From Solirubrobacter ginsenosidimutans (lineage in GTDB: Bacteria > Actinomycetota > Thermoleophilia > Solirubrobacterales > Solirubrobacteraceae), in contig NZ_JAPDOD010000015.1 in assembly GCF_027587205.1 (NCBI RefSeq), positions 1-64,000 of the forward strand: 64,000 bases of DNA. The letters are read 5' to 3'. Positions 1 to 64,000 of the stretch are shown one piece after another. The notes under the pieces are model-generated. The model saw only the letters and a list, made by a program, of their open reading frames with translations. It did no database searches and had not been told where the DNA came from. The position numbers and the translations under genes were made by a program. Numbering within the stretch: position 1 is the first letter of the stretch; the number at the start of each line of letters is the position of its first letter.

Positions 1-9
1 GCGGGCGCG

Positions 10-2283
10 TCATACCTCCAGGGTGATTTCCGCACGCGGGGGGTAGATGGAGCTCTCCAGGAGTCCGGCCTCGACGGCACGCTCGATCGCCTCGCTGCGC
101 GACGCGGCGCCGAGCTTTCGGTAGATCGCGACCGCTTCGCTCTTGACGGTGTTGCGCGTGATGAACAGCCGGGTCGCGATCTGCGGGAACGTGAGATGGG
201 TGGCGAGGTAGGGAAGCAGCCGCAGCTCCGCGGCCGTCAGGCTCATCGCCCACGCGCCGGCCGACCCGGAGGTGGCGGCCACGCGCTCGTGTAGCTCCCG
301 CGCCTCATCGACCAGGGAACCCAGATCCGGGCGCAGCTCGAGTACGCGCTCGGTCTCGGCGAGAATCGTGCGAGCGGCGCTCGCGTCGGCGAGCGCGAGG
401 TGAGCGCGCGTGAGCTCGAGGCCGACTTCGACGGCCATCCAGGGCATCCCGTAGTCGAGCATCGGCCGCAGACGGTGCGCGCGCGCCAGCGCCGCGCGCG
501 CCTCGTCGCGTCGCGCCTCGTGGAGGGCGACCCGCGCCGTCGCGGCATGCACGATCGCGGTGCCCGCGTAGTCACCGAGACCCTTCTCGTCGACGATTGC
601 CTGTGCCGCCCGTGCGCGTTCGGCGGCCATGCCCCAGGCCCCGTGCTTGGCCGCGCGGAGCGCGATCAGTGCGTGGGCCACGGGGACATCGTCGCCCCTC
701 GCGCCGAGAGCCTGCGAAGCAGCAATGGACGCGTTCAGGTCATCCAGCTCACGATCGGGTGCGCCGAGCAGCCCGTTCGCAACCCCTCGCATACGGAGCG
801 CGCCGGCGATCCACCAACTTCCCGGTGGAAGCCGATCGAGCGCCAGGTCGGCGTCGGCGAGCGCGCGTCCGACACCGTTCCACATCATGTGCGCGCGCAA
901 CGTCGCGATCCATGGCTCGATCGTGGCGCTGCCATCCGCCAGAGGGCCCGTCGGGGTCGCCGCCTGTGCGAGCGCCAGCAACCGCTCAGCATCCTCGGGG
1001 CGCCCGGTCAGCACCCGGATCCACGCGCCGTAGACGGCGAGTGAAGGATGCCGCCCCAGCTCTTCCTCGCCGAACCACCCGAACCACTCCTCCGCGGTCT
1101 CCAGGCGGCCGTCGAAGTAGAGCGGAAGCATGACGCCCTCGAGCAAGCCCGCGACGGTGTCGGTCTCACCGGCGGCGTGCCCGTAGACGACCGCCGCTTC
1201 GGTGAGGTCGTTGGCGATGCACCACGCCATCGCGCGCGCGTTGAGCTCAGGCACCATGTGTGGCTCGCTGCGCTCGAGCTCGGTGCGGAGCAACTCGGCG
1301 AACAGGTGGTGGTAGCGATACCACCAGGCTCGCCGATCGAGCGGCACGACGAAACAGTTCGTCCGCTCCAGCGTCTCGAGCGTGCGCGCCGATCGAGTCG
1401 TCTGCAAGACGGCATCGCAGAGGCCGCCACACAGGTGATCCAGCACCGACGTGTACTTGAGAAATGTCGCTTCGGCCGCCGGCAGCCGGGACAGCAGCTC
1501 GAGGCGGAAATAGTCCGACACGTAGCGATCGTCGCCCCTGAAGCCCGTCGCGCTCGCCGAGCTCGGCGCGCCCGCCTGCAACGAGAGCGCGGCAAGGTAC
1601 AGGCCTGCGGGCCAGCCTTCCGCGCGCGCGGTCAGGTCCGACAACTCGCCCGCGTCGAGCTCCACGCCCGCTGCCTCCAGCAGCGCTCCGGCTTCCTGCT
1701 CGTCCAGGCGGAGGTCGGCGACGCCGATCTCCAGCGCCCATCCCTGCGCCCGCCAACGGGCCAACGGGAGTGCCGGCTCCTCTCGGCTTGCGACGGCGAT
1801 CTGCGAGCCGGCCGGCACGTACTCAAACAGCGCCCCGAGCACGTCCAGACACGACGGATTGGCGACGGCGTGCAGATCGTCGAGCACCAGCACCAGCGGG
1901 CGCTCGAGCTCGGCCAGCGCGCGCCCGAGCGCCGGGACGCGACGTGGCCAGATCTGTCCCGTTGAGCCTGACAGCGCGTCGAACACCGAGGGTGGGAGCC
2001 GGTGCACGCTGTGAATCGCAGCCGCGATGTAGCGCAGGAACAGGACGGCGTCGTCGTCTCGGCCGTCGAGTGCGACCCACGCGAACGGACGCGGATCGGC
2101 CTCGGCCCACCGGGCAAGCAGCGTCGTCTTGCCGTACCCGGCCGGCGCGACCACAGCCGCAAACGGCGCGGGCGACGCGCACAACCGCGCGACCACGTCG
2201 GCCTTCGCCACGGTGCCGGGCCGGATCAACGGCGCCGCGAGTTTGACCTCCATCAGGTCAAACGGCACGTCCAGGACGGGCAT
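10..2283 (-). CDS. MalT-like LuxR-family ATP-dependent transcriptional regulator
   Basis: Large 757-residue regulator. Residues 49-54 (GYGKTT) form a Walker A loop and VLVLDDLHAV (about 131-140) the Walker B strand of a STAND-type NTPase. The middle is helical and repeat-like, as in MalT/LuxR proteins. The last ~65 residues form a LuxR-type helix-turn-helix (LTAAELRLLPYLA, then RNTVKSEAVAIYRKLG). Such proteins are ATP- and inducer-dependent activators; the inducer cannot be deduced. No Shine-Dalgarno precedes the ATG, but TAGCAT lies 6 nt upstream, which suggests leaderless expression. A 10-bp palindrome (CCCGATCGGG, 2323-2332) about 40 bp upstream of the start is a possible binding site. The gene is monocistronic as far as visible and appears complete. 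Confidence 0.85.
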   Translation of the reverse strand: MPVLDVPFDLMEVKLAAPLIRPGTVAKADVVARLCASPAPFAAVVAPAGYGKTTLLARWAEADPRPFAWVALDGRDDDAVLFLRYIAAAIHSVHRLPPSVFDALSGSTGQIWPRRVPALGRALAELERPLVLVLDDLHAVANPSCLDVLGALFEYVPAGSQIAVASREEPALPLARWRAQGWALEIGVADLRLDEQEAGALLEAAGVELDAGELSDLTARAEGWPAGLYLAALSLQAGAPSSASATGFRGDDRYVSDYFRLELLSRLPAAEATFLKYTSVLDHLCGGLCDAVLQTTRSARTLETLERTNCFVVPLDRRAWWYRYHHLFAELLRTELERSEPHMVPELNARAMAWCIANDLTEAAVVYGHAAGETDTVAGLLEGVMLPLYFDGRLETAEEWFGWFGEEELGRHPSLAVYGAWIRVLTGRPEDAERLLALAQAATPTGPLADGSATIEPWIATLRAHMMWNGVGRALADADLALDRLPPGSWWIAGALRMRGVANGLLGAPDRELDDLNASIAASQALGARGDDVPVAHALIALRAAKHGAWGMAAERARAAQAIVDEKGLGDYAGTAIVHAATARVALHEARRDEARAALARAHRLRPMLDYGMPWMAVEVGLELTRAHLALADASAARTILAETERVLELRPDLGSLVDEARELHERVAATSGSAGAWAMSLTAAELRLLPYLATHLTFPQIATRLFITRNTVKSEAVAIYRKLGAASRSEAIERAVEAGLLESSIYPPRAEITLEV

Positions 2284-2289
2284 CGGTCA

Positions 2290-2295
2290 ATGCTA
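2290..2295 (-). promoter_or_regulatory. -10 element of LuxR-family gene (leaderless)
   Basis: TAGCAT on the minus strand ends 6 nt before the ATG at 2283. It fits the actinobacterial TANNNT -10 consensus and would place the transcription start at or next to the start codon. No convincing -35 was seen. Confidence 0.4.
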
Positions 2296-2447
2296 GGTGG
2301 CCGCACACGAGCGCTGTGTCATCCCGATCGGGTGATACGAATGGCGCGAAATCGCCTGCGCGCGTTGCCGCCCGGCCGGCGATCTGAAAGCCCACCGGCA
2401 GGCGGTCGGAGAGCCCGTTGCGGCACCCGCGTCCCTTGCCCGGGTCG

Positions 2448-3056
2448 TCAGGCCCCGTAGCCGGCCAGCCCGAGGTCCAATTGCGCGTAGACGCGCTCGG
2501 CCTCGGCGCGCAGATCGCGCGCGACGTCGGCCGGATCCTCGCCCCCGATGAGGCGCCGCATCGCGGCCCGGAAGACCACCCGGTTCGCCCACACGAGCGA
2601 CCGGACCGCCGCCGCGGCGATGAGGTCGTCCTCGTCGTCGGTGACCGCGGCGGTCAAGGTGGCCGCCTCAAGCTCCCAGGCCAGCATGAGCCGGCCGCGC
2701 AGCGCCGGCGAGGCGCGCACGAGCCGGGGGACGGTCATGGCCCGATCGACCTCACCGGCCTCGATGGCATCGAGGAACCGGAGTGTGTCGGCGAGGAACA
2801 CGCGCGACAGCGGCGTGCCGGGCGACCGCAGGCGGATGGCCTCCGCGCGTTCGAAGAGCTTCTCCTCCGCGTTGGCGAAGACCAGGTCCTCCTTCGTGGC
2901 GAAGTAGTTGAAAACGGTCTTCTCGGACACGTTGGCGGCCACCGCCACGTCGACGACGGTCACCGCGTCGAAGCCGCGCTCGAGGAAGAGCGCGAGCGCC
3001 GCCGCCGCGATCGCGTCCCGGGTCTCCCGCTTCTTGCGCTCGCGCAGTCCTTCCAT
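2448..3056 (-). CDS. TetR/AcrR-family transcriptional regulator
   Basis: A 202-residue protein with a typical N-terminal TetR helix-turn-helix (about residues 10-55, including VSEKTVFNYFATKEDLV) followed by a variable helical ligand-binding domain. It is divergent from the ABC exporter at 3106-4904 with only 49 bp between start codons. This suggests that it represses the exporter and itself, with an exporter substrate as inducer. A perfect inverted repeat in the gap is a candidate operator. Assignment to TetR is firm; the ligand is unknown. Confidence 0.88.
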   Translation of the reverse strand: MEGLRERKKRETRDAIAAAALALFLERGFDAVTVVDVAVAANVSEKTVFNYFATKEDLVFANAEEKLFERAEAIRLRSPGTPLSRVFLADTLRFLDAIEAGEVDRAMTVPRLVRASPALRGRLMLAWELEAATLTAAVTDDEDDLIAAAAVRSLVWANRVVFRAAMRRLIGGEDPADVARDLRAEAERVYAQLDLGLAGYGA

Positions 3057-3066
3057 GAGAGCCCGG

Positions 3067-3072
3067 ATTGTA
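3067..3072 (-). promoter_or_regulatory. -10 element of tetR-like gene
   Basis: TACAAT on the minus strand lies 10 nt before the ATG at 3056, in TANNNT form. It sits beside the inverted repeat in the divergent intergenic region, so autoregulation is plausible. Confidence 0.4.
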
Positions 3073-3087
3073 CATTTCTTTCAGTCG

Positions 3088-3101
3088 CTGTACTTTTACA
3101 G
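3088..3101. promoter_or_regulatory. Candidate TetR operator (inverted repeat)
   Basis: CTGTA-CTTT-TACAG is a perfect 5-bp inverted repeat with a 4-bp spacer in the 49-bp divergent region. It covers the likely -10 of the exporter gene (TACTTT, 3091-3096, 9 nt before the ATG at 3106). A second TGTAC-containing half-site lies at 3070-3074. Binding here would block the exporter promoter. No Shine-Dalgarno is present before 3106. Confidence 0.45.
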
Positions 3102-3105
3102 TCAC

Positions 3106-4077
3106 ATGATCGAAGTCAACGAACTACGGAAAACGTTCGGAGACGTCGAGGCCGTCCGCGGTGTCTCGTTCTCCGTCGAGCCTGGCGAGGTCTTCGGATT
3201 CCTCGGCCCCAACGGCGCCGGGAAGACGACGACGATCAACATGCTCTGCACGCTGGCGAAGCCCACCTCGGGCTTCGCGACCGTCGCCGGTCACGACGTC
3301 ATGACCGCGCGCGACGACGTGCGCCGCCACATCGGCCTGGTCTTCCAGGACCCCACGCTCGACGGCTATCTGACCGCGGAGCAGAACCTCAAGCTGCACG
3401 CCGAGCTCTACGGCGTGGAACGCGCGCTGGTGCCCGGCCGCATGAAGCAGGTGCTCGAGATGGTCGGGCTCTATGACCGCAAGGACTCGGTCGTCGGCAC
3501 GTTCTCCGGCGGCATGCGCCGGCGGCTGGAGATCGCGCGCGGGCTGATGCACTCGCCGCGGGTGCTCTTCCTCGACGAGCCGACCATCGGACTCGATCCG
3601 CAGACGCGCAGCTCGATCTGGCGCTACATCCACGAGCTGCGCGAGCGCGAGGAGATCACGATCTTCATGACCACGCACTACATGGACGAGGCCGAGTTCT
3701 GCGACCGGATCGCGATCATGGACCAGGGCGAGATCGTCGCCTTGGACACGCCCGCGGCACTGAAGGCCCAGGTGGGCGCGGATCGCGTCCGGATCGGCAC
3801 CGAGGACAACGACGTGGCGATCGCCGCGTTGCGCGAGGCTTTCGGGCTGGACGCGACGGTCTCCGAGGGCGAGGTGACGTTCTACGTCGAGGAGGGCGCG
3901 CAGTTCGTCCCGCGCCTGTTCAACGAGCTCGACGTCGCGATCACGAGCGTGAGCGTCTCGCGGCCGAGCCTCGATGACGTCTTCATGTCGTTCACCGGTA
4001 AGACCATCCGCGACGCCGAGGAGGACTCCTCGAAGATGCGCAACCGGATCATGATGCAGATGGCGACGCGCCGATGA
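3106..4077 (+). CDS. ABC exporter ATP-binding protein (DrrA/daunorubicin-resistance type)
   Basis: A 323-residue ABC ATPase. Walker A GPNGAGKTTT is at about 34-43, signature FSGGMRRRLEIARG begins at about 133, Walker B has D157-E158 (FLDEPTIGLDP), and the H-loop is in TTHYMDEAE. The ~100-residue C-terminal extension is typical of DrrA-like ATPases. The frame stays open upstream, but the start at 3106 matches the family N-terminus and keeps the gene clear of the divergent TetR gene. It overlaps the permease by ATGA, so the two form a two-gene exporter for a hydrophobic compound or lipid. The substrate is unknown. Confidence 0.9.
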   Translation: MIEVNELRKTFGDVEAVRGVSFSVEPGEVFGFLGPNGAGKTTTINMLCTLAKPTSGFATVAGHDVMTARDDVRRHIGLVFQDPTLDGYLTAEQNLKLHAELYGVERALVPGRMKQVLEMVGLYDRKDSVVGTFSGGMRRRLEIARGLMHSPRVLFLDEPTIGLDPQTRSSIWRYIHELREREEITIFMTTHYMDEAEFCDRIAIMDQGEIVALDTPAALKAQVGADRVRIGTEDNDVAIAALREAFGLDATVSEGEVTFYVEEGAQFVPRLFNELDVAITSVSVSRPSLDDVFMSFTGKTIRDAEEDSSKMRNRIMMQMATRR

Positions 4078-4904
4078 GCACCGTCGCCGACGTCGTTCGC
4101 GTCCACGTCCCGCAGCGCTCGTACAAGAGCGAGCTGCGCGCGATCAAGATCGTCTGGTCGCGCGAGCTGATCCGCTTCCGCAAGGACCGCATGCGGATCG
4201 TGACCTCGCTGATCCAGCCGCTGCTGTTCCTGTTCGTCCTCGGCTCCGGTCTGAACACCGTGGTCCAGGGCGACATCGACCTGCGGACCTTCATCTACCC
4301 CGGCGTGCTCTGCATCGCGGTCATGTTCACCGCGATCTTCAGCGCCGCGTCGATCGTCTGGGACCGCGAGTTCGGCTTCATGCGCGAGATGATGGTCGCG
4401 CCCGTCCGTCGCAGCTCGATCGTGATCGGCAAGTGCCTCGGCGGCGCGACCGTCGCGAGCCTGCAGGGCGTGATCCTGGTCGCGCTCGCCTGGGCCGTCG
4501 ACGTGCCCTACAGCGTGGCGTTCGTCCTCGGCGTGCTCGGGATGATGCTGCTGCTGGCGTTCGCCATGACCGCGTTCGGCGTGATGGTCGCGGTCCGCAT
4601 CAAGCAGATGCAGGCCTTCATGGGCGTCACGCAGATGGTCGTGATGCCGATGTTCTTCATCTCCGGCGCGCTGTTCCCCGTCAGCGGCCTGCCCGGCTGG
4701 CTCGCGGTCCTGAACCGCCTCGACCCGATCACCTACGCCGTCGACCCGATGCGCAAGCTCGTCTTCAGCCGCCTCGACGTCAGCGTCCCGGGCGTGACCT
4801 GGTTCGGCTGGCACGTGCCCGTCGCGCTCGAAGTGCTGATGGTCCTCGCACTCGGCCTCGTGATGCTGGGCATCGCGATCTGGGAGTTCTCTACGACGGA
4901 GTAA
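4074..4904 (+). CDS. ABC-2 type permease (DrrB-like)
   Basis: A 276-residue integral membrane protein with a cytoplasmic N-terminus and about six hydrophobic segments, including LIQPLLFLFVLGSGL, FIYPGVLCIAVMFTAIF and the conserved SGALFPVSGLPGWL loop of ABC-2/DrrB permeases. It starts inside the stop codon of the ATPase gene (ATGA) and is therefore translationally coupled. Together they would form a homodimeric-type exporter under control of the divergent TetR protein. The substrate cannot be read from the sequence. Confidence 0.88.
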   Translation: MSTVADVVRVHVPQRSYKSELRAIKIVWSRELIRFRKDRMRIVTSLIQPLLFLFVLGSGLNTVVQGDIDLRTFIYPGVLCIAVMFTAIFSAASIVWDREFGFMREMMVAPVRRSSIVIGKCLGGATVASLQGVILVALAWAVDVPYSVAFVLGVLGMMLLLAFAMTAFGVMVAVRIKQMQAFMGVTQMVVMPMFFISGALFPVSGLPGWLAVLNRLDPITYAVDPMRKLVFSRLDVSVPGVTWFGWHVPVALEVLMVLALGLVMLGIAIWEFSTTE

Positions 4905-4930
4905 GTCGCCGGGCGTGCACGTCGAGTTGC

Positions 4931-4958
4931 TTGACCGACATGTGGCAAGAGTTACGAT
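4931..4958 (+). promoter_or_regulatory. Sigma-70-type promoter of the DUF11-repeat gene
   Basis: TTGACC (4931-4936), 16-bp spacer, TACGAT (4953-4958). The -10 ends 9 nt before the ATG at 4968, so the transcript would have almost no leader. Confidence 0.5.
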
Positions 4959-4967
4959 CCGGCACTG

Positions 4968-7900
4968 ATGCGGCTGATGGGGACCGCCGTGCTGCTCGGA
5001 GCGTGCCTGCTGACGCTGCTGGTTCCCGCGGGCGCGTCCGCCGACCGGCCGTTCGCGGTCCGCTACACGGTCAACGACGCGGGCTCGATCACGTTCGCGG
5101 CGAACACGCTGATGACGTGCCCGGCCGCGGCGACCGGGTGCGCCGCCGCGCAGGCCGGGACCCAGGGCGGGACGCTGGGCAACAACAACGGGTACGCGAT
5201 GACGCGCGTGGACGTCGACGGCGTGCCTGGAACGTTCGACTCGTCCTCGGCCGATCTGAGCCTGCCGGCGGATGCGCTCGTGCTGTGGGCCGGCCTGTAC
5301 TGGGCCGGCGACACCGCGGCGGGCTCGGGCGGGGCCGCGGCGCCGAGCCCCGCGGCCAGGAACACGGTGAGCCTGCGCGCGCCCGGCGCGGGCGCCTACA
5401 CCACGATCACCGCGCAGACCCTCGACACGAACGGCAGCCGCTTCAGCGGCTTCGCCGAGGTGACGGCTCAGGTCCGCGCGGCGGGGGTGGGCGCGTACAC
5501 GGTGGCCAACGTGCAGGCCGCCACCGGCGAGGACCGCTACGCGGCCTGGGACCTGATCGTGGTCTACCGCGATGCGACCGAGCCGCCGCGCAACCTCACG
5601 GTGTTCGACGGGCTCGCGACCATCAGCCGCTCGACGCCCGCCGCGAGCGTCAGCCTGTCGGGCTTCACGACGCCTCCGTTCGGGCCGGTGCGCAGCACGG
5701 TCGGCCTGTGGAGCAGCGAAGGCGACCGCACCTCCACGGGCGACAGCGCGACGCTGAACTCGTCGCCGATCTTTGATCCGGCGAACCCCGCGGACAACGT
5801 GTTCAACTCGTCCATCAGCCGCTTCGGCGTCAACGTCACCGACAAGAACCCCAACTACGTCAACCAGCTCGGCTCGGACATGAACCTCTTCCGCGAGGAC
5901 GGGGTGCTGGCCAACGGGGCGACCAGCGCGACGATCCGGCTCACGACCGGAGGCGAGACCTACTACCCGGCCGGTGCGTTCTTCACGACCGACATCTTCG
6001 CGCCGGAGATCCGGCCGGTGAAGTCGGTGGTCGACGTCAACGGCGGCGCCATCGAGCGCGGCGACCAGCTGGAATACACCGTCCGGCTGACGAATACCGG
6101 GCAGGACCCGGCCGTGAGCCTGCGGTTCTTGGACCCGATCCCCGCCCAGACGGCGTACGTGCCGAACAGCCTCGCGGTCACGCCCGTGACGTCGCCCGGG
6201 GGCGCCTGCGGCCTGTTCGTCGCGCAATCGGATGCCATCAACGACGGTCTGGCCGAGTACGACCCGGCCGCGGGACGGACGGTCTTCCGCCTCGGAACCG
6301 GCGCGAACGACACGCAGGGCGGGCGGCTCGAGCCCGGGCAGACCGCGTGCGCGCGCTTCCGGGTCGGGGTCGCGCCCGACGCCCAGCTGAGCAGCGCGAT
6401 CGTCAACCAGGGCGCCGCGGCCTTCGTCGGGCTGACGCTCGGCACCCAGTTCCCCGAGGAGTTGTCGAACGCCACGACGAGCATCGTCGCCGGCGCCGAC
6501 CTCGTGCCGGCCAAGACGCACGCGGGCGGGGTGTTCGTCGGCGGCCGGGCCTACAACTTCACGATCGGCGTCGCCAACGCCGGCAACCTCCCCACGACGG
6601 GCACCGTGACCGTCCAGGACCCGCTCGACCCGGCGCAGTTCTCCTCGGTCAACTCCGCCGCCGGCGCCGGGTGGGCGTGCACGATCGCCGCGAGCACCGT
6701 GACCTGCACACGCCCCGACCCGCTCCCAGCCGGGCAGTCGTATCCGCCGATCGTCGTCAACGCGACGGTCCAAGACCCCGCGCCGGCGACCGTCGTCAAC
6801 ACGGCGACCGTGTCCGGCGGCGGCGACAGCGACGACACCAACAACTCGGCGACCGACGCGGGCGGCGCGACGGCGCAGGCCGACCTGACGATCGCGAAGG
6901 CCGCGGACCAGCGCGTGGTGCCGGCCCGCGGCGAGGTCACCTTCACGTTGGACGTCCTCAACCGCGGCCCCTCGACGGCGACCGCCGCCCAGGTCACCGA
7001 CACGCTGACCCCGAACTTCGCCGCACTCGAGGTGACCAGCGACCGCGGCACATGCACCACCGCGGTCGTCTGCACGCTCGGCGCAATGGCGCCGGGGCAG
7101 GCGGCGACGATCACGATCCGGGCGCGCGTCCTCGACGCCGCCGTCGCGTCCACCGTCACCAACGCCGCCACCGTCACGGACACCGGAACCAGCGAGGATC
7201 CCGCGCCGGGCAACAACCGCTCGGAGGTCGATCTCGACGTGCCGGTGAGCAGCGACCTACAGGTCGACAAGAGCTTCGCCCCGACGCCGAACCCGACCGC
7301 CGGCGACCTCGTGACCTACACGATCGCCGTGAGCAACGCCGGCCCGTCGACCGCCCACAACGTCTCCACCCGCGACGTTCTCCCGGCCGAGTTCTACGCG
7401 CCGGCGCCCGTCCCGACCGGCACCTTCACCGGCGGCGGCACCTGTGTCTGGTTGCCGTTGGTGCGCAACCTGCGCTGCGCCATCGACTCGCTCGCACCCG
7501 GCCAGACCGAGACGATCACGATCGTCGCTCGGCTGGCGCCGGACAGCCGCGGCAAGACCGTGCTCAACAACATCGGCGCGATCTCCGACTCGGTCGACCC
7601 GAACCCCGCCCTCGCGACCGACACCGTCTCCTTCGTGCCGATCCCCGCCGCCGACCTCGAGCTGACCAAGGCCGCGCCGCCCGACCCGGTGACGCCCGGC
7701 GGCGTGGCGCGCTTCACGTTCCAGGTCGCCAACCACGGACCGAGCTCCGCGCCGGACGTGATGCTCCACGACACCTTGCCCGACGGGCTCACGTTCGTCG
7801 CCGACACGGCCGGGGCGTGCTCGGCCGCAGGCCAGGCCGTCACCTGCGCGCTCGGCGCCCTGAGCGCCGGCGGCTCACTCGAGCTCGGCATCGACGTCCG

Positions 7901-8411
7901 CGTCGACCCGTCCAAAGCCGGGCAGACCGTGCGCAACACCGCGTCGATCGCCTCTGAGCCGGCCGACCCGGCGCTCGCGCCGGCGGAGGTCATCCCCTCG
8001 AGCAACTTCGACTCCGCCGCCCTGAGCGTCGCCCCACTCGTCGAGTCCACGCCGCCCGAGCCCGCGCCACCGGTGCCGGTCGCGGCGCCGGCTCAGCCGT
8101 CGCCCGCGCAGGTCGTCACGCAGTGCCCGTCGCTGCGGCGATTCACGATCAGGCTGCGAGAGCGAAAGGGGCGTGCCGTGCGGAGCGCCGCGATCCGCGT
8201 GAACGGACGCGTCGTCGCGATCATGCGCCGCCGCTCCGATCACCGTCTCGTCGCCGTCGTCGATCTACGCGGCCTGCCGAAAGGCACCTACCAGGTCGAG
8301 ATCACCGCTCGCCTGCGCAACGGTCGCCGTGCCCGATGGGTGCGCTCCTACCGCACCTGCATCGACCGGCTCCCGCCATCGAACCACCTCACCGATCGCG
8401 GGGCGCTGTAG
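4968..8411 (+). CDS. Large secreted DUF11/CARDB-like repeat protein
   Basis: An 1147-residue protein. A signal peptide (about 1-25, ending AGASA before DRPF) leads into a ~320-residue N-terminal region that may adopt an adhesin-like beta fold. At least four or five consecutive DUF11-type domains follow, each with the pattern 'VDVNGGAIERGDQLEYTVR ... NTGQD' or 'ADLTIAKAA ... VTNAATV'. A Pro-rich linker (about 1027-1045) leads to a ~100-residue basic tail with two cysteines. No LPXTG motif or membrane anchor was seen, so release or non-covalent wall binding is likely. Repeat proteins of this kind act as surface structural proteins or adhesins. Its end overlaps the convergent prsW-like gene by 23 bp. 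Confidence 0.82.
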   Translation: MRLMGTAVLLGACLLTLLVPAGASADRPFAVRYTVNDAGSITFAANTLMTCPAAATGCAAAQAGTQGGTLGNNNGYAMTRVDVDGVPGTFDSSSADLSLPADALVLWAGLYWAGDTAAGSGGAAAPSPAARNTVSLRAPGAGAYTTITAQTLDTNGSRFSGFAEVTAQVRAAGVGAYTVANVQAATGEDRYAAWDLIVVYRDATEPPRNLTVFDGLATISRSTPAASVSLSGFTTPPFGPVRSTVGLWSSEGDRTSTGDSATLNSSPIFDPANPADNVFNSSISRFGVNVTDKNPNYVNQLGSDMNLFREDGVLANGATSATIRLTTGGETYYPAGAFFTTDIFAPEIRPVKSVVDVNGGAIERGDQLEYTVRLTNTGQDPAVSLRFLDPIPAQTAYVPNSLAVTPVTSPGGACGLFVAQSDAINDGLAEYDPAAGRTVFRLGTGANDTQGGRLEPGQTACARFRVGVAPDAQLSSAIVNQGAAAFVGLTLGTQFPEELSNATTSIVAGADLVPAKTHAGGVFVGGRAYNFTIGVANAGNLPTTGTVTVQDPLDPAQFSSVNSAAGAGWACTIAASTVTCTRPDPLPAGQSYPPIVVNATVQDPAPATVVNTATVSGGGDSDDTNNSATDAGGATAQADLTIAKAADQRVVPARGEVTFTLDVLNRGPSTATAAQVTDTLTPNFAALEVTSDRGTCTTAVVCTLGAMAPGQAATITIRARVLDAAVASTVTNAATVTDTGTSEDPAPGNNRSEVDLDVPVSSDLQVDKSFAPTPNPTAGDLVTYTIAVSNAGPSTAHNVSTRDVLPAEFYAPAPVPTGTFTGGGTCVWLPLVRNLRCAIDSLAPGQTETITIVARLAPDSRGKTVLNNIGAISDSVDPNPALATDTVSFVPIPAADLELTKAAPPDPVTPGGVARFTFQVANHGPSSAPDVMLHDTLPDGLTFVADTAGACSAAGQAVTCALGALSAGGSLELGIDVRVDPSKAGQTVRNTASIASEPADPALAPAEVIPSSNFDSAALSVAPLVESTPPEPAPPVPVAAPAQPSPAQVVTQCPSLRRFTIRLRERKGRAVRSAAIRVNGRVVAIMRRRSDHRLVAVVDLRGLPKGTYQVEITARLRNGRRARWVRSYRTCIDRLPPSNHLTDRGAL

Positions 8412-9558
8412 CCGCGAGCGCCCGGATGCGGGCGAGTTCTGCGCGCGCCGCCTGGGCGTCACCTCCGTCGGGATCGTCGGTGGCGGCGATCGCGGCTGCG
8501 AGTTCGGTCTCCGCGTCGAGGATGTGCCGGGCGTGGCGAGCGGCGGGCCGGCCGTGCTGCCGGCGGATGCGCTTGAGGTACTCCTTGCGGTCCTTGCTGC
8601 GCCCGGTCAGCGCGGCCAGTTCTTCGGCGGTGATCGTCCCGGCCTGGGTGTCCGGTGCGAGCAGCGTGTCGATCCAGGTGCGCTGGCGGCGGTCGGCGAA
8701 GCGCCAGACGAGCACGATCCCGAGCGTGCCGGCGATGACCGTGAACGGGATCGTGGCCGCGCCGACCGCGGCCACGGCGTCGAGCGAGCCGTGGAGGACC
8801 ATGGCGACGGCGAGGAGGCCGGCCGCGACAGCGACGCGATGGCCGCGCGAGCGATCGGTGGCCCCGATCACGTAGCCGAGCCCGGCGCCCGCGATCGCGG
8901 TGTAGAGCGCGTGCGACCACGGACCCGTGGCGGCGCGCATGGCGAACACCGTGACGACGTCCTGAACGGGGCTGGCGCCGAAGTTGTTCAGGACGGCGTT
9001 GGACATGTACTGGAAGTTCTCGAAGACCTGAAACCCGAGGCCGGTGAACGCGCCGAGCAGCAGCCCGTCATACGCCGAGCGGACGTGGTTGCGCGCGAGC
9101 AGGAACAGCAGGATGAGGCCGACGTACTTCGAGCTCTCTTCGACGAACGGCGCGGTCAGCGGCGGTCCCCAGGAGGCGGCGAAATCGACGCCGAACAGCT
9201 TCGAGTAGATCGACAGCACCGCGGCGTTGCCGGGCAGGGCCATCACCCAGGTGGCGGCGAGCCCGCCCCACAAGAAGCCGAGCAGCGCGAGCTTGGCCGG
9301 CTCGCGCTCGTAGCGGTCGGCATGGGCGATGAACCACACGAACGGCAGCGTGAACAGCGTCAGCAGCGCGACCGAGAGCACGACCGCGGTGGGGTAGGCG
9401 CCGACGTCGCCGACCAGGCCGTAGAACGTGAACGCGCCACCCGCGACGAGAAAGGCGTAGACCCAGAAGGCGGGATTGCGCGCCTGCAGGATGCGGACGG
9501 GGTAGGCCCAGCCTGAAGCGCTGATCGCTTCCGCGCGGGCGGTGTCGGTCGGCATCAT
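8389..9558 (-). CDS. PrsW-family intramembrane metalloprotease
   Basis: A 389-residue multi-pass membrane protein with all three PrsW signatures: EExxK (E140-E141-S-S-K144), FxxxE (FQVFE) and HxxxD (HGSLD). In Bacillus, PrsW makes the first cut in anti-sigma factor RsiW; the target here is unknown. The C-terminal ~130 residues are soluble and charged (TGRSKDRKEYLKRI onward), an extension beyond the membrane core. It is translated from an ATGA overlap with the upstream small membrane protein, so the two are an operon. The 3' end overlaps the convergent DUF11 gene. Confidence 0.85.
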   Translation of the reverse strand: MMPTDTARAEAISASGWAYPVRILQARNPAFWVYAFLVAGGAFTFYGLVGDVGAYPTAVVLSVALLTLFTLPFVWFIAHADRYEREPAKLALLGFLWGGLAATWVMALPGNAAVLSIYSKLFGVDFAASWGPPLTAPFVEESSKYVGLILLFLLARNHVRSAYDGLLLGAFTGLGFQVFENFQYMSNAVLNNFGASPVQDVVTVFAMRAATGPWSHALYTAIAGAGLGYVIGATDRSRGHRVAVAAGLLAVAMVLHGSLDAVAAVGAATIPFTVIAGTLGIVLVWRFADRRQRTWIDTLLAPDTQAGTITAEELAALTGRSKDRKEYLKRIRRQHGRPAARHARHILDAETELAAAIAATDDPDGGDAQAARAELARIRALAATAPRDR

Positions 9559-10145
9559 GGCCGTGCCGAGCCGGTGTCGAAGCGGATGCCGGCGATCATC
9601 TCGGCGACGTCGCGCGTGTGGCGCGTAACCGCGCCGACGGGGCCTTCGGCGATCGCGGTCACACCCGTGCCCTCGTGGGCGATGGCAAACAGCGCGCCGC
9701 TGAAATCACCGCCGTGGATCTCGGTCGCCGAACCGGGGAAACCTTGCCCGGACTGGAACGCCCGCGCATCGCCACGGGTCGTCCAGTCGTCGTCGTGACT
9801 CGTGACCTGCGCCAAGAGCTGTTCGGAGCTGCCGTCGAAGCGACCGCTCTGCACGGTGAAGCTGACGCCGTCGGCAAAGAGCTTCACGGACTGCGCGTCC
9901 GGGAACGGCGGCTCGTCATAGACCCACCCCTGCGCGGGCGAGAACGTCACGCCCCGGCTGAGCGACACCGTCGTCCCCGCAGGGATCTCGTCCTTGGAGA
10001 TCGACTCGTCGATCGCCGGCATGACGACCGCCCACAACAGCGCCACCCCGACGACCGCGAGCAGCGCCGGCAGATACCGCCGGTCGAACACGCCCCACAC
10101 GCGGTGCTCCACCGGCACGCGCTGCTGCAAGTCCCACGCTCCCAC
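9555..10145 (-). CDS. Hypothetical single-pass membrane protein, partner of PrsW-like protease
   Basis: A 196-residue protein. The short cytoplasmic N-terminus is followed by one membrane segment (YLPALLAVVGVALLWAVVM, about 24-42) and a ~150-residue extracytoplasmic domain (starting IDESISKDEIPAG) with a mixed alpha/beta pattern. No family was recognised. It overlaps the PrsW-like gene by 4 bp. The topology would suit a PrsW substrate or cofactor, but that is inference. The GTG start at 10145 has no clear Shine-Dalgarno. Confidence 0.7.
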   Translation of the reverse strand: MGAWDLQQRVPVEHRVWGVFDRRYLPALLAVVGVALLWAVVMPAIDESISKDEIPAGTTVSLSRGVTFSPAQGWVYDEPPFPDAQSVKLFADGVSFTVQSGRFDGSSEQLLAQVTSHDDDWTTRGDARAFQSGQGFPGSATEIHGGDFSGALFAIAHEGTGVTAIAEGPVGAVTRHTRDVAEMIAGIRFDTGSARP

Positions 10146-10223
10146 CGCACACCCCTACGTCCGCCGCCTCGGCAAAGGTACCGCCGCCGATTCCTTTGAG
10201 CGATCAGCGCGGTCTACATCGCC

Positions 10224-11216
10224 ATGAGCCTTCCTTTGACCATGCGCGCCCTGCAGCAGACCTCGTTGAAGGGTCCGCAGGACGTACGTCTGATCACCGA
10301 CGCACCGGTTCCGAGCCCTGGCGAGGACGAGGTCCTGATCCGGGTCACCGCCGCCGGCGTCAACTTCGCGGACATCTCGAAGTCCTATGGCGCGTTCCTG
10401 GGCGGCCCGCAGCCGCCGTACCTGGCGGGGTTCGAGGCCGCCGGCGAGGTCGTGGCGGCGGGTGAGGCGGTGACCGGCCCGCCACCCGGGACGCGCGTCA
10501 TCGGCGTCGGGGACGGGGCGTTCGCCGAGTACATGGTCCTGCCCGCGGCGGCGGCGATGCCGGTGCCGCCCGGCTGGACGGCCGAGCAGGCGCTGGGTCT
10601 GGTCGTGAACTGGCCCACCGCGCTGGCCGCGCTCAAGCCCCTGGGCCGGATCGCCGCCGGGGAGACCGTGCTGGTTCACGCGGCGGCGGGCGCGACCGGC
10701 CAGGCCGCGGTGACCGTGGCCAAGCACTTCGGCGCGACGGTCATCGCCACCGCGTCGCCGGGCAAGCACGCGACGGTGCTGGCACTGGGCGCCGACCACG
10801 TCCTGGACTCCGTCGACGGCGACCTCGCCGCCGAGGTGCTGCGGCTGACGGGCGGCGCGGGTGCCGATCTGGTGCTCGAGTCGGCGGGCGGCGCCACGTT
10901 CCACGCCAGCCTCGCCGCGGCCAAGCGGGTCACCGGCCGGGTCGTCGTCTACGGCGTGGCCGGCGGCGAAGCCGCGATCACCAACTGGGAGCTGGTGTAC
11001 AAGCACCAGGTCCAGATCATCGGGTTCAACCTCGGCGTGCTGATCGGCGCCGCACCCCAGATCTTCGGCGAGCTCATGGGCGAGCTGTCCGGCCTCATCG
11101 CCGCCGGCGTCCTCACCCCCGCTCGCCCCACGGCCTACGACTTGACGGACGGCCCGCGAGCCCTCGGGGAACTCCAAGCCCGCGCCACGATCGGCAAGCT
11201 GGCCCTGCTTCCCTAA
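10224..11216 (+). CDS. NADPH:quinone oxidoreductase (zeta-crystallin-like MDR)
   Basis: A 330-residue medium-chain dehydrogenase/reductase without zinc ligands, so of the quinone-reductase branch. The N-terminal GroES-like domain contains VTAAGVNFADISKSYG. The Rossmann domain has the nucleotide motif HAAAGATGQAAVTVAKHFGA (about 151-170). It should reduce quinones or activated alkenes with NADPH. The ECF sigma factor gene starts 7 bp after its stop, so the two are probably co-transcribed. Confidence 0.85.
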   Translation: MSLPLTMRALQQTSLKGPQDVRLITDAPVPSPGEDEVLIRVTAAGVNFADISKSYGAFLGGPQPPYLAGFEAAGEVVAAGEAVTGPPPGTRVIGVGDGAFAEYMVLPAAAAMPVPPGWTAEQALGLVVNWPTALAALKPLGRIAAGETVLVHAAAGATGQAAVTVAKHFGATVIATASPGKHATVLALGADHVLDSVDGDLAAEVLRLTGGAGADLVLESAGGATFHASLAAAKRVTGRVVVYGVAGGEAAITNWELVYKHQVQIIGFNLGVLIGAAPQIFGELMGELSGLIAAGVLTPARPTAYDLTDGPRALGELQARATIGKLALLP

Positions 11217-11223
11217 GCACCCG

Positions 11224-12192
11224 ATGGACGATCGGTTCACCGCCGAGACCGAGCGGTTCCGCCGGGAGCTGCTGGCGCACTGCTACCGGATGGTCGGCTC
11301 GGCGCACGACGCCGAGGACCACGTGCAGGAGACGTACCTCCGGGCATGGCGCTCCTACGGCGGCTTCGAGGGCCGTGCGTCGCTTCGCTCCTGGCTCTAC
11401 ACGATCGCCACCAACGTCTGCCTGACCGCGTTGGCGCCGCGCCGGATCCGGGTGCTGCCTTCCGGCCTGACCGGTCCTCAGGACGCGCCCGATCGTCCGC
11501 CGATGCAGGTCGCGCCGGGCGAGGTCTCCTGGCTGGAACCGTTCCCGGACCCGTGGACCGCCGCCGGCGGCGACGATCCGGCCGAGACGGTTGTCGCGCG
11601 CGAATCGCTCCGGCTGGCGCTGATCGCGAGCCTGCAGCACCTGCCCGCCCGCCAGCGCGCGATCCTGATCCTGCGCGAGGTGCTGGCGTTCTCCGCGGCC
11701 GAGACCGCGGACATCCTCGGCACCACGACGGTGGCGGTCAAGAGCGGCCTGCAGCGCGCCCGGGCACGGCTGGGCGAGCTGGAGGCGGCGCCCGAGGAGC
11801 TGCTCGAACCGACCGACCAGCGAGCGCGGGCGCTGCTCGACGGCTACATCGCGGCCTTCGAGCGCTCCGACGCGGGCCTGCTGGAACAGGTGTTGCGCTC
11901 GGACGCCCTGCTGGAGGCGACGCCGTTCCGCGACTGGCAGGCGGGCCGGGCGAACTGCATCCGCATGCTCGGCGCGTACGTGATGGGCGCGCCGGGCGAC
12001 TGGCGGATGCTCGCGACCACCGCCAACGGCCAGCCCGCCGCCGTCGTGTACCACCGCGACGCGGACGGCACGCTGCAGGCCAACGGCATCGTGGTGCTCG
12101 CCCCAACGGCCACCGGCGTGTCGCGCGTGACCGCGTTTCACGCCGATCCGTCGCTGGTCACGATGTTCGGCTTCCCCGACGCTCTTTCCTAG
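11224..12192 (+). CDS. ECF RNA polymerase sigma factor with C-terminal SnoaL-like domain
   Basis: A 322-residue protein. Sigma region 2 is at about 12-75 (CYRMVGSAHDAEDHVQETYLRAW). Region 4 is at about 140-195 (LPARQRAILILREVLAFSAAE ... TTTVAVKSGLQRARARL). A ~115-residue SnoaL/NTF2-like domain (from about 205) closes the protein. This is the SigJ/ECF41-like layout in which the C-terminal domain regulates sigma activity. No anti-sigma gene is adjacent, as expected for the fused type. It probably shares a transcript with the quinone oxidoreductase, which could be a target or reporter of the same stress. Confidence 0.88.
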   Translation: MDDRFTAETERFRRELLAHCYRMVGSAHDAEDHVQETYLRAWRSYGGFEGRASLRSWLYTIATNVCLTALAPRRIRVLPSGLTGPQDAPDRPPMQVAPGEVSWLEPFPDPWTAAGGDDPAETVVARESLRLALIASLQHLPARQRAILILREVLAFSAAETADILGTTTVAVKSGLQRARARLGELEAAPEELLEPTDQRARALLDGYIAAFERSDAGLLEQVLRSDALLEATPFRDWQAGRANCIRMLGAYVMGAPGDWRMLATTANGQPAAVVYHRDADGTLQANGIVVLAPTATGVSRVTAFHADPSLVTMFGFPDALS

Positions 12193-12204
12193 CGTCGCCT
12201 GGGG

Positions 12205-13998
12205 TCAGCCGGCGCGCCTGCGTTTCGCGCGATAGAGCGCGCCGTCGGCGCGTGAGATCAGCGCTTCGAGGTCGTCGTCGTCGTTGAGCTCCGCAAGCCC
12301 GGCGCTGATCGATGCACCGTGGCGGAGCCCGTCGAGGGCGTGTTGGATCGCGGTGATGCGTGTGGTCGCGACGTCGAGCGTGGCGTCGGAAAGGGCGCAG
12401 ACGAACTCGTCGCCGCCCCAGCGGACCACGACGTCGTAAGCGCGCATGATCGAAGTCGTGGCCGTGGCGACATCGCGCACGAGCGCGTCGCCGGCGGCGT
12501 GTCCGTCGACGTCGTTGACGTGTTTGAGGGCGTCAATGTCGATCACGGCCAGGATCAGGGGCCGCTGTGAGCGGCGCGAACGCGCGATCTCGCGCGTGAG
12601 GGCCAGCTCTCCTGTGCCGCGCCGGGACACGCCGGTGAGTTCGTCCAGGCCGGCATGGCGGCGGTCCTCGGCGGCTTGCCGGCGATCTGTGGCGGCCGCG
12701 ACGCGGTCTGCGGCCGCCATGGCCCGCTCGTGCACGGAGCGCTCGTGCAGCGCGACGTCGACGGCCCCGCGATCACGTTCGGCGGCCGTCTTGTCGCGGG
12801 CCGCCGCGGTGAGATCGCGGGCCTGGGCCACGTGATCGCGCTGGTCTGCGGCGACCAGCCGATGCTCGGTCTCTCGCGATCGCATCGCGGCCGTGGAGCC
12901 GCGGTCCAGCGCGGCCGCGTCGCGCGCGAAGCGCGTGGCCTGATGCGTCCGAGCGGGCGGCGGGGCGGCCGCGGGCTGGTCGTCGTCAGCGGCGGGCTGA
13001 TCGCGATCAGGCTGCCGCGGGTCGGCGTCGAAGTCGCGTTCGACGATCGCGAGGAAGGCGTCCAGAACGGCTGGGTCAAAGGCGGTGCCGCGGCCTGCGA
13101 TGAGGTAGCGGATGACTTCAGCGTGCGGGAGCCGCGGACGGTAGACGCGGTCGCGGGTGAGCGCGTCGTAGACGTCGGCGACAGACGCGATGCGGCCGTC
13201 AAGCGGGATCTCCTCGCCGGCGAGGCCCCGTGGGTATCCCGCGCCGTCGTAGCGTTCATGGTGCGTCCACGCGATCTGGGCTGCGATCTGGAGCAGCTCT
13301 GACCGTGAGCCGGCCAAGATGCGGTAGCCGATCTCGGCGTGTAGCTGCATGGCGCTGCGCTCGGCACCGGTGAGCGGACCGGGTTTGAGCAGGATCTCGT
13401 CAGAGACGCCCACTTTGCCGACGTCATGCATCGGACTGGCCGTGCGCAGCAGGTCGCAGTGCTCGCGTGGAAGCCCGAGTTCTCGTGCGATCTGCCAGCA
13501 GTGCTCGCTCATGCGGGCGATGTGTGCGGCGGTGTCGACGTCACGCGCCTCGACGGCGACGCACAGTCGCCGGATCGTGTCCTCGCCCATGCCGCTCGGG
13601 TCGTCGGTCGCGGCGCGGCGATGCCGGAGCGCGCCGAGGACGGCGATCAGGACGTCGTTGATGCTGAACGGCTTGACGACGTAGCCGTAGGCGCCGATGC
13701 GCAACGCGCGGTCGGCGAGCGCGATGTCGTCGAGGCCGCTGACCATCAGCGCGGCCATGCGCTCGTGGCGCCGAACGGCGTCTTCGACGAGGTCCAGGCC
13801 AGATTCACCCGGCATCGCGACATCGCACACGATCAGGTCATAGGGCGCGCGCTGCAGCGCCTCGCGGGCGCTCGCGGCGTCTTCGGCGAGCGTGCAGCGA
13901 TAGCCCTCGCGCCCGAGGATATGTCCGAGCAGCGCCCGCAGCCCCTCGTCGTCGTCGACGACCAGGATCCGCTCCCGGATCGGGCCGACGTCAGGCAT
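12205..13998 (-). CDS. Response regulator with HD-GYP and GGDEF domains (c-di-GMP signalling)
   Basis: A 597-residue three-domain protein. The receiver domain (1-~125) has phospho-acceptor D59 and K109. The HD-GYP phosphodiesterase (about 140-330) has H191-D192 and HHERYDGAGYP (245-255). An alanine/arginine-rich coiled linker (about 345-440) leads to the C-terminal diguanylate cyclase, with GGDEF at 528-532 and an intact RxxD inhibitory site five residues before it. Both catalytic motifs look complete, so one phosphorylation-controlled protein could make and degrade c-di-GMP. I chose the ATG at 13998, which begins the receiver fold; an upstream in-frame start would add 52 unrelated residues. 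It is divergent from the kaiC operon. Confidence 0.88.
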   Translation of the reverse strand: MPDVGPIRERILVVDDDEGLRALLGHILGREGYRCTLAEDAASAREALQRAPYDLIVCDVAMPGESGLDLVEDAVRRHERMAALMVSGLDDIALADRALRIGAYGYVVKPFSINDVLIAVLGALRHRRAATDDPSGMGEDTIRRLCVAVEARDVDTAAHIARMSEHCWQIARELGLPREHCDLLRTASPMHDVGKVGVSDEILLKPGPLTGAERSAMQLHAEIGYRILAGSRSELLQIAAQIAWTHHERYDGAGYPRGLAGEEIPLDGRIASVADVYDALTRDRVYRPRLPHAEVIRYLIAGRGTAFDPAVLDAFLAIVERDFDADPRQPDRDQPAADDDQPAAAPPPARTHQATRFARDAAALDRGSTAAMRSRETEHRLVAADQRDHVAQARDLTAAARDKTAAERDRGAVDVALHERSVHERAMAAADRVAAATDRRQAAEDRRHAGLDELTGVSRRGTGELALTREIARSRRSQRPLILAVIDIDALKHVNDVDGHAAGDALVRDVATATTSIMRAYDVVVRWGGDEFVCALSDATLDVATTRITAIQHALDGLRHGASISAGLAELNDDDDLEALISRADGALYRAKRRRAG

Positions 13999-14107
13999 GA
14001 GCGGCCACGAAGACGATGCCGTCCGCGGCGAGCCCCGGACACTGCTCATAACGCTCCGCAGGCGCGACCTGTACGCCGACAGGCGCACCAGGCGGGCGCA
14101 TCTACCC

Positions 14108-14136
14108 AACATAGCCCGCCATGCGTCACTAATCAA
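14108..14136 (-). promoter_or_regulatory. Sigma-70-type promoter for the REC-HD-GYP-GGDEF gene
   Basis: On the minus strand, TTGATT (14136-14131), a 17-bp spacer and TATGTT (14113-14108): near-consensus boxes at ideal spacing. This predicts a leader of about 100 nt before the ATG at 13998. Confidence 0.5.
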
Positions 14137-14191
14137 TAGACCCTGCAAGGACAAAGCTCGCGAGCCCCTCGGCGCGCTTTCTGGTGCGTCG

Positions 14192-14197
14192 TATAGT
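14192..14197 (+). promoter_or_regulatory. Possible -10 of the kaiC operon
   Basis: TATAGT in the plus direction, 122 nt before the kaiC ATG. No good -35 stands 16-18 bp upstream, so the promoter may need an activator or alternative sigma factor, or lie elsewhere. Confidence 0.3.
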
Positions 14198-14319
14198 AAG
14201 GATTTCCACGCCGATCAAGGCCGTGGTTGCGAGTCGAGAGACGCTTGGTTTGAGCGCGTGGACGACACAGTCGTTGCCCGCGTTAACCGGCTCGACGCCT
14301 CCCGAGGAAGGAGCACGCG

Positions 14320-16095
14320 ATGCTCGCCGAGGCGATCAAGGCCGGGATGGCCACAGGGCCGGACGGTCGATTGGGAGTGCTTCCGAAGACGCCTACGGGC
14401 ATCAGCGGCTTGGACGAGGTGACGGGCGGCGGGCTGCCGCGGGGGCGTCCGACGCTGGTCTGCGGCCCTGCGGGGTGTGGCAAGACGCTGCTGGCGATGG
14501 AGTTCCTGGTGCGCGGGATCACGGAGTTCGACGAGCCGGGGGTGTTCGTCGCGTTCGAGGAGACGGCCGAAGATCTGATCGCCAACGTGGCGTCGATGGG
14601 TTTTGACCTCGCGAAATTCGAGGCCGACGGCCGGATGGTGATCGACCACGTCGCGATCGCCGGTGGAGAGATCGAGGATGCGGGGGAGTGGGACCTGGAG
14701 GGGCTGTTCGTGCGCCTCGGGGCGGCGATCGATGCGGTCGGTGCCAAGCGGGTGGTGATCGACACGATCGAGACGATGTTCGGCGCGTTCTCGAACACGG
14801 CCGTGCTTCGCTCCGAGTTGCGCCGGCTGTTCGGTTGGCTCAAGGACCGCGGCGTGACGGCGGTGATCACCGCCGAGCGCGGCGACGGGACGCTGACGCG
14901 CTACGGCATCGAGGAGTACGTCTCAGACTGCGTGATCGTGCTCGATCACCGCGTGTCCGAGCAGGCCTCGACGCGGCGGCTGCGCATCCTGAAGTACCGC
15001 GGCTCGCTGCATGGGACCAACGAGTACCCGTTCCTGATCGGTGAGTCGGGCATGTCGGTCCTGCCGATCACCGCGCACGGCTTGCAACACGGCGTCTGTA
15101 CCGAGCGGGTGTCGACCGGCGTGCCGCGGCTTGACGCGATGCTCGGCGAGGGCGGTTTCTACAAGGGCAGCACGGTGCTCGTCAGCGGTACCGCGGGCAC
15201 CGGCAAGTCGACGCTGGCGGCACAGTTCTGCGACGCCGCGTGCAGCCGTGGCGAGCGGACGATGTATTTCGCGTTCGAGGAGTCAGAGGCGGAGATCATC
15301 CGCAACATGGCCTCGGTCGGGATGGACTTGCGACGCTGGGTGGACGCCGGCCTGCTGCGGTTCCATTGCTTCCGTCCGACGCTCCTCGGCCTCGAGGCGC
15401 ATCTGTTCGCGATGCAGAAGTACGTCCGCGAGTTCGACCCTGCCGTGATCGTCAAGGACCCGATCTCAGACCTCGTGCGTGTAGGGACCGGAGCGGACGT
15501 GTCCTCGATGCTGACGCGTCAGGTCGACTTCTTGAAGTCCAGGGGCGTCACGGCGCTCTTCACCAGCCTCAACCCCGAGGTGGCCACGGCCCAGGCGGAC
15601 CAGCAGATCGCGTCGCTCGTCGACACGTGGCTGCGGGTCAAGACGATGGAGGGCAACGGCGAGCTCAACCGGGTCCTGTACGTGCTCAAGTCGCGCGGGG
15701 TGGCGAACTCCAACCAGATCCGCGAGTTCATGCTCACGAGCCACGGGATCGAGCTCGCCGACGTCTACGTCGGCCCGCAGGGGGTGCTCACCGGCTCAGC
15801 CCGCCAGGCCCAGGAGGCCCAGGAGACCGCGGAGTCAACCGCGCGGTCGGAGGACCTCGAGCAGCGCAAGCTCAACCTCGAACGCCGGCGCAAGTTCGTC
15901 GAAGCGCAGACCGGAATGTTGTGGCGCGAATTCGAGGACGAAGCCGCGGGCGTGGAGCGCCTGATCATCCACGGCTCGACGGGCGCTGACGATCGCGCCG
16001 GCCAGCGCGCCGCGCAGGGCCGGCTCCGTCGCGCCGACGCTGCCCTGCCGGGGCTCTTCGACCGCCCGAGCGACATCGTCGCCGGTGTGTCATGA
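14320..16095 (+). CDS. kaiC: KaiC-like double-domain ATPase/kinase
   Basis: A 591-residue RecA-like protein with two KaiC domains. CI has P-loop GPAGCGKT (49-56) and catalytic E80-E81; CII has P-loop GTAGTGKS (290-297) and E320-E321. In cyanobacterial KaiC the CII sites S431/T432 carry the circadian phosphorylation; here the matching IxxLVDT segment has A431 and S432, so only one acceptor remains. A ~70-residue charged helical tail (from about 505) extends the protein. A strong GAGGAAGGAG Shine-Dalgarno precedes the ATG. It overlaps the first kaiB gene by ATGA. It could time or gate output through the hybrid kinase; autonomous circadian rhythm is not implied. Confidence 0.9.
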
Positions 16096-16415
16096 GCGAG
16101 ATCGATTCCGAGCTCGGCGTCATCGCGGACCGCGAGCTCTGGTGCCTGCGCTTGTATGTCGCCGGTCAGTCACCCAAGTCGCTGCGGGCGTTCGCGAACC
16201 TCAAGACGCTCTGCGAAGAGCATCTGCCCGGGTGCCATGAGATCGAGATCATCGACCTGATCGAGCAGCCGGCGCTGGCGCGCATCGACGACATCGTCGC
16301 GATCCCGACGCTCGTCCGCCGCCTCCCGATACCGCTACGCAGGATCATCGGCGACCTCTCAAACACAGAACGCGTCCTGATCGGACTCCACCTGCGGCCC
16401 GAGGCGCCGCTATGA
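16092..16415 (+). CDS. kaiB: KaiB protein, canonical type
   Basis: A 107-residue thioredoxin-like KaiB. The core keeps family landmarks: [46 protein letters not shown] and [11 protein letters not shown]. KaiB binds the CI ring of KaiC after a fold switch and, in cyanobacteria, displaces output kinases. Start and stop overlap both neighbours by 4 bp (ATGA), so stoichiometry with KaiC and the second KaiB is probably set by translational coupling. Confidence 0.92.
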
Positions 16416-16714
16416 CCGCACCCCAACCGCCGTGCGGCGCCTTGACCCTCTACGTCAGCGGCGCTTCAAAGCTCTCGGCGCGCGCGATCGCCGACGCCAC
16501 CGAATTGTGTGACGTCCTCCTGCGCGGCCGCTATGACCTGGCGATCATCGACGTGCACGAGAACCCCGCAGCCGTCGTGAGCAGCCAGGTGATCGCGGCG
16601 CCCACGCTGATCAGGAACCTGCCGCTGCCAGAGCTGAGGCTCGTCGGCGACCTCTCAGACACCGAGAAGGTCCTCGAGGCGCTCGAGCTTCCGACTGCAA
16701 CGACCGTCGGCTAG
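16412..16714 (+). CDS. KaiB-like protein, divergent second copy
   Basis: A 100-residue KaiB-fold protein ([55 protein letters not shown]). Compared with its neighbour, the RRIIGD segment reads LRLVGD and the central helix differs strongly. It is therefore an old paralogue rather than a recent duplicate. It resembles the KaiB-like domains that serve as adaptors, such as the N-terminus of SasA, here as a stand-alone protein immediately before a histidine kinase. It overlaps the first kaiB by ATGA. Role inferred: alternative KaiC partner, or link to the kinase. Confidence 0.85.
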
Positions 16715-16721
16715 GCGCCCC

Positions 16722-18440
16722 TTGCCCACTTCGCAGACAACACGCTCCGGCGCCGCGGGTCGGATGACGGCGGCCGAAGACGCGCTGCGCGCGATCGGCG
16801 CCGGCGAGGTCGACGCCTTCGTCGTCTCCGATGGCGGGTCGGACCCGCGCGTGTTCACGCTGTCGACCGCCGACCGGCCGTACCGGATCTTCGTCGAGAA
16901 CATGCGCGACGGAGCCGCGACGCTCTCCTCGGGCGGCCTGATCCTGTACGCCAACCACCGCTTGGCCCAGCTGCTGTCATGCCCGCGCGAGGTGATCGTG
17001 GGATCCTCGCTCGCGCGATTCCTCGCCGGCGGCCTCCCGATCGCGCCGAAACAGCTCAAAGGTCCCGACGGGCTCGGCGCCACGCTCGAGCTCGATCTCC
17101 TCGACGACAACGGTGTCGCCGTATCCGTCCTGGTGGGCGCCTCGCCGCTCGACGTCGACGGCGACCAGCTCACCTGCCTGACCTTCACCGACCTGCGCGC
17201 CCAGAAGGCCCAGGAGCAGGAGATCGCGCGGCTCAGCCACGCGCAGGCCAAGCAGATCGCCGACGTTCGGCAGGAGTTCGCGCTCGACCTCGCGGAGTCC
17301 CAGAAGCTCGAAGCGCTGGGCGTGCTCGCGGGCGGCATCGCGCACGACTTCAACAACCTGCTGACCGTGATCCTCGGAAACGCCGGCGTGGCACTCAGCA
17401 CCCTGGCCCCCGAGGCGCGCGAGCGTGGGCCGCTGGCGCAGGTCGAGCTCGCCGCGACCCGATGCGCCGAGCTGGCGCGGCAAATGCTGGCCTACTCGGG
17501 CAAGGGCAAATTCGTCGTCGAGATCCTCAACCTCGGCGAAATCTTGAGCGGCCAGGCCGAGCTCATCGAGGCCGCGGTCTCGAAGACGGCCGTCGTGGCG
17601 ATCGAAGTCGCCCACGACACACCGATGGTCGAAGCCGACGCGACCCAGTTGCGCCAGGTGGTCCTGAATCTGATCACCAACGCCTCGGAGGCCATCGGGG
17701 ACGCGACCGGGACCATCAGTGTCCGCTGCGGCCCGATCGACGCCGACCGGGCGTTTCTTTCCGACTACGACTTCGCCGGGCAACTTCCCGCCGGGAAATA
17801 CGCGTTCTTCGAGGTCGCCGACACCGGCGCGGGAATGGACACCGAAACCAAGGAGAAGATCTTCGACCCGTTCTTCACCACGAAGTTCACGGGGCGAGGA
17901 CTCGGCCTCGCCGCGGTCCAGGGGATCGTTCGCGGGCACGGCGGCGGGATGAAGGTCCGCTCGGCGCCGGGTCAGGGCACGGCGTTCACGCTCATCATCC
18001 CTGCGTCCAAGAAGTCCGCATCCCCGGCCGCACCCAGCGCCGCGCCCGTGATCGGACATACGATCGGCACCGTCCTCGTCGCCGAGGACAACGACGCGAT
18101 CCGACGCATGACGGTGATGATGCTCGAGTCGATCGGGCTCACCGTCGTGTCCGCGTCCGACGGCGCCGAAGCGCTGCACCTGTTCGAGCAGCGCGCGGAT
18201 GAGTTCGCGTTCGTGCTCCTCGACCTCATGATGCCCGGAATGAGCGGCGAGGAAGTCATAACGGAACTCGGACGCATCGGTACGGCGACCCCGATCGTTC
18301 TGACGAGTGGGTACGACGCGCAGGAACTCAGCCAGCGCTTCGTGGGGCGCGGCGTCGCGGCCTTCCTCCAGAAGCCATATCAGTTGAGCCAGCTGCGAGC
18401 GACCGTGCTCGAAGTACTCACGGCCCAGGTGCCCGGATAG
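16722..18440 (+). CDS. Hybrid sensor histidine kinase (PAS - HisKA - HATPase - receiver)
   Basis: About 572 residues from a TTG start (16722); an in-frame ATG at 16764 is an equally possible start. A PAS-like domain (about 30-165) is followed by a short coiled helix. The dimerisation/phospho-acceptor box has H208 in GGIAHDFNNLL, with the N-box in LRQVVLNLITNASEAI and G-boxes VADTGAGMD and GRGLGLAAV. A C-terminal receiver has D501 in LLDLMMPG. No membrane segment is present, so it is cytosolic. It lies 7 bp after the second kaiB and is very likely the output kinase of the KaiBC module. The divergent REC-HD-GYP-GGDEF protein is an obvious candidate phospho-partner (inference). Confidence 0.88.
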   Translation: MPTSQTTRSGAAGRMTAAEDALRAIGAGEVDAFVVSDGGSDPRVFTLSTADRPYRIFVENMRDGAATLSSGGLILYANHRLAQLLSCPREVIVGSSLARFLAGGLPIAPKQLKGPDGLGATLELDLLDDNGVAVSVLVGASPLDVDGDQLTCLTFTDLRAQKAQEQEIARLSHAQAKQIADVRQEFALDLAESQKLEALGVLAGGIAHDFNNLLTVILGNAGVALSTLAPEARERGPLAQVELAATRCAELARQMLAYSGKGKFVVEILNLGEILSGQAELIEAAVSKTAVVAIEVAHDTPMVEADATQLRQVVLNLITNASEAIGDATGTISVRCGPIDADRAFLSDYDFAGQLPAGKYAFFEVADTGAGMDTETKEKIFDPFFTTKFTGRGLGLAAVQGIVRGHGGGMKVRSAPGQGTAFTLIIPASKKSASPAAPSAAPVIGHTIGTVLVAEDNDAIRRMTVMMLESIGLTVVSASDGAEALHLFEQRADEFAFVLLDLMMPGMSGEEVITELGRIGTATPIVLTSGYDAQELSQRFVGRGVAAFLQKPYQLSQLRATVLEVLTAQVPG

Positions 18441-18445
18441 AGCTG

Positions 18446-18451
18446 TAGCCT
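18446..18451 (+). promoter_or_regulatory. -10 element of thioesterase gene (leaderless)
   Basis: TAGCCT 6 nt before the ATG at 18458, directly after the kinase stop codon; TANNNT form. It suggests that the thioesterase can be expressed separately from the kai operon. Confidence 0.4.
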
Positions 18452-18457
18452 CCCGCC

Positions 18458-18820
18458 ATGGGTCTTACGGAGGGCATTGAACGCACTGACGAGTTCCGCG
18501 TTGAAGGCGACCTGCTGACCGACGTGGACGGGACGTTGCCGCTGCCCGTCCTCTCGACGCCGGGCATGATCGGGATGATGGAGTGGGCGGCGACGAGCCT
18601 CGTCCGTGACGAGCTGCCGCCCGGCCACGCCACGGTCGGCTTCGAGGTCTGCATCAAGCACGTGGGCGGGGCGCTCGAGGGCGCCCTGTGCACCGTGACC
18701 GCGCATCTGCGCGAGGTGATCGAGGAGCGCAAGCTGCGCTTCGACGTCGAGGTCAAGGAAGGCGAGCGCACGATCGGGGTCGGCACGCACGAGCGGCGCG
18801 TCATCCCCGTTACCGGCTGA
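18458..18820 (+). CDS. FlK-like hot-dog thioesterase
   Basis: A 120-residue hot-dog protein related to fluoroacetyl-CoA thioesterase FlK. It has T34 (STPGMIGMMEW), E42 and H68 (CIKHVG), with the same spacings (8 and 26 residues) as the FlK triad Thr42/Glu50/His76, plus the C-terminal GVGTHERRVI strand. It should hydrolyse a small acyl-CoA or keep one from accumulating; the acyl group is unknown. It sits 17 bp after the hybrid kinase and may be read with it or from its own -10. Confidence 0.8.
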   Translation: MGLTEGIERTDEFRVEGDLLTDVDGTLPLPVLSTPGMIGMMEWAATSLVRDELPPGHATVGFEVCIKHVGGALEGALCTVTAHLREVIEERKLRFDVEVKEGERTIGVGTHERRVIPVTG

Positions 18821-18904
18821 AGTCCTGGGCGCGATCTGCCGATACGCGCGCGTGTCGACGTCGATGCCGCGGGTCCTGTTGTCAGCCTGAAGGTTTTCCC
18901 GCTA

Positions 18905-18964
18905 TTTGCCGATAAGTCGGGTCACTGCTCCCGACCGAAAGTGGCTCTTGCCACGAAAGGCAAA
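18905..18964 (+). ncRNA. Candidate structured leader RNA (three-way junction) over the ribosome binding site
   Basis: Three perfect helices close a junction. P1: TTTGCC (18905-18910) with GGCAAA (18959-18964). P2: GTCGGG (18916-18921) with CCCGAC (18930-18935), 8-nt loop. P3: GTGGC (18941-18945) with GCCAC (18950-18954), TCTT loop. Junction strands are GATAA, CGAAA and GAAA. The only Shine-Dalgarno-like sequence (AAAGG, 18956-18960) for the GTG at 18971 is partly inside P1, so folding would hide it. It matches no riboswitch class that I can name. Main doubt: a possible promoter (TTGTCA 18879 / TATTTG 18903) would start transcription inside P1. Confidence 0.45.
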
Positions 18965-18970
18965 CCAGCC

Positions 18971-19615
18971 GTGTCCAGCATCCCCGCATCTCCCGCTCGT
19001 AAGGCCCATCGTCGCCGTCTGACCGCGTGGCTCGCCTTCGGTGCGGTCGGACTCGCGACCGGCGCCGTCTGGGCGACCGGCTTCGCGTCGGGCTCCGGCG
19101 CCAACGGCACCACCGCCATCTCGCCGGCGCTGACGAAGACCGCGCCCTCGACCGCGACGTCCGCGCTCGCGTCCACGACGTCCGCGGTCACGCCGCTCGC
19201 GTTCGACTGGCAAGGTCGCTGGGGCTCGATCGCTGCTGACACGACGATGTTCAAGGTCGACCTCAGCGGGTTCGCGTTCGCGGGCAAGAGCTACAACCTC
19301 GCGGTCCTGCTGGCCAACACGTCGGACATGAGCGGCTGGGCCTCGATGCAGCTCAAGCTCGAGCGCGTCGACGTCGCCGCGTCCGGCAGCTGCACCGCGT
19401 CGGCCTTCGACGGCGCCCAGCACGCGAAGGTCCTCAACTTCGACGACGAGGACGCGGGCGTCTACTGGAACGCCGTCCCGGGTGACGCGGTCTACTGCCT
19501 CGGGCTCGCCGCGAGCACGGGCGACGACGCCGCCGGGACGTTCCTGCGCGCCGCCCAGGACACGCCGCCGACGGCGTTCCCGACGTTCATCACCACCGTC
19601 GACCGCGCGTCGTAG
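18971..19615 (+). CDS. Exported protein with SipW/TasA-type signal region
   Basis: A 214-residue protein from GTG 18971, preceded by AAAGG 10 nt upstream; GTG 18941 is an alternative but lies in a predicted hairpin. A basic stretch (RKAHRRR) leads into a hydrophobic segment (AWLAFGAVGLATGAVWATG) and a small-residue region, the layout of SipW-dependent signal peptides. The mature part is Ser/Thr/Ala-rich, then a ~130-residue beta-type domain with paired cysteines. It is followed by a hairpin and an ER-type signal peptidase gene, so it is probably that enzyme's dedicated substrate, by analogy with TasA or camelysin. The molecular role is unknown. Confidence 0.7.
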   Translation: MSSIPASPARKAHRRRLTAWLAFGAVGLATGAVWATGFASGSGANGTTAISPALTKTAPSTATSALASTTSAVTPLAFDWQGRWGSIAADTTMFKVDLSGFAFAGKSYNLAVLLANTSDMSGWASMQLKLERVDVAASGSCTASAFDGAQHAKVLNFDDEDAGVYWNAVPGDAVYCLGLAASTGDDAAGTFLRAAQDTPPTAFPTFITTVDRAS

Positions 19616-19624
19616 GACGCTCCG

Positions 19625-19652
19625 GCCGGGGCGGGCGTGTGCCTGCCCCGGC
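19625..19652 (+). terminator. Strong hairpin between exported protein and signal peptidase genes
   Basis: GCCGGGGCGGGC (19625-19636), GTGT loop, GCCTGCCCCGGC (19641-19652): a 12-bp stem with one mismatch. No U-tract follows. It would act as an attenuator or RNA-stabilising end, allowing more substrate than peptidase. Confidence 0.5.
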
Positions 19653-19682
19653 TGATTGACCGCCGTACCCCTCCCTCCAGCC

Positions 19683-20849
19683 ATGCCGCCGACCGTCCTC
19701 CTCGCAGATCCCGCCATCCGGCTCGCCGGCGTGCGGACCGCTGGGCGTCGCGCCGCCGTCGTGCGGCGACGGCCGGTGCGCTGGGGGCGCGTGTTGATCG
19801 GCGCGCTGCTCACGGCGGTCGTGCTCGGACTCGCGTTCCTGCACACGTGGCCGCCGCTGGCGACGGTGATGTCGGGCAGCATGGCGCCGACGATCGACAC
19901 CGGTGACGTCGTCCTGCTCAAGCGCCTGGATCGGCCGGCGCGTGTCGGCGACATCGTCTCCGTCTCGGTCCCGGACGAGGCGCGCACCCGCTTCGGCTAC
20001 CCGCCCGTGGTCATCCACCGCATCGTCGTGATCGCGCGCGACGGCGCGATCACGACCAAGGGCGACGCCCACCGGACCCCCGATCCGTTCTCCGTCCCGA
20101 GCACGGCGGTGACGACGCGGGTCTTCGCGACCGTCCCGGCCGCCGGCCGCATCGTCGCCTTCCTCGGCAGCACGCTCGGCCTACTCTGGCTCGCGGCGGG
20201 CGGCGCACTGCTGCTCGGCCTGCCGCTGCTCGACCGCTACCGCGACGCCCAGCGCCGCGACATGGACGAACGCGAGACCCTGCAGTCCGCGCTCGAGGCG
20301 ATCACGGACGAGCTGGAGCGTGCGCGAGAGGCTCGCGGGCGCGAGGCCGAGGAGCTTGCGCGGACCCGCGCGGCGCGCGAGCGTGAGACGGAGGAACTGG
20401 CGCGCACGCGCGAGGCAGCCGACCGCGAACTGGCGACGCTCGCCGCCGAGTTGCGACGCACCCAGGAAGCGCGCGAGCGCGAGACGGAGGCGCTCGCCGC
20501 GGAGCTGGCGCGAACCCGCGAGGCGCGTGACCTCGAGGTCGCGGAGGCCAAGCACGAGCTCCGGCTCGTCACCGCCGCGTTCAACGTCCGCCTGCTGCAG
20601 TTGCCGGCGCAGATCGAGCGCGCCATCGCCGAGGCGTTCGCCGCCGCGGGGCAGGTGCCGCCTCCCCCGCCGCCGATCGCGCCCGCCCCGCCCGTGCCCA
20701 CGCCCGATCCCTTCGCCCGCCGCTTCGTCGCCGCATCCCAGTTCACTCCGACGCCAGACCTGTTGGGCGCGCTCAAACCGGCGCCACCTCCGCTCCCATG
20801 GGATGCACCTCCATCAGGTGCGGCGGCCGCGAAGGTTTTCGCCACGTAG
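19683..20849 (+). CDS. SipW/ER-type signal peptidase I with C-terminal coiled-coil extension
   Basis: A 388-residue protein. One membrane segment (about 36-55) precedes the S26B catalytic core: S66 in VMSGSMAPTIDTGDVV, H112 in YPPVVIHRIVVI and D128 in TTKGDA. A catalytic Ser/His rather than Ser/Lys marks the archaeal/ER/SipW branch. A second membrane segment (about 155-180) is followed by ~120 residues of charged coiled coil built from repeats such as ARTREA and ARERETE, then a Pro-rich tail. Such enzymes are usually under 200 residues, so the extension is unusual. The ATG at 19683 is preferred to the in-frame TTG at 19656. It pairs with the upstream exported protein. Confidence 0.85.
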   Translation: MPPTVLLADPAIRLAGVRTAGRRAAVVRRRPVRWGRVLIGALLTAVVLGLAFLHTWPPLATVMSGSMAPTIDTGDVVLLKRLDRPARVGDIVSVSVPDEARTRFGYPPVVIHRIVVIARDGAITTKGDAHRTPDPFSVPSTAVTTRVFATVPAAGRIVAFLGSTLGLLWLAAGGALLLGLPLLDRYRDAQRRDMDERETLQSALEAITDELERAREARGREAEELARTRAARERETEELARTREAADRELATLAAELRRTQEARERETEALAAELARTREARDLEVAEAKHELRLVTAAFNVRLLQLPAQIERAIAEAFAAAGQVPPPPPPIAPAPPVPTPDPFARRFVAASQFTPTPDLLGALKPAPPPLPWDAPPSGAAAAKVFAT

Positions 20850-20916
20850 GTGTCGATCGGGGCGGGGCCCGTTCGTCTTAACCGCGATCATCCGGCAAGA
20901 CGAAGGAGGCACCGCC

Positions 20917-21276
20917 ATGAAGTACATGATGCTGATCCACCAGGGCACGACCCCGACGCCGCAGGACCCGGAGGCGTGGGGGAAGCTCTCCAAGGAGGAG
21001 CAGGGCGCGGTGTTCGCCGCGTACCAGCAGCTCAACGAGACGCCCGGCGTGACCACGGGCCACGGGCTGCAGTCGCCGGAGACCGCGACCACGGTCCGGG
21101 TACAGGACGGCAAGACGCTGACGACGGATGGGCCGTTCGTGGAGCTCAAGGAGGCGCTCGGCGGCTACTTCATCTTCGACGGCGAGGACCTCGACGCCGC
21201 GATCGCGGTCGCGGCCAAGGTGCCCGCGGCGAGCATGGGCGGCGGGATCGAGATCCGCCCGATCCAGGAGTGGTAG
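20917..21276 (+). CDS. YCII/DGPF-domain protein
   Basis: A 119-residue protein starting [10 protein letters not shown], with the family hallmark [19 protein letters not shown]. It is preceded by an excellent AAGGAGG Shine-Dalgarno. DGPF proteins are co-encoded with ECF42 sigma factors, as here, where the sigma gene overlaps its end by 7 bp. The biochemical role is not established; a small-molecule-binding or ferredoxin-like enzyme fold is known for the family. Confidence 0.88.
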
Positions 21277-22442
21277 CGATCCTCGATCGCGTCTTCAGGG
21301 AGCAGCGGGGGCAGATCCTCGCCGCGCTGATCGGCTTCCTCGGCGATTTCGACCTCGCCGAGGAAGCCGCCCAGGAGGCGTTCGCGGTGGCGGCCGAGCG
21401 CTGGCCGAAGGAGGGCGTTCCGTCCGCGCCGGCCGTCTGGATCATCACGACCGCCAAGCGCCGCGCGATCGACCGCATCCGCCGCGACCAGACGCTCGCG
21501 GTCAAGACCCGCCTGCTCGAGCTGCCGCCCGAGGGCGTGGAGGACGAGATGGACGAGACCACCTTCCAAGACGAACGGCTCGAGCTGATCTTCACGTGCT
21601 GCCACCCCGCGCTCGCCACCGACGCGCAGGTCGCACTCACGCTGCGCACGCTCGGCGGGCTCACGACCCCCGAGATCGCCCGCGCCTTTCTCGTCCCCGA
21701 GCCCACGATGGCCCAGCGACTCGTCCGCGCCAAGAAGAAGATCAAGGCCGCCGGCATCCCGTTCCGCGTGCCGCCGGATCATCTCCTGCCGGACCGCCTG
21801 AACGCCGTGCTGGCCGTCGTCTACCTGATCTTCAACGAGGGCTACAGCGGCCGCAACGACCTCGCGGCGGAGGCGATCCGGCTCGGCCGCGCGCTCGCCG
21901 AGCTGATGCCCGACGAGCCCGAGGTCCACGCGCTGCTGGCCATGATGCTGCTGCACGACTCGCGCCGTGGCGCCCGCTTCGACGCCGACGGTGAGCTCGT
22001 GCTGCTCGCCGACCAGGACCGCTCGCGCTGGAACGCGACGCTGATCGCCGAGGGCAAGGCCCGGCTGGACCGCGCGCTCGCCCTGCGCGGCCGCGGTCCG
22101 TACGTCCTCCAGGCCGCCATCGCCGCGCTGCATGCCGACGACGAGCCGGACTGGAGCGAGATCGCCGCGCTCTACGGCGAGCTGGCCCGGCTCACCGACT
22201 CGCCGGTGGTCGAGCTGAGCCGCGCCGTCGCGGTCGCGGAGGCCGAAGGCCCCGAGCACGGCCTCGCGCTCGTCGACGCGCTCGACCTCGACGACTACCG
22301 CTACCTGCACTCCACGCGCGCCGAGCTGCTGCACCGCCTCGGCCGGACGGCCGACGCCCGCGACGCCTACCGACGCGCGCTCACGCTCGTCCACGACGGC
22401 GCCGAACGCCGCCTGCTGGAGCGAAAGCTCGCCGAGCTCTAG
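21270..22442 (+). CDS. ECF42-type RNA polymerase sigma factor
   Basis: About 390 residues. Sigma region 2 ([22 protein letters not shown] ... [16 protein letters not shown]), region 4 ([19 protein letters not shown] ... [14 protein letters not shown]), then a long ~200-residue C-terminal domain with TPR-like helices. This is the ECF42 architecture, in which the extension is needed for activity and the usual partner is a DGPF protein, present just upstream. GTG 21270 is the first usable start; it overlaps the DGPF stop. The 3' end overlaps the convergent SLATT gene by 4 bp. Confidence 0.87.
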
Positions 22443-23023
22443 CTCGGGGGGTGGAGCCCTTGCTCCGTGCTCTGGAGGCTGCCCCGGAAGTCGGAGATCC
22501 AGGTCCCGGTCTCGGCGGCGACGACGTCATTGACGTCGGCCACGAGCTTGCGCGCCAGCCCGAGCAGCACCGCGACCTCCGCGTCGGTCGGCGGGCTCGC
22601 CGTGCGCGTGCGCTCGATGTTCCACGCGTACTCGAACTCCTGGCGCAGGTTGGCGATCTGGGTCTCCGCGGTCATGTACCGCATCCAGGCGTTCGACGCC
22701 CCGAGATAGCGATCGACCGCGATCAACGCCGCGGCGATCACGAGGGCGACGGACGCCCAACCGGGCGCGAACGCCGGCTTGTCGCCGGTTGTGAAGATCT
22801 CCGACAGGATCGGCAGCAACGCCGCAGCCGTCCCGAGCAGCAGCGCCAACACCCGCAACACCCGCCCGGCCACGCGCTTCGGTGGACGATTCGCCGCGTA
22901 CCAGCGCTCACTCGCGACGGCGAGGCCCTGAGCGTGGACGTAGACCTTCGACAGCGACGCAGCCCGTTCGGCGGCCCCCCAGTCGAGCTCAGGAAGATCG
23001 GAGCGTGCGATGTCGCCTGACAC
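22439..23023 (-). CDS. SLATT-like (DUF4231-type) two-TM protein
   Basis: About 194 residues from GTG 23023. An N-terminal helical stretch leads to two adjacent membrane segments ([19 protein letters not shown] and [19 protein letters not shown]) and a long amphipathic helix ([20 protein letters not shown]). This resembles SLATT-domain proteins, predicted pore-forming effectors of nucleotide-signal conflict systems. No nucleotide cyclase, SMODS or SLOG gene is adjacent, so a defence role is only a possibility. The frame stays open upstream but that stretch looks non-coding. Confidence 0.6.
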
Positions 23024-23096
23024 GAGCGGCAGTCTGACGCGCTTCGCCGCTGTAACCAAGTTCTCATACAAACGTGCGGATCGGCACGAAGCGCGA

Positions 23097-23102
23097 TACG
23101 AT
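23097..23102 (+). promoter_or_regulatory. -10 element of small membrane protein gene
   Basis: TACGAT ends 7 nt before the ATG at 23110; TANNNT form, no Shine-Dalgarno, so probably leaderless. Confidence 0.4.
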
Positions 23103-23109
23103 CCGCTGC

Positions 23110-23403
23110 ATGGAACCGAACCGGTTCGACGATGTCGACACCCGGATCGTGGAGGAGCCCGCGGAGCGAGTCGCGCCGCGGCGCCGGTGGCGGGTCGGCC
23201 CCGCCGTGCTGGCGCTGACGGCGGCGCTCTCGTTGACGGGCTCGCTGGCGGCAGGCGCATCGGCGCTGACCAGCACCGCTCAGGCACCGACGGTCCAGAA
23301 GTCTGGGCACGTCGCGAAGCAGGGCCAGCGGTGGGGTCACCGTCACGGGCTGTGCGACAAGGACGACCAGAGCCGTTCGGCTCCGGCCGCCCTGAGCTAC
23401 TGA
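23110..23403 (+). CDS. Small hypothetical membrane or secreted protein
   Basis: A 97-residue protein. The acidic then Arg-rich N-terminus (VAPRRRWRVG) is followed by one hydrophobic segment (PAVLALTAALSLTGSLAAGA), which could be a signal anchor. A short basic C-terminal part with a single Cys (HRHGLCDKDD) follows. No family recognised. It has a plausible leaderless promoter and sits between the divergent SLATT gene and the convergent CocE gene, 3 bp from the latter's stop. Confidence 0.55.
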   Translation: MEPNRFDDVDTRIVEEPAERVAPRRRWRVGPAVLALTAALSLTGSLAAGASALTSTAQAPTVQKSGHVAKQGQRWGHRHGLCDKDDQSRSAPAALSY

Positions 23404-23406
23404 CTC

Positions 23407-25635
23407 CTAGGGATTCGTCGTCGACAACGTGAAGGTCAGCGTCCGCGTGTAAGCGCCGGTGCGGAGCGCGTCGGTGGCGCCGATGTGCTGGCGGAACGTG
23501 ATCGCGACCGCCGCGTTGGACACCGGGCCGGTCCAGGTCGCGGGCGCGATCTCCACCCGCAGCGTCTCTGGCAGCGCGAACGTGCCGTTCATCAGATGGC
23601 CGGGATCGCTCACGGTCAGCGCGGCGTCGCCGGCGGTGCTGATGACGTTCGCGGTGGTCGCGGCCGTGTACTCGCGGTCGACGCCGGGCGTGAACGCGCC
23701 GAACGTCGCCGGCGCGCCCATCGTCAGTGAGAGCGTGGCGCCGACGGTGCCGCCCGCGCTCCCGCCCGCCTCGGTCACGTAGTCGCGGGCGAGCTTGTCA
23801 CCCGCCGGCACGAGCTTCGCCGCCGGCGTGGCGACGGTCACGCCGTTGCCGAGGTTGCTGCCCGGCGCGTCGACCACCGGCAGCCGCAGCTGCAGCGCGG
23901 ACACGCCGATCGACTGCTGCGGCGCCGCCGAACCGGGCGTGCGCAGGTACGTCGAGTCCTGGGCGAGCAGCTCGAGCTTGAGCACGTGGCCCGGCTGGAC
24001 CGTCCAGGCCTGCGGGTGCAGCTGGAAGACCTGCTGCGTCGGGCCGGCACCCGCGCCCACCGGGCGCTGCACGCCGCGCGCGATCAGCCGCTGGGTCGCG
24101 CCGTCGACGTCGTAGAGCCGCGCCGCGACCATGTCGTTGGCGCCCTTGACGTCCAACGTGGCCACGATCGTGGGCGAACCGGCGAGCGTGTAGGCGGTGG
24201 TCGCCGCCGGGACCTTGTAGGTCGCGGCGCTCGCGTTGTCCGCGCTCGCCGTCGTCGTGCAGACGTCGCCGGAGGTGAACGCGTTGCTCGGCGCGGTGCC
24301 GGGTGCGACGATCGTCTGCGCCGCGCCACCGTCGAGCCGGATCTCCCCCGGCGCGAGCAACGCCCAGGACGCGGCGTGGTAGCGCGTGCCCGCCCCGCTG
24401 ACCGGGCACTTGGAGGTGAGGATGTCGACGCCGCCGCGCGCATCCGCGGGCTCGGACCCGACGCCGCGCACGTAGTAGTCCAGCCACGCGTTCTCGGCGA
24501 CCGTGAGCGCGGCACGGTCGGCCGCGGAGATCGCGCCGGCGCGCGGGCTGTGGCCGAAGTCGAGGTGGAACATCGAGATCGGCGCGTTCGGGTACTTCGC
24601 GCGGACCTTGTTGTAGTAGCGCAGCGACTCGTCGACCGGGAAGAGGTCGTCGTTCCAGCCGTTCGCCAGCAATGCGGGCGCGGGAGCGACGCTGTCGTCG
24701 ATGGAGAAGGCCGAGTGGTTCGCGGTCAGTTCGCTCACCATGTCCGCCGCGGCGGAGACGCCGTCGAACGGCCCACCGGTGTCGGTCAGGTTCTTCCAGC
24801 CCGTGATGTCGGCGCTGGAATCCGTGCCGACCGGTGCGTAGAAGCCGGCCAGCGCGCCACCGAGGTAGAGCGTGGTGTTCCAGCTCTGCTTCTGCACGCC
24901 GACGCGATGGCCGCCGCTCAGGTAGGACGCGTTGGCGACGTAGTCGAGGTTGCTGCCGTTGGGCGTCAGCGCGTAGGCGATGTCGCTCCACGTGTACTCC
25001 GGCACCGTCGCGGCGATCGTCATCGGCTTGCCGAGCGGGCTCGTCCAGGGCACGAGCGTGCCGTTGGGCAGCTGCGTGCGGTTGCGCAGCGCGCCGAGCG
25101 CGATCGACATGCCGCCGCCGTAGGACCCGCCGGTGGCGCCGATCTTCGCCGGATCGACGACGCCGTCGTCGGCGAGCTGGCCGAGCGCGTACTGCGCGTC
25201 ACGCACCTCGTAGCCGTTGTGCATGAGGTGGATGTAGCCCTTGCCGACGCAGCGCGCGTCGGTGCGCATCGCCGCGCCGCAGGAGGCGCCCCAGCCGCGG
25301 TCGGTCATCGTGAACACGGCGTACCCGCGGGTGAGGGCGCGCTGGGCGTCGGTGCCGTTCAGCGCGAGCTTCGACCCGCCCCACCCGTGGTAGATCCCGA
25401 TCACCGGCCACGCGCCGTCCGGCGCCGCCTCCGGCGGGAACCCGACGTTGACGTCGAGCGGGATCCCGTCCCAGGACAGGATCGAGCCGCTACAGAACCG
25501 CTGCCCGTTCGCCTGGACGGTGCAGTTGAGCGGCGTGGTGGTCTTCGTGAAGACCTGCGAGATCGCGGCGTCCGCCGACGGCGTCGCGATCAGCCCGGCG
25601 GCGATGACCGCGACCGCGGACAGCTTCCTGCGCAT
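23407..25635 (-). CDS. Secreted S15/CocE-family alpha/beta hydrolase (X-Pro dipeptidyl-peptidase-like)
   Basis: A 742-residue protein with an N-terminal signal peptide (MRRKLSAVAVIAAGLIATPS, ADA cut). The alpha/beta-hydrolase domain has nucleophile S171 in GATGGSYGGGMS, Asp in ANGWNDDLFPVDES and His in LDFGHSPRAG. The C-terminal half contains the beta jelly-roll of the family and a further Ig-like region. Members cleave X-Pro peptides or acyl esters; the substrate is not predictable. The ATG at 25635 has a superb GGAGGAGGG Shine-Dalgarno, so it is chosen over an upstream in-frame start. Likely secreted, with several Cys pairs. Confidence 0.85.
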   Translation of the reverse strand: MRRKLSAVAVIAAGLIATPSADAAISQVFTKTTTPLNCTVQANGQRFCSGSILSWDGIPLDVNVGFPPEAAPDGAWPVIGIYHGWGGSKLALNGTDAQRALTRGYAVFTMTDRGWGASCGAAMRTDARCVGKGYIHLMHNGYEVRDAQYALGQLADDGVVDPAKIGATGGSYGGGMSIALGALRNRTQLPNGTLVPWTSPLGKPMTIAATVPEYTWSDIAYALTPNGSNLDYVANASYLSGGHRVGVQKQSWNTTLYLGGALAGFYAPVGTDSSADITGWKNLTDTGGPFDGVSAAADMVSELTANHSAFSIDDSVAPAPALLANGWNDDLFPVDESLRYYNKVRAKYPNAPISMFHLDFGHSPRAGAISAADRAALTVAENAWLDYYVRGVGSEPADARGGVDILTSKCPVSGAGTRYHAASWALLAPGEIRLDGGAAQTIVAPGTAPSNAFTSGDVCTTTASADNASAATYKVPAATTAYTLAGSPTIVATLDVKGANDMVAARLYDVDGATQRLIARGVQRPVGAGAGPTQQVFQLHPQAWTVQPGHVLKLELLAQDSTYLRTPGSAAPQQSIGVSALQLRLPVVDAPGSNLGNGVTVATPAAKLVPAGDKLARDYVTEAGGSAGGTVGATLSLTMGAPATFGAFTPGVDREYTAATTANVISTAGDAALTVSDPGHLMNGTFALPETLRVEIAPATWTGPVSNAAVAITFRQHIGATDALRTGAYTRTLTFTLSTTNP

Positions 25636-25698
25636 TTGAGACCCTCCTCCTCCGTGAACCCGCCGCCAATGACAGCACGTCAACAGGAGGGAAACAAC

Positions 25699-26172
25699 TC
25701 AACCCCCGCGTAGGTCTGCGATCACCTCGGACGCGATCCGCAGACGCAGGGCGAGGATCCGCGCGAGGTCGCGCAGCATCGCGTTGGCCAGCGCGGGCTC
25801 GTGCTCGAGCAGCCGGTCGAACCCCGCGGTGTCGAGCCGCACCACTTCGACGTCCGTGACCGCATCAAGCGTCGCCGAACGCGGCTTGGCGTCGAAGAAC
25901 GCGAGCTCGCCGAGCACCGACGGCGCGTCGATCGTCTTGAAGGCCCCTTCGTCGCGCGGCAACCGCACACCGACGGTGCCCTCGGTCAGCAGGTAGAGCG
26001 CGCGATCCAGCTCACCCGCCTGCACGAGCGCCAAGCCGGCGCCGATCTGGCGGACCTCGGCGTGGGAGAAGATCGCCGCCCAGTCGGACGCGGTCGCCTC
26101 GGGCAGGAACAGCAGGTCGGCCGAGTTCTCGTGGGCTTCCTCGGCGAAGACGATGAAGGGACCGGCGTGCAC
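25699..26172 (-). CDS. Cyclic nucleotide-binding (CNB/CAP-like) domain protein
   Basis: About 157 residues from GTG 26172: a single CNB beta-barrel (IFSHAEVRQIGAGLALVQAGELDRALYLLTEG ... VLGELAFFDAKPRSATLDAVTDVEVVRLD) plus C-terminal helices, without a DNA-binding domain. The phosphate-binding cassette has GELAFFD...RSAT, close to the canonical GE(L/I)(A/G)L...RAAT, so nucleotide binding is plausible. It starts 17 nt after the AlkZ-like gene and is probably co-transcribed. It may act as a regulatory subunit or adaptor (inference). Confidence 0.75.
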   Translation of the reverse strand: MHAGPFIVFAEEAHENSADLLFLPEATASDWAAIFSHAEVRQIGAGLALVQAGELDRALYLLTEGTVGVRLPRDEGAFKTIDAPSVLGELAFFDAKPRSATLDAVTDVEVVRLDTAGFDRLLEHEPALANAMLRDLARILALRLRIASEVIADLRGG

Positions 26173-26189
26173 GGCCCCAACGTACAGGG

Positions 26190-27209
26190 TCAGGCGGAGA
26201 ATGCGGCCAAGCGCGCGGCCTCGGCCTCGACCTGCTTGCGGTGCTTCGCGCTCAAGTCCGCAAACGGCTCGATCGTCCCGTCCGGCCGCCACGCGCCCGC
26301 CACCGCGCCGTCGACCAGGAACGTCCCGACCGACTGCGGCATCTTGGTGTTGAAGATCCGCGGCCGGTGGGCCTCGGGCAGGATCAGCGCGCGCCGCGCA
26401 TGGACGAGCAGGCAGGCGTCCCACGTGCCGAGGAAGCGCACCGGGGCGGACGTGTCGGCGTCCGGGAGCGGGAGGTCCGGCAGGTCGAGCAGCTCGGTGC
26501 CGTCCTCGGCCGCGAAGCGGCGGAGCTCCAAGCGCCCCAGCGCCGGCTCGACGTCCTTCGCGGTCATCCCGGCCCAGTTGGCGATCTCCGCCTTCGCCGC
26601 TGGCCCGAACCCGGTCAGGTACCGCGTGACGAGGTGGTCGAGCGCTGCCTCGGGATCGATCGGCGGCCTCGGGACCCACTCCTCAGCAAGCCCGTAGAGG
26701 TCCGCGCGGCGGCGCTCCCACGTGCCCGACGGCGGCACCCGCACCATGTCCACCCACAGCCCGATCCCATGCGCGACCGGCTTGCCCAGCAGCTCGTCGA
26801 TCGCTTTCTTGCGCAGCGGGCCTTCCCGCAACGCGGCGCGCAGCGTCTCCGCCGCCGCCTCCATCTCAACGTCGCTCGGCCCCTTGGTCGCGCGCGACCA
26901 CCACGTGCGGCGGGCGGCGCGGACCGGGAGGGTCAGCGGCCAGTAGTCCGCGCGCGAGCACAGATGGATCGTCACCCGCATGAGCGTGGCCTGGACCACC
27001 TCGCGCTCCTGGAGCGCCCGCGTCAGCGAGTCCCGCTCGAAGCCGGCGAGGCGCGACCACAGCCCGACGTACATCGACGGCGCATATTGCGCCTGCAGCG
27101 TGCCCATCGCGTCGAGCATCTCGGGGATCGAGCGCTCGGTGCGCTCGAGCAGCCCCTGGCGCGCGAGCAGGGCGCGATTGAGCTCGCGGGCTTTCAGCGT
27201 GGGGGGCAT
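26190..27209 (-). CDS. AlkZ-like winged-helix protein (HTH_42), QAQ motif
   Basis: A 339-residue HTH_42 protein made of tandem winged-helix units and a C-terminal beta domain. Q39-A40-Q41 (GTLQAQYAPS) matches the Q-x-Q catalytic motif of the AlkZ branch of DNA glycosylases, which unhook bulky alkyl adducts and interstrand crosslinks. A YcaQ-type enzyme would have Q-x-D. The ATG at 27209 is chosen because the N-terminus then matches the family and leaves room for the divergent PEBP gene. It may be a repair or self-resistance enzyme, but no biosynthetic cluster is next to it. A paralogue lies at 30919-31935. Confidence 0.75.
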   Translation of the reverse strand: MPPTLKARELNRALLARQGLLERTERSIPEMLDAMGTLQAQYAPSMYVGLWSRLAGFERDSLTRALQEREVVQATLMRVTIHLCSRADYWPLTLPVRAARRTWWSRATKGPSDVEMEAAAETLRAALREGPLRKKAIDELLGKPVAHGIGLWVDMVRVPPSGTWERRRADLYGLAEEWVPRPPIDPEAALDHLVTRYLTGFGPAAKAEIANWAGMTAKDVEPALGRLELRRFAAEDGTELLDLPDLPLPDADTSAPVRFLGTWDACLLVHARRALILPEAHRPRIFNTKMPQSVGTFLVDGAVAGAWRPDGTIEPFADLSAKHRKQVEAEAARLAAFSA

Positions 27210-27214
27210 CCGGG

Positions 27215-27220
27215 TAGCTT
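27215..27220 (+). promoter_or_regulatory. -10 element of PEBP gene (leaderless)
   Basis: TAGCTT, 8 nt before the ATG at 27229, in the 19-bp gap between divergent start codons. No Shine-Dalgarno. Confidence 0.4.
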
Positions 27221-27228
27221 CCCCGACC

Positions 27229-27768
27229 ATGGCACTCGAACGTCCGCAGGCACCGGATCCGTACGACCACCTGCCGTCCAAGCCCGAGTTCACGCTCGAG
27301 AGCGACGAGGTCACCGACGGCGAGTTGATGGACAAGAGCTTCATCGCGCCGATGGCGGGGGGTGAGAGCGACCATTCGCCGCAGTTGCGCTGGTCGGGCT
27401 TCCCGGAGGAGACGAAGGGCTTCGCGGTCACCTGCTTCGACCCTGATGCCCCGACGCACAGCGGGTTCTGGCACTGGGTCCTGATCAACCTGCCCGCCTC
27501 GACCACGGAGCTCGCGAGCGGCGCCGGCAGCGGCGGGGAGCTGCCCGCGGGCGCCTTCCACGTGCGCAACGACTTTGGCGAGAGGGCGTGGGGCGGGGCG
27601 GCTCCGCCCGAGGGCGACCCGCCGCACCGCTACGTGTTCGCCGTCCACGCGCTCGACGTGGAGACGCTGGAGGGCGTGACCGAGGACGCGACACCGGCGA
27701 TCGTCGGCTTCAACCTCGCGTTCCACACGCTCGCTCGCGGCGTGATGCGACCGCTCTTCGCCGCTTGA
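27229..27768 (+). CDS. YbhB/YbcL-type PEBP (Raf kinase inhibitor-like) protein
   Basis: A 179-residue phosphatidylethanolamine-binding-protein-like fold with the bacterial signatures FDPDAPTHSGFWHWVLINLP and DPPHRYVFAVHAL. It binds a small anionic ligand in homologues; the biological role is uncertain. It is cytosolic, without a signal peptide. The downstream multi-TM gene begins with a TTG overlapping its TGA stop, so the two are coupled. Confidence 0.87.
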   Translation: MALERPQAPDPYDHLPSKPEFTLESDEVTDGELMDKSFIAPMAGGESDHSPQLRWSGFPEETKGFAVTCFDPDAPTHSGFWHWVLINLPASTTELASGAGSGGELPAGAFHVRNDFGERAWGGAAPPEGDPPHRYVFAVHALDVETLEGVTEDATPAIVGFNLAFHTLARGVMRPLFAA

Positions 27769-29243
27769 TCACGCAGCGCGAGGCGTCTGGCGCAGGCCTC
27801 GCGCTGACCGTCTGGGGCCGGCGACGGCTGATCGCCGCCGCCGCGCTCGCCCTCGCCGCCCTGGCGTTGTTCGTCAGCGTCCCGGCGTACTCGGCGTTCG
27901 ACTCGATCTACTCGCTCGCGTGGGGCCAGGAGCTGCTGCACGGCCGGCTCCCGAGCTTCGACGCCTACCGCGCACCCACCCAGCACCCGCTCTGGGTCGC
28001 CATCACGACGGTGCTCGCGACGCTGGGCGAGGACGGCAGTCGCGCCGTCGTCGGCGTGTGCGTGGCCGCGTTCGTCGCGCTCGTGATCGGCGGCTTCCGC
28101 CTCGCCAACGCACTCTTCGGTGAGGTCGTCGGCTGGATCTTCGCGCTGCTGTTGCTGTCGCGGCTGGACTACGGGTTCCTGGCGGCGCGCGGGTACGTGG
28201 ACGTCCCGTTCCTCGCGCTCGTGGTGTGGGCGGCGGCGCTCGAGGCCGAGCGCCCGCGGCGTGGCGGCGCCGTCTGGCCGCTGCTCGCCTGCGCGGGTCT
28301 GCTGCGGCCCGAGGCGTGGCTGCTCAGCGGCGCTTACGCGCTTTATCTCCTGCTGGCCGACCGCCGGCTCCCGCGGCTCTCCGAGGTCTTTTGGGTGCTC
28401 GTGGCGCCGGTCGTCTGGACCGCCTCGGACTGGCTGGTGACGGGCGACCCGCTGTACTCGTCGAATTACACGACGCGCTCGGCGCTCTCGCTCGGCCGCC
28501 GCGTGCCGATCGAGCGGCTCCCCGAGCGCCTCGTGCACTTCATGAACGACCTGACCAAGCCGCCGGTGCTGATCGCGGGGGTGATCGGCATCGGCCTCGC
28601 GTTCGCGCTCGTCCGCCCGCGGGCGCGCCTGGCGTTGCCGAGCTTCCTGTTCGTCTTCGGCATCGCGACCTTCCTCGCGCTCTCGATCCGCGGGTTCGCG
28701 GTGATCAACCGCTACCTCGTCGTCTCAGCGCTCGCGCTGACGCTGTTCGCCGCGTTCACGCTCGGCGGGTGGTCGGTGCTGCGCACGCGGGCGCGCTGGA
28801 TCTGGGCGGCGGGCGCGGGGCTGGTGATCGTGCTCGGCGCCGGCTGGACGGTCTCGCGCTTCCACTTCGAGCACATCCGCTGGGAGTTGCACAGCCGGCA
28901 GGTCGTGCACGCCGACATGGTCCGCCTGCTCGCGGACCCGCGCGTCGTCGCCGGCCGCCGCTGCGGCCCCGTGACCGTCCCGAACCACAAGCTCGTCCCC
29001 GACGTCCGCTATCTGCTCGACGCGGGCGTGGACGACGTCCTCCCGCGCACCCGCCTGCCGCATGCCGGGCAGACGACGCGCGGCGTGGCGCTGTTCGTCA
29101 CCGGCGGACGCCGCTTCCTCGTCCACCCCGCCTACGGCCCGTTCGACCAGCTCGACGACGACCCGCTGATCCAGGTCCCCGGCCCGGACTTCCAGCTCGT
29201 CGCCCGCGGGACCTACCTCGCGGCGTACGTGAGCTGCGCCTGA
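27765..29243 (+). CDS. Multi-TM glycosyltransferase-like membrane protein (paralogue A)
   Basis: About 492 residues from TTG 27765 with ten or more hydrophobic segments. Just after the first TM is an acidic loop (DSIYSLAWGQELLHG), then an APTQHPLW motif, as in GT-C/PMT-like lipid-linked glycosyltransferases, where such an Asp is catalytic. RGYVDVPFLALVVWA and GLLRPEAWLLSG are shared almost exactly with the protein at 46252-47655. The ~130-residue C-terminal domain is extracytoplasmic and also shared (RCGPVTVPNHKLVPD). No database family can be asserted; likely transfers sugar to a surface acceptor. Confidence 0.7.
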   Translation: MITQREASGAGLALTVWGRRRLIAAAALALAALALFVSVPAYSAFDSIYSLAWGQELLHGRLPSFDAYRAPTQHPLWVAITTVLATLGEDGSRAVVGVCVAAFVALVIGGFRLANALFGEVVGWIFALLLLSRLDYGFLAARGYVDVPFLALVVWAAALEAERPRRGGAVWPLLACAGLLRPEAWLLSGAYALYLLLADRRLPRLSEVFWVLVAPVVWTASDWLVTGDPLYSSNYTTRSALSLGRRVPIERLPERLVHFMNDLTKPPVLIAGVIGIGLAFALVRPRARLALPSFLFVFGIATFLALSIRGFAVINRYLVVSALALTLFAAFTLGGWSVLRTRARWIWAAGAGLVIVLGAGWTVSRFHFEHIRWELHSRQVVHADMVRLLADPRVVAGRRCGPVTVPNHKLVPDVRYLLDAGVDDVLPRTRLPHAGQTTRGVALFVTGGRRFLVHPAYGPFDQLDDDPLIQVPGPDFQLVARGTYLAAYVSCA

Positions 29244-30307
29244 CGCACCCGCCGCCGGGCGGGCGCCTCGACCAGCCGCCAGGACGCGTAGCCGGCGGCG
29301 AGCGAGCCCGCGACCCCGGCGAGCAGCAGCACCACGAAGTCCCGGTTCGTCCCCCGCCCGAACCCCAGCGTGTTCAGGCAGAAGAGCATGACCATGAAGT
29401 GGAAGAGGAAGACGCCGAACGAGACCTTCCCGAGCCAGCGCGCGACCGGGTTGTCGGCCCACTTCACGTTCGCCCCGGCGGCCGTCAGGACCAGCGCGCC
29501 GAACGCGGCGGGGGTCGCGACGGCCAGCCAGAGCGACTGGCGCGCACCGAGCCGCGCGGCGTCGGCCGTGGCGGCGCCCGAGGCCCACAGCACGGCCAGC
29601 GCCGCCGCCAGCGCGACCACGGCCATCCAGCCGCGGATCGTGACGCCGCGCGCGTAGAGCCACGCACCCGCCATCCCCGCCGCGAAGTCGGCCGCGTACA
29701 TCGGCGGGAGCGAAAGCAGACGGTCCGCGGTGGACGTGTCGGCGAGGTGCAGCGCCAGCGCCCGGAGCACGACGGTGCCCGCGACCGCCGCGACGAGCCA
29801 CAGCAGCGGCCGCTTCAGGAAGGCGATGACCACGAACGGCAGCGCCACATAGAACGCGACCTCGACCGACAGCGTCCACAGCGGCGGGTCCACGCGGAAG
29901 CCGAGCGTGCCGTCGTAGCCGGGGATCAGGCGCGCCTCGACCTGCAGGAAGCTGAGGTGGGCGAGCAGCCCGTCGACGGTCGGCGGGCGCCGGTCCGCCG
30001 CCGGGCCGGCGAGCGGGTGAAAGAGGATCAGGGCGGTCGCCAGCGCGACGTAGTAGGCCGGGACGATCCGGGCGGCGCGCCGGATCGCGTAGTCCCGCCA
30101 GGCGCCGAACTCGCCGCTCCGCGCCGCGGGGAGCGTGAGCACGAACGCGCTCAGGACGAAGAACAGGTCGACGGCGAGGAACCCGCCTGAGAGCACTGCG
30201 CGTCCCCCGCCGAGCAGCGGGCCGCCGGTCAGCACCCACGCGTGGTAGACGACCATCAGGAGGGCCGCGTACCCGCGCAGCCCTTCAAGGGCGCCGACGA
30301 ACCTCAC
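29213..30307 (-). CDS. OafA/YrhL-type acyltransferase 3
   Basis: A 364-residue membrane O-acyltransferase. The N-terminal motif LEGLRGYAALLMVVYHAW includes the conserved His of the AT3 family. About ten TM segments follow (for example VAFYVALPFVVIAFL and WLVAAVAGTVVLRALAL). It transfers acetyl or similar groups from the cytoplasm to surface glycans. Its start overlaps the end of the kinase-like gene by 4 bp, and its 3' end overlaps the convergent paralogue A gene by 31 bp. Confidence 0.88.
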   Translation of the reverse strand: MRFVGALEGLRGYAALLMVVYHAWVLTGGPLLGGGRAVLSGGFLAVDLFFVLSAFVLTLPAARSGEFGAWRDYAIRRAARIVPAYYVALATALILFHPLAGPAADRRPPTVDGLLAHLSFLQVEARLIPGYDGTLGFRVDPPLWTLSVEVAFYVALPFVVIAFLKRPLLWLVAAVAGTVVLRALALHLADTSTADRLLSLPPMYAADFAAGMAGAWLYARGVTIRGWMAVVALAAALAVLWASGAATADAARLGARQSLWLAVATPAAFGALVLTAAGANVKWADNPVARWLGKVSFGVFLFHFMVMLFCLNTLGFGRGTNRDFVVLLLAGVAGSLAAGYASWRLVEAPARRRVRQAQLTYAAR

Positions 30308-30846
30308 CGCGCCGCGGCGGCGATGATGTCGACGACGGTCTCGTTCGAGAGCGCGGTCGAGTCGATCACGAGGTGGTAGAGCGCCGGGTCGCGGGAGTCG
30401 CAGCCGTAGAAGTGGCGCACGTAGGCCTCCCTCGCCCGGTCCCCGCTCTTGCGTAGCCGCGTCGCGTCCTCCGCCCCCAGAGCCTCCAGCCGCATCGCGT
30501 TCGCCTCACGCCGCTCGGGAGGGCCGTCGAGCCGGACGTGCAGCGCGTCGGGATGATCGCGCAGGATCACCGCGCCGGCGCGCCCGAGGATCACGGCGCC
30601 GCCCTCGGTGTGCTCCCGGATCAGCCGCTCGGTCTCGCGCCGGTAGTCCTCGCCCGCGACATAGCCCGCCTGGACCATCGCGCCCGCCAGCTCCGGCAGC
30701 AGCGCGAACGTCGACACGAGCCGGCCGATCGCGTCGCCGAGCGACTCGTCGTGGGCGAGCGCCTCGTCGAGCGGGACCTGCAGCCGATCCGCGACCCGCG
30801 TCGGAATCGCGCGGTCGAGGAACTCGACCCCGAGGCGCTTGGCCAC
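30304..30846 (-). CDS. Cytidylate kinase-like P-loop protein, start codon uncertain
   Basis: From GTG 30846 the product is 180 residues (MAKRLGVEFLDRAIPTRVAD ... GGAVILGRAGAVIL ... VRLDGPPERR). However, the same frame continues upstream to 30918 and encodes VTISASYGAGGSQIGPA, the P-loop start of the cytidylate kinase-like family. No ATG, GTG or TTG occurs between that region and the in-frame TAA at 30919-30921, which is the stop of the preceding gene. The true start is therefore probably a rare codon (ATT or CTC region) or there is a sequence error. The GTG product alone would lack the ATP-binding loop. It is coupled to the acyltransferase gene. Confidence 0.7.
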   Translation of the reverse strand: MAKRLGVEFLDRAIPTRVADRLQVPLDEALAHDESLGDAIGRLVSTFALLPELAGAMVQAGYVAGEDYRRETERLIREHTEGGAVILGRAGAVILRDHPDALHVRLDGPPERREANAMRLEALGAEDATRLRKSGDRAREAYVRHFYGCDSRDPALYHLVIDSTALSNETVVDIIAAAAR

Positions 30847-30918
30847 TGCGGGGCCGATCTGGCTCCCGCCGGCCCCATAGGACGCGGAAATGGTGACGAG
30901 CGGCGGCGTGCGCGGAGG

Positions 30919-31935
30919 TTAGCTGTGCCAGATGACAGTGGGCGTTCCGGGGAGGCGGGCGGCTTCCGCCTCGGCGGCGTCGCGGTCGACGGCGGCGAAC
31001 GGCTCGATCGTCACCGTGTCCCCGTCGCGGGCCCACACGCCCGCCATCACGCCGTCCACCAGCAGGACGGGAGAGAACCAGCCGCCGGGCCGGTAGATGC
31101 GCTCGGGTGCCGGCGTCGCGCGGTCATCGCGCGGCGCGGCGACGACGTACTGGTCGAACGCGGGCAGCAATCTGACCACGCCTTCCGGCTCGGCCGCCTC
31201 GCAGGCGGCGACGTCGGCGCCGAGCATCCACCCGAACGCGGTCTCGGTCACCTCGGCGCCGAGCGCCTTGATCCAGCGGCCGGGCGCGGCGGGTGACGGC
31301 GCGCCGAACCACTTCGCGAAGTCCTCGCGCGTGGCCGGGCCGTAGCGCGTGAGGAAGCGACGGGCGAGCTCCTTCGTCGCCGCCTCGACCGGCATCCGCT
31401 CGAACGGCTTTGGGAGCGCGAACCGCACGTTCTGGCCGGCGGACTCGGCGAAGATCAGGTCGCCGCGGAACGCGACCGGCTTGAGCAGGTCGCCGTACCC
31501 GCGGCTCAGGCCGGCGTGGACGCGGTCGCTGAGCTCGTCGCGGGTGAGCGGGCCGGCGCGCAGCGCGTTCGGGACGTCGACCAGGATCGACTGCGCCTCC
31601 TCAGCCGTGAGCTCGAAGTGCCTGAGCCACGCGTTCTGCTCGTACCGGGGCTTCAATCCGCCCTGCGCGCCCACATAGAGCGGCAGCTCGTCGGTGCGCA
31701 GCAGGTGCAGCGTGCCGCGCATCGCCCAGGTCTTGACGAGGCGCTGCGGGTCCTTCCAGAGCAGATCCTCGACGTCCGGCGGCTCCTGCACCCGCGCCCA
31801 CAACGTCAGCTGGGCGGAGGACAGCACCTGGGCGTGCAGGCCGCAGATGTCGGAGATGACCTGCAGCGGGTCGGTGGAGCGGCGGGCGAGATGCTGGCGG
31901 GCGACCCGCCAGGCGAGGACCGACTCCCAGCGCAC
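30919..31935 (-). CDS. AlkZ-like winged-helix protein (HTH_42), HAQ variant
   Basis: A 338-residue HTH_42 family protein, paralogous to 26190-27209. The catalytic-motif position reads H34-A35-Q36 (CGLHAQVLSS) instead of Q-x-Q or Q-x-D. RFLTRYGPATREDFAKWFGA matches the second winged-helix domain, and LLVDGVMAGVWARDGDTVTIEPF is the conserved C-terminal strand region. It could be a glycosylase with altered specificity or a non-catalytic DNA-binding protein. It starts 3 bp after pyrD ends, in one transcription unit. Confidence 0.75.
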   Translation of the reverse strand: MRWESVLAWRVARQHLARRSTDPLQVISDICGLHAQVLSSAQLTLWARVQEPPDVEDLLWKDPQRLVKTWAMRGTLHLLRTDELPLYVGAQGGLKPRYEQNAWLRHFELTAEEAQSILVDVPNALRAGPLTRDELSDRVHAGLSRGYGDLLKPVAFRGDLIFAESAGQNVRFALPKPFERMPVEAATKELARRFLTRYGPATREDFAKWFGAPSPAAPGRWIKALGAEVTETAFGWMLGADVAACEAAEPEGVVRLLPAFDQYVVAAPRDDRATPAPERIYRPGGWFSPVLLVDGVMAGVWARDGDTVTIEPFAAVDRDAAEAEAARLPGTPTVIWHS

Positions 31936-31938
31936 CGG

Positions 31939-33036
31939 CTAGGCGGCGATCGAGGCCTCGAGGCGGTGCTCGGCTCCCACCAGCGCCTGGATCGAGGTCG
32001 CACCGGCGGTGTGGGCGCGGCGGGCGAGCTCGTCGTTGAGGCGCTTGGGCCAGAGCGGGCCGCCGTAGACGAACCCCGTGTAGCCCTGGACGAGCGTCGC
32101 GCCGGCGAGGATGCGATCCCACGCGTCCTGGGCCGTCTCGATCCCGCCGACGGACACGAGCGGCAGCTCGTCGCCGACGCGGGCGTACAGGCGCCGCAGC
32201 ACCTCCAGCGAGCGGGCCTTCAGCGGCGCGCCGGACACGCCGCCGGGCAGTCCGGGGTCGGTGGTGAGGCCGTCGCGTGAGATCGTCGTATTGGTGGCGA
32301 TCAGCCCGCCGACCTTGCGGGCGACGGCGAAGTCCGCGACCGCGTCGAGCTCGTCGTCGCCGAGGTCGGGCGCGATCTTGATCAGCACGGGCTTGGAGAG
32401 GTGCAGGGCGGCGAGCTCGGCCTCGACGGCGTCCAGGAGCTCACCGAGATGCTCGACGGTCTGCAGCTCGCGCAGACCCGGGGTGTTGGGCGAGCTGACG
32501 TTGAGGACGATGAAGTCGGCGAGCGGGGCGAGTTGGGAGACCGTCGCCCGGTAGTCGGCGGCGGCCTCGTCGAGCGGCGCGACCTTGGACTTGCCGACGT
32601 TGACGGCGACGATCCCCCGCGGGCCGCGGCGGGCGAGGTGCTGGGCGGCGAGTTTGGCGCCCGGATTCGGGAAGCCCATCGCGTTGAGCAGGCCGCGGTC
32701 CTCAATCAGCCGGTGCACGCGCGGGCGCGGGTTGCCTTGCTGCGGGACCGCCGTGATCGTCCCGATCTCGACGAACCCGAAGCCGAGCGCATTGAGACCC
32801 TCGAACGCCGTGACCTCCTTGTCCATGCCGGCGGGCACGCCCAGCGGGCTCGCGAAGGACAACCCGAACGCCTGGACGCGGAGCACCGGGTCGCGCGGCG
32901 CGAGCGCGCGGCGCATGAGCCCGAGGACCGGCGGGAATCTCGCGGTGAAGGCCAGCGCGGACATTCCGAGGCGATGCGCCGATTCCGCGTCCAGCCGCCG
33001 GAGCAGGTGCTTGAAGAGGAGCTCGTACGGGCGCAC
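31939..33036 (-). CDS. pyrD: Dihydroorotate dehydrogenase (quinone), class 2
   Basis: A 365-residue FMN enzyme that oxidises dihydroorotate to orotate in pyrimidine synthesis with quinone as acceptor. The N-terminal membrane-associating helices ([18 protein letters not shown]...) and catalytic Ser in [11 protein letters not shown] mark class 2; [18 protein letters not shown] and [17 protein letters not shown] are FMN/substrate motifs. The GTG at 33036 has TACGCT 8 nt upstream and no Shine-Dalgarno, so is probably leaderless. It leads the operon pyrD, AlkZ-like, kinase-like, acyltransferase. Confidence 0.95.
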
Positions 33037-33044
33037 GCAAGGTC

Positions 33045-33050
33045 AGCGTA
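33045..33050 (-). promoter_or_regulatory. -10 element of pyrD
   Basis: TACGCT on the minus strand, 8 nt before the GTG at 33036; TANNNT form in the 39-bp divergent gap. Confidence 0.4.
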
Positions 33051-33075
33051 TCGGCACGCTGCCACCCTAAGTGCG

Positions 33076-34377
33076 GTGCTCCGCCTCCGCGTCGCGCTGG
33101 TCGCCGCCGTTCTCGCCGCCTGCGTGGTCATCGCGCTGGTCCTGCGCCCGACCACCAAGGGAGACGAGAACGTCCCCGTCATCCCGACCCCTCCCGGCGC
33201 CAAGAACGGGCGGGCGGTGTCGGACCCGTTCGCGTGGACTCAGAACCGCTCGGCCGACCTTTCCGCGCGCGCCGCCGCGGGGACCGCGCACCTGCTCTAC
33301 ACCCGCTCTCCCAACGGCGCGGCGGTGACCGCGGAGCGCGTCGCGCGCTACCGCAAGCCGATCGAGCGCGCCGCCAAGGCCGCGGGCGTGGACCCGAACC
33401 GGCTCGAGGCGCTCGTGTTCCTGGAGAGCGCCGGGCGGCCCGAAGCGCAGGCGCCGGGCGGCGTGCAGAGCGCCGCGGGGCTGACGCAGATCCTCGCCGA
33501 GACCGCGACGGGCCTGCTCGGAATGAAGGTCGACACGGTGAAGAGCGCGAGCTACACGCGGCGGTTCAACCAGGCGCTGCGCGACGGGAACTTGCCGCGA
33601 GCGGCGGCCTTGAACCGCGCGCGGCGGCGGGTCGACGATCGCTTCGATCCCGCGAAGGCTTTGGCCGGGACGGCGCGCTACCTGAAGATCGCGCGGGAGC
33701 GGTTCGGGCGCCAGGACCTCGCGTTCGTCTCCTACCACATGGGGATCGGGAACCTCGAGAACGTCCTGAAGGCGTTCGGCGGCGGCCGCCGCTCGTACGC
33801 CGAGCTGTACTTCGACTCGACGCCGTTGCGCCACGCGAAGGCGTACGCGAAGCTGGCGAGCTTCGGGGACGATTCCTCCAACTACTACTGGAAGCTCTCC
33901 GCCGCGATGCAGATCATGCACCTCGCCCGCACCGACAAGGACCGCCTCGTCCGGACCGCGCAGCTGCAGACGGCCGACGACAGCGCCCGCACGCTCCTGC
34001 TCGACGGTGCACCACAGGGCGATCTGCGCTCGCTGCCCAACGTCACCGCCGACACATCGCTGGCCGCCGCGCCCGGCGTGAAGCTGCGACCGGAGGCGCT
34101 CGGCGCCGCGCTCTACGCCGCGGCGCAGGTGCGCGAGATCTCCAAGGCGCCGACGCTCCGCGTGACCGGCGCCGACGACGGCGGCTGGACCTTCCGCGTC
34201 TCGCGCACGTACTCGTCGCCGGAGCAGGCGCAGGCCTTCCAGTTCGCGCTCGACCGCCTCCAGGTCCTCAACGTGATCGCGTGGTCGCGCGCGGCCAGCT
34301 CGATCTCCATCACCGCCTCCCGCGACGCGAAGGTGCTCGAACCGCTGCTCGACCGACTCGGAGGCAAAGCCAAGTGA
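33076..34377 (+). CDS. Secreted or membrane-anchored lytic transglycosylase
   Basis: About 433 residues from GTG 33076. An N-terminal signal anchor (LRLRVALVAAVLAACVVIALVL) is followed by an SLT-type domain with catalytic Glu in EALVFLESAGRPEAQ, AAGLTQILAETA and the SYHMGIGNLENVL helix. The ~130-residue C-terminal region is not recognised. It should cleave peptidoglycan between MurNAc and GlcNAc. The frame is open far upstream, but coding features start here, after the divergent pyrD start. It overlaps the next gene by GTGA. Confidence 0.82.
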   Translation: MLRLRVALVAAVLAACVVIALVLRPTTKGDENVPVIPTPPGAKNGRAVSDPFAWTQNRSADLSARAAAGTAHLLYTRSPNGAAVTAERVARYRKPIERAAKAAGVDPNRLEALVFLESAGRPEAQAPGGVQSAAGLTQILAETATGLLGMKVDTVKSASYTRRFNQALRDGNLPRAAALNRARRRVDDRFDPAKALAGTARYLKIARERFGRQDLAFVSYHMGIGNLENVLKAFGGGRRSYAELYFDSTPLRHAKAYAKLASFGDDSSNYYWKLSAAMQIMHLARTDKDRLVRTAQLQTADDSARTLLLDGAPQGDLRSLPNVTADTSLAAAPGVKLRPEALGAALYAAAQVREISKAPTLRVTGADDGGWTFRVSRTYSSPEQAQAFQFALDRLQVLNVIAWSRAASSISITASRDAKVLEPLLDRLGGKAK

Positions 34378-35252
34378 CCGACGCCATCCGGACCCCCGAC
34401 GTCCTGCTCGACGGGCTGGACGGCTTCGACTGGGCGCCGGCGTTCCGCTCGTGGGACGGCCTGCGGCTCGCCCACGTCGACCTCGGCGACGGCGCCCCCG
34501 TGGTGATGCTGCACGGCGAGCCCACGTGGAGCTACCTCTGGCGCAACGTCGCCCCGCCGGTCGTCGCCGCCGGGCACCGCGTGATCCTCCCGGACCTGGT
34601 GGGCTTCGGCCGCTCGGACAAGCCGATCGACGAGCGCTGGTACTCCTACGACCGCCACACCGCGGCCATCGGCGCGCTCCTCGAGCACCTCGACCTGCGC
34701 GACGCCACGTTCGTCCTGCACGACTGGGGCGGCCCGATCGGCCTCCGGCTCGCGGTCGAGCACCGCGCGCGGGTCTCCCGCCTCGTGCTGATGGACACCG
34801 GCATCTTCACCGGCCAGCACGGGATGAGCGACGCCTGGCACCGCTTCGCGGACTTCGTCGACCGCGTGGACGAGCTACCGGTGGGCCTGGTGGTGCGCCG
34901 CGGGTGCGCGGTCGACCCGGGCGACGAGGTCGCCGCCGCCTACGACGCGCCGTTTCCGTCGGAGGCGAGCAAGGCGGGTGCGCGGGCGTTCCCGGGGCTC
35001 GTGCCTTTGACGCCGGCCGATGTGGGTGCGACGACGGGCCACGAGGTCTTGACCGCTCTGCGGGACGATCAGCGGCCGACTTTGCTGCTCTGGGGTGCGG
35101 AGGACCGGCCGCTGCCTCTGTCGGCGGGTGAGCGGTTTGCCTCCGAGCTCGGTGTCCCGGCGCCGCGGGTGATCGCGGGTGCCGGACACTTCCTCCAGGA
35201 GGACCGGGGCGACGAGGTCGGCGCGATCATCGCTGACTGGCTGGTGGGCTGA
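34374..35252 (+). CDS. Haloalkane dehalogenase-like alpha/beta hydrolase
   Basis: About 292 residues. HGEPTWSYLWRN (48-58) carries the E/W dyad region of haloalkane dehalogenases of the DhlA type. Nucleophile D117 is followed by W118 (LHDWGGPIG), and acid/base residues lie in WGAEDRPL and AGAGHFLQED. An Asp nucleophile with Trp next to it supports dehalogenase rather than esterase chemistry, but epoxide-hydrolase-like relatives exist. It is translationally coupled to the lytic transglycosylase by GTGA, an odd functional pairing. Confidence 0.8.
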   Translation: MTDAIRTPDVLLDGLDGFDWAPAFRSWDGLRLAHVDLGDGAPVVMLHGEPTWSYLWRNVAPPVVAAGHRVILPDLVGFGRSDKPIDERWYSYDRHTAAIGALLEHLDLRDATFVLHDWGGPIGLRLAVEHRARVSRLVLMDTGIFTGQHGMSDAWHRFADFVDRVDELPVGLVVRRGCAVDPGDEVAAAYDAPFPSEASKAGARAFPGLVPLTPADVGATTGHEVLTALRDDQRPTLLLWGAEDRPLPLSAGERFASELGVPAPRVIAGAGHFLQEDRGDEVGAIIADWLVG

Positions 35253-35262
35253 AAGGCCGAAC

Positions 35263-35423
35263 GTGCGCGTTTAAGGCGCGCATCTTGGGTTTCGATCAGG
35301 TTCGCACCGTATCCCAGCACGACATTTCGAGCCGACTGAGCCGCGCACCGAGCGAACACACGGCAGGCAGCAACGAAGGGCGCGCCACTCCCCCTCCCCC
35401 ACCCGGCGCAGTTGACTTTCGTC
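35263..35423. repeat. Partial copy of the 45.7-46.3 kb intergenic repeat
   Basis: Two blocks match the element at 45753-46250. 35263-35307 is the reverse complement of 46022-46066 (38 of 45 bases by hand). 35309-35423 matches 46137 onward in direct orientation (GTATCCCAGCAC ... then the G-rich arm). The G-rich strand reads in the direction of the SDR gene and begins 4 nt after its stop codon. It fills the gap between two convergent genes. Confidence 0.7.
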
Positions 35424-35424
35424 C

Positions 35425-36297
35425 CTACGCCGCGTCCTCGAGCAACACTTCGTCCGCCCCCGGAGCGCTCGCATTCGCCCGCGCCTCGTACGCCGCCCGC
35501 GCCCGCGGATCCGTCGCCACGACCCGGTTGGAGTTCATCCCCCGCGACACCGCCTCGCGCCACGTGCGCGGCAGCACAGCGCCGAGCCACATGATCGCCG
35601 ACAGGCGGCGCGGCGCCCAGACGTCGAAGCGCGGGACCTTGATCGCGGCGATCGTCGAGGCGGCGATCTCCTCCGGCGTGACCCGCTTGACCATGCGCAG
35701 GTCCGGGACGCCGGAGGCGAGCTCGGTCTTGGCGAAGCCGGGCATGACCACGGTGACCTCGACGCCGGTGCCGCGCAGCTCGGCGCGGACGGATTCCGAG
35801 AGGCCGATGACGGCGTGCTTGGTCGCGACGTAGGTGGCGAGGCCCGGGGCGGCGGCGCGGCCGGCCAGCGAGGCGATGTTGACGATGTGGCCGGTGCCGC
35901 GCGGCTTCATGCGCCGCATCGCCTCCTGCGTGCCGTGGATGACTGCATGCAGGTTGATCTCGAGCTGGCGGGTGATGCTCGCGTCGGTCTCTTCGTCCAG
36001 CGGCGTGACCATCATGATCCCGGCGTTGTTGATCATGATGTCGAGCGGGCCGAGACGGCGCTCGACCTCGTCGAGGAACGCGGTGAAGCCGGGACGATCG
36101 GTGACGTCGAGGGCGAGGCCGATGGAGCCGTTGCCGAGCTCGGCTGCCGCGGCGGAGGCGGCGCCGGCGTCGAGGTCGCCGATCGCGACGACGACCCCCT
36201 CTCGTGCGAGCGCGCGGGCCAGCGCCTGACCGATGCCGCGGGCGCCGCCCGTGACGACGGCGACCTTGCCGCTCAGCGAGCGGGGAGATTTGGACAT
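35425..36297 (-). CDS. SDR-family oxidoreductase
   Basis: About 290 residues from ATG 36297. NAD(P)-binding VVTGGARGIGQALARAL, NNAG in DIMINNAGIMM, catalytic S...YxxxK in NIASLAGRAAAPGLATYVATKHAV, and a ~50-residue C-terminal extension. Classical short-chain dehydrogenase with an unknown alcohol or ketone substrate. CATAAT lies 7 nt before the ATG without a Shine-Dalgarno; the in-frame TTG at 36327 is less likely. The stop is followed at once by the G-rich intergenic repeat. Confidence 0.85.
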   Translation of the reverse strand: MSKSPRSLSGKVAVVTGGARGIGQALARALAREGVVVAIGDLDAGAASAAAAELGNGSIGLALDVTDRPGFTAFLDEVERRLGPLDIMINNAGIMMVTPLDEETDASITRQLEINLHAVIHGTQEAMRRMKPRGTGHIVNIASLAGRAAAPGLATYVATKHAVIGLSESVRAELRGTGVEVTVVMPGFAKTELASGVPDLRMVKRVTPEEIAASTIAAIKVPRFDVWAPRRLSAIMWLGAVLPRTWREAVSRGMNSNRVVATDPRARAAYEARANASAPGADEVLLEDAA

Positions 36298-36304
36298 GAC
36301 GTCA

Positions 36305-36310
36305 ATTATG
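36305..36310 (-). promoter_or_regulatory. -10 element of SDR gene
   Basis: CATAAT on the minus strand, 7 nt before the ATG at 36297; differs from TATAAT in one base. Predicts a leaderless transcript. Confidence 0.35.
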
Positions 36311-36350
36311 GAGGCCGATTTGGCCAATCAGGGGCAACTTGTGTCGAGAC

Positions 36351-37202
36351 TCACAGGAAGGCGCCGCTCGGCAGATAGGGATGGAACCCGCCGACGTCAC
36401 CGCCCAGGAAGAGCAGGCCGTTCGCGCCCCTGACGTCGAGACCGGCCTCGAGCAGCACGGGTACCGCCCACTGCTGGGCCGCGTCCAGGTAACCGACCCG
36501 CGTCTGACCGGTCACGCGAGAGAGCACGCCGCGCAGCACCGCGGCCGCGCTGTCCTCGTCGAGTGCGGCCATCGTGCGCAGGGACTCTTCGCCGAAGAAG
36601 GCGTACCCGCGCTCGGGCAACACATACAGGGTCTGGCCCATCGCCAGCAGCGTCTCGATGCTCGAGCGGCGCGCTCCGCCGCGGGCGAAGCGGTCCACGG
36701 TCTCGCAGAACCCGATGTCGTCGGCGGTGCCGACGCGGAACCCGGCAGGCGCCGTCACGCCCTTCGGAGTGCCGGTGGCCAGGAAGCATGGGTGCAGGTC
36801 GAGCCCGAGGCGCGAGTAGGCGCGGACCGCGCGCGCGTCGGCCGAGGAGAGGATGATCCGGCCCTTCGCGTCGCTCGCGTACGCATGGGCGCGGCGCAGG
36901 AGCTCGGAGCCGACGCCGGCGGACTGCGTCCCGGGGCGGACGATCAGGAGCGAGAGGCCCCAGATGCCCTCGCGCTTGGTCGCCAGCGCACAGCCCGCGA
37001 GGCCCTGCTCGTCCTCGGCGACCCACGAGCCTTCAGGGTCCTGGGTCACGAACATGCGGTAGCGCAATGCGGCCGCGTCCAGGTCCGGCGGAGGCGGTTC
37101 GGGCTCCTCGCCCATGCGCCGTGAGAGATCGTCGAACGTCGCACCGGTCAGCTCCATCGCGGCACGGACGTCATCCAGGGTCATCGGTCGGATCACCGGC
37201 AT
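36351..37202 (-). CDS. GNAT-family N-acetyltransferase (tandem domains)
   Basis: A 283-residue protein. The first GNAT domain (about 1-145) has a full acetyl-CoA loop (LLIVRPGTQSAGVGSELLRRA). The second, degenerate GNAT-like half (about 150-283) lacks a clear Q/RxxGxG/A loop. Tandem GNATs often use one half for catalysis and the other for acceptor binding. The acceptor is unknown. It is divergent from an alpha/beta hydrolase with only 19 bp between start codons. Confidence 0.8.
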   Translation of the reverse strand: MPVIRPMTLDDVRAAMELTGATFDDLSRRMGEEPEPPPPDLDAAALRYRMFVTQDPEGSWVAEDEQGLAGCALATKREGIWGLSLLIVRPGTQSAGVGSELLRRAHAYASDAKGRIILSSADARAVRAYSRLGLDLHPCFLATGTPKGVTAPAGFRVGTADDIGFCETVDRFARGGARRSSIETLLAMGQTLYVLPERGYAFFGEESLRTMAALDEDSAAAVLRGVLSRVTGQTRVGYLDAAQQWAVPVLLEAGLDVRGANGLLFLGGDVGGFHPYLPSGAFL

Positions 37203-37208
37203 GCGGCC

Positions 37209-37215
37209 TAGCCTA
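37209..37215. promoter_or_regulatory. Overlapping back-to-back -10 elements
   Basis: TAGCCT (37209-37214, plus) stands 7 nt before the ATG at 37222, and TAGGCT (37215-37210, minus) stands 7 nt before the ATG at 37202. Six shared bases could serve both leaderless genes, so they may be mutually exclusive. Confidence 0.4.
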
Positions 37216-37221
37216 AAGACG

Positions 37222-38052
37222 ATGAGCAGCTTCTCGCTCGACGGCCAGCGTCTCGCCTATACCGTCCACGGCGAAGGCCCGCGCCTGACGATCCTCCTGC
37301 ATGGACTGCTGTTCTCGCAGTACATGCACGAGTCGCTCGCACAGTCATTGGCGGAGCGCGGGCACCGCGTGGTCACGCTCGATCTGCTCGGGCACGGCGA
37401 GTCCGACCGCCCGACCGACAAGTGGCGCTACTCGATGCCGGCCTTCGGCGCCCAGATCGTGGCGCTGCTCGACCACCTCGGCGAGCCGGAGGCGGTCGTG
37501 ATGGGCACGTCGCTGGGCGCGAACGCGGCGCTGGAGGCGGTCGCGCGCGCGCCGGAGCGCTTCCGCGGCATGGTCATCGAGATGCCGGTGCTCGACCACG
37601 CGCTGCTCGGGGCCGCGCTCGCCTTCACGCCGCTGATGCTCGCGCTGACCGCGGGAGAGCCGGCGATGCGGCTGCTGGCACGGGCGGCGCGGCTCATCCC
37701 GCGGCGGACGCTGCCGTGGCAGGCCGACATCCTGCTCGACTGGATCCGCCAGGACCCCGAGCCGAGCGCCGCGGTGCTCCAAGGCCTGTTCTTCGGCCGC
37801 ACCGCGCCGCCGCGCGAGGAGCGGCGGAAGCTGGAGACGCCGGCGCTGGTGATCGGCCACCAGTACGACCTCATCCACCCGTTCTCGGACGCGGGTATGT
37901 TGGTCAGCGAGCTGCCCAACGCACGGCTGTTGGAAGCCAGCTCGCTGCTCGAGCTCCGGGTGGCGCCGCGCCGTCTGACGGGCGAGATCGCGGGTTTCGC
38001 CGAGCAGTGCTGGCGCCCGCGCGCGGCGCGTTCGCGCGCTCGCGCGTCGTAA
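37222..38052 (+). CDS. Alpha/beta-fold hydrolase
   Basis: A 276-residue protein with LHGLLFSQYMHESL (oxyanion region), nucleophile elbow GTSLGANAAL and the acid loop GHQYDLIHPFSD. Where a catalytic His is expected, the C-terminal segment reads LEASSLLELRVAPRRL, so the usual His is not visible. The family (SLLELR-type) may use a different residue or bind rather than hydrolyse. No signal peptide. Substrate unknown. Confidence 0.78.
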   Translation: MSSFSLDGQRLAYTVHGEGPRLTILLHGLLFSQYMHESLAQSLAERGHRVVTLDLLGHGESDRPTDKWRYSMPAFGAQIVALLDHLGEPEAVVMGTSLGANAALEAVARAPERFRGMVIEMPVLDHALLGAALAFTPLMLALTAGEPAMRLLARAARLIPRRTLPWQADILLDWIRQDPEPSAAVLQGLFFGRTAPPREERRKLETPALVIGHQYDLIHPFSDAGMLVSELPNARLLEASSLLELRVAPRRLTGEIAGFAEQCWRPRAARSRARAS

Positions 38053-38068
38053 ACACAGAATTCGTCGC

Positions 38069-38074
38069 TACCCT
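38069..38074 (+). promoter_or_regulatory. -10 element of DUF3105 gene
   Basis: TACCCT, 10 nt before the ATG at 38085; TANNNT form, no Shine-Dalgarno. Confidence 0.3.
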
Positions 38075-38084
38075 CACGCACCGG

Positions 38085-38789
38085 ATGTCGAGTCGCCAAG
38101 AGGAGAAGGAGCGCCGCAAGCGCGAGCGCCAGGAACGCGAAGCCGCCGAACAGGCAGGCGCCGCCCGACGCAAGCGGATGCAGCTCGTATTCGGCGGGGT
38201 GCTCGGCTCCGTCGCCGTGATCGCGGTCGTGCTCGTCCTCGTCTTCGTGGTCGGCAACAGCAGCAGCGACGATCCCGCCGCCAGCGTGCCCAAGGGCTCC
38301 GCGGCGATCCCGGCGCAGCAGATCTCCGACATCAAGAAGGCCGCCGCGGCCGCCGGCTGCACGCTCAAGGACGCCCCCAACGAGGGCGCCGGGCACATCG
38401 AGAAGGAATTCAAGCCGTCGGACTACAAGCAGAACCCGCCGACGTCGGGCAACCACTTCCCCGAGTGGTACCAGGACGGGATCTACAACCCGGGTGACAC
38501 GCCGGAGCTCGGCAAGCTCGTGCACACGCTCGAGCACGGCCGGATCGACGTCCAGTACGCGCCCGGCACGCCGGCCACGACCGTGGCCCAGCTCGAGACG
38601 TTCTTCAAGGAGAACGAGGACGGCTACCACATGCTGCTCTTCCAGAACGGCACCAAGATGCCGTTCGCGGTCGCGGCCACCGCGTGGGATCACCAGCTCG
38701 GCTGCAAGACCATGAACCCCAAGGTCTTCGACGCGCTGCGGACCTTCCGCGAGACCTACATCGACAAGGGTCCCGAGGTCGTGCCGTAG
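38085..38789 (+). CDS. DUF3105 membrane-anchored protein
   Basis: A 234-residue protein. A highly charged N-terminal helix (RQEEKERRKRERQEREA) is followed by one TM segment (VFGGVLGSVAVIAVVLVLVFVV) and an extracytoplasmic DUF3105 domain with PPTSGNHFPEWYQDGIY and LVHTLEHGRIDVQY. The conserved His residues may bind metal. Function is unknown; common in actinobacteria as a stand-alone gene. It ends 3 bp before the convergent sugar transferase. Confidence 0.87.
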   Translation: MSSRQEEKERRKRERQEREAAEQAGAARRKRMQLVFGGVLGSVAVIAVVLVLVFVVGNSSSDDPAASVPKGSAAIPAQQISDIKKAAAAAGCTLKDAPNEGAGHIEKEFKPSDYKQNPPTSGNHFPEWYQDGIYNPGDTPELGKLVHTLEHGRIDVQYAPGTPATTVAQLETFFKENEDGYHMLLFQNGTKMPFAVAATAWDHQLGCKTMNPKVFDALRTFRETYIDKGPEVVP

Positions 38790-38792
38790 GGA

Positions 38793-39407
38793 CTACTGGC
38801 GCCAGCCACCGGTCTCGCCTCGATAGAGGCCGTGACCGGTGAGCGCCATGCGGGCCGAGAGGTAGAGGATCCGCAGGTCGAGCCGCAGCGACGCGTGCTC
38901 GAGGTACCAGATGTCCAGCTCGATCCGTTCGGGCCAGGGCAGTGACGCGCGGCCGTTGACCTGCGCCCAGCCGCCGAGGCCAGGGCGCACCGCGAGCCGC
39001 CGGCGCTGCCGGTCGGTGTAGGCGTCGACCTGCTTGCGCAGCGTCGGGCGCGGCCCGATCAGCGACATCTCGCCGCGGAGCACGTTGACCAGGTTCGGCA
39101 GCTCGTCGATCGACGTCCGGCGCAGCAGCGCGCCCACGCGGGTGATGCGCGCGTCGCCCTCGTCGACCGCCATCCCCGCGCCGATGTGCTCGGCGCCGGA
39201 GACCATCGTCCGCAGCTTGATGACCTCGAAGTCGTGTCCGTCCTTGCCCACCCGCGGCTGGCGGTAGATCGGGTGGCCGTGGGACTCGAGCCTCACCGCC
39301 GCCGCGGCGAGCGCGATGACCGGCGCGGCGACGAGCAGCGCTCCACCCGAGAGCGCCACGTCGAGCGCGCGCTTGCGGCGCGAGTACAGGTATGGCGCGA
39401 CCGTCAC
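38793..39407 (-). CDS. Initiating sugar-phosphate transferase (WbaP/PglC-like)
   Basis: About 204 residues from GTG 39407. One N-terminal hydrophobic hairpin (LDVALSGGALLVAAPVIALAAAAV) precedes the catalytic core FEVIKLRTMVSGAEH, RRTSIDELPNLVNVLRGEMSLIGPRPTL and RPGLGGWAQVNGRA. This small monotopic phosphoglycosyl transferase moves a sugar phosphate onto undecaprenyl phosphate, starting the polysaccharide repeat. The GTG overlaps the stop of the upstream GT2 gene (GTGA). It anchors the surface polysaccharide locus. Confidence 0.92.
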   Translation of the reverse strand: MTVAPYLYSRRKRALDVALSGGALLVAAPVIALAAAAVRLESHGHPIYRQPRVGKDGHDFEVIKLRTMVSGAEHIGAGMAVDEGDARITRVGALLRRTSIDELPNLVNVLRGEMSLIGPRPTLRKQVDAYTDRQRRRLAVRPGLGGWAQVNGRASLPWPERIELDIWYLEHASLRLDLRILYLSARMALTGHGLYRGETGGWRQ

Positions 39408-40528
39408 CGCGTGCCCTCCGGCGCGTCCCACCCGGCGGGCGTGCCGTGGCGCAGCCAGTCGTACAGGCCGGCGGCGAGCGCCGCGGTCGTGAGCACGTAG
39501 TAGCGGGCGACCAGCGTCGGCTTCGCCTTCACTCCGGAGAAGGCGGCGAGCACCAGCGCCGCCTGGGCCGCCGCCGCGAGCCGGTAGATGCGCCCTGAGC
39601 GCAGCAGGGCGAGCGTCGCGAGGCCCGTGAGGAGGTGCAGGAACGGCGTGCCGTAGCGCAGCAGGCGGTGGCTGACGATCATCAGCGCGTAGAGCGGCGA
39701 GTAGCCGCGCGGGTCGGCGAGGCCGCCCTTGATCACGATCGGCCAGCCGTGGGACATCATGCGGCGCTTGCGCGCCCACTCGCCCTCGATCGACGGGACC
39801 ATCTTCTCCTCCGCGCGCGCCGCCGGCTGGTAGACCGCCCGCCAGCCGTTCTTGACCATCCGGAAGGGGAACGAGAGGTCGTGGCCCATGATCGGGTCGA
39901 CCTCGACGTAGGCCTCCTTGCGCACCGCGTAGATCGCGCCGTTGCCCCCCGTGACCGACGCCAGCGCGGACTCCTGCGCGCGCAGGAACATCTCGTAGCG
40001 CCAGTACAGGCCCTCCTGGTTGGTCCCGGCCTCGTTGGTGAATGTCACCTGGCCGCAGACGTAGCCGACGTCCGCGTCCGCGAACGGCTTGACCAGCTGC
40101 GTGAGGGCGTCCGGCGCCCACAGCGCGTTGGCGTCGCCGAACGCGACGACCTCCCCGCGCGCCGCGCGCACCGCGGCGTCCTGCGCGCGGATCTTGCCGC
40201 CCCGGGGGAGCTCGAGCACGAGGTCCGCGCCGGCCGCGCGGGCGCGCGCGGCGGTCGCGTCGCTCGCCCCGTCGACGGCGACGATCACCTCGAGCCGCTC
40301 TCGCGGCCAGTACAGCGCGAGCGCGTTGGCGACCTTCGCCGCGATCACCGACTCCTCGTTGTAGGCCGCGACCACCAGCGAGACCGAGGGTTCGAACTCG
40401 CCGGTCGGCGCGACCGGCGGCGAGCCCTTCAGGCGGCGCAGCAGCGCCAAGGCGGGTGCGTAGAGCACCTGCGTCCAGGCGATCAATCCGGCGGAGATCC
40501 AGAACAGTGCGCGCAAGGCGGCGAGCAT
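39404..40528 (-). CDS. Membrane glycosyltransferase family 2
   Basis: About 374 residues from ATG 40528. An N-terminal TM segment, a GT-A domain (VSLVVAAYNEESVI, DGASDATAARARAAG, FGDANALW, TGGNGAIYAVRK) with a QEGLYWRYE-type acceptor region, and several C-terminal TM segments. Resembles processive or membrane-embedded GT2 enzymes that build polysaccharide. Coupled to the sugar-phosphate transferase gene by 4 bp. The donor sugar is unknown. Confidence 0.87.
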   Translation of the reverse strand: MLAALRALFWISAGLIAWTQVLYAPALALLRRLKGSPPVAPTGEFEPSVSLVVAAYNEESVIAAKVANALALYWPRERLEVIVAVDGASDATAARARAAGADLVLELPRGGKIRAQDAAVRAARGEVVAFGDANALWAPDALTQLVKPFADADVGYVCGQVTFTNEAGTNQEGLYWRYEMFLRAQESALASVTGGNGAIYAVRKEAYVEVDPIMGHDLSFPFRMVKNGWRAVYQPAARAEEKMVPSIEGEWARKRRMMSHGWPIVIKGGLADPRGYSPLYALMIVSHRLLRYGTPFLHLLTGLATLALLRSGRIYRLAAAAQAALVLAAFSGVKAKPTLVARYYVLTTAALAAGLYDWLRHGTPAGWDAPEGTR

Positions 40529-40555
40529 GGTGGCAGGTGCGGCACAATCCCCGCT

Positions 40556-41074
40556 GTGCTGACCGACGGCGTGATCACCCTCCGCCCGCCCCGCGACGAC
40601 GACGCGGAGGCGCTCTTCGTCGCCTGCCAGGACCCCGAGATCCAGCGCTGGACCGGCGTCCCCAAGCCCTACCTGCGCGAGCACGCCGACGCCTACCTCG
40701 CGCGGGTCGTCGCCGAGCGCGAGGCCGGGAAGTCGCACGCGTTCCTGGCGATCGGCCAGGACGGCGCCCTGCTGGGCAACATCAGCGTGATGGAGCTCGA
40801 CCGGGCGCCCGGCTACGGCGAGCTCGGCTACTGGGTCGCCCGCGACGCGCGCGGCAAGGGCGTCGCGTCAGCCGCGGTCACGCTCCTGCGCGACTGGTCG
40901 GCCGCCGAGCTCGGGCTCGAGCTGATCGAGCTGCTGATCGACATCGAGAACATCGGCTCGCAGCGGGTGGCCGAGAGCACCGGGTTCCTCGACACCGGCG
41001 AGCGGCGCCCCGCCCCGCGCCAGACGGAATCTGCCGAGCCGACCCACGCGGTCTACGCCTGGAGCCCCGCGTAG
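40556..41074 (+). CDS. GNAT-family acetyltransferase (RimJ-like)
   Basis: About 172 residues from GTG 40556. A GNAT fold of the RimJ/RimL type: LRPPRDDDAEALFVACQDPEIQRW, GELGYWVARDARGKGVASAAV (acetyl-CoA loop) and IDIENIGSQRVAESTGF. Probably acetylates an amino group of a protein or small molecule. CACAAT lies 7 nt upstream and no Shine-Dalgarno was seen. The end overlaps the convergent GT4 gene by 22 bp. Confidence 0.85.
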   Translation: MLTDGVITLRPPRDDDAEALFVACQDPEIQRWTGVPKPYLREHADAYLARVVAEREAGKSHAFLAIGQDGALLGNISVMELDRAPGYGELGYWVARDARGKGVASAAVTLLRDWSAAELGLELIELLIDIENIGSQRVAESTGFLDTGERRPAPRQTESAEPTHAVYAWSPA

Positions 41075-42108
41075 AGCTCCAGCGTGCGCTGGGCGATGGC
41101 GTCCCAGCCCAGCGGGCCGTCGGCCGCCGCGCGTGACGCCGCGGCCATGCGGTCGAGCTTCGACGGATCCGCCAGCAGCGCGGTGAGCGCGGCGGCGAGG
41201 GCGTGCGAATCGCCCGGCGGGACGAGCTCGGCGCCGTCGATCTCCGGGAACCCGCCGACGGACGTCAGCAGCAGCGGCTTGCCGAAGGCCAGCGCGGTGA
41301 ACAGCACGCCGGACTGGTCGATCTCGCGGTACGGGAGCACGACGAGGTCCGCGGCCTCGAACGCACCCGCCAGCTCCGCCCCTGAGACGAAGCGCAGCGC
41401 GGTGCGCACGTTGGGGCCGTGGATGAACGAGGCATCCATGCGCGGCATGCCCACCACCCACAGCTCGGCGTCCGGCGCCGCCTCCCGCCACGCCTCCAGC
41501 AGCACGTCGAGGCCCTTGTAGGGCCGGATCAGGCCGAAGAAGAGCACCACCGGCTTGGTCTTGGCGAACAGCGGCTCGGGCGCGGTGCGCGCGAGGTTGT
41601 CGAGCACGCCGTGCGGGATCACGTGGACCTTCCCCGGGTCGAGCCGCAGCTCGTCGCGCAGCCGCGCGGCGCCGTGTTCGGAGTGCACGACGATCGCGTC
41701 CATCCGCTCATAGAGCCTGCGCTGCCCGCTCAGCTGGCTCGGCTTGGGCTCGCGCGGGAGGACGTCGTGGGCGGTGAGCACGCGCGGGCGCCTGCGGGGG
41801 AGCAGGTGGGCGTCGAGCGCCTGCACGGGCAGCCACTGGAAGTGCACGACGTCGGCGCGTGCCGCGCTGCGCCGGTAGCGGAGCATGTCCGGCACGTGCT
41901 GCGCCAGCCGGGCGTAGCGGCGGCCGGCGGGCGGCGCCCAGCGGTAGAACGCCTCGCGCACGGTCACGCCTTCGGCCTCCGGCACGTCGCCGTAGCCGAA
42001 GCGGCTCGTGATCAGCTCGACCTCGGCACCTGCGCGGGCGAGCGCCGACGCGAGGGCCCGGTCGTAGGGCGGCGTGAAGGCCGCCGGATCGACCAGGTGG
42101 ACGCGCAC
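41053..42108 (-). CDS. Glycosyltransferase family 4
   Basis: A 351-residue GT-B enzyme. The N-terminal Rossmann domain starts MRVHLVDPAAFTPPYDRALA; the C-terminal domain has VVLFFGLIRPYKGLDVLLEAW and the E-x7-E type region YREIDQSGVLFTALAFGKPLLLT. Adds a nucleotide-sugar-derived residue to the polysaccharide unit. GTG start at 42108 with TAGTCT 7 nt upstream. Divergent from the next GT2 gene. Confidence 0.88.
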   Translation of the reverse strand: MRVHLVDPAAFTPPYDRALASALARAGAEVELITSRFGYGDVPEAEGVTVREAFYRWAPPAGRRYARLAQHVPDMLRYRRSAARADVVHFQWLPVQALDAHLLPRRRPRVLTAHDVLPREPKPSQLSGQRRLYERMDAIVVHSEHGAARLRDELRLDPGKVHVIPHGVLDNLARTAPEPLFAKTKPVVLFFGLIRPYKGLDVLLEAWREAAPDAELWVVGMPRMDASFIHGPNVRTALRFVSGAELAGAFEAADLVVLPYREIDQSGVLFTALAFGKPLLLTSVGGFPEIDGAELVPPGDSHALAAALTALLADPSKLDRMAAASRAAADGPLGWDAIAQRTLELYAGLQA

Positions 42109-42115
42109 GGGTTCC

Positions 42116-42121
42116 AGACTA
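42116..42121 (-). promoter_or_regulatory. -10 element of GT4 gene
   Basis: TAGTCT on the minus strand, 7 nt before the GTG at 42108; TANNNT form, no Shine-Dalgarno. Confidence 0.4.
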
Positions 42122-42148
42122 CGAACCCGTCAACATGAGAACGTCCGC

Positions 42149-43129
42149 ATGTCAACAGGGGCCCCGTACGGCAAGATGCAAACCGCCTTGTCCGTCGAGA
42201 TCAGCTTCTGCGTCGTCAATACCGAGCAGCGTGGCCTCCTGCGCTACTGCCTCGACGCGATCGCGCGCGAACGCGCGACGGTCGACTTCGAAACCGAGGT
42301 CCTGGTGCTCGACAACGCCTCACGGGACGGCTCGGCGGACGTGGCGCGCCAGCACCCGGTCACCACGGAGGTGATCGCGCTCACCGAGCGCCGAGGCAAA
42401 GGCGTCAACGACTCAGAGCTCCTGCGGCGCGCCCGAGGGCGGTTCTGCCTGCTGCTCAACGAGGACTCCGAGCTCGAACCGGGCGCGACGGTCGCGCTGC
42501 ACGCCGCGCTCGCCTCCGACGAGCGTGCCGGAGCGGCGGGGGCGATGCTCGTTCGCCCCGACGGCGAGCAGCAACCCTCGGCCTGGCGCTTTCCCTCCCC
42601 GGGCAGCGCGCTGATGACGGCGATGTTCCTGCACAAGGCGTTCGTGGTGCAGAGCACGGGCGAGGACGTGCGGTCGGTCGACTGGGTGCAGTCGGCGGCG
42701 ATGCTCGTCCGCCGCGAGGCCGCGGTCCAGATCGGCTACTTCGACCCGCAGTTCTTCGTGTACTCCGACGAGGTCGACTTCTGCCGGCGGCTGGCCGGCG
42801 CCGGCTGGCACACGCTCTACGTGCCGAGCGCGAGGGCCGTGCATCACGAGCAGCTCTCGACCGGCAACGTCCCGACGCGCCGGATCGTCGAGTTCTCGCG
42901 CAACCGCGACCGCTACATGCGCAAGCACCACTCCGCGGTGTCGGCGGCGCTGGTGCGCTACCTCACGGCCTACGCGTACGCGCTGCGGGCGGCGGGTGCG
43001 CTGGTCCTCCCGGGGCACGACCCCAAGCGCTACGCCAAGCACGTCACGGCGACGCTGCGCCCGAATCGCGGCGAGGGCCTCGCCGAGGGCGCGGAGGAGT
43101 TCAACCGGCAACTGAAGCCCGGGCCCTGA
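42149..43129 (+). CDS. Glycosyltransferase family 2 (rhamnosyltransferase-like)
   Basis: About 326 residues from ATG 42149 (ATG 42176 is possible). A GT-A fold of the WbbL type: FCVVNTEQRGLLRYCLDAI, LVLDNASRDGSADVA, LLLNEDSELEPGAT, VQSAAMLVRREAAVQIGYFD and YSDEVDFCRRLAGAGW. Soluble, with a C-terminal helical region that could touch the membrane. Probably adds a deoxysugar. Its end overlaps the convergent flippase gene by 29 bp. Confidence 0.88.
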   Translation: MSTGAPYGKMQTALSVEISFCVVNTEQRGLLRYCLDAIARERATVDFETEVLVLDNASRDGSADVARQHPVTTEVIALTERRGKGVNDSELLRRARGRFCLLLNEDSELEPGATVALHAALASDERAGAAGAMLVRPDGEQQPSAWRFPSPGSALMTAMFLHKAFVVQSTGEDVRSVDWVQSAAMLVRREAAVQIGYFDPQFFVYSDEVDFCRRLAGAGWHTLYVPSARAVHHEQLSTGNVPTRRIVEFSRNRDRYMRKHHSAVSAALVRYLTAYAYALRAAGALVLPGHDPKRYAKHVTATLRPNRGEGLAEGAEEFNRQLKPGP

Positions 43130-44570
43130 GCACGAGCTTGCGGGCGGCCAGCAGTTCGCCCGGGCGGAAGAAGCGGGCGGCGTAGAGGACGGGTGGGATG
43201 GCGGCGAGCGCGAGCGCGCGGGTGATGAAGCCGACGGCGCCGCTCGTGGGCAGCAGCAGTTCCCCCGCGACCGCGATCCCACCCGCGACGAGCGTGAAGC
43301 GCGCCAGCCGTCCCCACTCGAACGCGACCGGGAACAGGTTCCGGATCAGCGCCCACATCACGACGAGCATCACCACGTAGGCACCGGCGAGGGCGATGCC
43401 GGCGCCGGCGATGCCCAGCGGCGGGACCAGCAGGGCGAGCAGCGCGACGTTCACGATCAGCCCGACGAGGGCCGCGGGCGCGTTGCGGACCGTGACCTGC
43501 GCGCGCCCGGCCATCGCCACGAGGACCAGGAACAGGCCATAGAGCGCCCAGCCGAGGCTCACCCAGGGCAGAGCCTCATGCGCCTGGAAGTACTCGGGAG
43601 CGGCGAAGACGCGCACGAGCCAGCGGCCGAGAAGGACGAGACCCGCGACGACGACGCCCGTGAAGAGCACGTAGTAGGTGGTGATGCGGGCGTAGACGCG
43701 GCTCGCCTCGGCGTCGTCCTCGATGCTGTAGGCGAGTGGGGGCCAGGCGTACTGGAACGCCCTGACCGTGAAAACGACGATGCCGGCGAGCTTGACCGAG
43801 ATCGAGTACAGACCCGCCTCGGCGGCGTCCTCGAAGCGGAACAGCCAGAAGCGGTCGATGAAGAACAGCGCGAAGACCGAGACCTCCGCGGGAACGGTCG
43901 GGAGCCCGAAGCGCAGCATCGGGCCGAGCTGGGCGCGATCGATTCCGCCCGGCCGGAAGCCGAAGGCGTCGCGCTGCGTCCACCACAGGCCGATCACGAC
44001 GACGGCGCTGGCGACGTAGTTGCCGAGCAGGAGGCCGACCGCGCCTTCGTCGCGGATGACCACGAGGTAGATCGTGAGCAGGACGGTCAGCGCCACGTTG
44101 ATCAGCGAGGCGGTCGCGAACGCCCGCGCGTTCTCCTCCACCCTCAGCAGCGCGTACGCGAGCTCGAGGTTCGTGAACGCCCACAGGCCGAGCGCCGCGG
44201 CGCGGATCACGCCGGGCTGGTCGGTGTCGAGCAGCGCGTGGCTGATCGGGTCCGCGAGCAGGCTGATCGCGATCGCCGCGAGGGTGGTCGCGATGAACAG
44301 CGAGCCGGTGGCGGTTCGCGCGAGCTTGCGGCGCCGCTCCGGATCCGTGTCGAGGAAGTGGAAGCGCACCAGCGCCTCCCCGAGCCCCAGGCGCAGGATG
44401 ATGCTGACGAGGATGATCGTCGTCAGCATCAGCTCCGCGGTGCCGTAATCGGCGGGCGTGAGGTGGTGCGTATAGATCGGCAGCAGCGCGAGCGCGACCA
44501 CCTTCGAGACCGCGTCGGCGAGCTGGTACGCCGCCCCGGCGCGCAGCAGCCGTCGCAGATAGCTCGTCAT
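43101..44570 (-). CDS. Wzx-like polysaccharide flippase (MOP superfamily)
   Basis: About 489 residues from ATG 44570 with 12-14 hydrophobic segments. It begins MTSYLRRLLRAGAAYQLADAVSKVVALALLPIYTHHLTPADYG, the PST/MOP-family N-terminus, and has a conserved RAFQYAWPPLAYS loop. It would flip the undecaprenyl-linked repeat unit across the membrane. Placed between glycosyltransferase genes in the polysaccharide locus. Confidence 0.88.
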   Translation of the reverse strand: MTSYLRRLLRAGAAYQLADAVSKVVALALLPIYTHHLTPADYGTAELMLTTIILVSIILRLGLGEALVRFHFLDTDPERRRKLARTATGSLFIATTLAAIAISLLADPISHALLDTDQPGVIRAAALGLWAFTNLELAYALLRVEENARAFATASLINVALTVLLTIYLVVIRDEGAVGLLLGNYVASAVVVIGLWWTQRDAFGFRPGGIDRAQLGPMLRFGLPTVPAEVSVFALFFIDRFWLFRFEDAAEAGLYSISVKLAGIVVFTVRAFQYAWPPLAYSIEDDAEASRVYARITTYYVLFTGVVVAGLVLLGRWLVRVFAAPEYFQAHEALPWVSLGWALYGLFLVLVAMAGRAQVTVRNAPAALVGLIVNVALLALLVPPLGIAGAGIALAGAYVVMLVVMWALIRNLFPVAFEWGRLARFTLVAGGIAVAGELLLPTSGAVGFITRALALAAIPPVLYAARFFRPGELLAARKLVLRARASVAG

Positions 44571-44585
44571 CGCGCTGCAAGACGC

Positions 44586-44591
44586 TAGCGT
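44586..44591 (+). promoter_or_regulatory. -10 element of glycosyltransferase gene
   Basis: TAGCGT, 6 nt before the ATG at 44598; TANNNT form, no Shine-Dalgarno, in a 27-bp divergent gap. Confidence 0.4.
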
Positions 44592-44597
44592 CAAGGC

Positions 44598-45746
44598 ATG
44601 ACCGACCCCGCTGGCGGCTTCGGATGGCGTGCCGGCAGCACGCCCTACACGCTCGGCGGAATCGCCGAGCGGGCCGCGCGCGCGACCGGCGAAGAGCCGC
44701 CGCTGATCTGCGTCCTGCTGCTCCCCCGCCAGCTCGAGCACTTCATCCTGCGCGACCAGGCGCAGGACCTGCTCGACGCCCCGGGCGTGGTCGCCGTCGA
44801 GCCCGCCCGCGTGCCTTACGGCGCCTACTTGCGGCTGCCCGCGTCAGTCGCCGACGGGCTCGCCGCGACCCAGGCCCGGCGGCTGCGCCTCCCGGGCGTG
44901 CCGCGCGCGATCGTCATCTTCCACCCGCTCCAGTACCCGCTCGCCCGCGGCCTGATCGCCATGCATCCCGACGCCGAGCTCTGGTACTGGCGCTGGGACC
45001 GCTACGAGGTCGCCTACGACGCCTCCCCGCGCCAGCGGGCGCGGCTGGAGGAACTGCACCTGGCCGCGTCGCTGCGGGCGGCCGTGACGGTCGTAGTGTC
45101 CGAGGCTCTGGGCGACCTCGCCCGCGAGGAGGGCGGGACGCCGCTGCTCGTCCCGCTCGCCGCCGACTCCTTTCCAGCACCCGCGCCGGGCTCGGCGGTG
45201 GTCGCCGTGTCGCTCGGGCACCTCGGCCACCGCACCGACTGGAAGCTGCTGCGCGAGATCTCCGAGGCGATGCCCGAGCTCGTCCTGCTGCTGATCGGCG
45301 AGTGGCACGAGGACGAGTCCGGCCGCGACCCCGACTTCCAAGCGTGCCGCCGAGCGCCGAACCTCGTCTGGCTCGGCCGGCGATCCGACGAGGAGGCCGC
45401 GCGCCTGATCCTGCTGGCGGACGTGGGGATCGTGCCGTTCGAGCGCTCCGAGTTCAACGACACCGCCCTGCCGTACCGGATCCTCAAGTACGCGCGACTC
45501 GGGCGGCGGACGATCTCGCCCGACCTGGCGGGGGTGCGGACGTGGGAGCGGGCGGTGACGATCGCGTCGTCCGTCGACGAGTGGGTGGTCGCTTTGCGGG
45601 CGTGCGCGGGGGTGCGCACGGCGCCTGACCTGGAGTTGCGCGAGTGGGCGTTTGCCCAGTCGGCGCATACGCAGAACAAGCCGCTGTGGGAGCGGATGGA
45701 GGCGCTGGGGATCGAGAGTGGGCGGTTGGGGTCTGAGCGGGTGTGA
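44598..45746 (+). CDS. Glycosyltransferase (GT-B, family 1/4-like)
   Basis: A 382-residue GT-B-like protein. The N-terminal half is poorly conserved (ICVLLLPRQLEHFILRDQAQD). The C-terminal half shows VVAVSLGHLGHRTDWKLLREI, NLVWLGRRSDEEAARLILLADVGIVPF and FNDTALPYRILKYARLGRRTIS, typical of sugar transferases with a variant E-x7-E region. The stop is followed 6 nt later by the G-rich arm of the intergenic inverted-repeat element. Probably part of the polysaccharide pathway. Confidence 0.78.
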   Translation: MTDPAGGFGWRAGSTPYTLGGIAERAARATGEEPPLICVLLLPRQLEHFILRDQAQDLLDAPGVVAVEPARVPYGAYLRLPASVADGLAATQARRLRLPGVPRAIVIFHPLQYPLARGLIAMHPDAELWYWRWDRYEVAYDASPRQRARLEELHLAASLRAAVTVVVSEALGDLAREEGGTPLLVPLAADSFPAPAPGSAVVAVSLGHLGHRTDWKLLREISEAMPELVLLLIGEWHEDESGRDPDFQACRRAPNLVWLGRRSDEEAARLILLADVGIVPFERSEFNDTALPYRILKYARLGRRTISPDLAGVRTWERAVTIASSVDEWVVALRACAGVRTAPDLELREWAFAQSAHTQNKPLWERMEALGIESGRLGSERV

Positions 45747-45752
45747 GTGGGT

Positions 45753-46250
45753 GAAAGTCAACTGCGCCGGGTGGGGGAGGGGGAAGTGGCGCGCCCTTCG
45801 GGTCTGACTCCCGTGCACCACACCTTGTCCGCCTGCCCACGCTGAGACGCCGCGCCGGGACACCGACAGTTACGGGCGTGGTGCTGACACCCCCGTCCGC
45901 GCCGGGCCTTCCGGTGATCGGTTACGGCGAGCAAAGAAGTCATGCGCGAGGGGGTGATGAACAAATGCGTCCTGTGAGGACTCAATTGTTCGTCACCCCT
46001 ACCAGCGCGCCAACTCGACCAGTGCGAACCTGATCGAAACCCGCGATCTGTCCCTCAAACGCGCACGGTCAACCACGGCGACCGGGACAACCGCGAGTGC
46101 GGGACACACTGACCAGCCCACGCCCGTAACTGTCGGTATCCCAGCACCACACTTCGACCCAACAGAGCCGTGCCGCGACCCGGACTCACGGCGAGTCAGA
46201 CCCGGAGGGTGCGCCACTCCCCCCTCCCCCACCCGGCGCAGTTGACTTTC
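45753..46250. repeat. 498-bp inverted-repeat intergenic element
   Basis: Terminal arms 45753-45812 and 46191-46250 are inverted repeats matching at 56 of 60 bases (hand alignment), starting GAAAGTCAACTGCGCCGGGT and running into GGGGGAGGGG. A nested pair, 45857-45881 and 46118-46142, matches at 24 of 25 (core CCGACAGTTACGGGCGTG). Each arm's G-rich strand is the coding strand of the gene that ends beside it. Within each arm GCGCC pairs with GGCGC around the G-rich loop. No transposase or target duplication is seen, and nothing else convincing is coded in this gap. Confidence 0.8.
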
Positions 46251-46251
46251 G

Positions 46252-47655
46252 TCAACACCGCCGATACGCAGCCAACAGACCGTGCCGCGCCACCGGCGAG
46301 AACCCGGGACTCGGCAGGTTCACCGACGGCGACGTCCCCGCCGCGAACCCGTACCGCATCAACGCCTTCTGGCCCAGCGCGAAGACCTCCACGCCCGACG
46401 ACCGGCGCTGCGCGGATCGTGCCCCGACGACGGCGTCCGGAAGATGCCACTTCGAGTCCGGCACCAAGCGGTAGGTCGGGAACGTCAGCGGCCCGCAGCG
46501 CAGCCCCGCCCGCACCTGCGGGTCGTCGAGCGTGGCGATCAGGGAGTCGTGGGTCGCGCGGATGAAGCGCAGCTCCTCGCGCACGTTCGACAGCGACGGC
46601 GCGAGGATGAGCAGGCCGATCGCGCCCACGACCGTCGCCGCGGCCGACCCGCGCGCCCACCACAGCCGCCAAGGATGATCGTGCGCCAAAGCCGTGAACC
46701 CCACGAGCGCGTAGCCCGCGAACAGGCACAGCGCGACCGACGGGACGGTCAGGTAGCGCGGGAGGATCGAGAGGCCCAGGGCACCGGTGCCGACGAACGT
46801 GATCACGCCCGCCGCGAACAGCGCCAGCGGCACCCGCATGCGCTCCCACCCCATGATCCGCCACGCCAGCACGAAGCCGATCGGCGCCAGCGCCGCGACC
46901 GGCGGCCGGACCGTCGCGCCGACGAACGAGACGAACGAGCCGGGGACGTGCTGCAACCCGCGCACGCGCCCGAGGTCGTCGGCGAGGTCGGAGGTCGCGT
47001 GCAGGGAGTGCAGCGGGTCGCCGGTGACGATCCAATCCGACAGCGCCCAGACCACAGGCGCGAACACCACGGCCACCGTGATCCACACGCGCCGCTCTGA
47101 CCCCCGCACGTACCAGAGCCAGGCCAGACCCGCCAGCACCCACGCCTCGGGCCGCAGCAGGCCCGCAAGGACCAGCAGGACCCACGGCGAGCGGTCAGTC
47201 GCCGCCAGCACACCCGCCCAGACGACCAGGGCGAGGAACGGCGCGTCGACGTACCCGCGCGCCGCGTAGAGCAGGAACGACGCGCTCGCGGCGACGAAGA
47301 GCGCCGCGACGAGCCCGCTCCAGCGCCCGAAGACCGCCGCGCCGAGCCGGTAGGTCCCGAAGACCAGCGCCGCGTGCGAGAGCAGGCACACGAGCACCAG
47401 GGCGCGATCCGCGCTCTCGCCGAAGACCAAGCCCAGCACGGCGCCGAGCGCCACGTAGAGCGGGTGCTGCGTCGGCGCGGCGTACGCGGTGAAGGTCGGC
47501 TCCATCCCGTGCAGCAACTGCCGCCCCCACACCAGGTGGTAGTAGGAGTCGTAGTTGGGATAGGTGCGCGTGATCGCCCACACGAGCACCGCGACGCCCA
47601 CTGCCAGCGCCGCCGCCGCGTACTCGACCGGCCGCGCGAAGCGGCTGCCGGTCAC
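46252..47655 (-). CDS. Multi-TM glycosyltransferase-like membrane protein (paralogue B)
   Basis: A 467-residue membrane protein, clear paralogue of 27765-29243. The loop YPNYDSYYHLVWGRQLLHG after TM1 holds the candidate catalytic Asp. APTQHPLYVAL, ARGYVDAPFLALVVWAGVL and GLLRPEAWVLAGL match paralogue A, as does RCGPLTFPTYRLVPDSKWHL in the outer domain. About ten TM segments. It overlaps the O-antigen-ligase-like gene by ATGA, so it belongs to the polysaccharide operon and probably decorates the glycan. Confidence 0.75.
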   Translation of the reverse strand: MTGSRFARPVEYAAAALAVGVAVLVWAITRTYPNYDSYYHLVWGRQLLHGMEPTFTAYAAPTQHPLYVALGAVLGLVFGESADRALVLVCLLSHAALVFGTYRLGAAVFGRWSGLVAALFVAASASFLLYAARGYVDAPFLALVVWAGVLAATDRSPWVLLVLAGLLRPEAWVLAGLAWLWYVRGSERRVWITVAVVFAPVVWALSDWIVTGDPLHSLHATSDLADDLGRVRGLQHVPGSFVSFVGATVRPPVAALAPIGFVLAWRIMGWERMRVPLALFAAGVITFVGTGALGLSILPRYLTVPSVALCLFAGYALVGFTALAHDHPWRLWWARGSAAATVVGAIGLLILAPSLSNVREELRFIRATHDSLIATLDDPQVRAGLRCGPLTFPTYRLVPDSKWHLPDAVVGARSAQRRSSGVEVFALGQKALMRYGFAAGTSPSVNLPSPGFSPVARHGLLAAYRRC

Positions 47656-49211
47656 TGGAGCGAGCGCGCCACGACCGCCGGCTCGCGTCGGTGGCCGTTG
47701 AGGGCCGCCGCGACGTCCTCGTCCGCCTCGCCTCGCTCACCGGGCGGGAACGCGAGGGCGGTGCCGAGGGCGAGCAGTGTCCACGTCACCGGATCCTCGA
47801 GGAACGCGGCGTAGAGCCACGTGTGCAACACCAGCGCGGCGAAGCCGGCGGCGATCGCCGCTCGGACGGGCGACCCCCGCGCGCCCCGCAGCAGCCGGAC
47901 GAACGCGAGCGCCAACAGCGCCACGTAGGCGAGGAAGCCGACGATCCCCTGCTCAGCCGCGACCGTGATCGGGATCGTGTGCGACGCGGCGACCGCCTCG
48001 CGGCCGGAGCTCTTCTCGTGACCGCGGTACTCGGCGGCGAACGACCCCGAGCCCCAACCGAGGAGCGGCTTCTCGCGGGCGAGGTCGATGCCGCCGCGCA
48101 TCAGGTCAAAGCGCCCGGAGGTCGCCTTGTCGACGGACCCCGAGTCGCCGAGGTCCAGCCGCAGCGCGTGCGGGAACGCGAAGACGATGACGGCGCCCGC
48201 CACGACCGCCACCGCCACCGGCGCCGCCACGACACGACCACCCCAGCGCAGCCAGGCCAGCACCGTGAGGCCCAGCAACAGTGCCGCGAAGCTCGACTGC
48301 GAGAGCGTCGTGATCAGCCCGCCCCACAGGATGACGAGCGCCACGATCGTCAACCAGATCGACCGCGCCCGCTTGGCCCAGATCAGCACCGACGCCAACC
48401 CGATCATCACCAACGCGAGGAAGCGCCCGTAGATGTTCGGATCGAAGAACAGCGAGTTGACGCGGAAGTACTCCTCCACCTGGTTGGAGGCGATGACCTT
48501 CGGGTTCAGCAGCAGGCTGCGCGTCTGGAACTCCCAGAAGCCGATCGCGGTGAAGATCAGCGCGAGCGCCACGAGCGCGCCCCCGCCCCAGGCCAGTTGC
48601 TGCGGCGTCCACGGCAGCCCGCGCAGGAGCGCGAAGAGCAGCATGAACGGCACGTAGAAGAACACCACCTGCTCGAGCGCCTTGGCCGAGTCGTCCGCGT
48701 AGACGCTCTGCAACGCGTAGAGCACGATGCCGCCGACCAGCACCCACTCCAGCGCTCCGGCCCGCTCCGCCGGCACCTCACCCGCCCGCCGGGTCCCGAG
48801 CCGCGGTACGAGCCACGCCACCGCGCCCGCCCCGATCACGACGTAGAGCGGCACCAGGAGGTTCGACGTCGACCCACCCGACTGCACGGGCACGCGGAAC
48901 GGCAAGGCCGCCAGCGCCGCCACGCCCAGCACCCCCGGGCGACGGGCGAACAACCACGCCAACGCGCCCATGCACGCCAACCCCACGCACGCCGCCACCA
49001 GCGCCAGCGCGCCACGGTTGCGCACGGACTCAAGCTGCGGCGAGTTCCAGATCTCCGAGAGCAGCAGGACCGGCGTCAGGACGAGCGCGCCGAGCATCGC
49101 CCACGCGCGCCCGCGCACCGTCCGTGCGACCACGGCACCCGCCGCGCACGTGGCCGCGAGCACCATGCCGCCGACGAGCACCCCGTCGCTGAAGGCTGCC
49201 GTATCGCTCAT
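47652..49211 (-). CDS. O-antigen ligase/Wzy-like polymerase
   Basis: A 519-residue protein with 10-12 TM segments and a large periplasmic-type loop. Wzy_C-family features include LGWGSGSFAAEYRGHEKS and SHTIPITVAAEQGIVGFLAYVALLAL. It either polymerises lipid-linked repeats or ligates the polymer to an acceptor; the two cannot be told apart here. It shares 4-bp overlaps with both neighbours. Confidence 0.85.
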   Translation of the reverse strand: MSDTAAFSDGVLVGGMVLAATCAAGAVVARTVRGRAWAMLGALVLTPVLLLSEIWNSPQLESVRNRGALALVAACVGLACMGALAWLFARRPGVLGVAALAALPFRVPVQSGGSTSNLLVPLYVVIGAGAVAWLVPRLGTRRAGEVPAERAGALEWVLVGGIVLYALQSVYADDSAKALEQVVFFYVPFMLLFALLRGLPWTPQQLAWGGGALVALALIFTAIGFWEFQTRSLLLNPKVIASNQVEEYFRVNSLFFDPNIYGRFLALVMIGLASVLIWAKRARSIWLTIVALVILWGGLITTLSQSSFAALLLGLTVLAWLRWGGRVVAAPVAVAVVAGAVIVFAFPHALRLDLGDSGSVDKATSGRFDLMRGGIDLAREKPLLGWGSGSFAAEYRGHEKSSGREAVAASHTIPITVAAEQGIVGFLAYVALLALAFVRLLRGARGSPVRAAIAAGFAALVLHTWLYAAFLEDPVTWTLLALGTALAFPPGERGEADEDVAAALNGHRREPAVVARSLQ

Positions 49212-51085
49212 TTGGTCGACCGGATCCGTGGTTGCACGCCGCGCAGGATGTCGATGATGTTGCGCGTCACCTGTGAGACATTGCTGTCAGCGAGCTTGGA
49301 TGTCCACTCCGGCAGGCCGACGCGGATGACGACGCCCTTGCCGAGCTGGGTCGCAGCCAGGGCGGGGCGGATCTCTCGCGGGTCCTTGCCCGAGGACACC
49401 GACGCGGCCTCTTCCTCCGGCGTCAGCGGCTGCCCGACGGACGCGAGGTCGGCCTTGCCGTCCACCAGCGTCGACTCCTGCAGCACCTTGAACCCCGGCA
49501 GGTCGTTCGCGCCCTCCATCAGCCCGTACTCCGTCGAGCCGTCGAACTGCGAGAGCGTCGCCGGCGCCGCGAGCGTGCGCGTCTTGCCGATCCGCGCGCC
49601 GAAGGGATCCGTCGACGTCGGCTGCGTGGCCCGCGACAGCGTCCCGGAGTCCTCGGCGTCGAACACCCGCAGCCGCACGCCGCGGAGCATCGTGTCGCCG
49701 CCGAAGAGCGCGACGTGGCCGCCGTCGGTCACGTAGCGGCGCAAGCGCTTCGCCAGGGTCCGCGTGATCCAGCGCTCGCTGCCCGCGAACAGCACGCCCG
49801 GGCGGTCGGAAGCGCGGGGATTGCGCGTGAGGTCGAGGTCCAGGTCACTCGTGAGGTCGTAGCGGATCCGCTGGCGATCGAGGAAGACGAGCAGCGGCGC
49901 GATCTGCGTCGCGAAGCCGGCCGGGAGGCCGTCGTCGCCCACGAACGCCCGCGGCCAGCGAACGGTGCCGCCGTCGGTCAGCGTGTTCGGGAGCCCGTCG
50001 AACGGCCGGTCGTCGACCTTGTCGGTGCCCAGCCACGACACCGCGGGGACGACCACGAGCACGCTCGAACGCTTCTCGGCCTGGACCAGGAACGGCACGG
50101 TCGTGTGCCAGCGCCCGGCGCGCAGCTCGAGCAGGTACACGCCCGACGGACCCTTGGGTGCGCGGAACGCGAGCACCGGCGCGGTCTCGGTGCCGCGCTT
50201 GCGGACCGCCGAGTCGCCTACGCGGCGCACACGCCAGCGATAGGCGGCGCCGCGCGCGTCGACGTGGACCTCGACCCGCTGCCCTTCGGTCACGGGCCGC
50301 AGCGGCGGCTGGGCGGCCAACCCGCGCACGGTGATGCCCGGGCGGCCGCGGATCGCGCCCACCGCGAACTCGGCGGGCGAGACGCCGACGTTGCGCGCCG
50401 TGTCGCGCACGCGCACCTGCACCAGATAGGTCCCCGGGGGCAGCGGCTTGCCGTCGACCAGCCCGTCCCAGACCTTGCGGTTGAACCCGCCCTTGAGCGG
50501 CGGCAGGTCGGCGATCTTGCGCGGCTTGCCCTCGTCCGTGCGGTAGAGCGAGAAGCGCGTCGGGAAGCGCGACACACCGCGGACGTAGATCAGCACCCGC
50601 CGGTCGCCCTGCGAGATGACGTTGCCCATGTGCTTCGTGTCCGAGCACTTGAACCCGATGCAGGCCACGGGGTCCGGCGCCTTGGTGTCGACCGTCATCG
50701 TCTTCTGGATCGTCGCCGAGCGCCCCTCGTTGCGCATCGCCACCCGCAGCCGGTAGCGCCCGTCGGGCACGCGCCCGCCGGCGTCGTCGGTGCCGTCCCA
50801 CTTCAGGCGCAGCGGGCGATAGCGCTGCACCGCGACGTTCTCGGCCAGCCGCTTGACGCGGTCGCCGTCGAGATTGACCACGTCGACCGTGGCGTCATCG
50901 GCCACGCGCAGCGTGATCGAGAACTGGTTGACGTCGCGCTGTCCGTCGCCGTTGGGCGAGAAGTAGCGATCGACCGAGGCGGCCTCGATGTACGGAGGCG
51001 TGCTCTTGAGCCGCTGCGCCACGAAGAAGGCAGAGAACGAGGCGCCGACGAGCACCAGGAAGGTGACCCTGGCGACGAGCGTCAC
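49208..51085 (-). CDS. Envelope protein with FlgD-like Ig and dimethylformamidase-like domains
   Basis: A 625-residue protein anchored by one N-terminal TM (TFLVLVGASFSAFFVAQ). YFSPNGDGQRDVNQFSITL followed by LKWDGTDDAGGRVPDGRYRLRV is a FlgD/CHU-type Ig domain; a second such domain lies at about 165-220. The C-terminal half (from about 330: SVLVVVPAVSWLGTD ... VLFAGSERWITRTLAKRLRRYVTDGGHVALFGGD) resembles the N,N-dimethylformamidase large-subunit Rossmann-like domain. GTG start at 51085. Coupled to the ligase gene, so a role in handling or anchoring the polymer outside the cell is inferred. No catalytic residue can be assigned. Confidence 0.65.
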   Translation of the reverse strand: MTLVARVTFLVLVGASFSAFFVAQRLKSTPPYIEAASVDRYFSPNGDGQRDVNQFSITLRVADDATVDVVNLDGDRVKRLAENVAVQRYRPLRLKWDGTDDAGGRVPDGRYRLRVAMRNEGRSATIQKTMTVDTKAPDPVACIGFKCSDTKHMGNVISQGDRRVLIYVRGVSRFPTRFSLYRTDEGKPRKIADLPPLKGGFNRKVWDGLVDGKPLPPGTYLVQVRVRDTARNVGVSPAEFAVGAIRGRPGITVRGLAAQPPLRPVTEGQRVEVHVDARGAAYRWRVRRVGDSAVRKRGTETAPVLAFRAPKGPSGVYLLELRAGRWHTTVPFLVQAEKRSSVLVVVPAVSWLGTDKVDDRPFDGLPNTLTDGGTVRWPRAFVGDDGLPAGFATQIAPLLVFLDRQRIRYDLTSDLDLDLTRNPRASDRPGVLFAGSERWITRTLAKRLRRYVTDGGHVALFGGDTMLRGVRLRVFDAEDSGTLSRATQPTSTDPFGARIGKTRTLAAPATLSQFDGSTEYGLMEGANDLPGFKVLQESTLVDGKADLASVGQPLTPEEEAASVSSGKDPREIRPALAATQLGKGVVIRVGLPEWTSKLADSNVSQVTRNIIDILRGVQPRIRSTK

Positions 51086-51100
51086 GACGCCCTCACGGGG

Positions 51101-52219
51101 TTAATTCGTCTTGTCGCTGCCGACGATGACGACCACGTTCCACTTCTTCGGCGCGTTCGCGATCAACGTCTGGGTGGCCTGGTCGAGCTGCTGCACGGCG
51201 TTGATGCCGAGCGACTCCGCCACGCCTTGTGCGGCGGTCTTGGCGCCGCGGCGGTACATCACGACCGAAGTGGTGCGCTGCTGCTCGGGCGGGGCGGTAT
51301 CCGCGCCGAGGTGGTTGTCGGGGTAGCCGTCCGTGCGCAGCTGGTCGCGGATCGTCCCCGCCAGGCCGTCCTGCGAGGTGCCGTTGTACACGGCGATCAA
51401 CGCGGTCGCCTTCGTCGGCGCGGCCGTCTGCGTAGGCGTCCTGGTCGCCTTGGCCTCGGGCGTCGCGGTCGCGATGACCTTGCCCGTCGCGGGCGCCTGG
51501 TTATCGTCGCCGCCACCGCTGCGCAGGACGAAGAAGAGGGTGCCGCCGACGACGATCACGCCGATGATCGCGACGACGATGACCGCGACCATGCTCGACC
51601 CCTCACGGCGCGGGGGCGGCGGGGTCGGGCGGCGGCCCTGGACGGCGGCGCGACGCGGCGGAAGTGGCGGAGGAGGCGGAACGTCGGCGCGGCGCGCGGC
51701 GGGCGTCGCCGGTGCGGGCACGGCGCGCGAGCCGTTGCCACCGCCGTTGAGGGCCTGCGCGGCGGCAGGCTCGCCCGCGGCGACGGCGGCGCCGGCAGCG
51801 GCGACCTCCGTGGGCGGGGCGGCGACGGCGGCGACCGGATGCGCCTTCGGCTCGTGCGGCTCGTGGACGCCGGCGGAGCGCGCGAACGCGAGCGCCGCGA
51901 CCTCTTCAGGCTTGAGCTTGACCGCGCCATTGGTCGCGGCCACCGCGACCGACTGCGAGAGCGGCTGGGCGACGGGCTGCGGCCGCGGGACGGGCGTCAC
52001 GGGCGCGCGCCGGACCTCCTGCGCATGCTCGGCGACGGCCATCTCGAGCTCGGCCGCGCGCTCGGGCGCACGGCCCGCCCATTCGCGCAGGCGTTTGACT
52101 TCGCGCGCCTGGGCGAAGTAGAGCAAGGAGAGAATGGCCAGGCCGAAGAAGGCGCCGATGCCGACGTAGGCACCGTACTTCTCAACCTGGTCCTGGAGCG
52201 AGAACGCGATCAGCACCAT
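51101..52219 (-). CDS. LytR_C-domain membrane-anchored protein
   Basis: A 372-residue protein. One TM segment near the N-terminus (AYVGIGAFFGLAILSLLYFA), a charged helix, a long Ala/Pro-rich region, and a second TM segment (SSMVAVIVVAIIGVIVVGGTLFFVL, about 207-231). The C-terminal ~90-residue LytR_C domain has ALIAVYNGTSQDGLAGTIRD. LytR_C domains accompany LCP enzymes that attach polymers to peptidoglycan; here the domain stands without an LCP catalytic domain. It may recruit such an enzyme to the polysaccharide (inference). Confidence 0.75.
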   Translation of the reverse strand: MVLIAFSLQDQVEKYGAYVGIGAFFGLAILSLLYFAQAREVKRLREWAGRAPERAAELEMAVAEHAQEVRRAPVTPVPRPQPVAQPLSQSVAVAATNGAVKLKPEEVAALAFARSAGVHEPHEPKAHPVAAVAAPPTEVAAAGAAVAAGEPAAAQALNGGGNGSRAVPAPATPAARRADVPPPPPLPPRRAAVQGRRPTPPPPRREGSSMVAVIVVAIIGVIVVGGTLFFVLRSGGGDDNQAPATGKVIATATPEAKATRTPTQTAAPTKATALIAVYNGTSQDGLAGTIRDQLRTDGYPDNHLGADTAPPEQQRTTSVVMYRRGAKTAAQGVAESLGINAVQQLDQATQTLIANAPKKWNVVVIVGSDKTN

Positions 52220-52237
52220 GGAGCCGAGCAGAACAGT

Positions 52238-54154
52238 CTAGGAGGCCGGATGAGCCGGGGACTCCGCGGAAGCTTCGACAACTGCCCGGCGACCCCCTGC
52301 AAGCTCTTCGACGGCGGCCGCCAGGCTGACCGCGTCGCCCTCGCCGACGAGCATCCCGATCTTGTCGAAGACATAGTCCACCCACGCCGGGTCGACGGCC
52401 GGCCGCGCGGCGCGCAGGATCTTCTTCGCCGCCGTCGTCTCAGGCCGCTCGTAGGCGTTGAAGAGCTCCTCGTGGAGCTTCTCGCCGTGACGCCTGCCGA
52501 CGATCTCGATCGCGATGTCGCGCCCGGGCTCCAAGCCCGAGAAGCTGATCATGTCCTGGGCCAGATCCATGATGCGGACGGGGTCGCCCATCTCGAGCGC
52601 GTAGACCTCGCCGCCCTGGGCGAGCGAGCCGGAGCGGATCACGAGCTGAACCGCTTCAGGGATCGTCATGAAGAAGCGCGTCATCTGCGGGTCGGTCACC
52701 GTGACCGGGCCGCCCTGCTGGATCTGGCGGCGGAAGATCGGGACGACCGAGCCCGAGGAACCGAGCACGTTGCCGAAGCGCACGGCACAGAACGCCGTCT
52801 TCTCATAGCTCGAGTCGGCGGCCTCGACCGCCCACTCGGCCAGCGCCTTGGACGCGCCCATGACCGTCGCCGGGGCGACCGCCTTGTCGGTCGAGACGAG
52901 GACGAACGCCCGGACGCCGTAGTCGCCCGCGACCGCGGTGAGCGCCCGGGTGGCCAGCGCGTTGTTGCGCACCGCCTCGATCGGGTTGTCCTCCATCAGC
53001 CCCACGTGCTTGTACGCGGCGGCGTGGAACACGACCTCGGGACGGAAGTCGGCGAAGACCTCGCGCATCCGCTCCTCGTCGCGCACGTCGGCCATCACGG
53101 CCTTCGTGAAGCCGATGTGGCGCTCACCGACGAGCTCGCGCTCGATCTCGAAGAGGTTCGCCTCGCCGTTGTCGACCAGGACGAGGACGCTGGGATTGAC
53201 CCGCGCGATCTGGCGGCAGAGCTCGGAGCCGATCGACCCGCCCGCGCCGGTGACGAGCACGCTCGAGCCGGTGAGATAGCCGCCGACGGACTCGATCTCC
53301 ATCCGCACGGGATCGCGGCCCAGGACGTCCTCGATGCGCACCTCGCGCAGCTGCCGGGCGAGCGCTCCGCCCGTCTGCAGCAGCTCGAAGACCGTGGGCA
53401 TGGTGCGCACGGTGATGTTCCGCGCGCGGCAAGCGCTGACGACCTTGGCGCGCAGGGCGCCGGGGGCGGACGGGATCGCGATCAGGACCTCGTCGGGCTC
53501 GACGTCCTCGAGCACCTCCGCCAGGTCGTCGGTGGTGCCGAGCACCATGCCCTTCTTCTTCGGGTCGTCGTCGATGAACCCGACCGGGCGGTAACCGAGC
53601 TCGGGACTCTTGCGCAGCTCGTGCAGCAACTGGTGGCCGCCGTCGCCGGCGCCGACGATCAGCACCGAGCGGGCGTCGCGCCGCGTGCGGAGATTGTTCA
53701 GGCCCTGCCCGTAGGCGAGGTGCACGAGAAAGCGCGTGCCGGTCAGCATCGCGCCCAGCAGCAGCCCGAAGAGCGTCAGGACGCCGGTCGGGATCGAGCG
53801 GGCGACGAACCCGGAGCCGGTGGAGATCAGCTGCGGCTGGACGACCGCGACATACCCGATGAGCGCGAGGACGGCGAGGAGCACGCCCTGCGCGATCTTG
53901 AGGTACTCGCGCTGCGACGAGTACCGCATCCAATGGCGGTACATGCCGACGCCGATGAAACACAGCAGCGACCCGACGATGGCGAACGCGATCGTCCGCC
54001 AGAACAGGTCCATGTACACGGTCGGGATGCCACCGTCGAACCTGAGCCGATAGGCCAGGTAGTAGGCGAGCGCGACCAGCCCCGCGTCCAGCGCCAGCTG
54101 CGGAAGCGCGTGGCGATGGATCGGAAAGGCCGCAGTGCGAAGCCGGCGGCGCAT
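52238..54154 (-). CDS. CapD/WbpM-type nucleotide-sugar 4,6-dehydratase, membrane form
   Basis: A 638-residue protein. Four or five N-terminal TM segments, a first Rossmann-like domain (VLIVGAGDGGHQLLHEL), then the SDR catalytic domain with VLVTGAGGSIGSELCRQIA, FHAAAYKHVGLMEDNP, LVSTDKAVAP and MGASKALAEW. Met in place of the usual SDR Tyr is normal for this family. It should make UDP-4-keto-6-deoxy-HexNAc, a precursor for polysaccharide sugars. TACACT lies 7 nt before the ATG, so it probably heads the leftward operon down to 46252. Confidence 0.92.
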   Translation of the reverse strand: MRRRLRTAAFPIHRHALPQLALDAGLVALAYYLAYRLRFDGGIPTVYMDLFWRTIAFAIVGSLLCFIGVGMYRHWMRYSSQREYLKIAQGVLLAVLALIGYVAVVQPQLISTGSGFVARSIPTGVLTLFGLLLGAMLTGTRFLVHLAYGQGLNNLRTRRDARSVLIVGAGDGGHQLLHELRKSPELGYRPVGFIDDDPKKKGMVLGTTDDLAEVLEDVEPDEVLIAIPSAPGALRAKVVSACRARNITVRTMPTVFELLQTGGALARQLREVRIEDVLGRDPVRMEIESVGGYLTGSSVLVTGAGGSIGSELCRQIARVNPSVLVLVDNGEANLFEIERELVGERHIGFTKAVMADVRDEERMREVFADFRPEVVFHAAAYKHVGLMEDNPIEAVRNNALATRALTAVAGDYGVRAFVLVSTDKAVAPATVMGASKALAEWAVEAADSSYEKTAFCAVRFGNVLGSSGSVVPIFRRQIQQGGPVTVTDPQMTRFFMTIPEAVQLVIRSGSLAQGGEVYALEMGDPVRIMDLAQDMISFSGLEPGRDIAIEIVGRRHGEKLHEELFNAYERPETTAAKKILRAARPAVDPAWVDYVFDKIGMLVGEGDAVSLAAAVEELAGGRRAVVEASAESPAHPAS

Positions 54155-54161
54155 CCGGGGC

Positions 54162-54167
54162 AGTGTA
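54162..54167 (-). promoter_or_regulatory. -10 element of the CapD-like operon
   Basis: TACACT on the minus strand, 7 nt before the ATG at 54154; TANNNT form, no Shine-Dalgarno. Confidence 0.4.
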
Positions 54168-54195
54168 TTGGGCTCGGCGGCGCGAAGACCCGCGC

Positions 54196-55194
54196 CTAAC
54201 GCGCCTTCACGAACAGATCCGTGAAGACTGCCGGGTCGCGGCGGACCCGTTCCGGCGCCGTTGCGCCGTTATCGCGGTGTTCGAGCACCACGTCGCCGGC
54301 GCTCATGAGCCGGTGCATCCGGCCGTCGGCGATCAGGCGCTCGTCGACCGCGCCGAGCTGTCCCTCGAACGTCGTCCAGACCGGCGTGCCGAGCGCGACC
54401 GCCTCGCGGTTCATCGTTCCCCCGCCGGAGATGACGAGGTCGGCGAACGCGATCAGCGACTGCGCGTCGATCGCCTGCTCGGGGACGATGAACCCGCCCT
54501 CGCGGGCGAGCTCGGCGCGCTGCTCGTCCGTGCGCGGGAGCACGACGACCTGCTCGCCCTTGAGCTTGTGCAGCACCTCGGTGAACACCGGCGCGTCGAA
54601 GCGGTGATAGAGCGAGACGGCAGGGGGCGTGCGCACCACGGCCAGCGGGCGCTCGCGCGTGAGCCCGAGCTCGCGCAGGACCGCCTCGTCGGGCTCGAAG
54701 TCCGCGAGGTAGTACTCCTCCTTGAGCCCCTCGTACGGGCGCAGCTTGGCGGGCGTCATGCCGTAGCGCGCGACCCGCTCCGGCGGGATGACGTCCGGCA
54801 GCACCACCCGGGTCGCCAGGTGGCCGTTGATCGTGTGCTGCACGCGGGCGAACTCGTAGTCGAAGGCGGTCGCGCTCGGGATCCGCAGCAGCTTGGCCGC
54901 GACCGAGATGTCGTTGGAGCCGTGGCCGAGCGCGACGTCGATCCTGCGGCCGCTCGCCCAGCGGGTGAGCGCGCCCGAGCGCTGGGCGAGCCCGAGCCCC
55001 TTGGCCGAGAGCCGGCCGCCGCGGTGGTGGCCGATCGCGGTGTGGTCGATCTGGAAGCGCTCGAGCAGGCCGAGCGTCTGCGCGAAGTCACGCGCCGTGA
55101 CCAGCACCTCGTCCCCGCGGGCGCGCAGCACGTCGATGACCGGCCGCATGACCAGGACGTGCGGCGAGTTGGTGAGGTCGATCCAGACGCGCAA
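54196..55194 (-). CDS. DUF354 glycosyltransferase-like protein
   Basis: A 332-residue protein of the DUF354 family, GT-B-like: begins MRVWIDLTNSPHVLVMRPVID and has ALGHGSNDISVAAKLLRIPS, GLKEEYYLADFEPD and ADLVISGGGTMNREAVALGTP, the donor-site-like region. TTG start at 55194 with TAGCCT 8 nt upstream. Members are found in archaeal and bacterial polysaccharide clusters; the exact activity is not established. Confidence 0.82.
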   Translation of the reverse strand: MRVWIDLTNSPHVLVMRPVIDVLRARGDEVLVTARDFAQTLGLLERFQIDHTAIGHHRGGRLSAKGLGLAQRSGALTRWASGRRIDVALGHGSNDISVAAKLLRIPSATAFDYEFARVQHTINGHLATRVVLPDVIPPERVARYGMTPAKLRPYEGLKEEYYLADFEPDEAVLRELGLTRERPLAVVRTPPAVSLYHRFDAPVFTEVLHKLKGEQVVVLPRTDEQRAELAREGGFIVPEQAIDAQSLIAFADLVISGGGTMNREAVALGTPVWTTFEGQLGAVDERLIADGRMHRLMSAGDVVLEHRDNGATAPERVRRDPAVFTDLFVKAR

Positions 55195-55202
55195 GGTGCA
55201 GC

Positions 55203-55208
55203 AGGCTA
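55203..55208 (-). promoter_or_regulatory. -10 element of DUF354 gene
   Basis: TAGCCT on the minus strand, 8 nt before the TTG at 55194; TANNNT form. Confidence 0.4.
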
Positions 55209-55248
55209 CTTAGGACAAGTTTTCCGGCGCGTCGTCGTTCGTGCGGAT

Positions 55249-56052
55249 ATGCGCAAGACCCTTCTCATCGGACTCGTCCTCGCCGCATCGCTCGGGGCCG
55301 CGTCCTCCGCCTCCGCCTGGGCCCCGGCCTCGACGGCCGCCGTGCACCCGGGCGTCATGACCTACACCGCCGGCGCCCAGTGCACGGCGAACTTCATCTA
55401 CACCGACGCGTCCGGCGCGGTGTACATCGGCCAGGCCGCCCACTGCTCCGGCACCGGCGGGCAGACCGACACCGACGGCTGCACGACCCAGAGCCTGCCC
55501 AACGGGACGCCGGTCGAGGTCACGGGCGCGTCCAAGCCCGGCACGCTCGTCTACAACTCGTGGACGGCGATGCAGGCCGCCGGCGAGACCGACGCCGACA
55601 CCTGCGCCTACAACGACATCGGGCTGATCAAGCTCGACCCGGCCGACTACGCCAAGGTCAACCCATCGGTCCCGACCCTCGGCGGCCCGACCGCGCTCGG
55701 CGAGACGACCGCGCAGCTCGACGACGTCTACACCTACGGCAACTCGTCGCTGCGCCAGGGCATCACGGTGCTCTCGCCCAAGCTCGGCAAGAGCCTCGGC
55801 GCCTCCGGCGGCGGCTGGACGCACCTCGTCTACACCGTCTCCCCCGGCATCCCGGGCGACTCGGGCTCGGGTTTCATGGACGCCCAGGGCCGCGCGTTCG
55901 GCGTCCTGAGCACGCTCCAGCTGGCGCCGGTCGTGCTCTCCAACGGCGTCTCCGATCTGCGCAAGATGCTCGCCTACATGCGCTCCCACGGCGGTCCGGA
56001 CGTCACCCTCGCCGCCGGCACCGAGAAGTTCACGGGGTCGATCATCGGTTGA
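55249..56052 (+). CDS. Secreted trypsin-like serine protease
   Basis: A 267-residue protein with a signal peptide (MRKTLLIGLVLAASLGAASS, cut near ASA-WAP). A chymotrypsin-fold catalytic triad is visible: H65 (GQAAHCSG), D123 (CAYNDIGLIKL) and S205 (GIPGDSGSGFM). Cys pairs flank the His loop and the Asp strand. There is no pro-domain of any length. Actinobacterial members of this type may be active proteases or ligand-binding; the intact triad favours activity. No Shine-Dalgarno was found. Confidence 0.85.
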   Translation: MRKTLLIGLVLAASLGAASSASAWAPASTAAVHPGVMTYTAGAQCTANFIYTDASGAVYIGQAAHCSGTGGQTDTDGCTTQSLPNGTPVEVTGASKPGTLVYNSWTAMQAAGETDADTCAYNDIGLIKLDPADYAKVNPSVPTLGGPTALGETTAQLDDVYTYGNSSLRQGITVLSPKLGKSLGASGGGWTHLVYTVSPGIPGDSGSGFMDAQGRAFGVLSTLQLAPVVLSNGVSDLRKMLAYMRSHGGPDVTLAAGTEKFTGSIIG

Positions 56053-56068
56053 TCGGTCAATTGCAGGC

Positions 56069-56098
56069 TTGACGGGCTCGCGGCGTGGGAAATATCTT
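56069..56098 (+). promoter_or_regulatory. Sigma-70-type promoter of the STAS gene
   Basis: TTGACG (56069-56074), 18-bp spacer, TATCTT (56093-56098). Predicted leader about 26 nt before the ATG at 56131. Confidence 0.5.
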
Positions 56099-56130
56099 CT
56101 GTACCGCGCCGCGCGTTCCCGGTCCAGCCC

Positions 56131-56601
56131 ATGTTCACCTCTCAATCCTTGCGTGCCGTAGCCAAGCCAGGCTCGCTGGCCTTCCGTGAGCACCGGCTGG
56201 ACGACGTCGTGCACCAGATCGAGGTGACCGGGGCGTTGAACGAGAGCGGGGAGCTGCGGCGCCGAGTGGAGTCCGCGCTGGACGGCGGCGTGCGCTGGCT
56301 GATCCTCGATCTCGCCGAGGCCTTCGACATCACCGACCCGGTGCTCGGCGCGCTCGTCGACGTCGCGGCGGCGCTGCGGGCGCGCAAGGGCGAGCTGATC
56401 GTCGCGGGCGCGACGCAGTCCGTCGCCCAGCGCCTCGCCGCCTACGACGTGGCCCACCGCCCGGCCGTCGCCGCCAACGTCGACCAGGCCGTGATGATCC
56501 TCAAGATGCTGCGGCCCAAGACGGATATCCGGCGCCCGCCGCAGCGTGCAAAGCAGCGGATTTCTTCACTGACTTTGCCGCGAATCGAACCACAGCCGTA
56601 A
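56131..56601 (+). CDS. STAS-domain protein, phosphorylation site missing
   Basis: A 156-residue protein with a STAS fold at about 25-130 (HQIEVTGALNESGELRRRVE ... WLILDLAEAFDITDPVLGALVD). In anti-sigma-factor antagonists the loop is D-S-S-G-L with a phosphorylated Ser; here it reads T-D-P-V-L. It therefore cannot be switched by that Ser and may be constitutive or bind something else. A ~30-residue basic tail follows. No cognate anti-sigma kinase gene is adjacent. Confidence 0.72.
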   Translation: MFTSQSLRAVAKPGSLAFREHRLDDVVHQIEVTGALNESGELRRRVESALDGGVRWLILDLAEAFDITDPVLGALVDVAAALRARKGELIVAGATQSVAQRLAAYDVAHRPAVAANVDQAVMILKMLRPKTDIRRPPQRAKQRISSLTLPRIEPQP

Positions 56602-56610
56602 CTTCGCGGC

Positions 56611-56616
56611 TACCGT
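56611..56616 (+). promoter_or_regulatory. -10 element of dedA-uppP-purM operon
   Basis: TACCGT, 8 nt before the GTG at 56625; TANNNT form, no Shine-Dalgarno. Confidence 0.4.
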
Positions 56617-56624
56617 AAAGCGCC

Positions 56625-57269
56625 GTGCTCTTCGGATCCATCACGGACCCGCTGGTCCAGTTCGCCGTCGATGTGATCGACAAGCTGGGCCTCGTCGGCG
56701 TCTTCCTGCTCATGGTCGGCGAGAGCGCCTGCCTGCCGATCCCCTCCGAGGGGACGATGCTGTTCGCCGGCTTCAACGTCGCCAACGGCGAGTACTCGCT
56801 GCTGACGGTCGTCACCGTCGGCGTCGTCGCGAACCTGATCGGTTCCTGGATCGCGTACGGGATCGGCTACTTCGGCCGCGTGGACCTGCTCGAGAAGCAC
56901 GGCCGCAAGGTGTTCATCAAGCCGCACCACCTGCACAAGGCCGACGACTGGTTCGAGCGCTACGGCGACGCCACCGTCTTCTTCTCGCGCATGCTCCCGA
57001 TCGTGCGGACGTTCATCTCGCTCCCCGCGGGCGTGGCGCGGATGCCGTTCCTGCGCTTCACGGTCTTCACGGTCCTCGGCTGCATCCCCTGGGTCTTCCT
57101 GATCGCGTTCATCGGCCAGCAGGCCGGCGACCGCTGGGAGGATTGGAAGGAGCACCTGCACTACGTCGATTACGTCGTCGTCGTGGCGATCGCGGTCTGC
57201 GTGGTGTGGCTGTTCGTGCGCTACCGCCGGCGGCGCGGGTCGGAACCCGCCGCCGTCGATGCCGCCTGA
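56625..57269 (+). CDS. DedA-family membrane protein
   Basis: A 214-residue protein with the SNARE-associated/DedA signature: GVFLLMVGESACLPIPSEG, a GIGYFGRVDLLEKHGRKV re-entrant region and FFSRMLPIVRTFISLPAGVARMPFLRF. Recent work assigns DedA proteins to undecaprenyl-phosphate or phospholipid translocation. The next gene, for UppP, overlaps by 11 bp, which fits a shared role in recycling undecaprenyl phosphate across the membrane. Confidence 0.9.
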   Translation: MLFGSITDPLVQFAVDVIDKLGLVGVFLLMVGESACLPIPSEGTMLFAGFNVANGEYSLLTVVTVGVVANLIGSWIAYGIGYFGRVDLLEKHGRKVFIKPHHLHKADDWFERYGDATVFFSRMLPIVRTFISLPAGVARMPFLRFTVFTVLGCIPWVFLIAFIGQQAGDRWEDWKEHLHYVDYVVVVAIAVCVVWLFVRYRRRRGSEPAAVDAA

Positions 57270-58025
57270 GTCGCTGCAAGTCGTCGCGCTCGGGCTGATC
57301 CAGGGCGCGACCGAGCTTCTGCCGGTCTCGTCCTCCGCCCACATCGCGGCGATCCCGCAACTGCTGGGCTGGTCGGTGGCGTCGTGGCCCGACGAACGCC
57401 GCAAAGAGCTGGAGGTCGCGCTGCACGCGGGAGCGTTGCTGGCGCTCTCGCCGTCGTTGTGGCGGGTGCGGCCGGACCTGCGGACGCTGGTGCTCTCGCT
57501 GGCCCCGCCGGTGATCGTGGGCTACGCACTGGAGAAGCCGATCGAGGCGCGCCTGGGCGGGCCGCGCGGGTTGGCGGCGGGGCTGCTCTTCGGCGCGGCG
57601 GCGCTGGCGACCGCCGATCGCGCGGGGGGTGCCACGTCTGACTCTCGCGGAGCGACACTTTCCCGGGGCACCCCCGGCCTCGCGCTCGGCGCGGCGCAGG
57701 CCTGCGCGCTCTTCCCCGGCGTGTCGCGGACCGGAGCGACGCTCGCCGCGGCGCGGGCGCTCGGCTACGACCGGGCCGGCGCCTCGCGGCTGAGCTTCGG
57801 CGTCGCCGGGCCCGTGCTCGCCGGCGCGACCGCACTCAAGGCCTGGCGGGGGCGCAGGGACGCGGACCTGCGGCTCGTGGCCACCGGCGCGGGCGCCGCG
57901 TTCGCCGGCACGGCCGTGGCACTCAAGCTCCTCGGCCTCGAGCGCCGGCGGCCACTGTGGCCGTACGCGGCGGAGCGGGTGGCGCTCGCGGGCGGCATCC
58001 TCGCCTTGCGCTACCGTCGAGCGCC

Positions 58026-58029
<4 letters not shown>
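57259..58029 (+). CDS. uppP: Undecaprenyl-diphosphate phosphatase
   Basis: A 256-residue BacA/UppP protein. The (E/Q)xxxE motif is in IQGATELLPVSSSAH (Q...E form) and the PGxSRSxxT motif reads PGVSRTGAT. About seven or eight TM segments. It removes a phosphate from undecaprenyl diphosphate to regenerate the carrier for peptidoglycan and for the polysaccharide locus. Coupled to dedA upstream and to purM downstream (GTGA). Confidence 0.92.
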
Positions 58030-59077
<1,048 letters not shown>

Positions 59078-59081
<4 letters not shown>

Positions 59082-59266
59082 TCGGTCTCGTCGGGCTCCG
59101 GGGGCGGGAGCTCAGACCCGGACTCGCCCCGCGGCGCGCCCTGCGCGCCCGGAACCTTGTCGTCGGCCTTCTTGCGCTCCCAGTCCTCGCGGGCCTCGGC
59201 AATGTCGTCGCCGACCTGCTCGGAGAGCTCCTGCAACTCGTCGGCCTGCTGTTCGTGCTCGGTCAC
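59078..59266 (-). CDS. Small acidic hypothetical protein
   Basis: A 62-residue, strongly acidic protein from GTG 59266 with a helical first half (EQQADELQELSEQVGDDIAE) and a Pro/Glu-rich tail. No family recognised. It follows the next small gene by 9 bp, and both are Glu-rich with similar composition, so they are likely co-expressed. Confidence 0.55.
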
Positions 59267-59275
59267 GGGCAGGGC

Positions 59276-59461
59276 CTACCCGTTTTCGTCCTCCGAGCGC
59301 GCACGCTCGGCCAGCTTCTCTCGCAGGTACTCGTGCTTATCGGCACGGCGCTCGTGGGTGCGCTCCTCGGGCGGCAAGTCCGCCTCGTCGGCCTGCTTGC
59401 GCTCGGCGAGCTCGCGCTGGACCTGCTCGAGCTGGAGCTCTTTGGTCTCGGGATCCGCCAT
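59276..59461 (-). CDS. Small charged helical hypothetical protein
   Basis: A 61-residue protein (MADPETKELQLEQVQRELAE...), almost entirely predicted helix, with alternating Glu/Arg/Lys clusters and no hydrophobic core, so possibly a coiled-coil or stress protein. Paired with the acidic gene downstream on the same strand. Function unknown. Confidence 0.55.
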   Translation of the reverse strand: MADPETKELQLEQVQRELAERKQADEADLPPEERTHERRADKHEYLREKLAERARSEDENG

Positions 59462-59496
59462 ACACGGAGGCTACCCCGCCGTGACGGGGCTCAGCC

Positions 59497-60651
59497 TCAG
59501 CGCCGCGTGCGCTTCTTGCTCCCGCCGGAGCGCTGGCGCGGTGGAGGCGCGGACGCCTTCGAGCGCTCGGCCATGATCCCGAGCAGGCGCTGGTCGAGTT
59601 GCTCGCGCAGCTCGGTCAGGTCGCGCTCCGGCGCCAGCTCGCCCAGCCGCATCAGCGCCTGATAGCGCATCGCCGCGTCCTGGACGACCGTGTAGACGTC
59701 GCGGTCGTGCTGGTTGTGGTAGCGCTCGCGGCCCTGATCGAAGTACCCGATCGGCTCGCCGGCGACGTACAGGACCGGGTGGCGCAGGGCGATCTGCATC
59801 GACGCCTGCCAGTCGGAGACGAACGGGTGGTGGCCGAACTCGAGGTTCGCGACGACGTCGCGATGCACCAGCAGGCCGACGGGCCCTCCGAGCCAGTTGC
59901 CCTGGACCGCGAAACGCTCCGCTGACTCGACCGGCTGCACGACCCGCGTCTCGGGCAACGAGCAGAACGGCACGACGACGCCGTCGGCCCGGCGCCAGTC
60001 GTACTGGAAGGAGATCAGCTTGATGTTCCCGTGCGCAGCGAGCGCGCGGTCCAGGATGCCGGCGGCGCCCGGCAGCAGCCCGTCGCCCGCGAACACCCAC
60101 TTCATCCACTCGGCGTCGGTGCGCTCGAGGAACGCGTTCGCCGCCCGGGCCCAGTTGTCGACGCGCCCGACCCGCTCGGTCTCGCGCACGACGTCGGCCC
60201 CGCGCTCGACCAGGATGTCCGCCGTCCCGTCGTCGGACGCGTTGTCGATGACGAGGTGCCGGAACCCCGGCTCGGGCTCGAACGTCTGCGCCCACGCCGC
60301 CTGGTTGAGGACCGGCGTAACCGCGACGTAGCGCGCGAACTGCTCGCGCAGCCGGTGCGGCGCCGAGGCGCCCGCCCCGAGCAGCCGGTCGCTTTCCGGC
60401 ACGTCGGCGGGCACGCTGCCCGTGTAGATGACGATGTCCGGCAGCCACGCCCAGCGTTCGACGATCCGCGGCGTCGAGCGGGCGAGGGCGACGAAGCGCT
60501 CGCCCGCCTCGGCCTCGGTCAGCGCTCCGGCCGTGACCGCCAGCTCCACGGGGTCGCCGTCGCGGATACTCCGCAGGTAGGCGGCGAGCGCGTCGAGACT
60601 GGCCTGCGGCGCGTCCCAGTCGAACTCGAGCCAGAGCTTGCGCTTGCTCAC
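59497..60651 (-). CDS. GT2-like glycosyltransferase with N-terminal extension
   Basis: About 384 residues from GTG 60651. A ~130-residue N-terminal region (WLEFDWDAPQASLDALAAYL) precedes a GT-A fold: FRHLVIDNASDDGTADIL, WARAANAFLERTDAEWMKWVFAGDGLL with a DxD-like AGDG, and GNWLGGPVGLLVHRDVV. A basic C-terminal tail (SGGSKKRTRR) follows. It is the last gene of a six-gene leftward operon and overlaps the nucleotidyltransferase gene by GTGA, so it probably uses that enzyme's product as donor. Confidence 0.75.
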   Translation of the reverse strand: MSKRKLWLEFDWDAPQASLDALAAYLRSIRDGDPVELAVTAGALTEAEAGERFVALARSTPRIVERWAWLPDIVIYTGSVPADVPESDRLLGAGASAPHRLREQFARYVAVTPVLNQAAWAQTFEPEPGFRHLVIDNASDDGTADILVERGADVVRETERVGRVDNWARAANAFLERTDAEWMKWVFAGDGLLPGAAGILDRALAAHGNIKLISFQYDWRRADGVVVPFCSLPETRVVQPVESAERFAVQGNWLGGPVGLLVHRDVVANLEFGHHPFVSDWQASMQIALRHPVLYVAGEPIGYFDQGRERYHNQHDRDVYTVVQDAAMRYQALMRLGELAPERDLTELREQLDQRLLGIMAERSKASAPPPRQRSGGSKKRTRR

Positions 60652-61415
60652 GACGACACCTGCTCCGCACCGGCGGCGCGCCGCGAGATCGGGAGCGAGA
60701 CGAACTGCTCGTAGTCGGCGGGGATGCCGAGCCCGTACATGCCGTCTCCGACGGAGCCGACGTTGTCGATCCCGATCCGCGCGCCCGCGGCGATCAGCTG
60801 GTTGTAGACCGGAGCGACGTAGAACTCGCCGTTGACGCGCTCGTCGGCCGCGATCATCGCCTTCGCGGCGCGGACGAAGTCGCCGCCGCGGGCGAAGGTG
60901 TAGATGCCGACGGTGGCCTCGTCGGAGATGACCACCTTCTCGACGACCTCGGTGACGCGGCCGTCGTCGCCCAGACGCACGAACGACCACTTCGGGTCGT
61001 CGGCCGTCATGGTCATGATCAGCCCGTCGAGGTCGTCACGCCGCAGCGCGGCGAGGTGGACGTCCATCGTGCGATCGACCCACTGGTCGCTGTTGGCGAT
61101 CACCAGCACGTCGTCGGGGTCGATGACTTCCTCGGCGAGCAGCACCGTGCACGCGGCCCCTTCGGTGATGCCGTCGACCGGCACGATCTCGCACCCGGGC
61201 GCGGCCTGGCGCAGGTCCGCCTCGAACGCGAACGTCCGCAGATGCTCGGCCTGGCAGAGGAAGACGAAGCGCGCCGGCTCGCTCGGGGCGAGGTTGCGCA
61301 CGACGACCTCGATCATCGGCACGCCGTGGATCGGGATCAGCGGTTTGGGCAACTCGTAGCCGGCGTCGGCGAAGCGGCTGCCGCGCCCGGCCATCGGAAT
61401 CACGATCGTCAGCAC
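60648..61415 (-). CDS. Nucleotidyltransferase (sugar-nucleotide pyrophosphorylase-like)
   Basis: A 255-residue NTP-transferase. The N-terminal signature MAGRGSRFADAGYELPKPLIPI (written here in part) contains the GxGxRF...PKPL motif that binds NTP and metal. IANSDQWVD supplies the DxD-like metal site and VNGEFYVAPVYNQLI the sugar-binding region. It should couple an NTP to a phosphorylated sugar or polyol. GTG start at 61415. It lies 5 bp downstream of the cupin gene. Confidence 0.82.
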   Translation of the reverse strand: MLTIVIPMAGRGSRFADAGYELPKPLIPIHGVPMIEVVVRNLAPSEPARFVFLCQAEHLRTFAFEADLRQAAPGCEIVPVDGITEGAACTVLLAEEVIDPDDVLVIANSDQWVDRTMDVHLAALRRDDLDGLIMTMTADDPKWSFVRLGDDGRVTEVVEKVVISDEATVGIYTFARGGDFVRAAKAMIAADERVNGEFYVAPVYNQLIAAGARIGIDNVGSVGDGMYGLGIPADYEQFVSLPISRRAAGAEQVSS

Positions 61416-61420
61416 GAAGG

Positions 61421-61747
61421 TCAGTCCTCCACGAGGTACTTGTCGCCGGCGACGGCCGGCAGCTTGACGGCCACGACGGTCGCGTCGGTCAGGGCAAGGA
61501 AGTCGCTCGGCTCGCCCGGACGCAGCTCGGCGATGTCGCCGGGCCCGAGCTCGACACCGTCCATCCGCACGCGGCCCGTGACCACGGCGGTCAGCTCGGT
61601 CGCGATCTTGTGCACGTGACGCTCCTCGCGCTCACCCGCGACGTAGGACTTCACGGCGACCTCGACCTCCGACGTGCGGTGGACGGCGGGCTCGAAGTCC
61701 CCGACGAACCAGCCGCGGACCATCCCGTCGAGCTTGTGGACGTTCAC
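61421..61747 (-). CDS. Small cupin-domain protein
   Basis: About 108 residues from GTG 61747: a single cupin barrel with EERHVHKIATELTAVVTGRVRMDG and GPGDIAELRPGEPSDFLALTDATV. Two His of the first cupin motif are present. It may be an isomerase/epimerase or sensor acting on the sugar intermediate of the operon. It overlaps the upstream nucleotidyltransferase-like gene (GTGA). Confidence 0.78.
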   Translation of the reverse strand: MNVHKLDGMVRGWFVGDFEPAVHRTSEVEVAVKSYVAGEREERHVHKIATELTAVVTGRVRMDGVELGPGDIAELRPGEPSDFLALTDATVVAVKLPAVAGDKYLVED

Positions 61748-62499
61748 GACGCCACCGCTCCCCGGCGCACGTTCGCGAGGTGCTCCTCGTACGCGTTGAC
61801 CCCGTGCATCGAGGAGAGCGAGAAGTAGCGCTCGCGGTCGACGTGATGGATGCCGATCGACAGCCCGTTGAGGATCATCTCGTTGTAGGCGGGGCAGACG
61901 TAGAACGCGCCCTCCACCGAAGCGTCCTTGCGGATCATCTCCATCACCGAGTCCAGGAAGTCGCCGCCGCGCGCGAACCAGTAGATGCCCGCGGTGGCGT
62001 AGCGGCTGATCGGGCGCTTCTCGGCCGCCTCGAGCACGAACCCGTCGGCGTCGACGCGGACGTAGGACCAGCGCGGGTGGACCGCGTCGAAGGTGATCAC
62101 GCCGCCGTCGAGCCCGGCCGCCTCGAAGCCGGCGAGGATGTTCGGCAGGTCGTCGTCGAGCACGTGGTCGCCGTTGAAGACCAGCAGCGGCTCGTCGCGG
62201 TCGATGTGGCTGATCGCGTGCAGCGCCGTGCACGCCGCGCCGCTGGCCAGCGCGGGGACGCCGAGCACGGTGGCGTCCGGCGCCAGCAGGCGGATCACGT
62301 CGTCGGTGTGATGGCGCCGGTTCTCCTCCTCGCGCACGAGGAAGATGGCCTCCGAGGCGGTGTCCATGACCTCGCCGAGGCCTTCGATCACCCGCTGCAC
62401 CAGCGGCTTGCCGTCGATCTCGACGAGGTTCTTCGGGTACTTGAACCCGGCGACCTCGAACAGCGCGCTGTCACCGGCCATCAGGACGAGCAGCCTCAC
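61744..62499 (-). CDS. Nucleotidyltransferase-like protein with altered signature
   Basis: A 251-residue paralogue of the 60648-61415 enzyme. FNGDHVLDDDLPN (metal-site region) and VEGAFYVCPAYNEMILNG (substrate region) are kept. The N-terminal loop, however, reads LMAGDSALFEVAGFKYPKNL instead of GxGxRF...PKPL: the Arg is missing while the Lys remains. It may use a different nucleotide, or be a regulatory or acceptor-binding partner of the intact enzyme. GTG start at 62499, overlapping the HAD gene. Confidence 0.78.
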   Translation of the reverse strand: MRLLVLMAGDSALFEVAGFKYPKNLVEIDGKPLVQRVIEGLGEVMDTASEAIFLVREEENRRHHTDDVIRLLAPDATVLGVPALASGAACTALHAISHIDRDEPLLVFNGDHVLDDDLPNILAGFEAAGLDGGVITFDAVHPRWSYVRVDADGFVLEAAEKRPISRYATAGIYWFARGGDFLDSVMEMIRKDASVEGAFYVCPAYNEMILNGLSIGIHHVDRERYFSLSSMHGVNAYEEHLANVRRGAVAS

Positions 62500-63128
62500 G
62501 CGACCACGCTCCCCTCGACCGCCGCGATCCGCGTCGTGACGCGTTCGAGGTTCACGTCGCCCGGATCCTCCACGACGAGGACGTGCGCGCCTGCGGCCGT
62601 GGCGGCCTTGATGCCGTTCTCATTGTCCTCCACGATCAGCGTCTGCTCCGGCGCGACGTCGAGCATCGACATCGCCTTGACGTAGATCTCCGGGTCGGGC
62701 TTGCCGCGGGAGACGTCCTGGTTTGAGACCATCACGTCGAGGTAGCGCGCGAGGTCGGAGCGCTCCATCATCTCCTCGACCGTCCGGCGCACGGAATTGG
62801 AGGCCACGCCCAGCGCGTACCCGGCCTGCGCGAGGCGGGCGAGCATGTACTGGTGCTGGAAGACCGGCTTGCAGCGGGTGGCGACGAACTCGAGCGTGTA
62901 CTGCTGCTTGAGGCCGTTGAGGAACGAATGCAGCTCCCGCGGCAGGCCGTGCTCCACACTGAGCATCTCGAGCTTGCGACCGGTCGGCAGGCCGTCGTAG
63001 GCGCTGAGGTGCTCGTAGCGGGTGATCTCGTAACCGAGCAGCCCGAGCGCGCGATTGAGGGCTTCGTAGTGCCAGTCGCGCGCGTCGATGAGCACGCCGT
63101 CCATGTCGAACAGCACGGCTTTGATCAT
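62496..63128 (-). CDS. HAD-superfamily hydrolase (beta-phosphoglucomutase-like)
   Basis: About 210 residues from ATG 63128. HAD motif I VLFDMDGVLIDARDWHYEAL with two catalytic Asp, motif II LGVASNSVRRTVE, motif III Lys in RGKPDPEIYVKAM and motif IV LIVEDNENGIKAA. The helical cap at about 15-90 places it with beta-phosphoglucomutases and small-sugar phosphatases. It would isomerise or dephosphorylate the sugar phosphate used by the neighbouring nucleotidyltransferases. Confidence 0.85.
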   Translation of the reverse strand: MIKAVLFDMDGVLIDARDWHYEALNRALGLLGYEITRYEHLSAYDGLPTGRKLEMLSVEHGLPRELHSFLNGLKQQYTLEFVATRCKPVFQHQYMLARLAQAGYALGVASNSVRRTVEEMMERSDLARYLDVMVSNQDVSRGKPDPEIYVKAMSMLDVAPEQTLIVEDNENGIKAATAAGAHVLVVEDPGDVNLERVTTRIAAVEGSVVA

Positions 63129-63751
63129 GCGAAGACCTCCTGCGCCTCCAGCGGATGGTCGGTGCACAGGTGCACGCGCGGATCGGCCCAGACGTCCCAA
63201 CGGGCCCACTGCTCCCACGTCTCGCGATGCTCGCGGCGGTGCAACTCGGGCGAGACCACGGCGACGTGCTTGCCGGCGGCCAGGTGCGCGGCGATCTTCG
63301 GCTCGTCGATGAACCCGCCCGCGAAGTCGTCCAGCCAGACACCGCCGGCCGCGTCGTAGAGCGACGGGTCGGCCTCGAGGTCGCTGTGGCGGGTGTAGAA
63401 CGGGAGCGCCGACTGCGCGTAGCCGCGCGTGTCCGGCACCGACATGTCGAAGGCGAACCAGCGCTCGGCCGGCACGCGCGCCAGCGCCTCGGTCAGCAGC
63501 GCATGCAGGCCGTCGGCCTTGACGTTGACGGCCAGCAGGCCTGGTGTGCCCTGCGCCAGGTACTCGTCCAGGACCGCGTCGAAGCCCAGCGCGCCGGCGA
63601 CGGGCGGATCGTGGCTGACCACGAGCTCACCCGCGAGGTCGCGAACGTCGATCTCGATCCCGAAGCCGTTGACGAAGGCGTCGCGAAACGCCTCGAGCGT
63701 GTTGCGCTGGCTGGCCACGACCCAAAGGCCGCGATGAGCGAGCAAAGTCAT
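63125..63751 (-). CDS. Glycerophosphodiester phosphodiesterase-like (GDPD) protein
   Basis: A 208-residue TIM-barrel-type protein with a GDPD start: LLAHRGLWVVASQRNTLEAFRDA (HRG and NTLEAF), GIEIDVRDLAGELVVSHDPP (E-D pair and HD). Later strands are reduced, so it is short for the family. It may generate or trim a glycerophosphate-like unit. The stop overlaps the ATG of the HAD gene. A weak GAGAGG Shine-Dalgarno precedes it, and it follows the CHAP-protein gene by 32 bp. Confidence 0.8.
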   Translation of the reverse strand: MTLLAHRGLWVVASQRNTLEAFRDAFVNGFGIEIDVRDLAGELVVSHDPPVAGALGFDAVLDEYLAQGTPGLLAVNVKADGLHALLTEALARVPAERWFAFDMSVPDTRGYAQSALPFYTRHSDLEADPSLYDAAGGVWLDDFAGGFIDEPKIAAHLAAGKHVAVVSPELHRREHRETWEQWARWDVWADPRVHLCTDHPLEAQEVFA

Positions 63752-63783
63752 GAGCCGCTGCGCACCTCTCGGCGCATGCTAAC

Positions 63784-64000
63784 TCAGCCGAGCCGCACGT
63801 AGCCGATAGCCGGGCGCTGGCCCGGGGCGTACGAGCGCCGCGAGACCTGATCGGAGGAGTTGCCCTCGATCGTGTTGATGGTGCCATCAGTGCCGACGGA
63901 CTCGACGACGCCGATGTGCTCGTCCCAGACGATCAGATCGCCGGGCTGGGGCTTGACGTCTGCGCCCGTGTTCGGGATCGCCTTGCCGGCCTTCTGCGCC
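63784..64000 (-). CDS. CHAP-like cell-wall hydrolase, C-terminal part (cut by window edge)
   Basis: The last 72 codons of a gene that begins beyond the window. The fragment reads QPGDLIVWDEHIGVVESVG, then TINTIEGNSSDQVSRRSY and IGYVRLG-stop. This is the end of a CHAP or NlpC/P60-like amidase/peptidase: the GDLIVWDEHIGVVE strand holds the catalytic His and the TIEGNSS loop the polar residue. The catalytic Cys would lie upstream. No start is visible. Confidence 0.75.
   Translation of the reverse strand, partial: AQKAGKAIPNTGADVKPQPGDLIVWDEHIGVVESVGTDGTINTIEGNSSDQVSRRSYAPGQRPAIGYVRLG

Follow-up and report, generated by a model that had tools for sequence, protein, structure and literature searches.

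A kaiC operon with two KaiB types and a kaiB-linked signalling module in Solirubrobacter ginsenosidimutans

The kaiC locus and its KaiC

The window analysed here (the whole stretch of 64,000 nucleotides from Solirubrobacter ginsenosidimutans) carries a kaiC gene, two kaiB genes (proximal kaiB1 and distal kaiB2) and a gene for a hybrid histidine kinase, all on the forward strand (Table 1). Their ORF coordinates confirm the operon proposed in a first-pass annotation of the sequence, with 4-bp overlaps between kaiC and kaiB1 and between kaiB1 and kaiB2, and a 7-bp gap between kaiB2 and the kinase gene. An alternative kinase start, an ATG at 16764, would widen this gap to 49 bp. A pattern scan of positions 13900-18600 detected no promoter- or terminator-like site. 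The description of the operon as KaiA-less holds for its four genes, among which Pfam finds no KaiA, and is restricted to these four. The divergent neighbouring gene (12205-14154; REC, HD-GYP and GGDEF domains) was considered as a constant partner of the kinase, which the loci of relatives do not support: within contig reach (about 470 bp in L002), none of the nine loci L001-L009 shows a gene like it ahead of kaiC, and the upstream neighbour in L010 has only a GGDEF domain in common with the product of 12205-14154.

Table 1. Coordinates of the operon genes and of features within their products
Feature	Position	Strand	Length or residues	Description and basis
kaiC	14320-16095	+	591 aa	Double-domain KaiC, R. 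sphaeroides type (by sequence)
CII phosphosite pair	15610-15615	+	A431-S432	In place of Ser-Ser
KaiC C-terminal extension	15802-16092	+		Partly aligned with the R. sphaeroides KaiC tail
kaiB1	16092-16415	+	107 aa	Proximal KaiB; Pfam KaiB and tree
kaiB2	16412-16714	+	100 aa	Distal KaiB; Pfam KaiB and tree
Kinase (output) gene	16722-18440	+	572 aa	TTG start; N-module-PAS-HisKA-HATPase-REC hybrid kinase
N-module	16764-16919	+	Kinase residues 15-66	Final ~10 residues shared with the beginning of the PAS match
PAS domain	16887-17195	+	Kinase residues ~56-158	Match below Pfam cut-off
HATPase_c	17637-18005	+	Kinase residues 306-428	Pfam, 7.2e-21
Receiver domain	18072-18407	+	Kinase residues 451-562	Pfam, 1.9e-19

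The two complete ATPase domains attributed to KaiC in the first-pass annotation are both recovered (Pfam, 1.8e-109), with both catalytic Glu residues in place; in each domain, the Walker A Gly-Lys, the Walker B Asp and the second Glu of the pair are invariant in all 81 aligned KaiCs. The best PDB match is by far the KaiC of Rhodobacter sphaeroides (8dba), which scores 644 bits across residues 19-555 where the KaiC of S. elongatus reaches about 345; the C-terminal extension aligns with the R. sphaeroides protein, a type whose C-terminal coiled coil links a pair of hexamers, as far as window residue 555. Judged by its sequence, the window KaiC is thus of the R. sphaeroides type, that of a KaiA-free KaiBC hourglass which the ATP:ADP ratio resets (PMC10076222; this and the other articles cited by number are drawn on in excerpt). 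The two systems differ in that the window has an Ala at the position of RS Ser413, as well as a second, distal KaiB; the KaiB of R. sphaeroides groups with the proximal type, as does KaiB1. The words "operon" and "histidine kinase" are both absent from the main text of PMC10076222.

At the CII phosphosite pair, most of the aligned KaiCs have SS (68 of 81) and seven, the window protein included, have AS. Two adjacent phosphorylatable CII residues are therefore absent from the window KaiC, in which the sole phosphosite retained, S432, is the equivalent of RS Ser414, the site phosphorylated first in R. sphaeroides. Because one of the two phosphosites has been lost, a one-step timer or energy gate appears likelier than a two-site oscillator, and the timer or stress gate suggested in the first-pass annotation is possible. 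A cyanobacteria-like oscillator was set aside, since a phosphosite is missing and the operon has no KaiA.

Two KaiB types in a widespread operon

Operons with KaiC, two KaiBs and a signalling gene are widespread. The ten best KaiC loci all come from actinobacterial metagenome-assembled genomes, Solirubrobacterales first, and among the 80 kaiC loci compared, from actinobacteria through to Methanoperedens, 56 carry two tandem kaiBs, one carries three, 17 carry a single one and six carry none. The first-pass annotation had allowed that the order kaiC-kaiB-kaiB-kinase might be unique to this strain, which would have spoken against its reading; as the gene order is kept far beyond the strain, that objection falls away.

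Both small proteins contain a KaiB domain (Pfam; 2.6e-25 for KaiB1, 2.8e-18 for KaiB2), and they are clearly different from each other, as had been claimed: 39 of 83 aligned residues are identical, and the 57 distal KaiBs stand apart from the proximal ones on one side of a branch with a bootstrap frequency of 85% (support 79/79, not starred). KaiB2 seems to be diverging faster, to judge from the sequences: in the ten nearest relatives KaiB2 is 73-87% identical and KaiB1 78-93%, and database relatives number 75 for KaiB2 and at least 8000 for KaiB1. In the PDB, KaiB2 matches nothing but KaiB chains at E<=0.001, and SasA matches its profile only at E 0.16, whereas the KaiB1 profile has no SasA match even at E 10.

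Both KaiBs were modelled with AlphaFold2 on eleven-row clade alignments, following a method (PMC10808063) that is disputed in print. KaiB1, modelled in the ground state (pLDDT 67.6), looks like a normal fold-switching KaiB. The weak model of KaiB2 (pLDDT 50.3) has a TM-score of 0.44 to the fold-switched structures 5jyt and 8ubh, against 0.31-0.35 to ground-state KaiBs, and its lowest Foldseek E-value is to 2qke, a ground-state KaiB. At the positions of the fold-switching triple mutant of KaiB-RS (I68R/V83D/N84A; PMC10808063), KaiB2 has E74, E89 and A90, and KaiB1 has L, I and G. A polar residue is found in 12 of 57 distal versus 1 of 57 proximal KaiBs at position 68, and in 16 of 57 versus 1 of 57 at position 83, with Ala at position 84 in 9 of 57 versus 1 of 57. 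KaiB2 thus has residues like those that promote the thioredoxin-like fold, and its sequence leans towards the binding-competent form. A general rule by which every distal KaiB is held in the fold-switched form fails, because 47 of the 57 retain the Gly at position 84.

A kaiB-linked N-module in front of varying effectors

The signalling protein begins with a segment of about 53 residues, here called the N-module, that runs into the PAS domain and for which Pfam, NCBIfam and PDB return nothing of note (best PDB match, E 0.053). Behind it, the PAS-HisKA-HATPase-REC architecture of the first-pass annotation is upheld, with HATPase_c and Response_reg recognised by Pfam, and PAS and HisKA visible only below the cut-offs (PAS_9, E 0.0013; HisKA, E 0.0015). 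The HisKA-HATPase-REC half best matches the NCBIfam models of CckA-type hybrid histidine kinases, but the window kinase scores far under their cut-offs (262 of 1000 bits), and differs in being encoded in a kai operon and in its Kai-linked front end.

A gene with the N-module lies 3' of the kaiBs in 69 of the 74 loci with KaiB, including 13 of the 17 with a single KaiB, and in none of the six without KaiB (two of which are incomplete); one genome (G008) with a single KaiB match overall has kept it. Draws totalling 743 genomes, taken from three phyla, give a similar picture. At E<=1e-6, a cut-off picked once the scores were known, the N-module occurs in 27 genomes, 26 of which have a KaiB above the Pfam cut-off (Fisher p 1.6e-28), and it adjoins kaiB in all 26; at the tool's own threshold of 1e-3, it is present in 31 genomes, of which 26 have KaiB. 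Of the 27 genomes, seven were already in the locus set, and 19 of the 20 new ones have the module beside kaiB. The tie between signalling gene and kaiB is thus borne out. KaiB itself was found in 68 of the drawn genomes, 42 of them without N-module. Two single cases were also recorded, a genome (G291) with the N-module in a kinase and no KaiB or KaiC match, and a kaiC-kaiB locus (L003) without an N-module gene.

The effector behind the N-module differs among relatives, and may be a histidine kinase, a GGDEF-EAL protein or an HD-GYP protein. In six actinobacterial relatives, the closest among them, GGDEF-EAL stands where the window has its kinase; a reading of these six proteins as histidine kinases was discarded, their match to the window kinase lying partly in the common front end. 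In L001, for example, KaiC is 80% identical to that of the window, and the front end is 71% identical to that of the kinase in a protein that continues into GGDEF-EAL, the back halves of the two proteins having 16 of 94 aligned residues in common. The front end (N-module and PAS) therefore travels with kaiB, and the effector varies between relatives.

The order kaiC, kaiB, signalling gene is already known: it is that of kaiC-kaiB-histidine kinase operons, the one of R. palustris (PMC4794148) among them, and histidine kinases or GGDEF/EAL proteins directly 3' of kaiC or kaiB have been reported (PMC4794148, and PMC3164672 in its first kaiC context). The N-module of the kaiB-linked signalling genes is uncatalogued; the excerpted text of both articles mentions neither it nor tandem kaiBs, which figures of PMC3164672 may show. 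The RtaNt kinases of Ramlibacter (PMC3164672) also combine a conserved N-terminal segment with a position beside kaiC, but their context has no kaiB and their segment is described as receiver-, SasA- and KaiB-like.

A proposed reader of the Kai protein state

At about even confidence, the locus is best explained as a KaiBC signalling cassette, with no KaiA in the operon, in which the N-module-PAS front end reads the Kai state. By homology with R. sphaeroides, KaiC would be an ATPase and autokinase that tracks the ATP:ADP state of the cell, and KaiB1 would switch fold and bind the CI ring of KaiC, accelerating ATPase activity and dephosphorylation. The front end, through its N-module, may dock on the KaiC-KaiB complex and convert its state into kinase activity, which would be passed to the receiver domain and on to a further partner. 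KaiB2, as an accessory second KaiB, probably occupies the KaiC ring together with KaiB1 or in competition with it, and a KaiC with one CII phosphosite should work like a one-step timer or an energy gate rather than a two-site oscillator. Like SasA, the cyanobacterial KaiC-binding kinase, the window kinase is presumed to read KaiC, but by Pfam it lacks an N-terminal KaiB-like thioredoxin domain, and has before its PAS domain an N-module of different sequence instead.

The role of KaiB2 could be conceived otherwise. In the first-pass annotation it was an adaptor of the SasA kind, detached as a protein of its own and linking KaiC with the kinase. Several features are consistent with this: kaiB2 adjoins the kinase gene, KaiB2 differs from KaiB1 at the triple-mutant positions (PMC10808063) in a way commoner in distal than in proximal KaiBs, its weak model lies nearer to fold-switched structures, and SasA matches its profile and not that of KaiB1. 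However, the model has a pLDDT of 50 and a ground-state KaiB as its lowest E-value, most distal KaiBs keep the Gly at position 84, and the kinase has its own kaiB-linked N-module; since this module is retained in single-KaiB systems, KaiB2 would be dispensable for output, and the proposal, thus weakened, now appears improbable. KaiB2 might also be a second ring subunit, which would adjust the timing by competing with KaiB1 on KaiC or by forming mixed rings with it, and would not act on the kinase directly. The KaiB sequence retained overall, the seemingly faster divergence and the interaction of two KaiB types with Synechocystis KaiC3 (PMC6989803) agree with such a subunit, a reading rated somewhat unlikely.

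A further alternative reverses the direction of the signal: the PAS domain would sense oxygen or redox, and the kinase would pass the signal to KaiC as an input, a role suggested for the PAS kinase beside the R. sphaeroides kaiBC genes (PMC5520375, PMC10931921). The varied effectors found behind the front end (kinase, GGDEF-EAL, HD-GYP), however, look like outputs, which makes an input role unlikely. KaiC is also not known to receive phosphate from a histidine kinase.

Extending the preferred reading, a kaiB-linked front end that reads the Kai complex, the N-module may be the missing output adaptor of many non-cyanobacterial KaiBC systems, a counterpart of the SasA N-terminal domain with interchangeable effectors (histidine kinases and c-di-GMP enzymes). 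The window would then exemplify the exchange of an effector behind a conserved front end, and the tandem KaiBs would divide the work between a fold-switching and a more binding-competent form, a generalization put forward tentatively, at somewhat less than even confidence.

A short N-module tied to kaiB, and common to kinases and c-di-GMP enzymes, provides a concrete part for study, and the constant order of the two KaiB lineages in bacteria and archaea amounts to a natural experiment: why duplicate a fold-switching protein? A kaiB-linked module with a varying working end hints at a way in which timers of this kind might relay their state.

The kai operon and its KaiC

The four genes of the operon are indeed packed as tightly as the first-pass annotation had proposed, adjacent genes overlapping twice by 4 bp and being separated once by 7 bp (see table), and their order is conserved well beyond this strain. 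Searching contigs of species-representative genomes for KaiC confirmed at least 583 relatives, and among the best 80 loci, which were retained, two KaiBs lie 3' of kaiC in 56/80, three in one, one in 17 and none in six, several of the single-KaiB and no-KaiB loci ending at a contig edge. Two-KaiB loci occur in Actinomycetota, Pseudomonadota, Bacteroidota, Thermodesulfobacteriota, Myxococcota, Nitrospirota, Planctomycetota and Chloroflexota, and in archaea in Methanoperedens. The fourth gene, read earlier as a PAS-HisKA-HATPase-REC kinase, keeps its last two domains in Pfam, PAS and HisKA being seen only below the Pfam cut-offs; it starts at a TTG codon, or alternatively at an ATG at 16764.

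Genes of the kai operon and its flanks
Feature	Position	Strand	Annotation
Divergent gene	12205-14154	-	REC, HD-GYP and GGDEF domains; ~165 bp from kaiC
kaiC	14320-16095	+	Pfam KaiC matched twice
kaiB1 (proximal)	16092-16415	+	Pfam KaiB
kaiB2 (distal)	16412-16714	+	Pfam KaiB
Kinase gene	16722-18440	+	Pfam HATPase and receiver
FlK-like thioesterase gene	18458-18820	+	Directly after the operon

Judged by its sequence, KaiC belongs to the R. sphaeroides type, with 644 bits against 8dba in the PDB search, 382 bits to the best chain other than R. sphaeroides KaiC, and ~345 bits to S. elongatus KaiC. Its ATPase motifs are intact in the alignment, and its CII phosphosite pair is Ala-Ser; this pair is SS in 68, AS in 7, VS in 2, TS in 2, AA in 1 and SA in 1 of 81 aligned KaiCs, and AS in 5, VS in 2 and TS, AA and SS in 1 each of the ten best KaiC loci (L001-L010), all actinobacterial. 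According to the available text of PMC10076222, Ser414 of R. sphaeroides KaiC is phosphorylated first and Ser413 second. Because the Ser413 equivalent is gone while that of Ser414 is retained, a two-site phosphorylation cycle should be unavailable to the window KaiC.

On the 5' side, the product of the divergent gene may work with the kinase as a c-di-GMP partner, and no orthologue was found 5' of kaiC in the relatives checked. On the 3' side, the thioesterase has no relative in the ten best loci at E 1e-5.

Two types of KaiB

In a KaiB tree with few columns for its 136 rows and several long distal branches, including actinobacterial ones, a single change suffices for the 57 distal KaiBs, in 85% of bootstrap trees, with a branch support of 79/79 that lies under the level starred by the program. 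The 57 proximal KaiBs need 8 changes, because single-KaiB rows fall among them. R. sphaeroides KaiB groups with the proximal proteins, and the sole cyanobacterial KaiB in the tree (4kso), whose branch is long, has a distal row as its neighbour. One archaeal locus, L019, carries three consecutive KaiBs after kaiC, the first of them on a long branch.

The R. sphaeroides KaiB triple mutant I68R/V83D/N84A was designed to favour the fold-switched state, as stated in the portion of PMC10808063 consulted. KaiB1 has L, I and G at these positions and KaiB2 has E, E and A, so that the two proteins, as aligned, differ at fold-linked sites. Over the 57 KaiB pairs, in which rows of the same clade are not independent, a polar residue occurs at 68 in 12 distal vs 1 proximal, at 83 in 16 vs 1, and position 84 is Ala in 9 vs 1; positions 68 and 83 are polar together in 10 rows, every one of them a distal KaiB, seven being from Bacteroidota and three actinobacterial, with the window's KaiB2 among the latter. 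Structure models were each built from the protein's own ten closest relatives. That of KaiB1 (pLDDT 67.6) is in the ground state, its 17 best PDB matches being KaiB crystal structures, which we take to be ground-state, with fold-switched ones ranking after. That of KaiB2 is uncertain (pLDDT 50.3): it aligns over more columns and with a higher TM-score to fold-switched structures, yet its lowest E-value is to a ground-state KaiB, and none of its structure matches reaches E 0.001.

An N-terminal module that accompanies kaiB

Residues 15-66 of the kinase form a module of ~53 residues that runs into the PAS domain, with the consensus RLxEAExTLxAIRxGEVDAxVV...TLxGADxPYRxLVExMxEGA. Searches of Pfam and NCBIfam (best E 0.037 and 0.018, each for one of 27 members) and of the PDB (best E 0.053) gave no noteworthy match. 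Among the best 80 of at least 583 relatives, the module is encoded close to the 5' end of the gene that lies 3' of the kaiB(s) in 69 of 74 KaiB-bearing loci, mostly within ~230 bp, with 56/56 two-KaiB and 13/17 single-KaiB loci, and in 0/6 no-KaiB loci, four of which are informative (L010 and L065 being truncated inside kaiC or where it ends). Outside the 69 are L019 (partial match), L073 (weak match), L048 and L055 (contig ends), and L003, where no module gene was found after kaiB.

The same 743 genomes of three phyla, whose names were inferred from named loci (Bacteroidota via Cnuella, Pseudomonadota via Thiocystis), were searched for both KaiB, counted over its cut-off, and the module, counted at E<=1e-6; module counts are lower bounds, first-look candidates having been scored only in part in some genomes. 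KaiB, the module and both were found in 16/296 (two barely), 7 and 6 genomes of the Actinomycetota draw (phylum of genome G001), 19/198, 13 and 13 of the Bacteroidota draw (G005), and 33/249, 7 and 7 of the Pseudomonadota draw (G009), after exclusion, in the first draw, of four no-KaiB genomes with partial module matches (E 3.8e-4 to 7.2e-4). Seven of the 27 module genomes were already among the fetched loci and 20 are new. Wherever both occur (26/26), the module gene adjoins kaiB, with a widest gap of ~240 bp (locus L113), and the tandem-KaiB genomes of the first draw have it in 6/6. The exception is genome G291, which has neither a KaiB nor a KaiC match, and where the module is part of a kinase whose gene adjoins one encoding a receiver domain. 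In genome G290 (locus L102), a second module protein is encoded 5' of kaiC (C2:46229-46384), so that a single kai operon is flanked by two module genes, and the kaiC match (C2:43704-45194) is reported with one internal TGA.

KaiB genomes without the module number 10 in the first draw, 6 in the second and 26 in the third. In the subset fetched, kaiC, where seen, is usually less similar (~300-345 bits, over parts of kaiC), with exceptions at 542 bits (L127) and 456 (L137), and often adjoins receiver genes; several of these loci have no kaiC within 1.5 kb. Loci L154-L166, L168 and L170-L173 of the Pseudomonadota draw mostly show receiver genes, then kaiB, then a kaiC of lower similarity, and the same contig often holds another KaiB match ~1-3 kb off; they are perhaps related to the KaiA3-type systems mentioned in the part of PMC10931921 consulted.

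Exchange of effectors behind a shared front end

At E<=0.001, the 70 module proteins (69 loci and the window), some shortened by contig ends, carry HATPase_c in 37 cases, GGDEF in 10, EAL in 10 and HD_5 in 3. Eight Bacteroidales-type proteins have just 232-241 residues (L029, L030, L032, L033, L043, L070, L071, L080), and the one checked, from L029, consists solely of module and PAS. Behind its gene, as behind the L030 counterpart, comes a separate kinase gene. A module-PAS-GGDEF-EAL architecture is found in L001, L002, L004, L005, L008, L009 and genome G282, a hybrid kinase as in the window in L006, and a kinase effector in G065, G194 and the G291 orphan. Window and L001 are 80% identical in KaiC and 71% in the front end (module plus PAS), with only 16/94 aligned residues identical behind it; against L006, the front end is 53% and the kinase half 38% identical. 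Since window and L001 share KaiC and front end and hardly the back half, the front end has remained with kai while the effector was swapped at least once among the actinobacterial relatives compared.

Given this constant pairing with kai and the variety of effectors, we infer that the front end would read the Kai state and relay it to whichever effector is attached; in the R. sphaeroides system, the cue is the ATP:ADP ratio, as given in the accessible part of PMC10076222. Judged by its sequence, the system may keep time, gate stress or report the energy state. On these comparisons KaiB2 is unlikely to be a required bridge to the kinase, because single-KaiB systems retain the same module; this weakens the earlier suggestion of a split-off SasA adaptor. 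KaiB2 may instead serve as an additional subunit of the ring, or as a readily binding form of KaiB.

Operons of the order kaiC-kaiB-kinase are already known, from what could be seen of PMC4794148, PMC3164672 and PMC10931921. Tandem kaiB together with the module was not found in the literature searched or in the consulted parts of the papers cited here, and the locus is therefore regarded as a previously undescribed form of KaiBC system.
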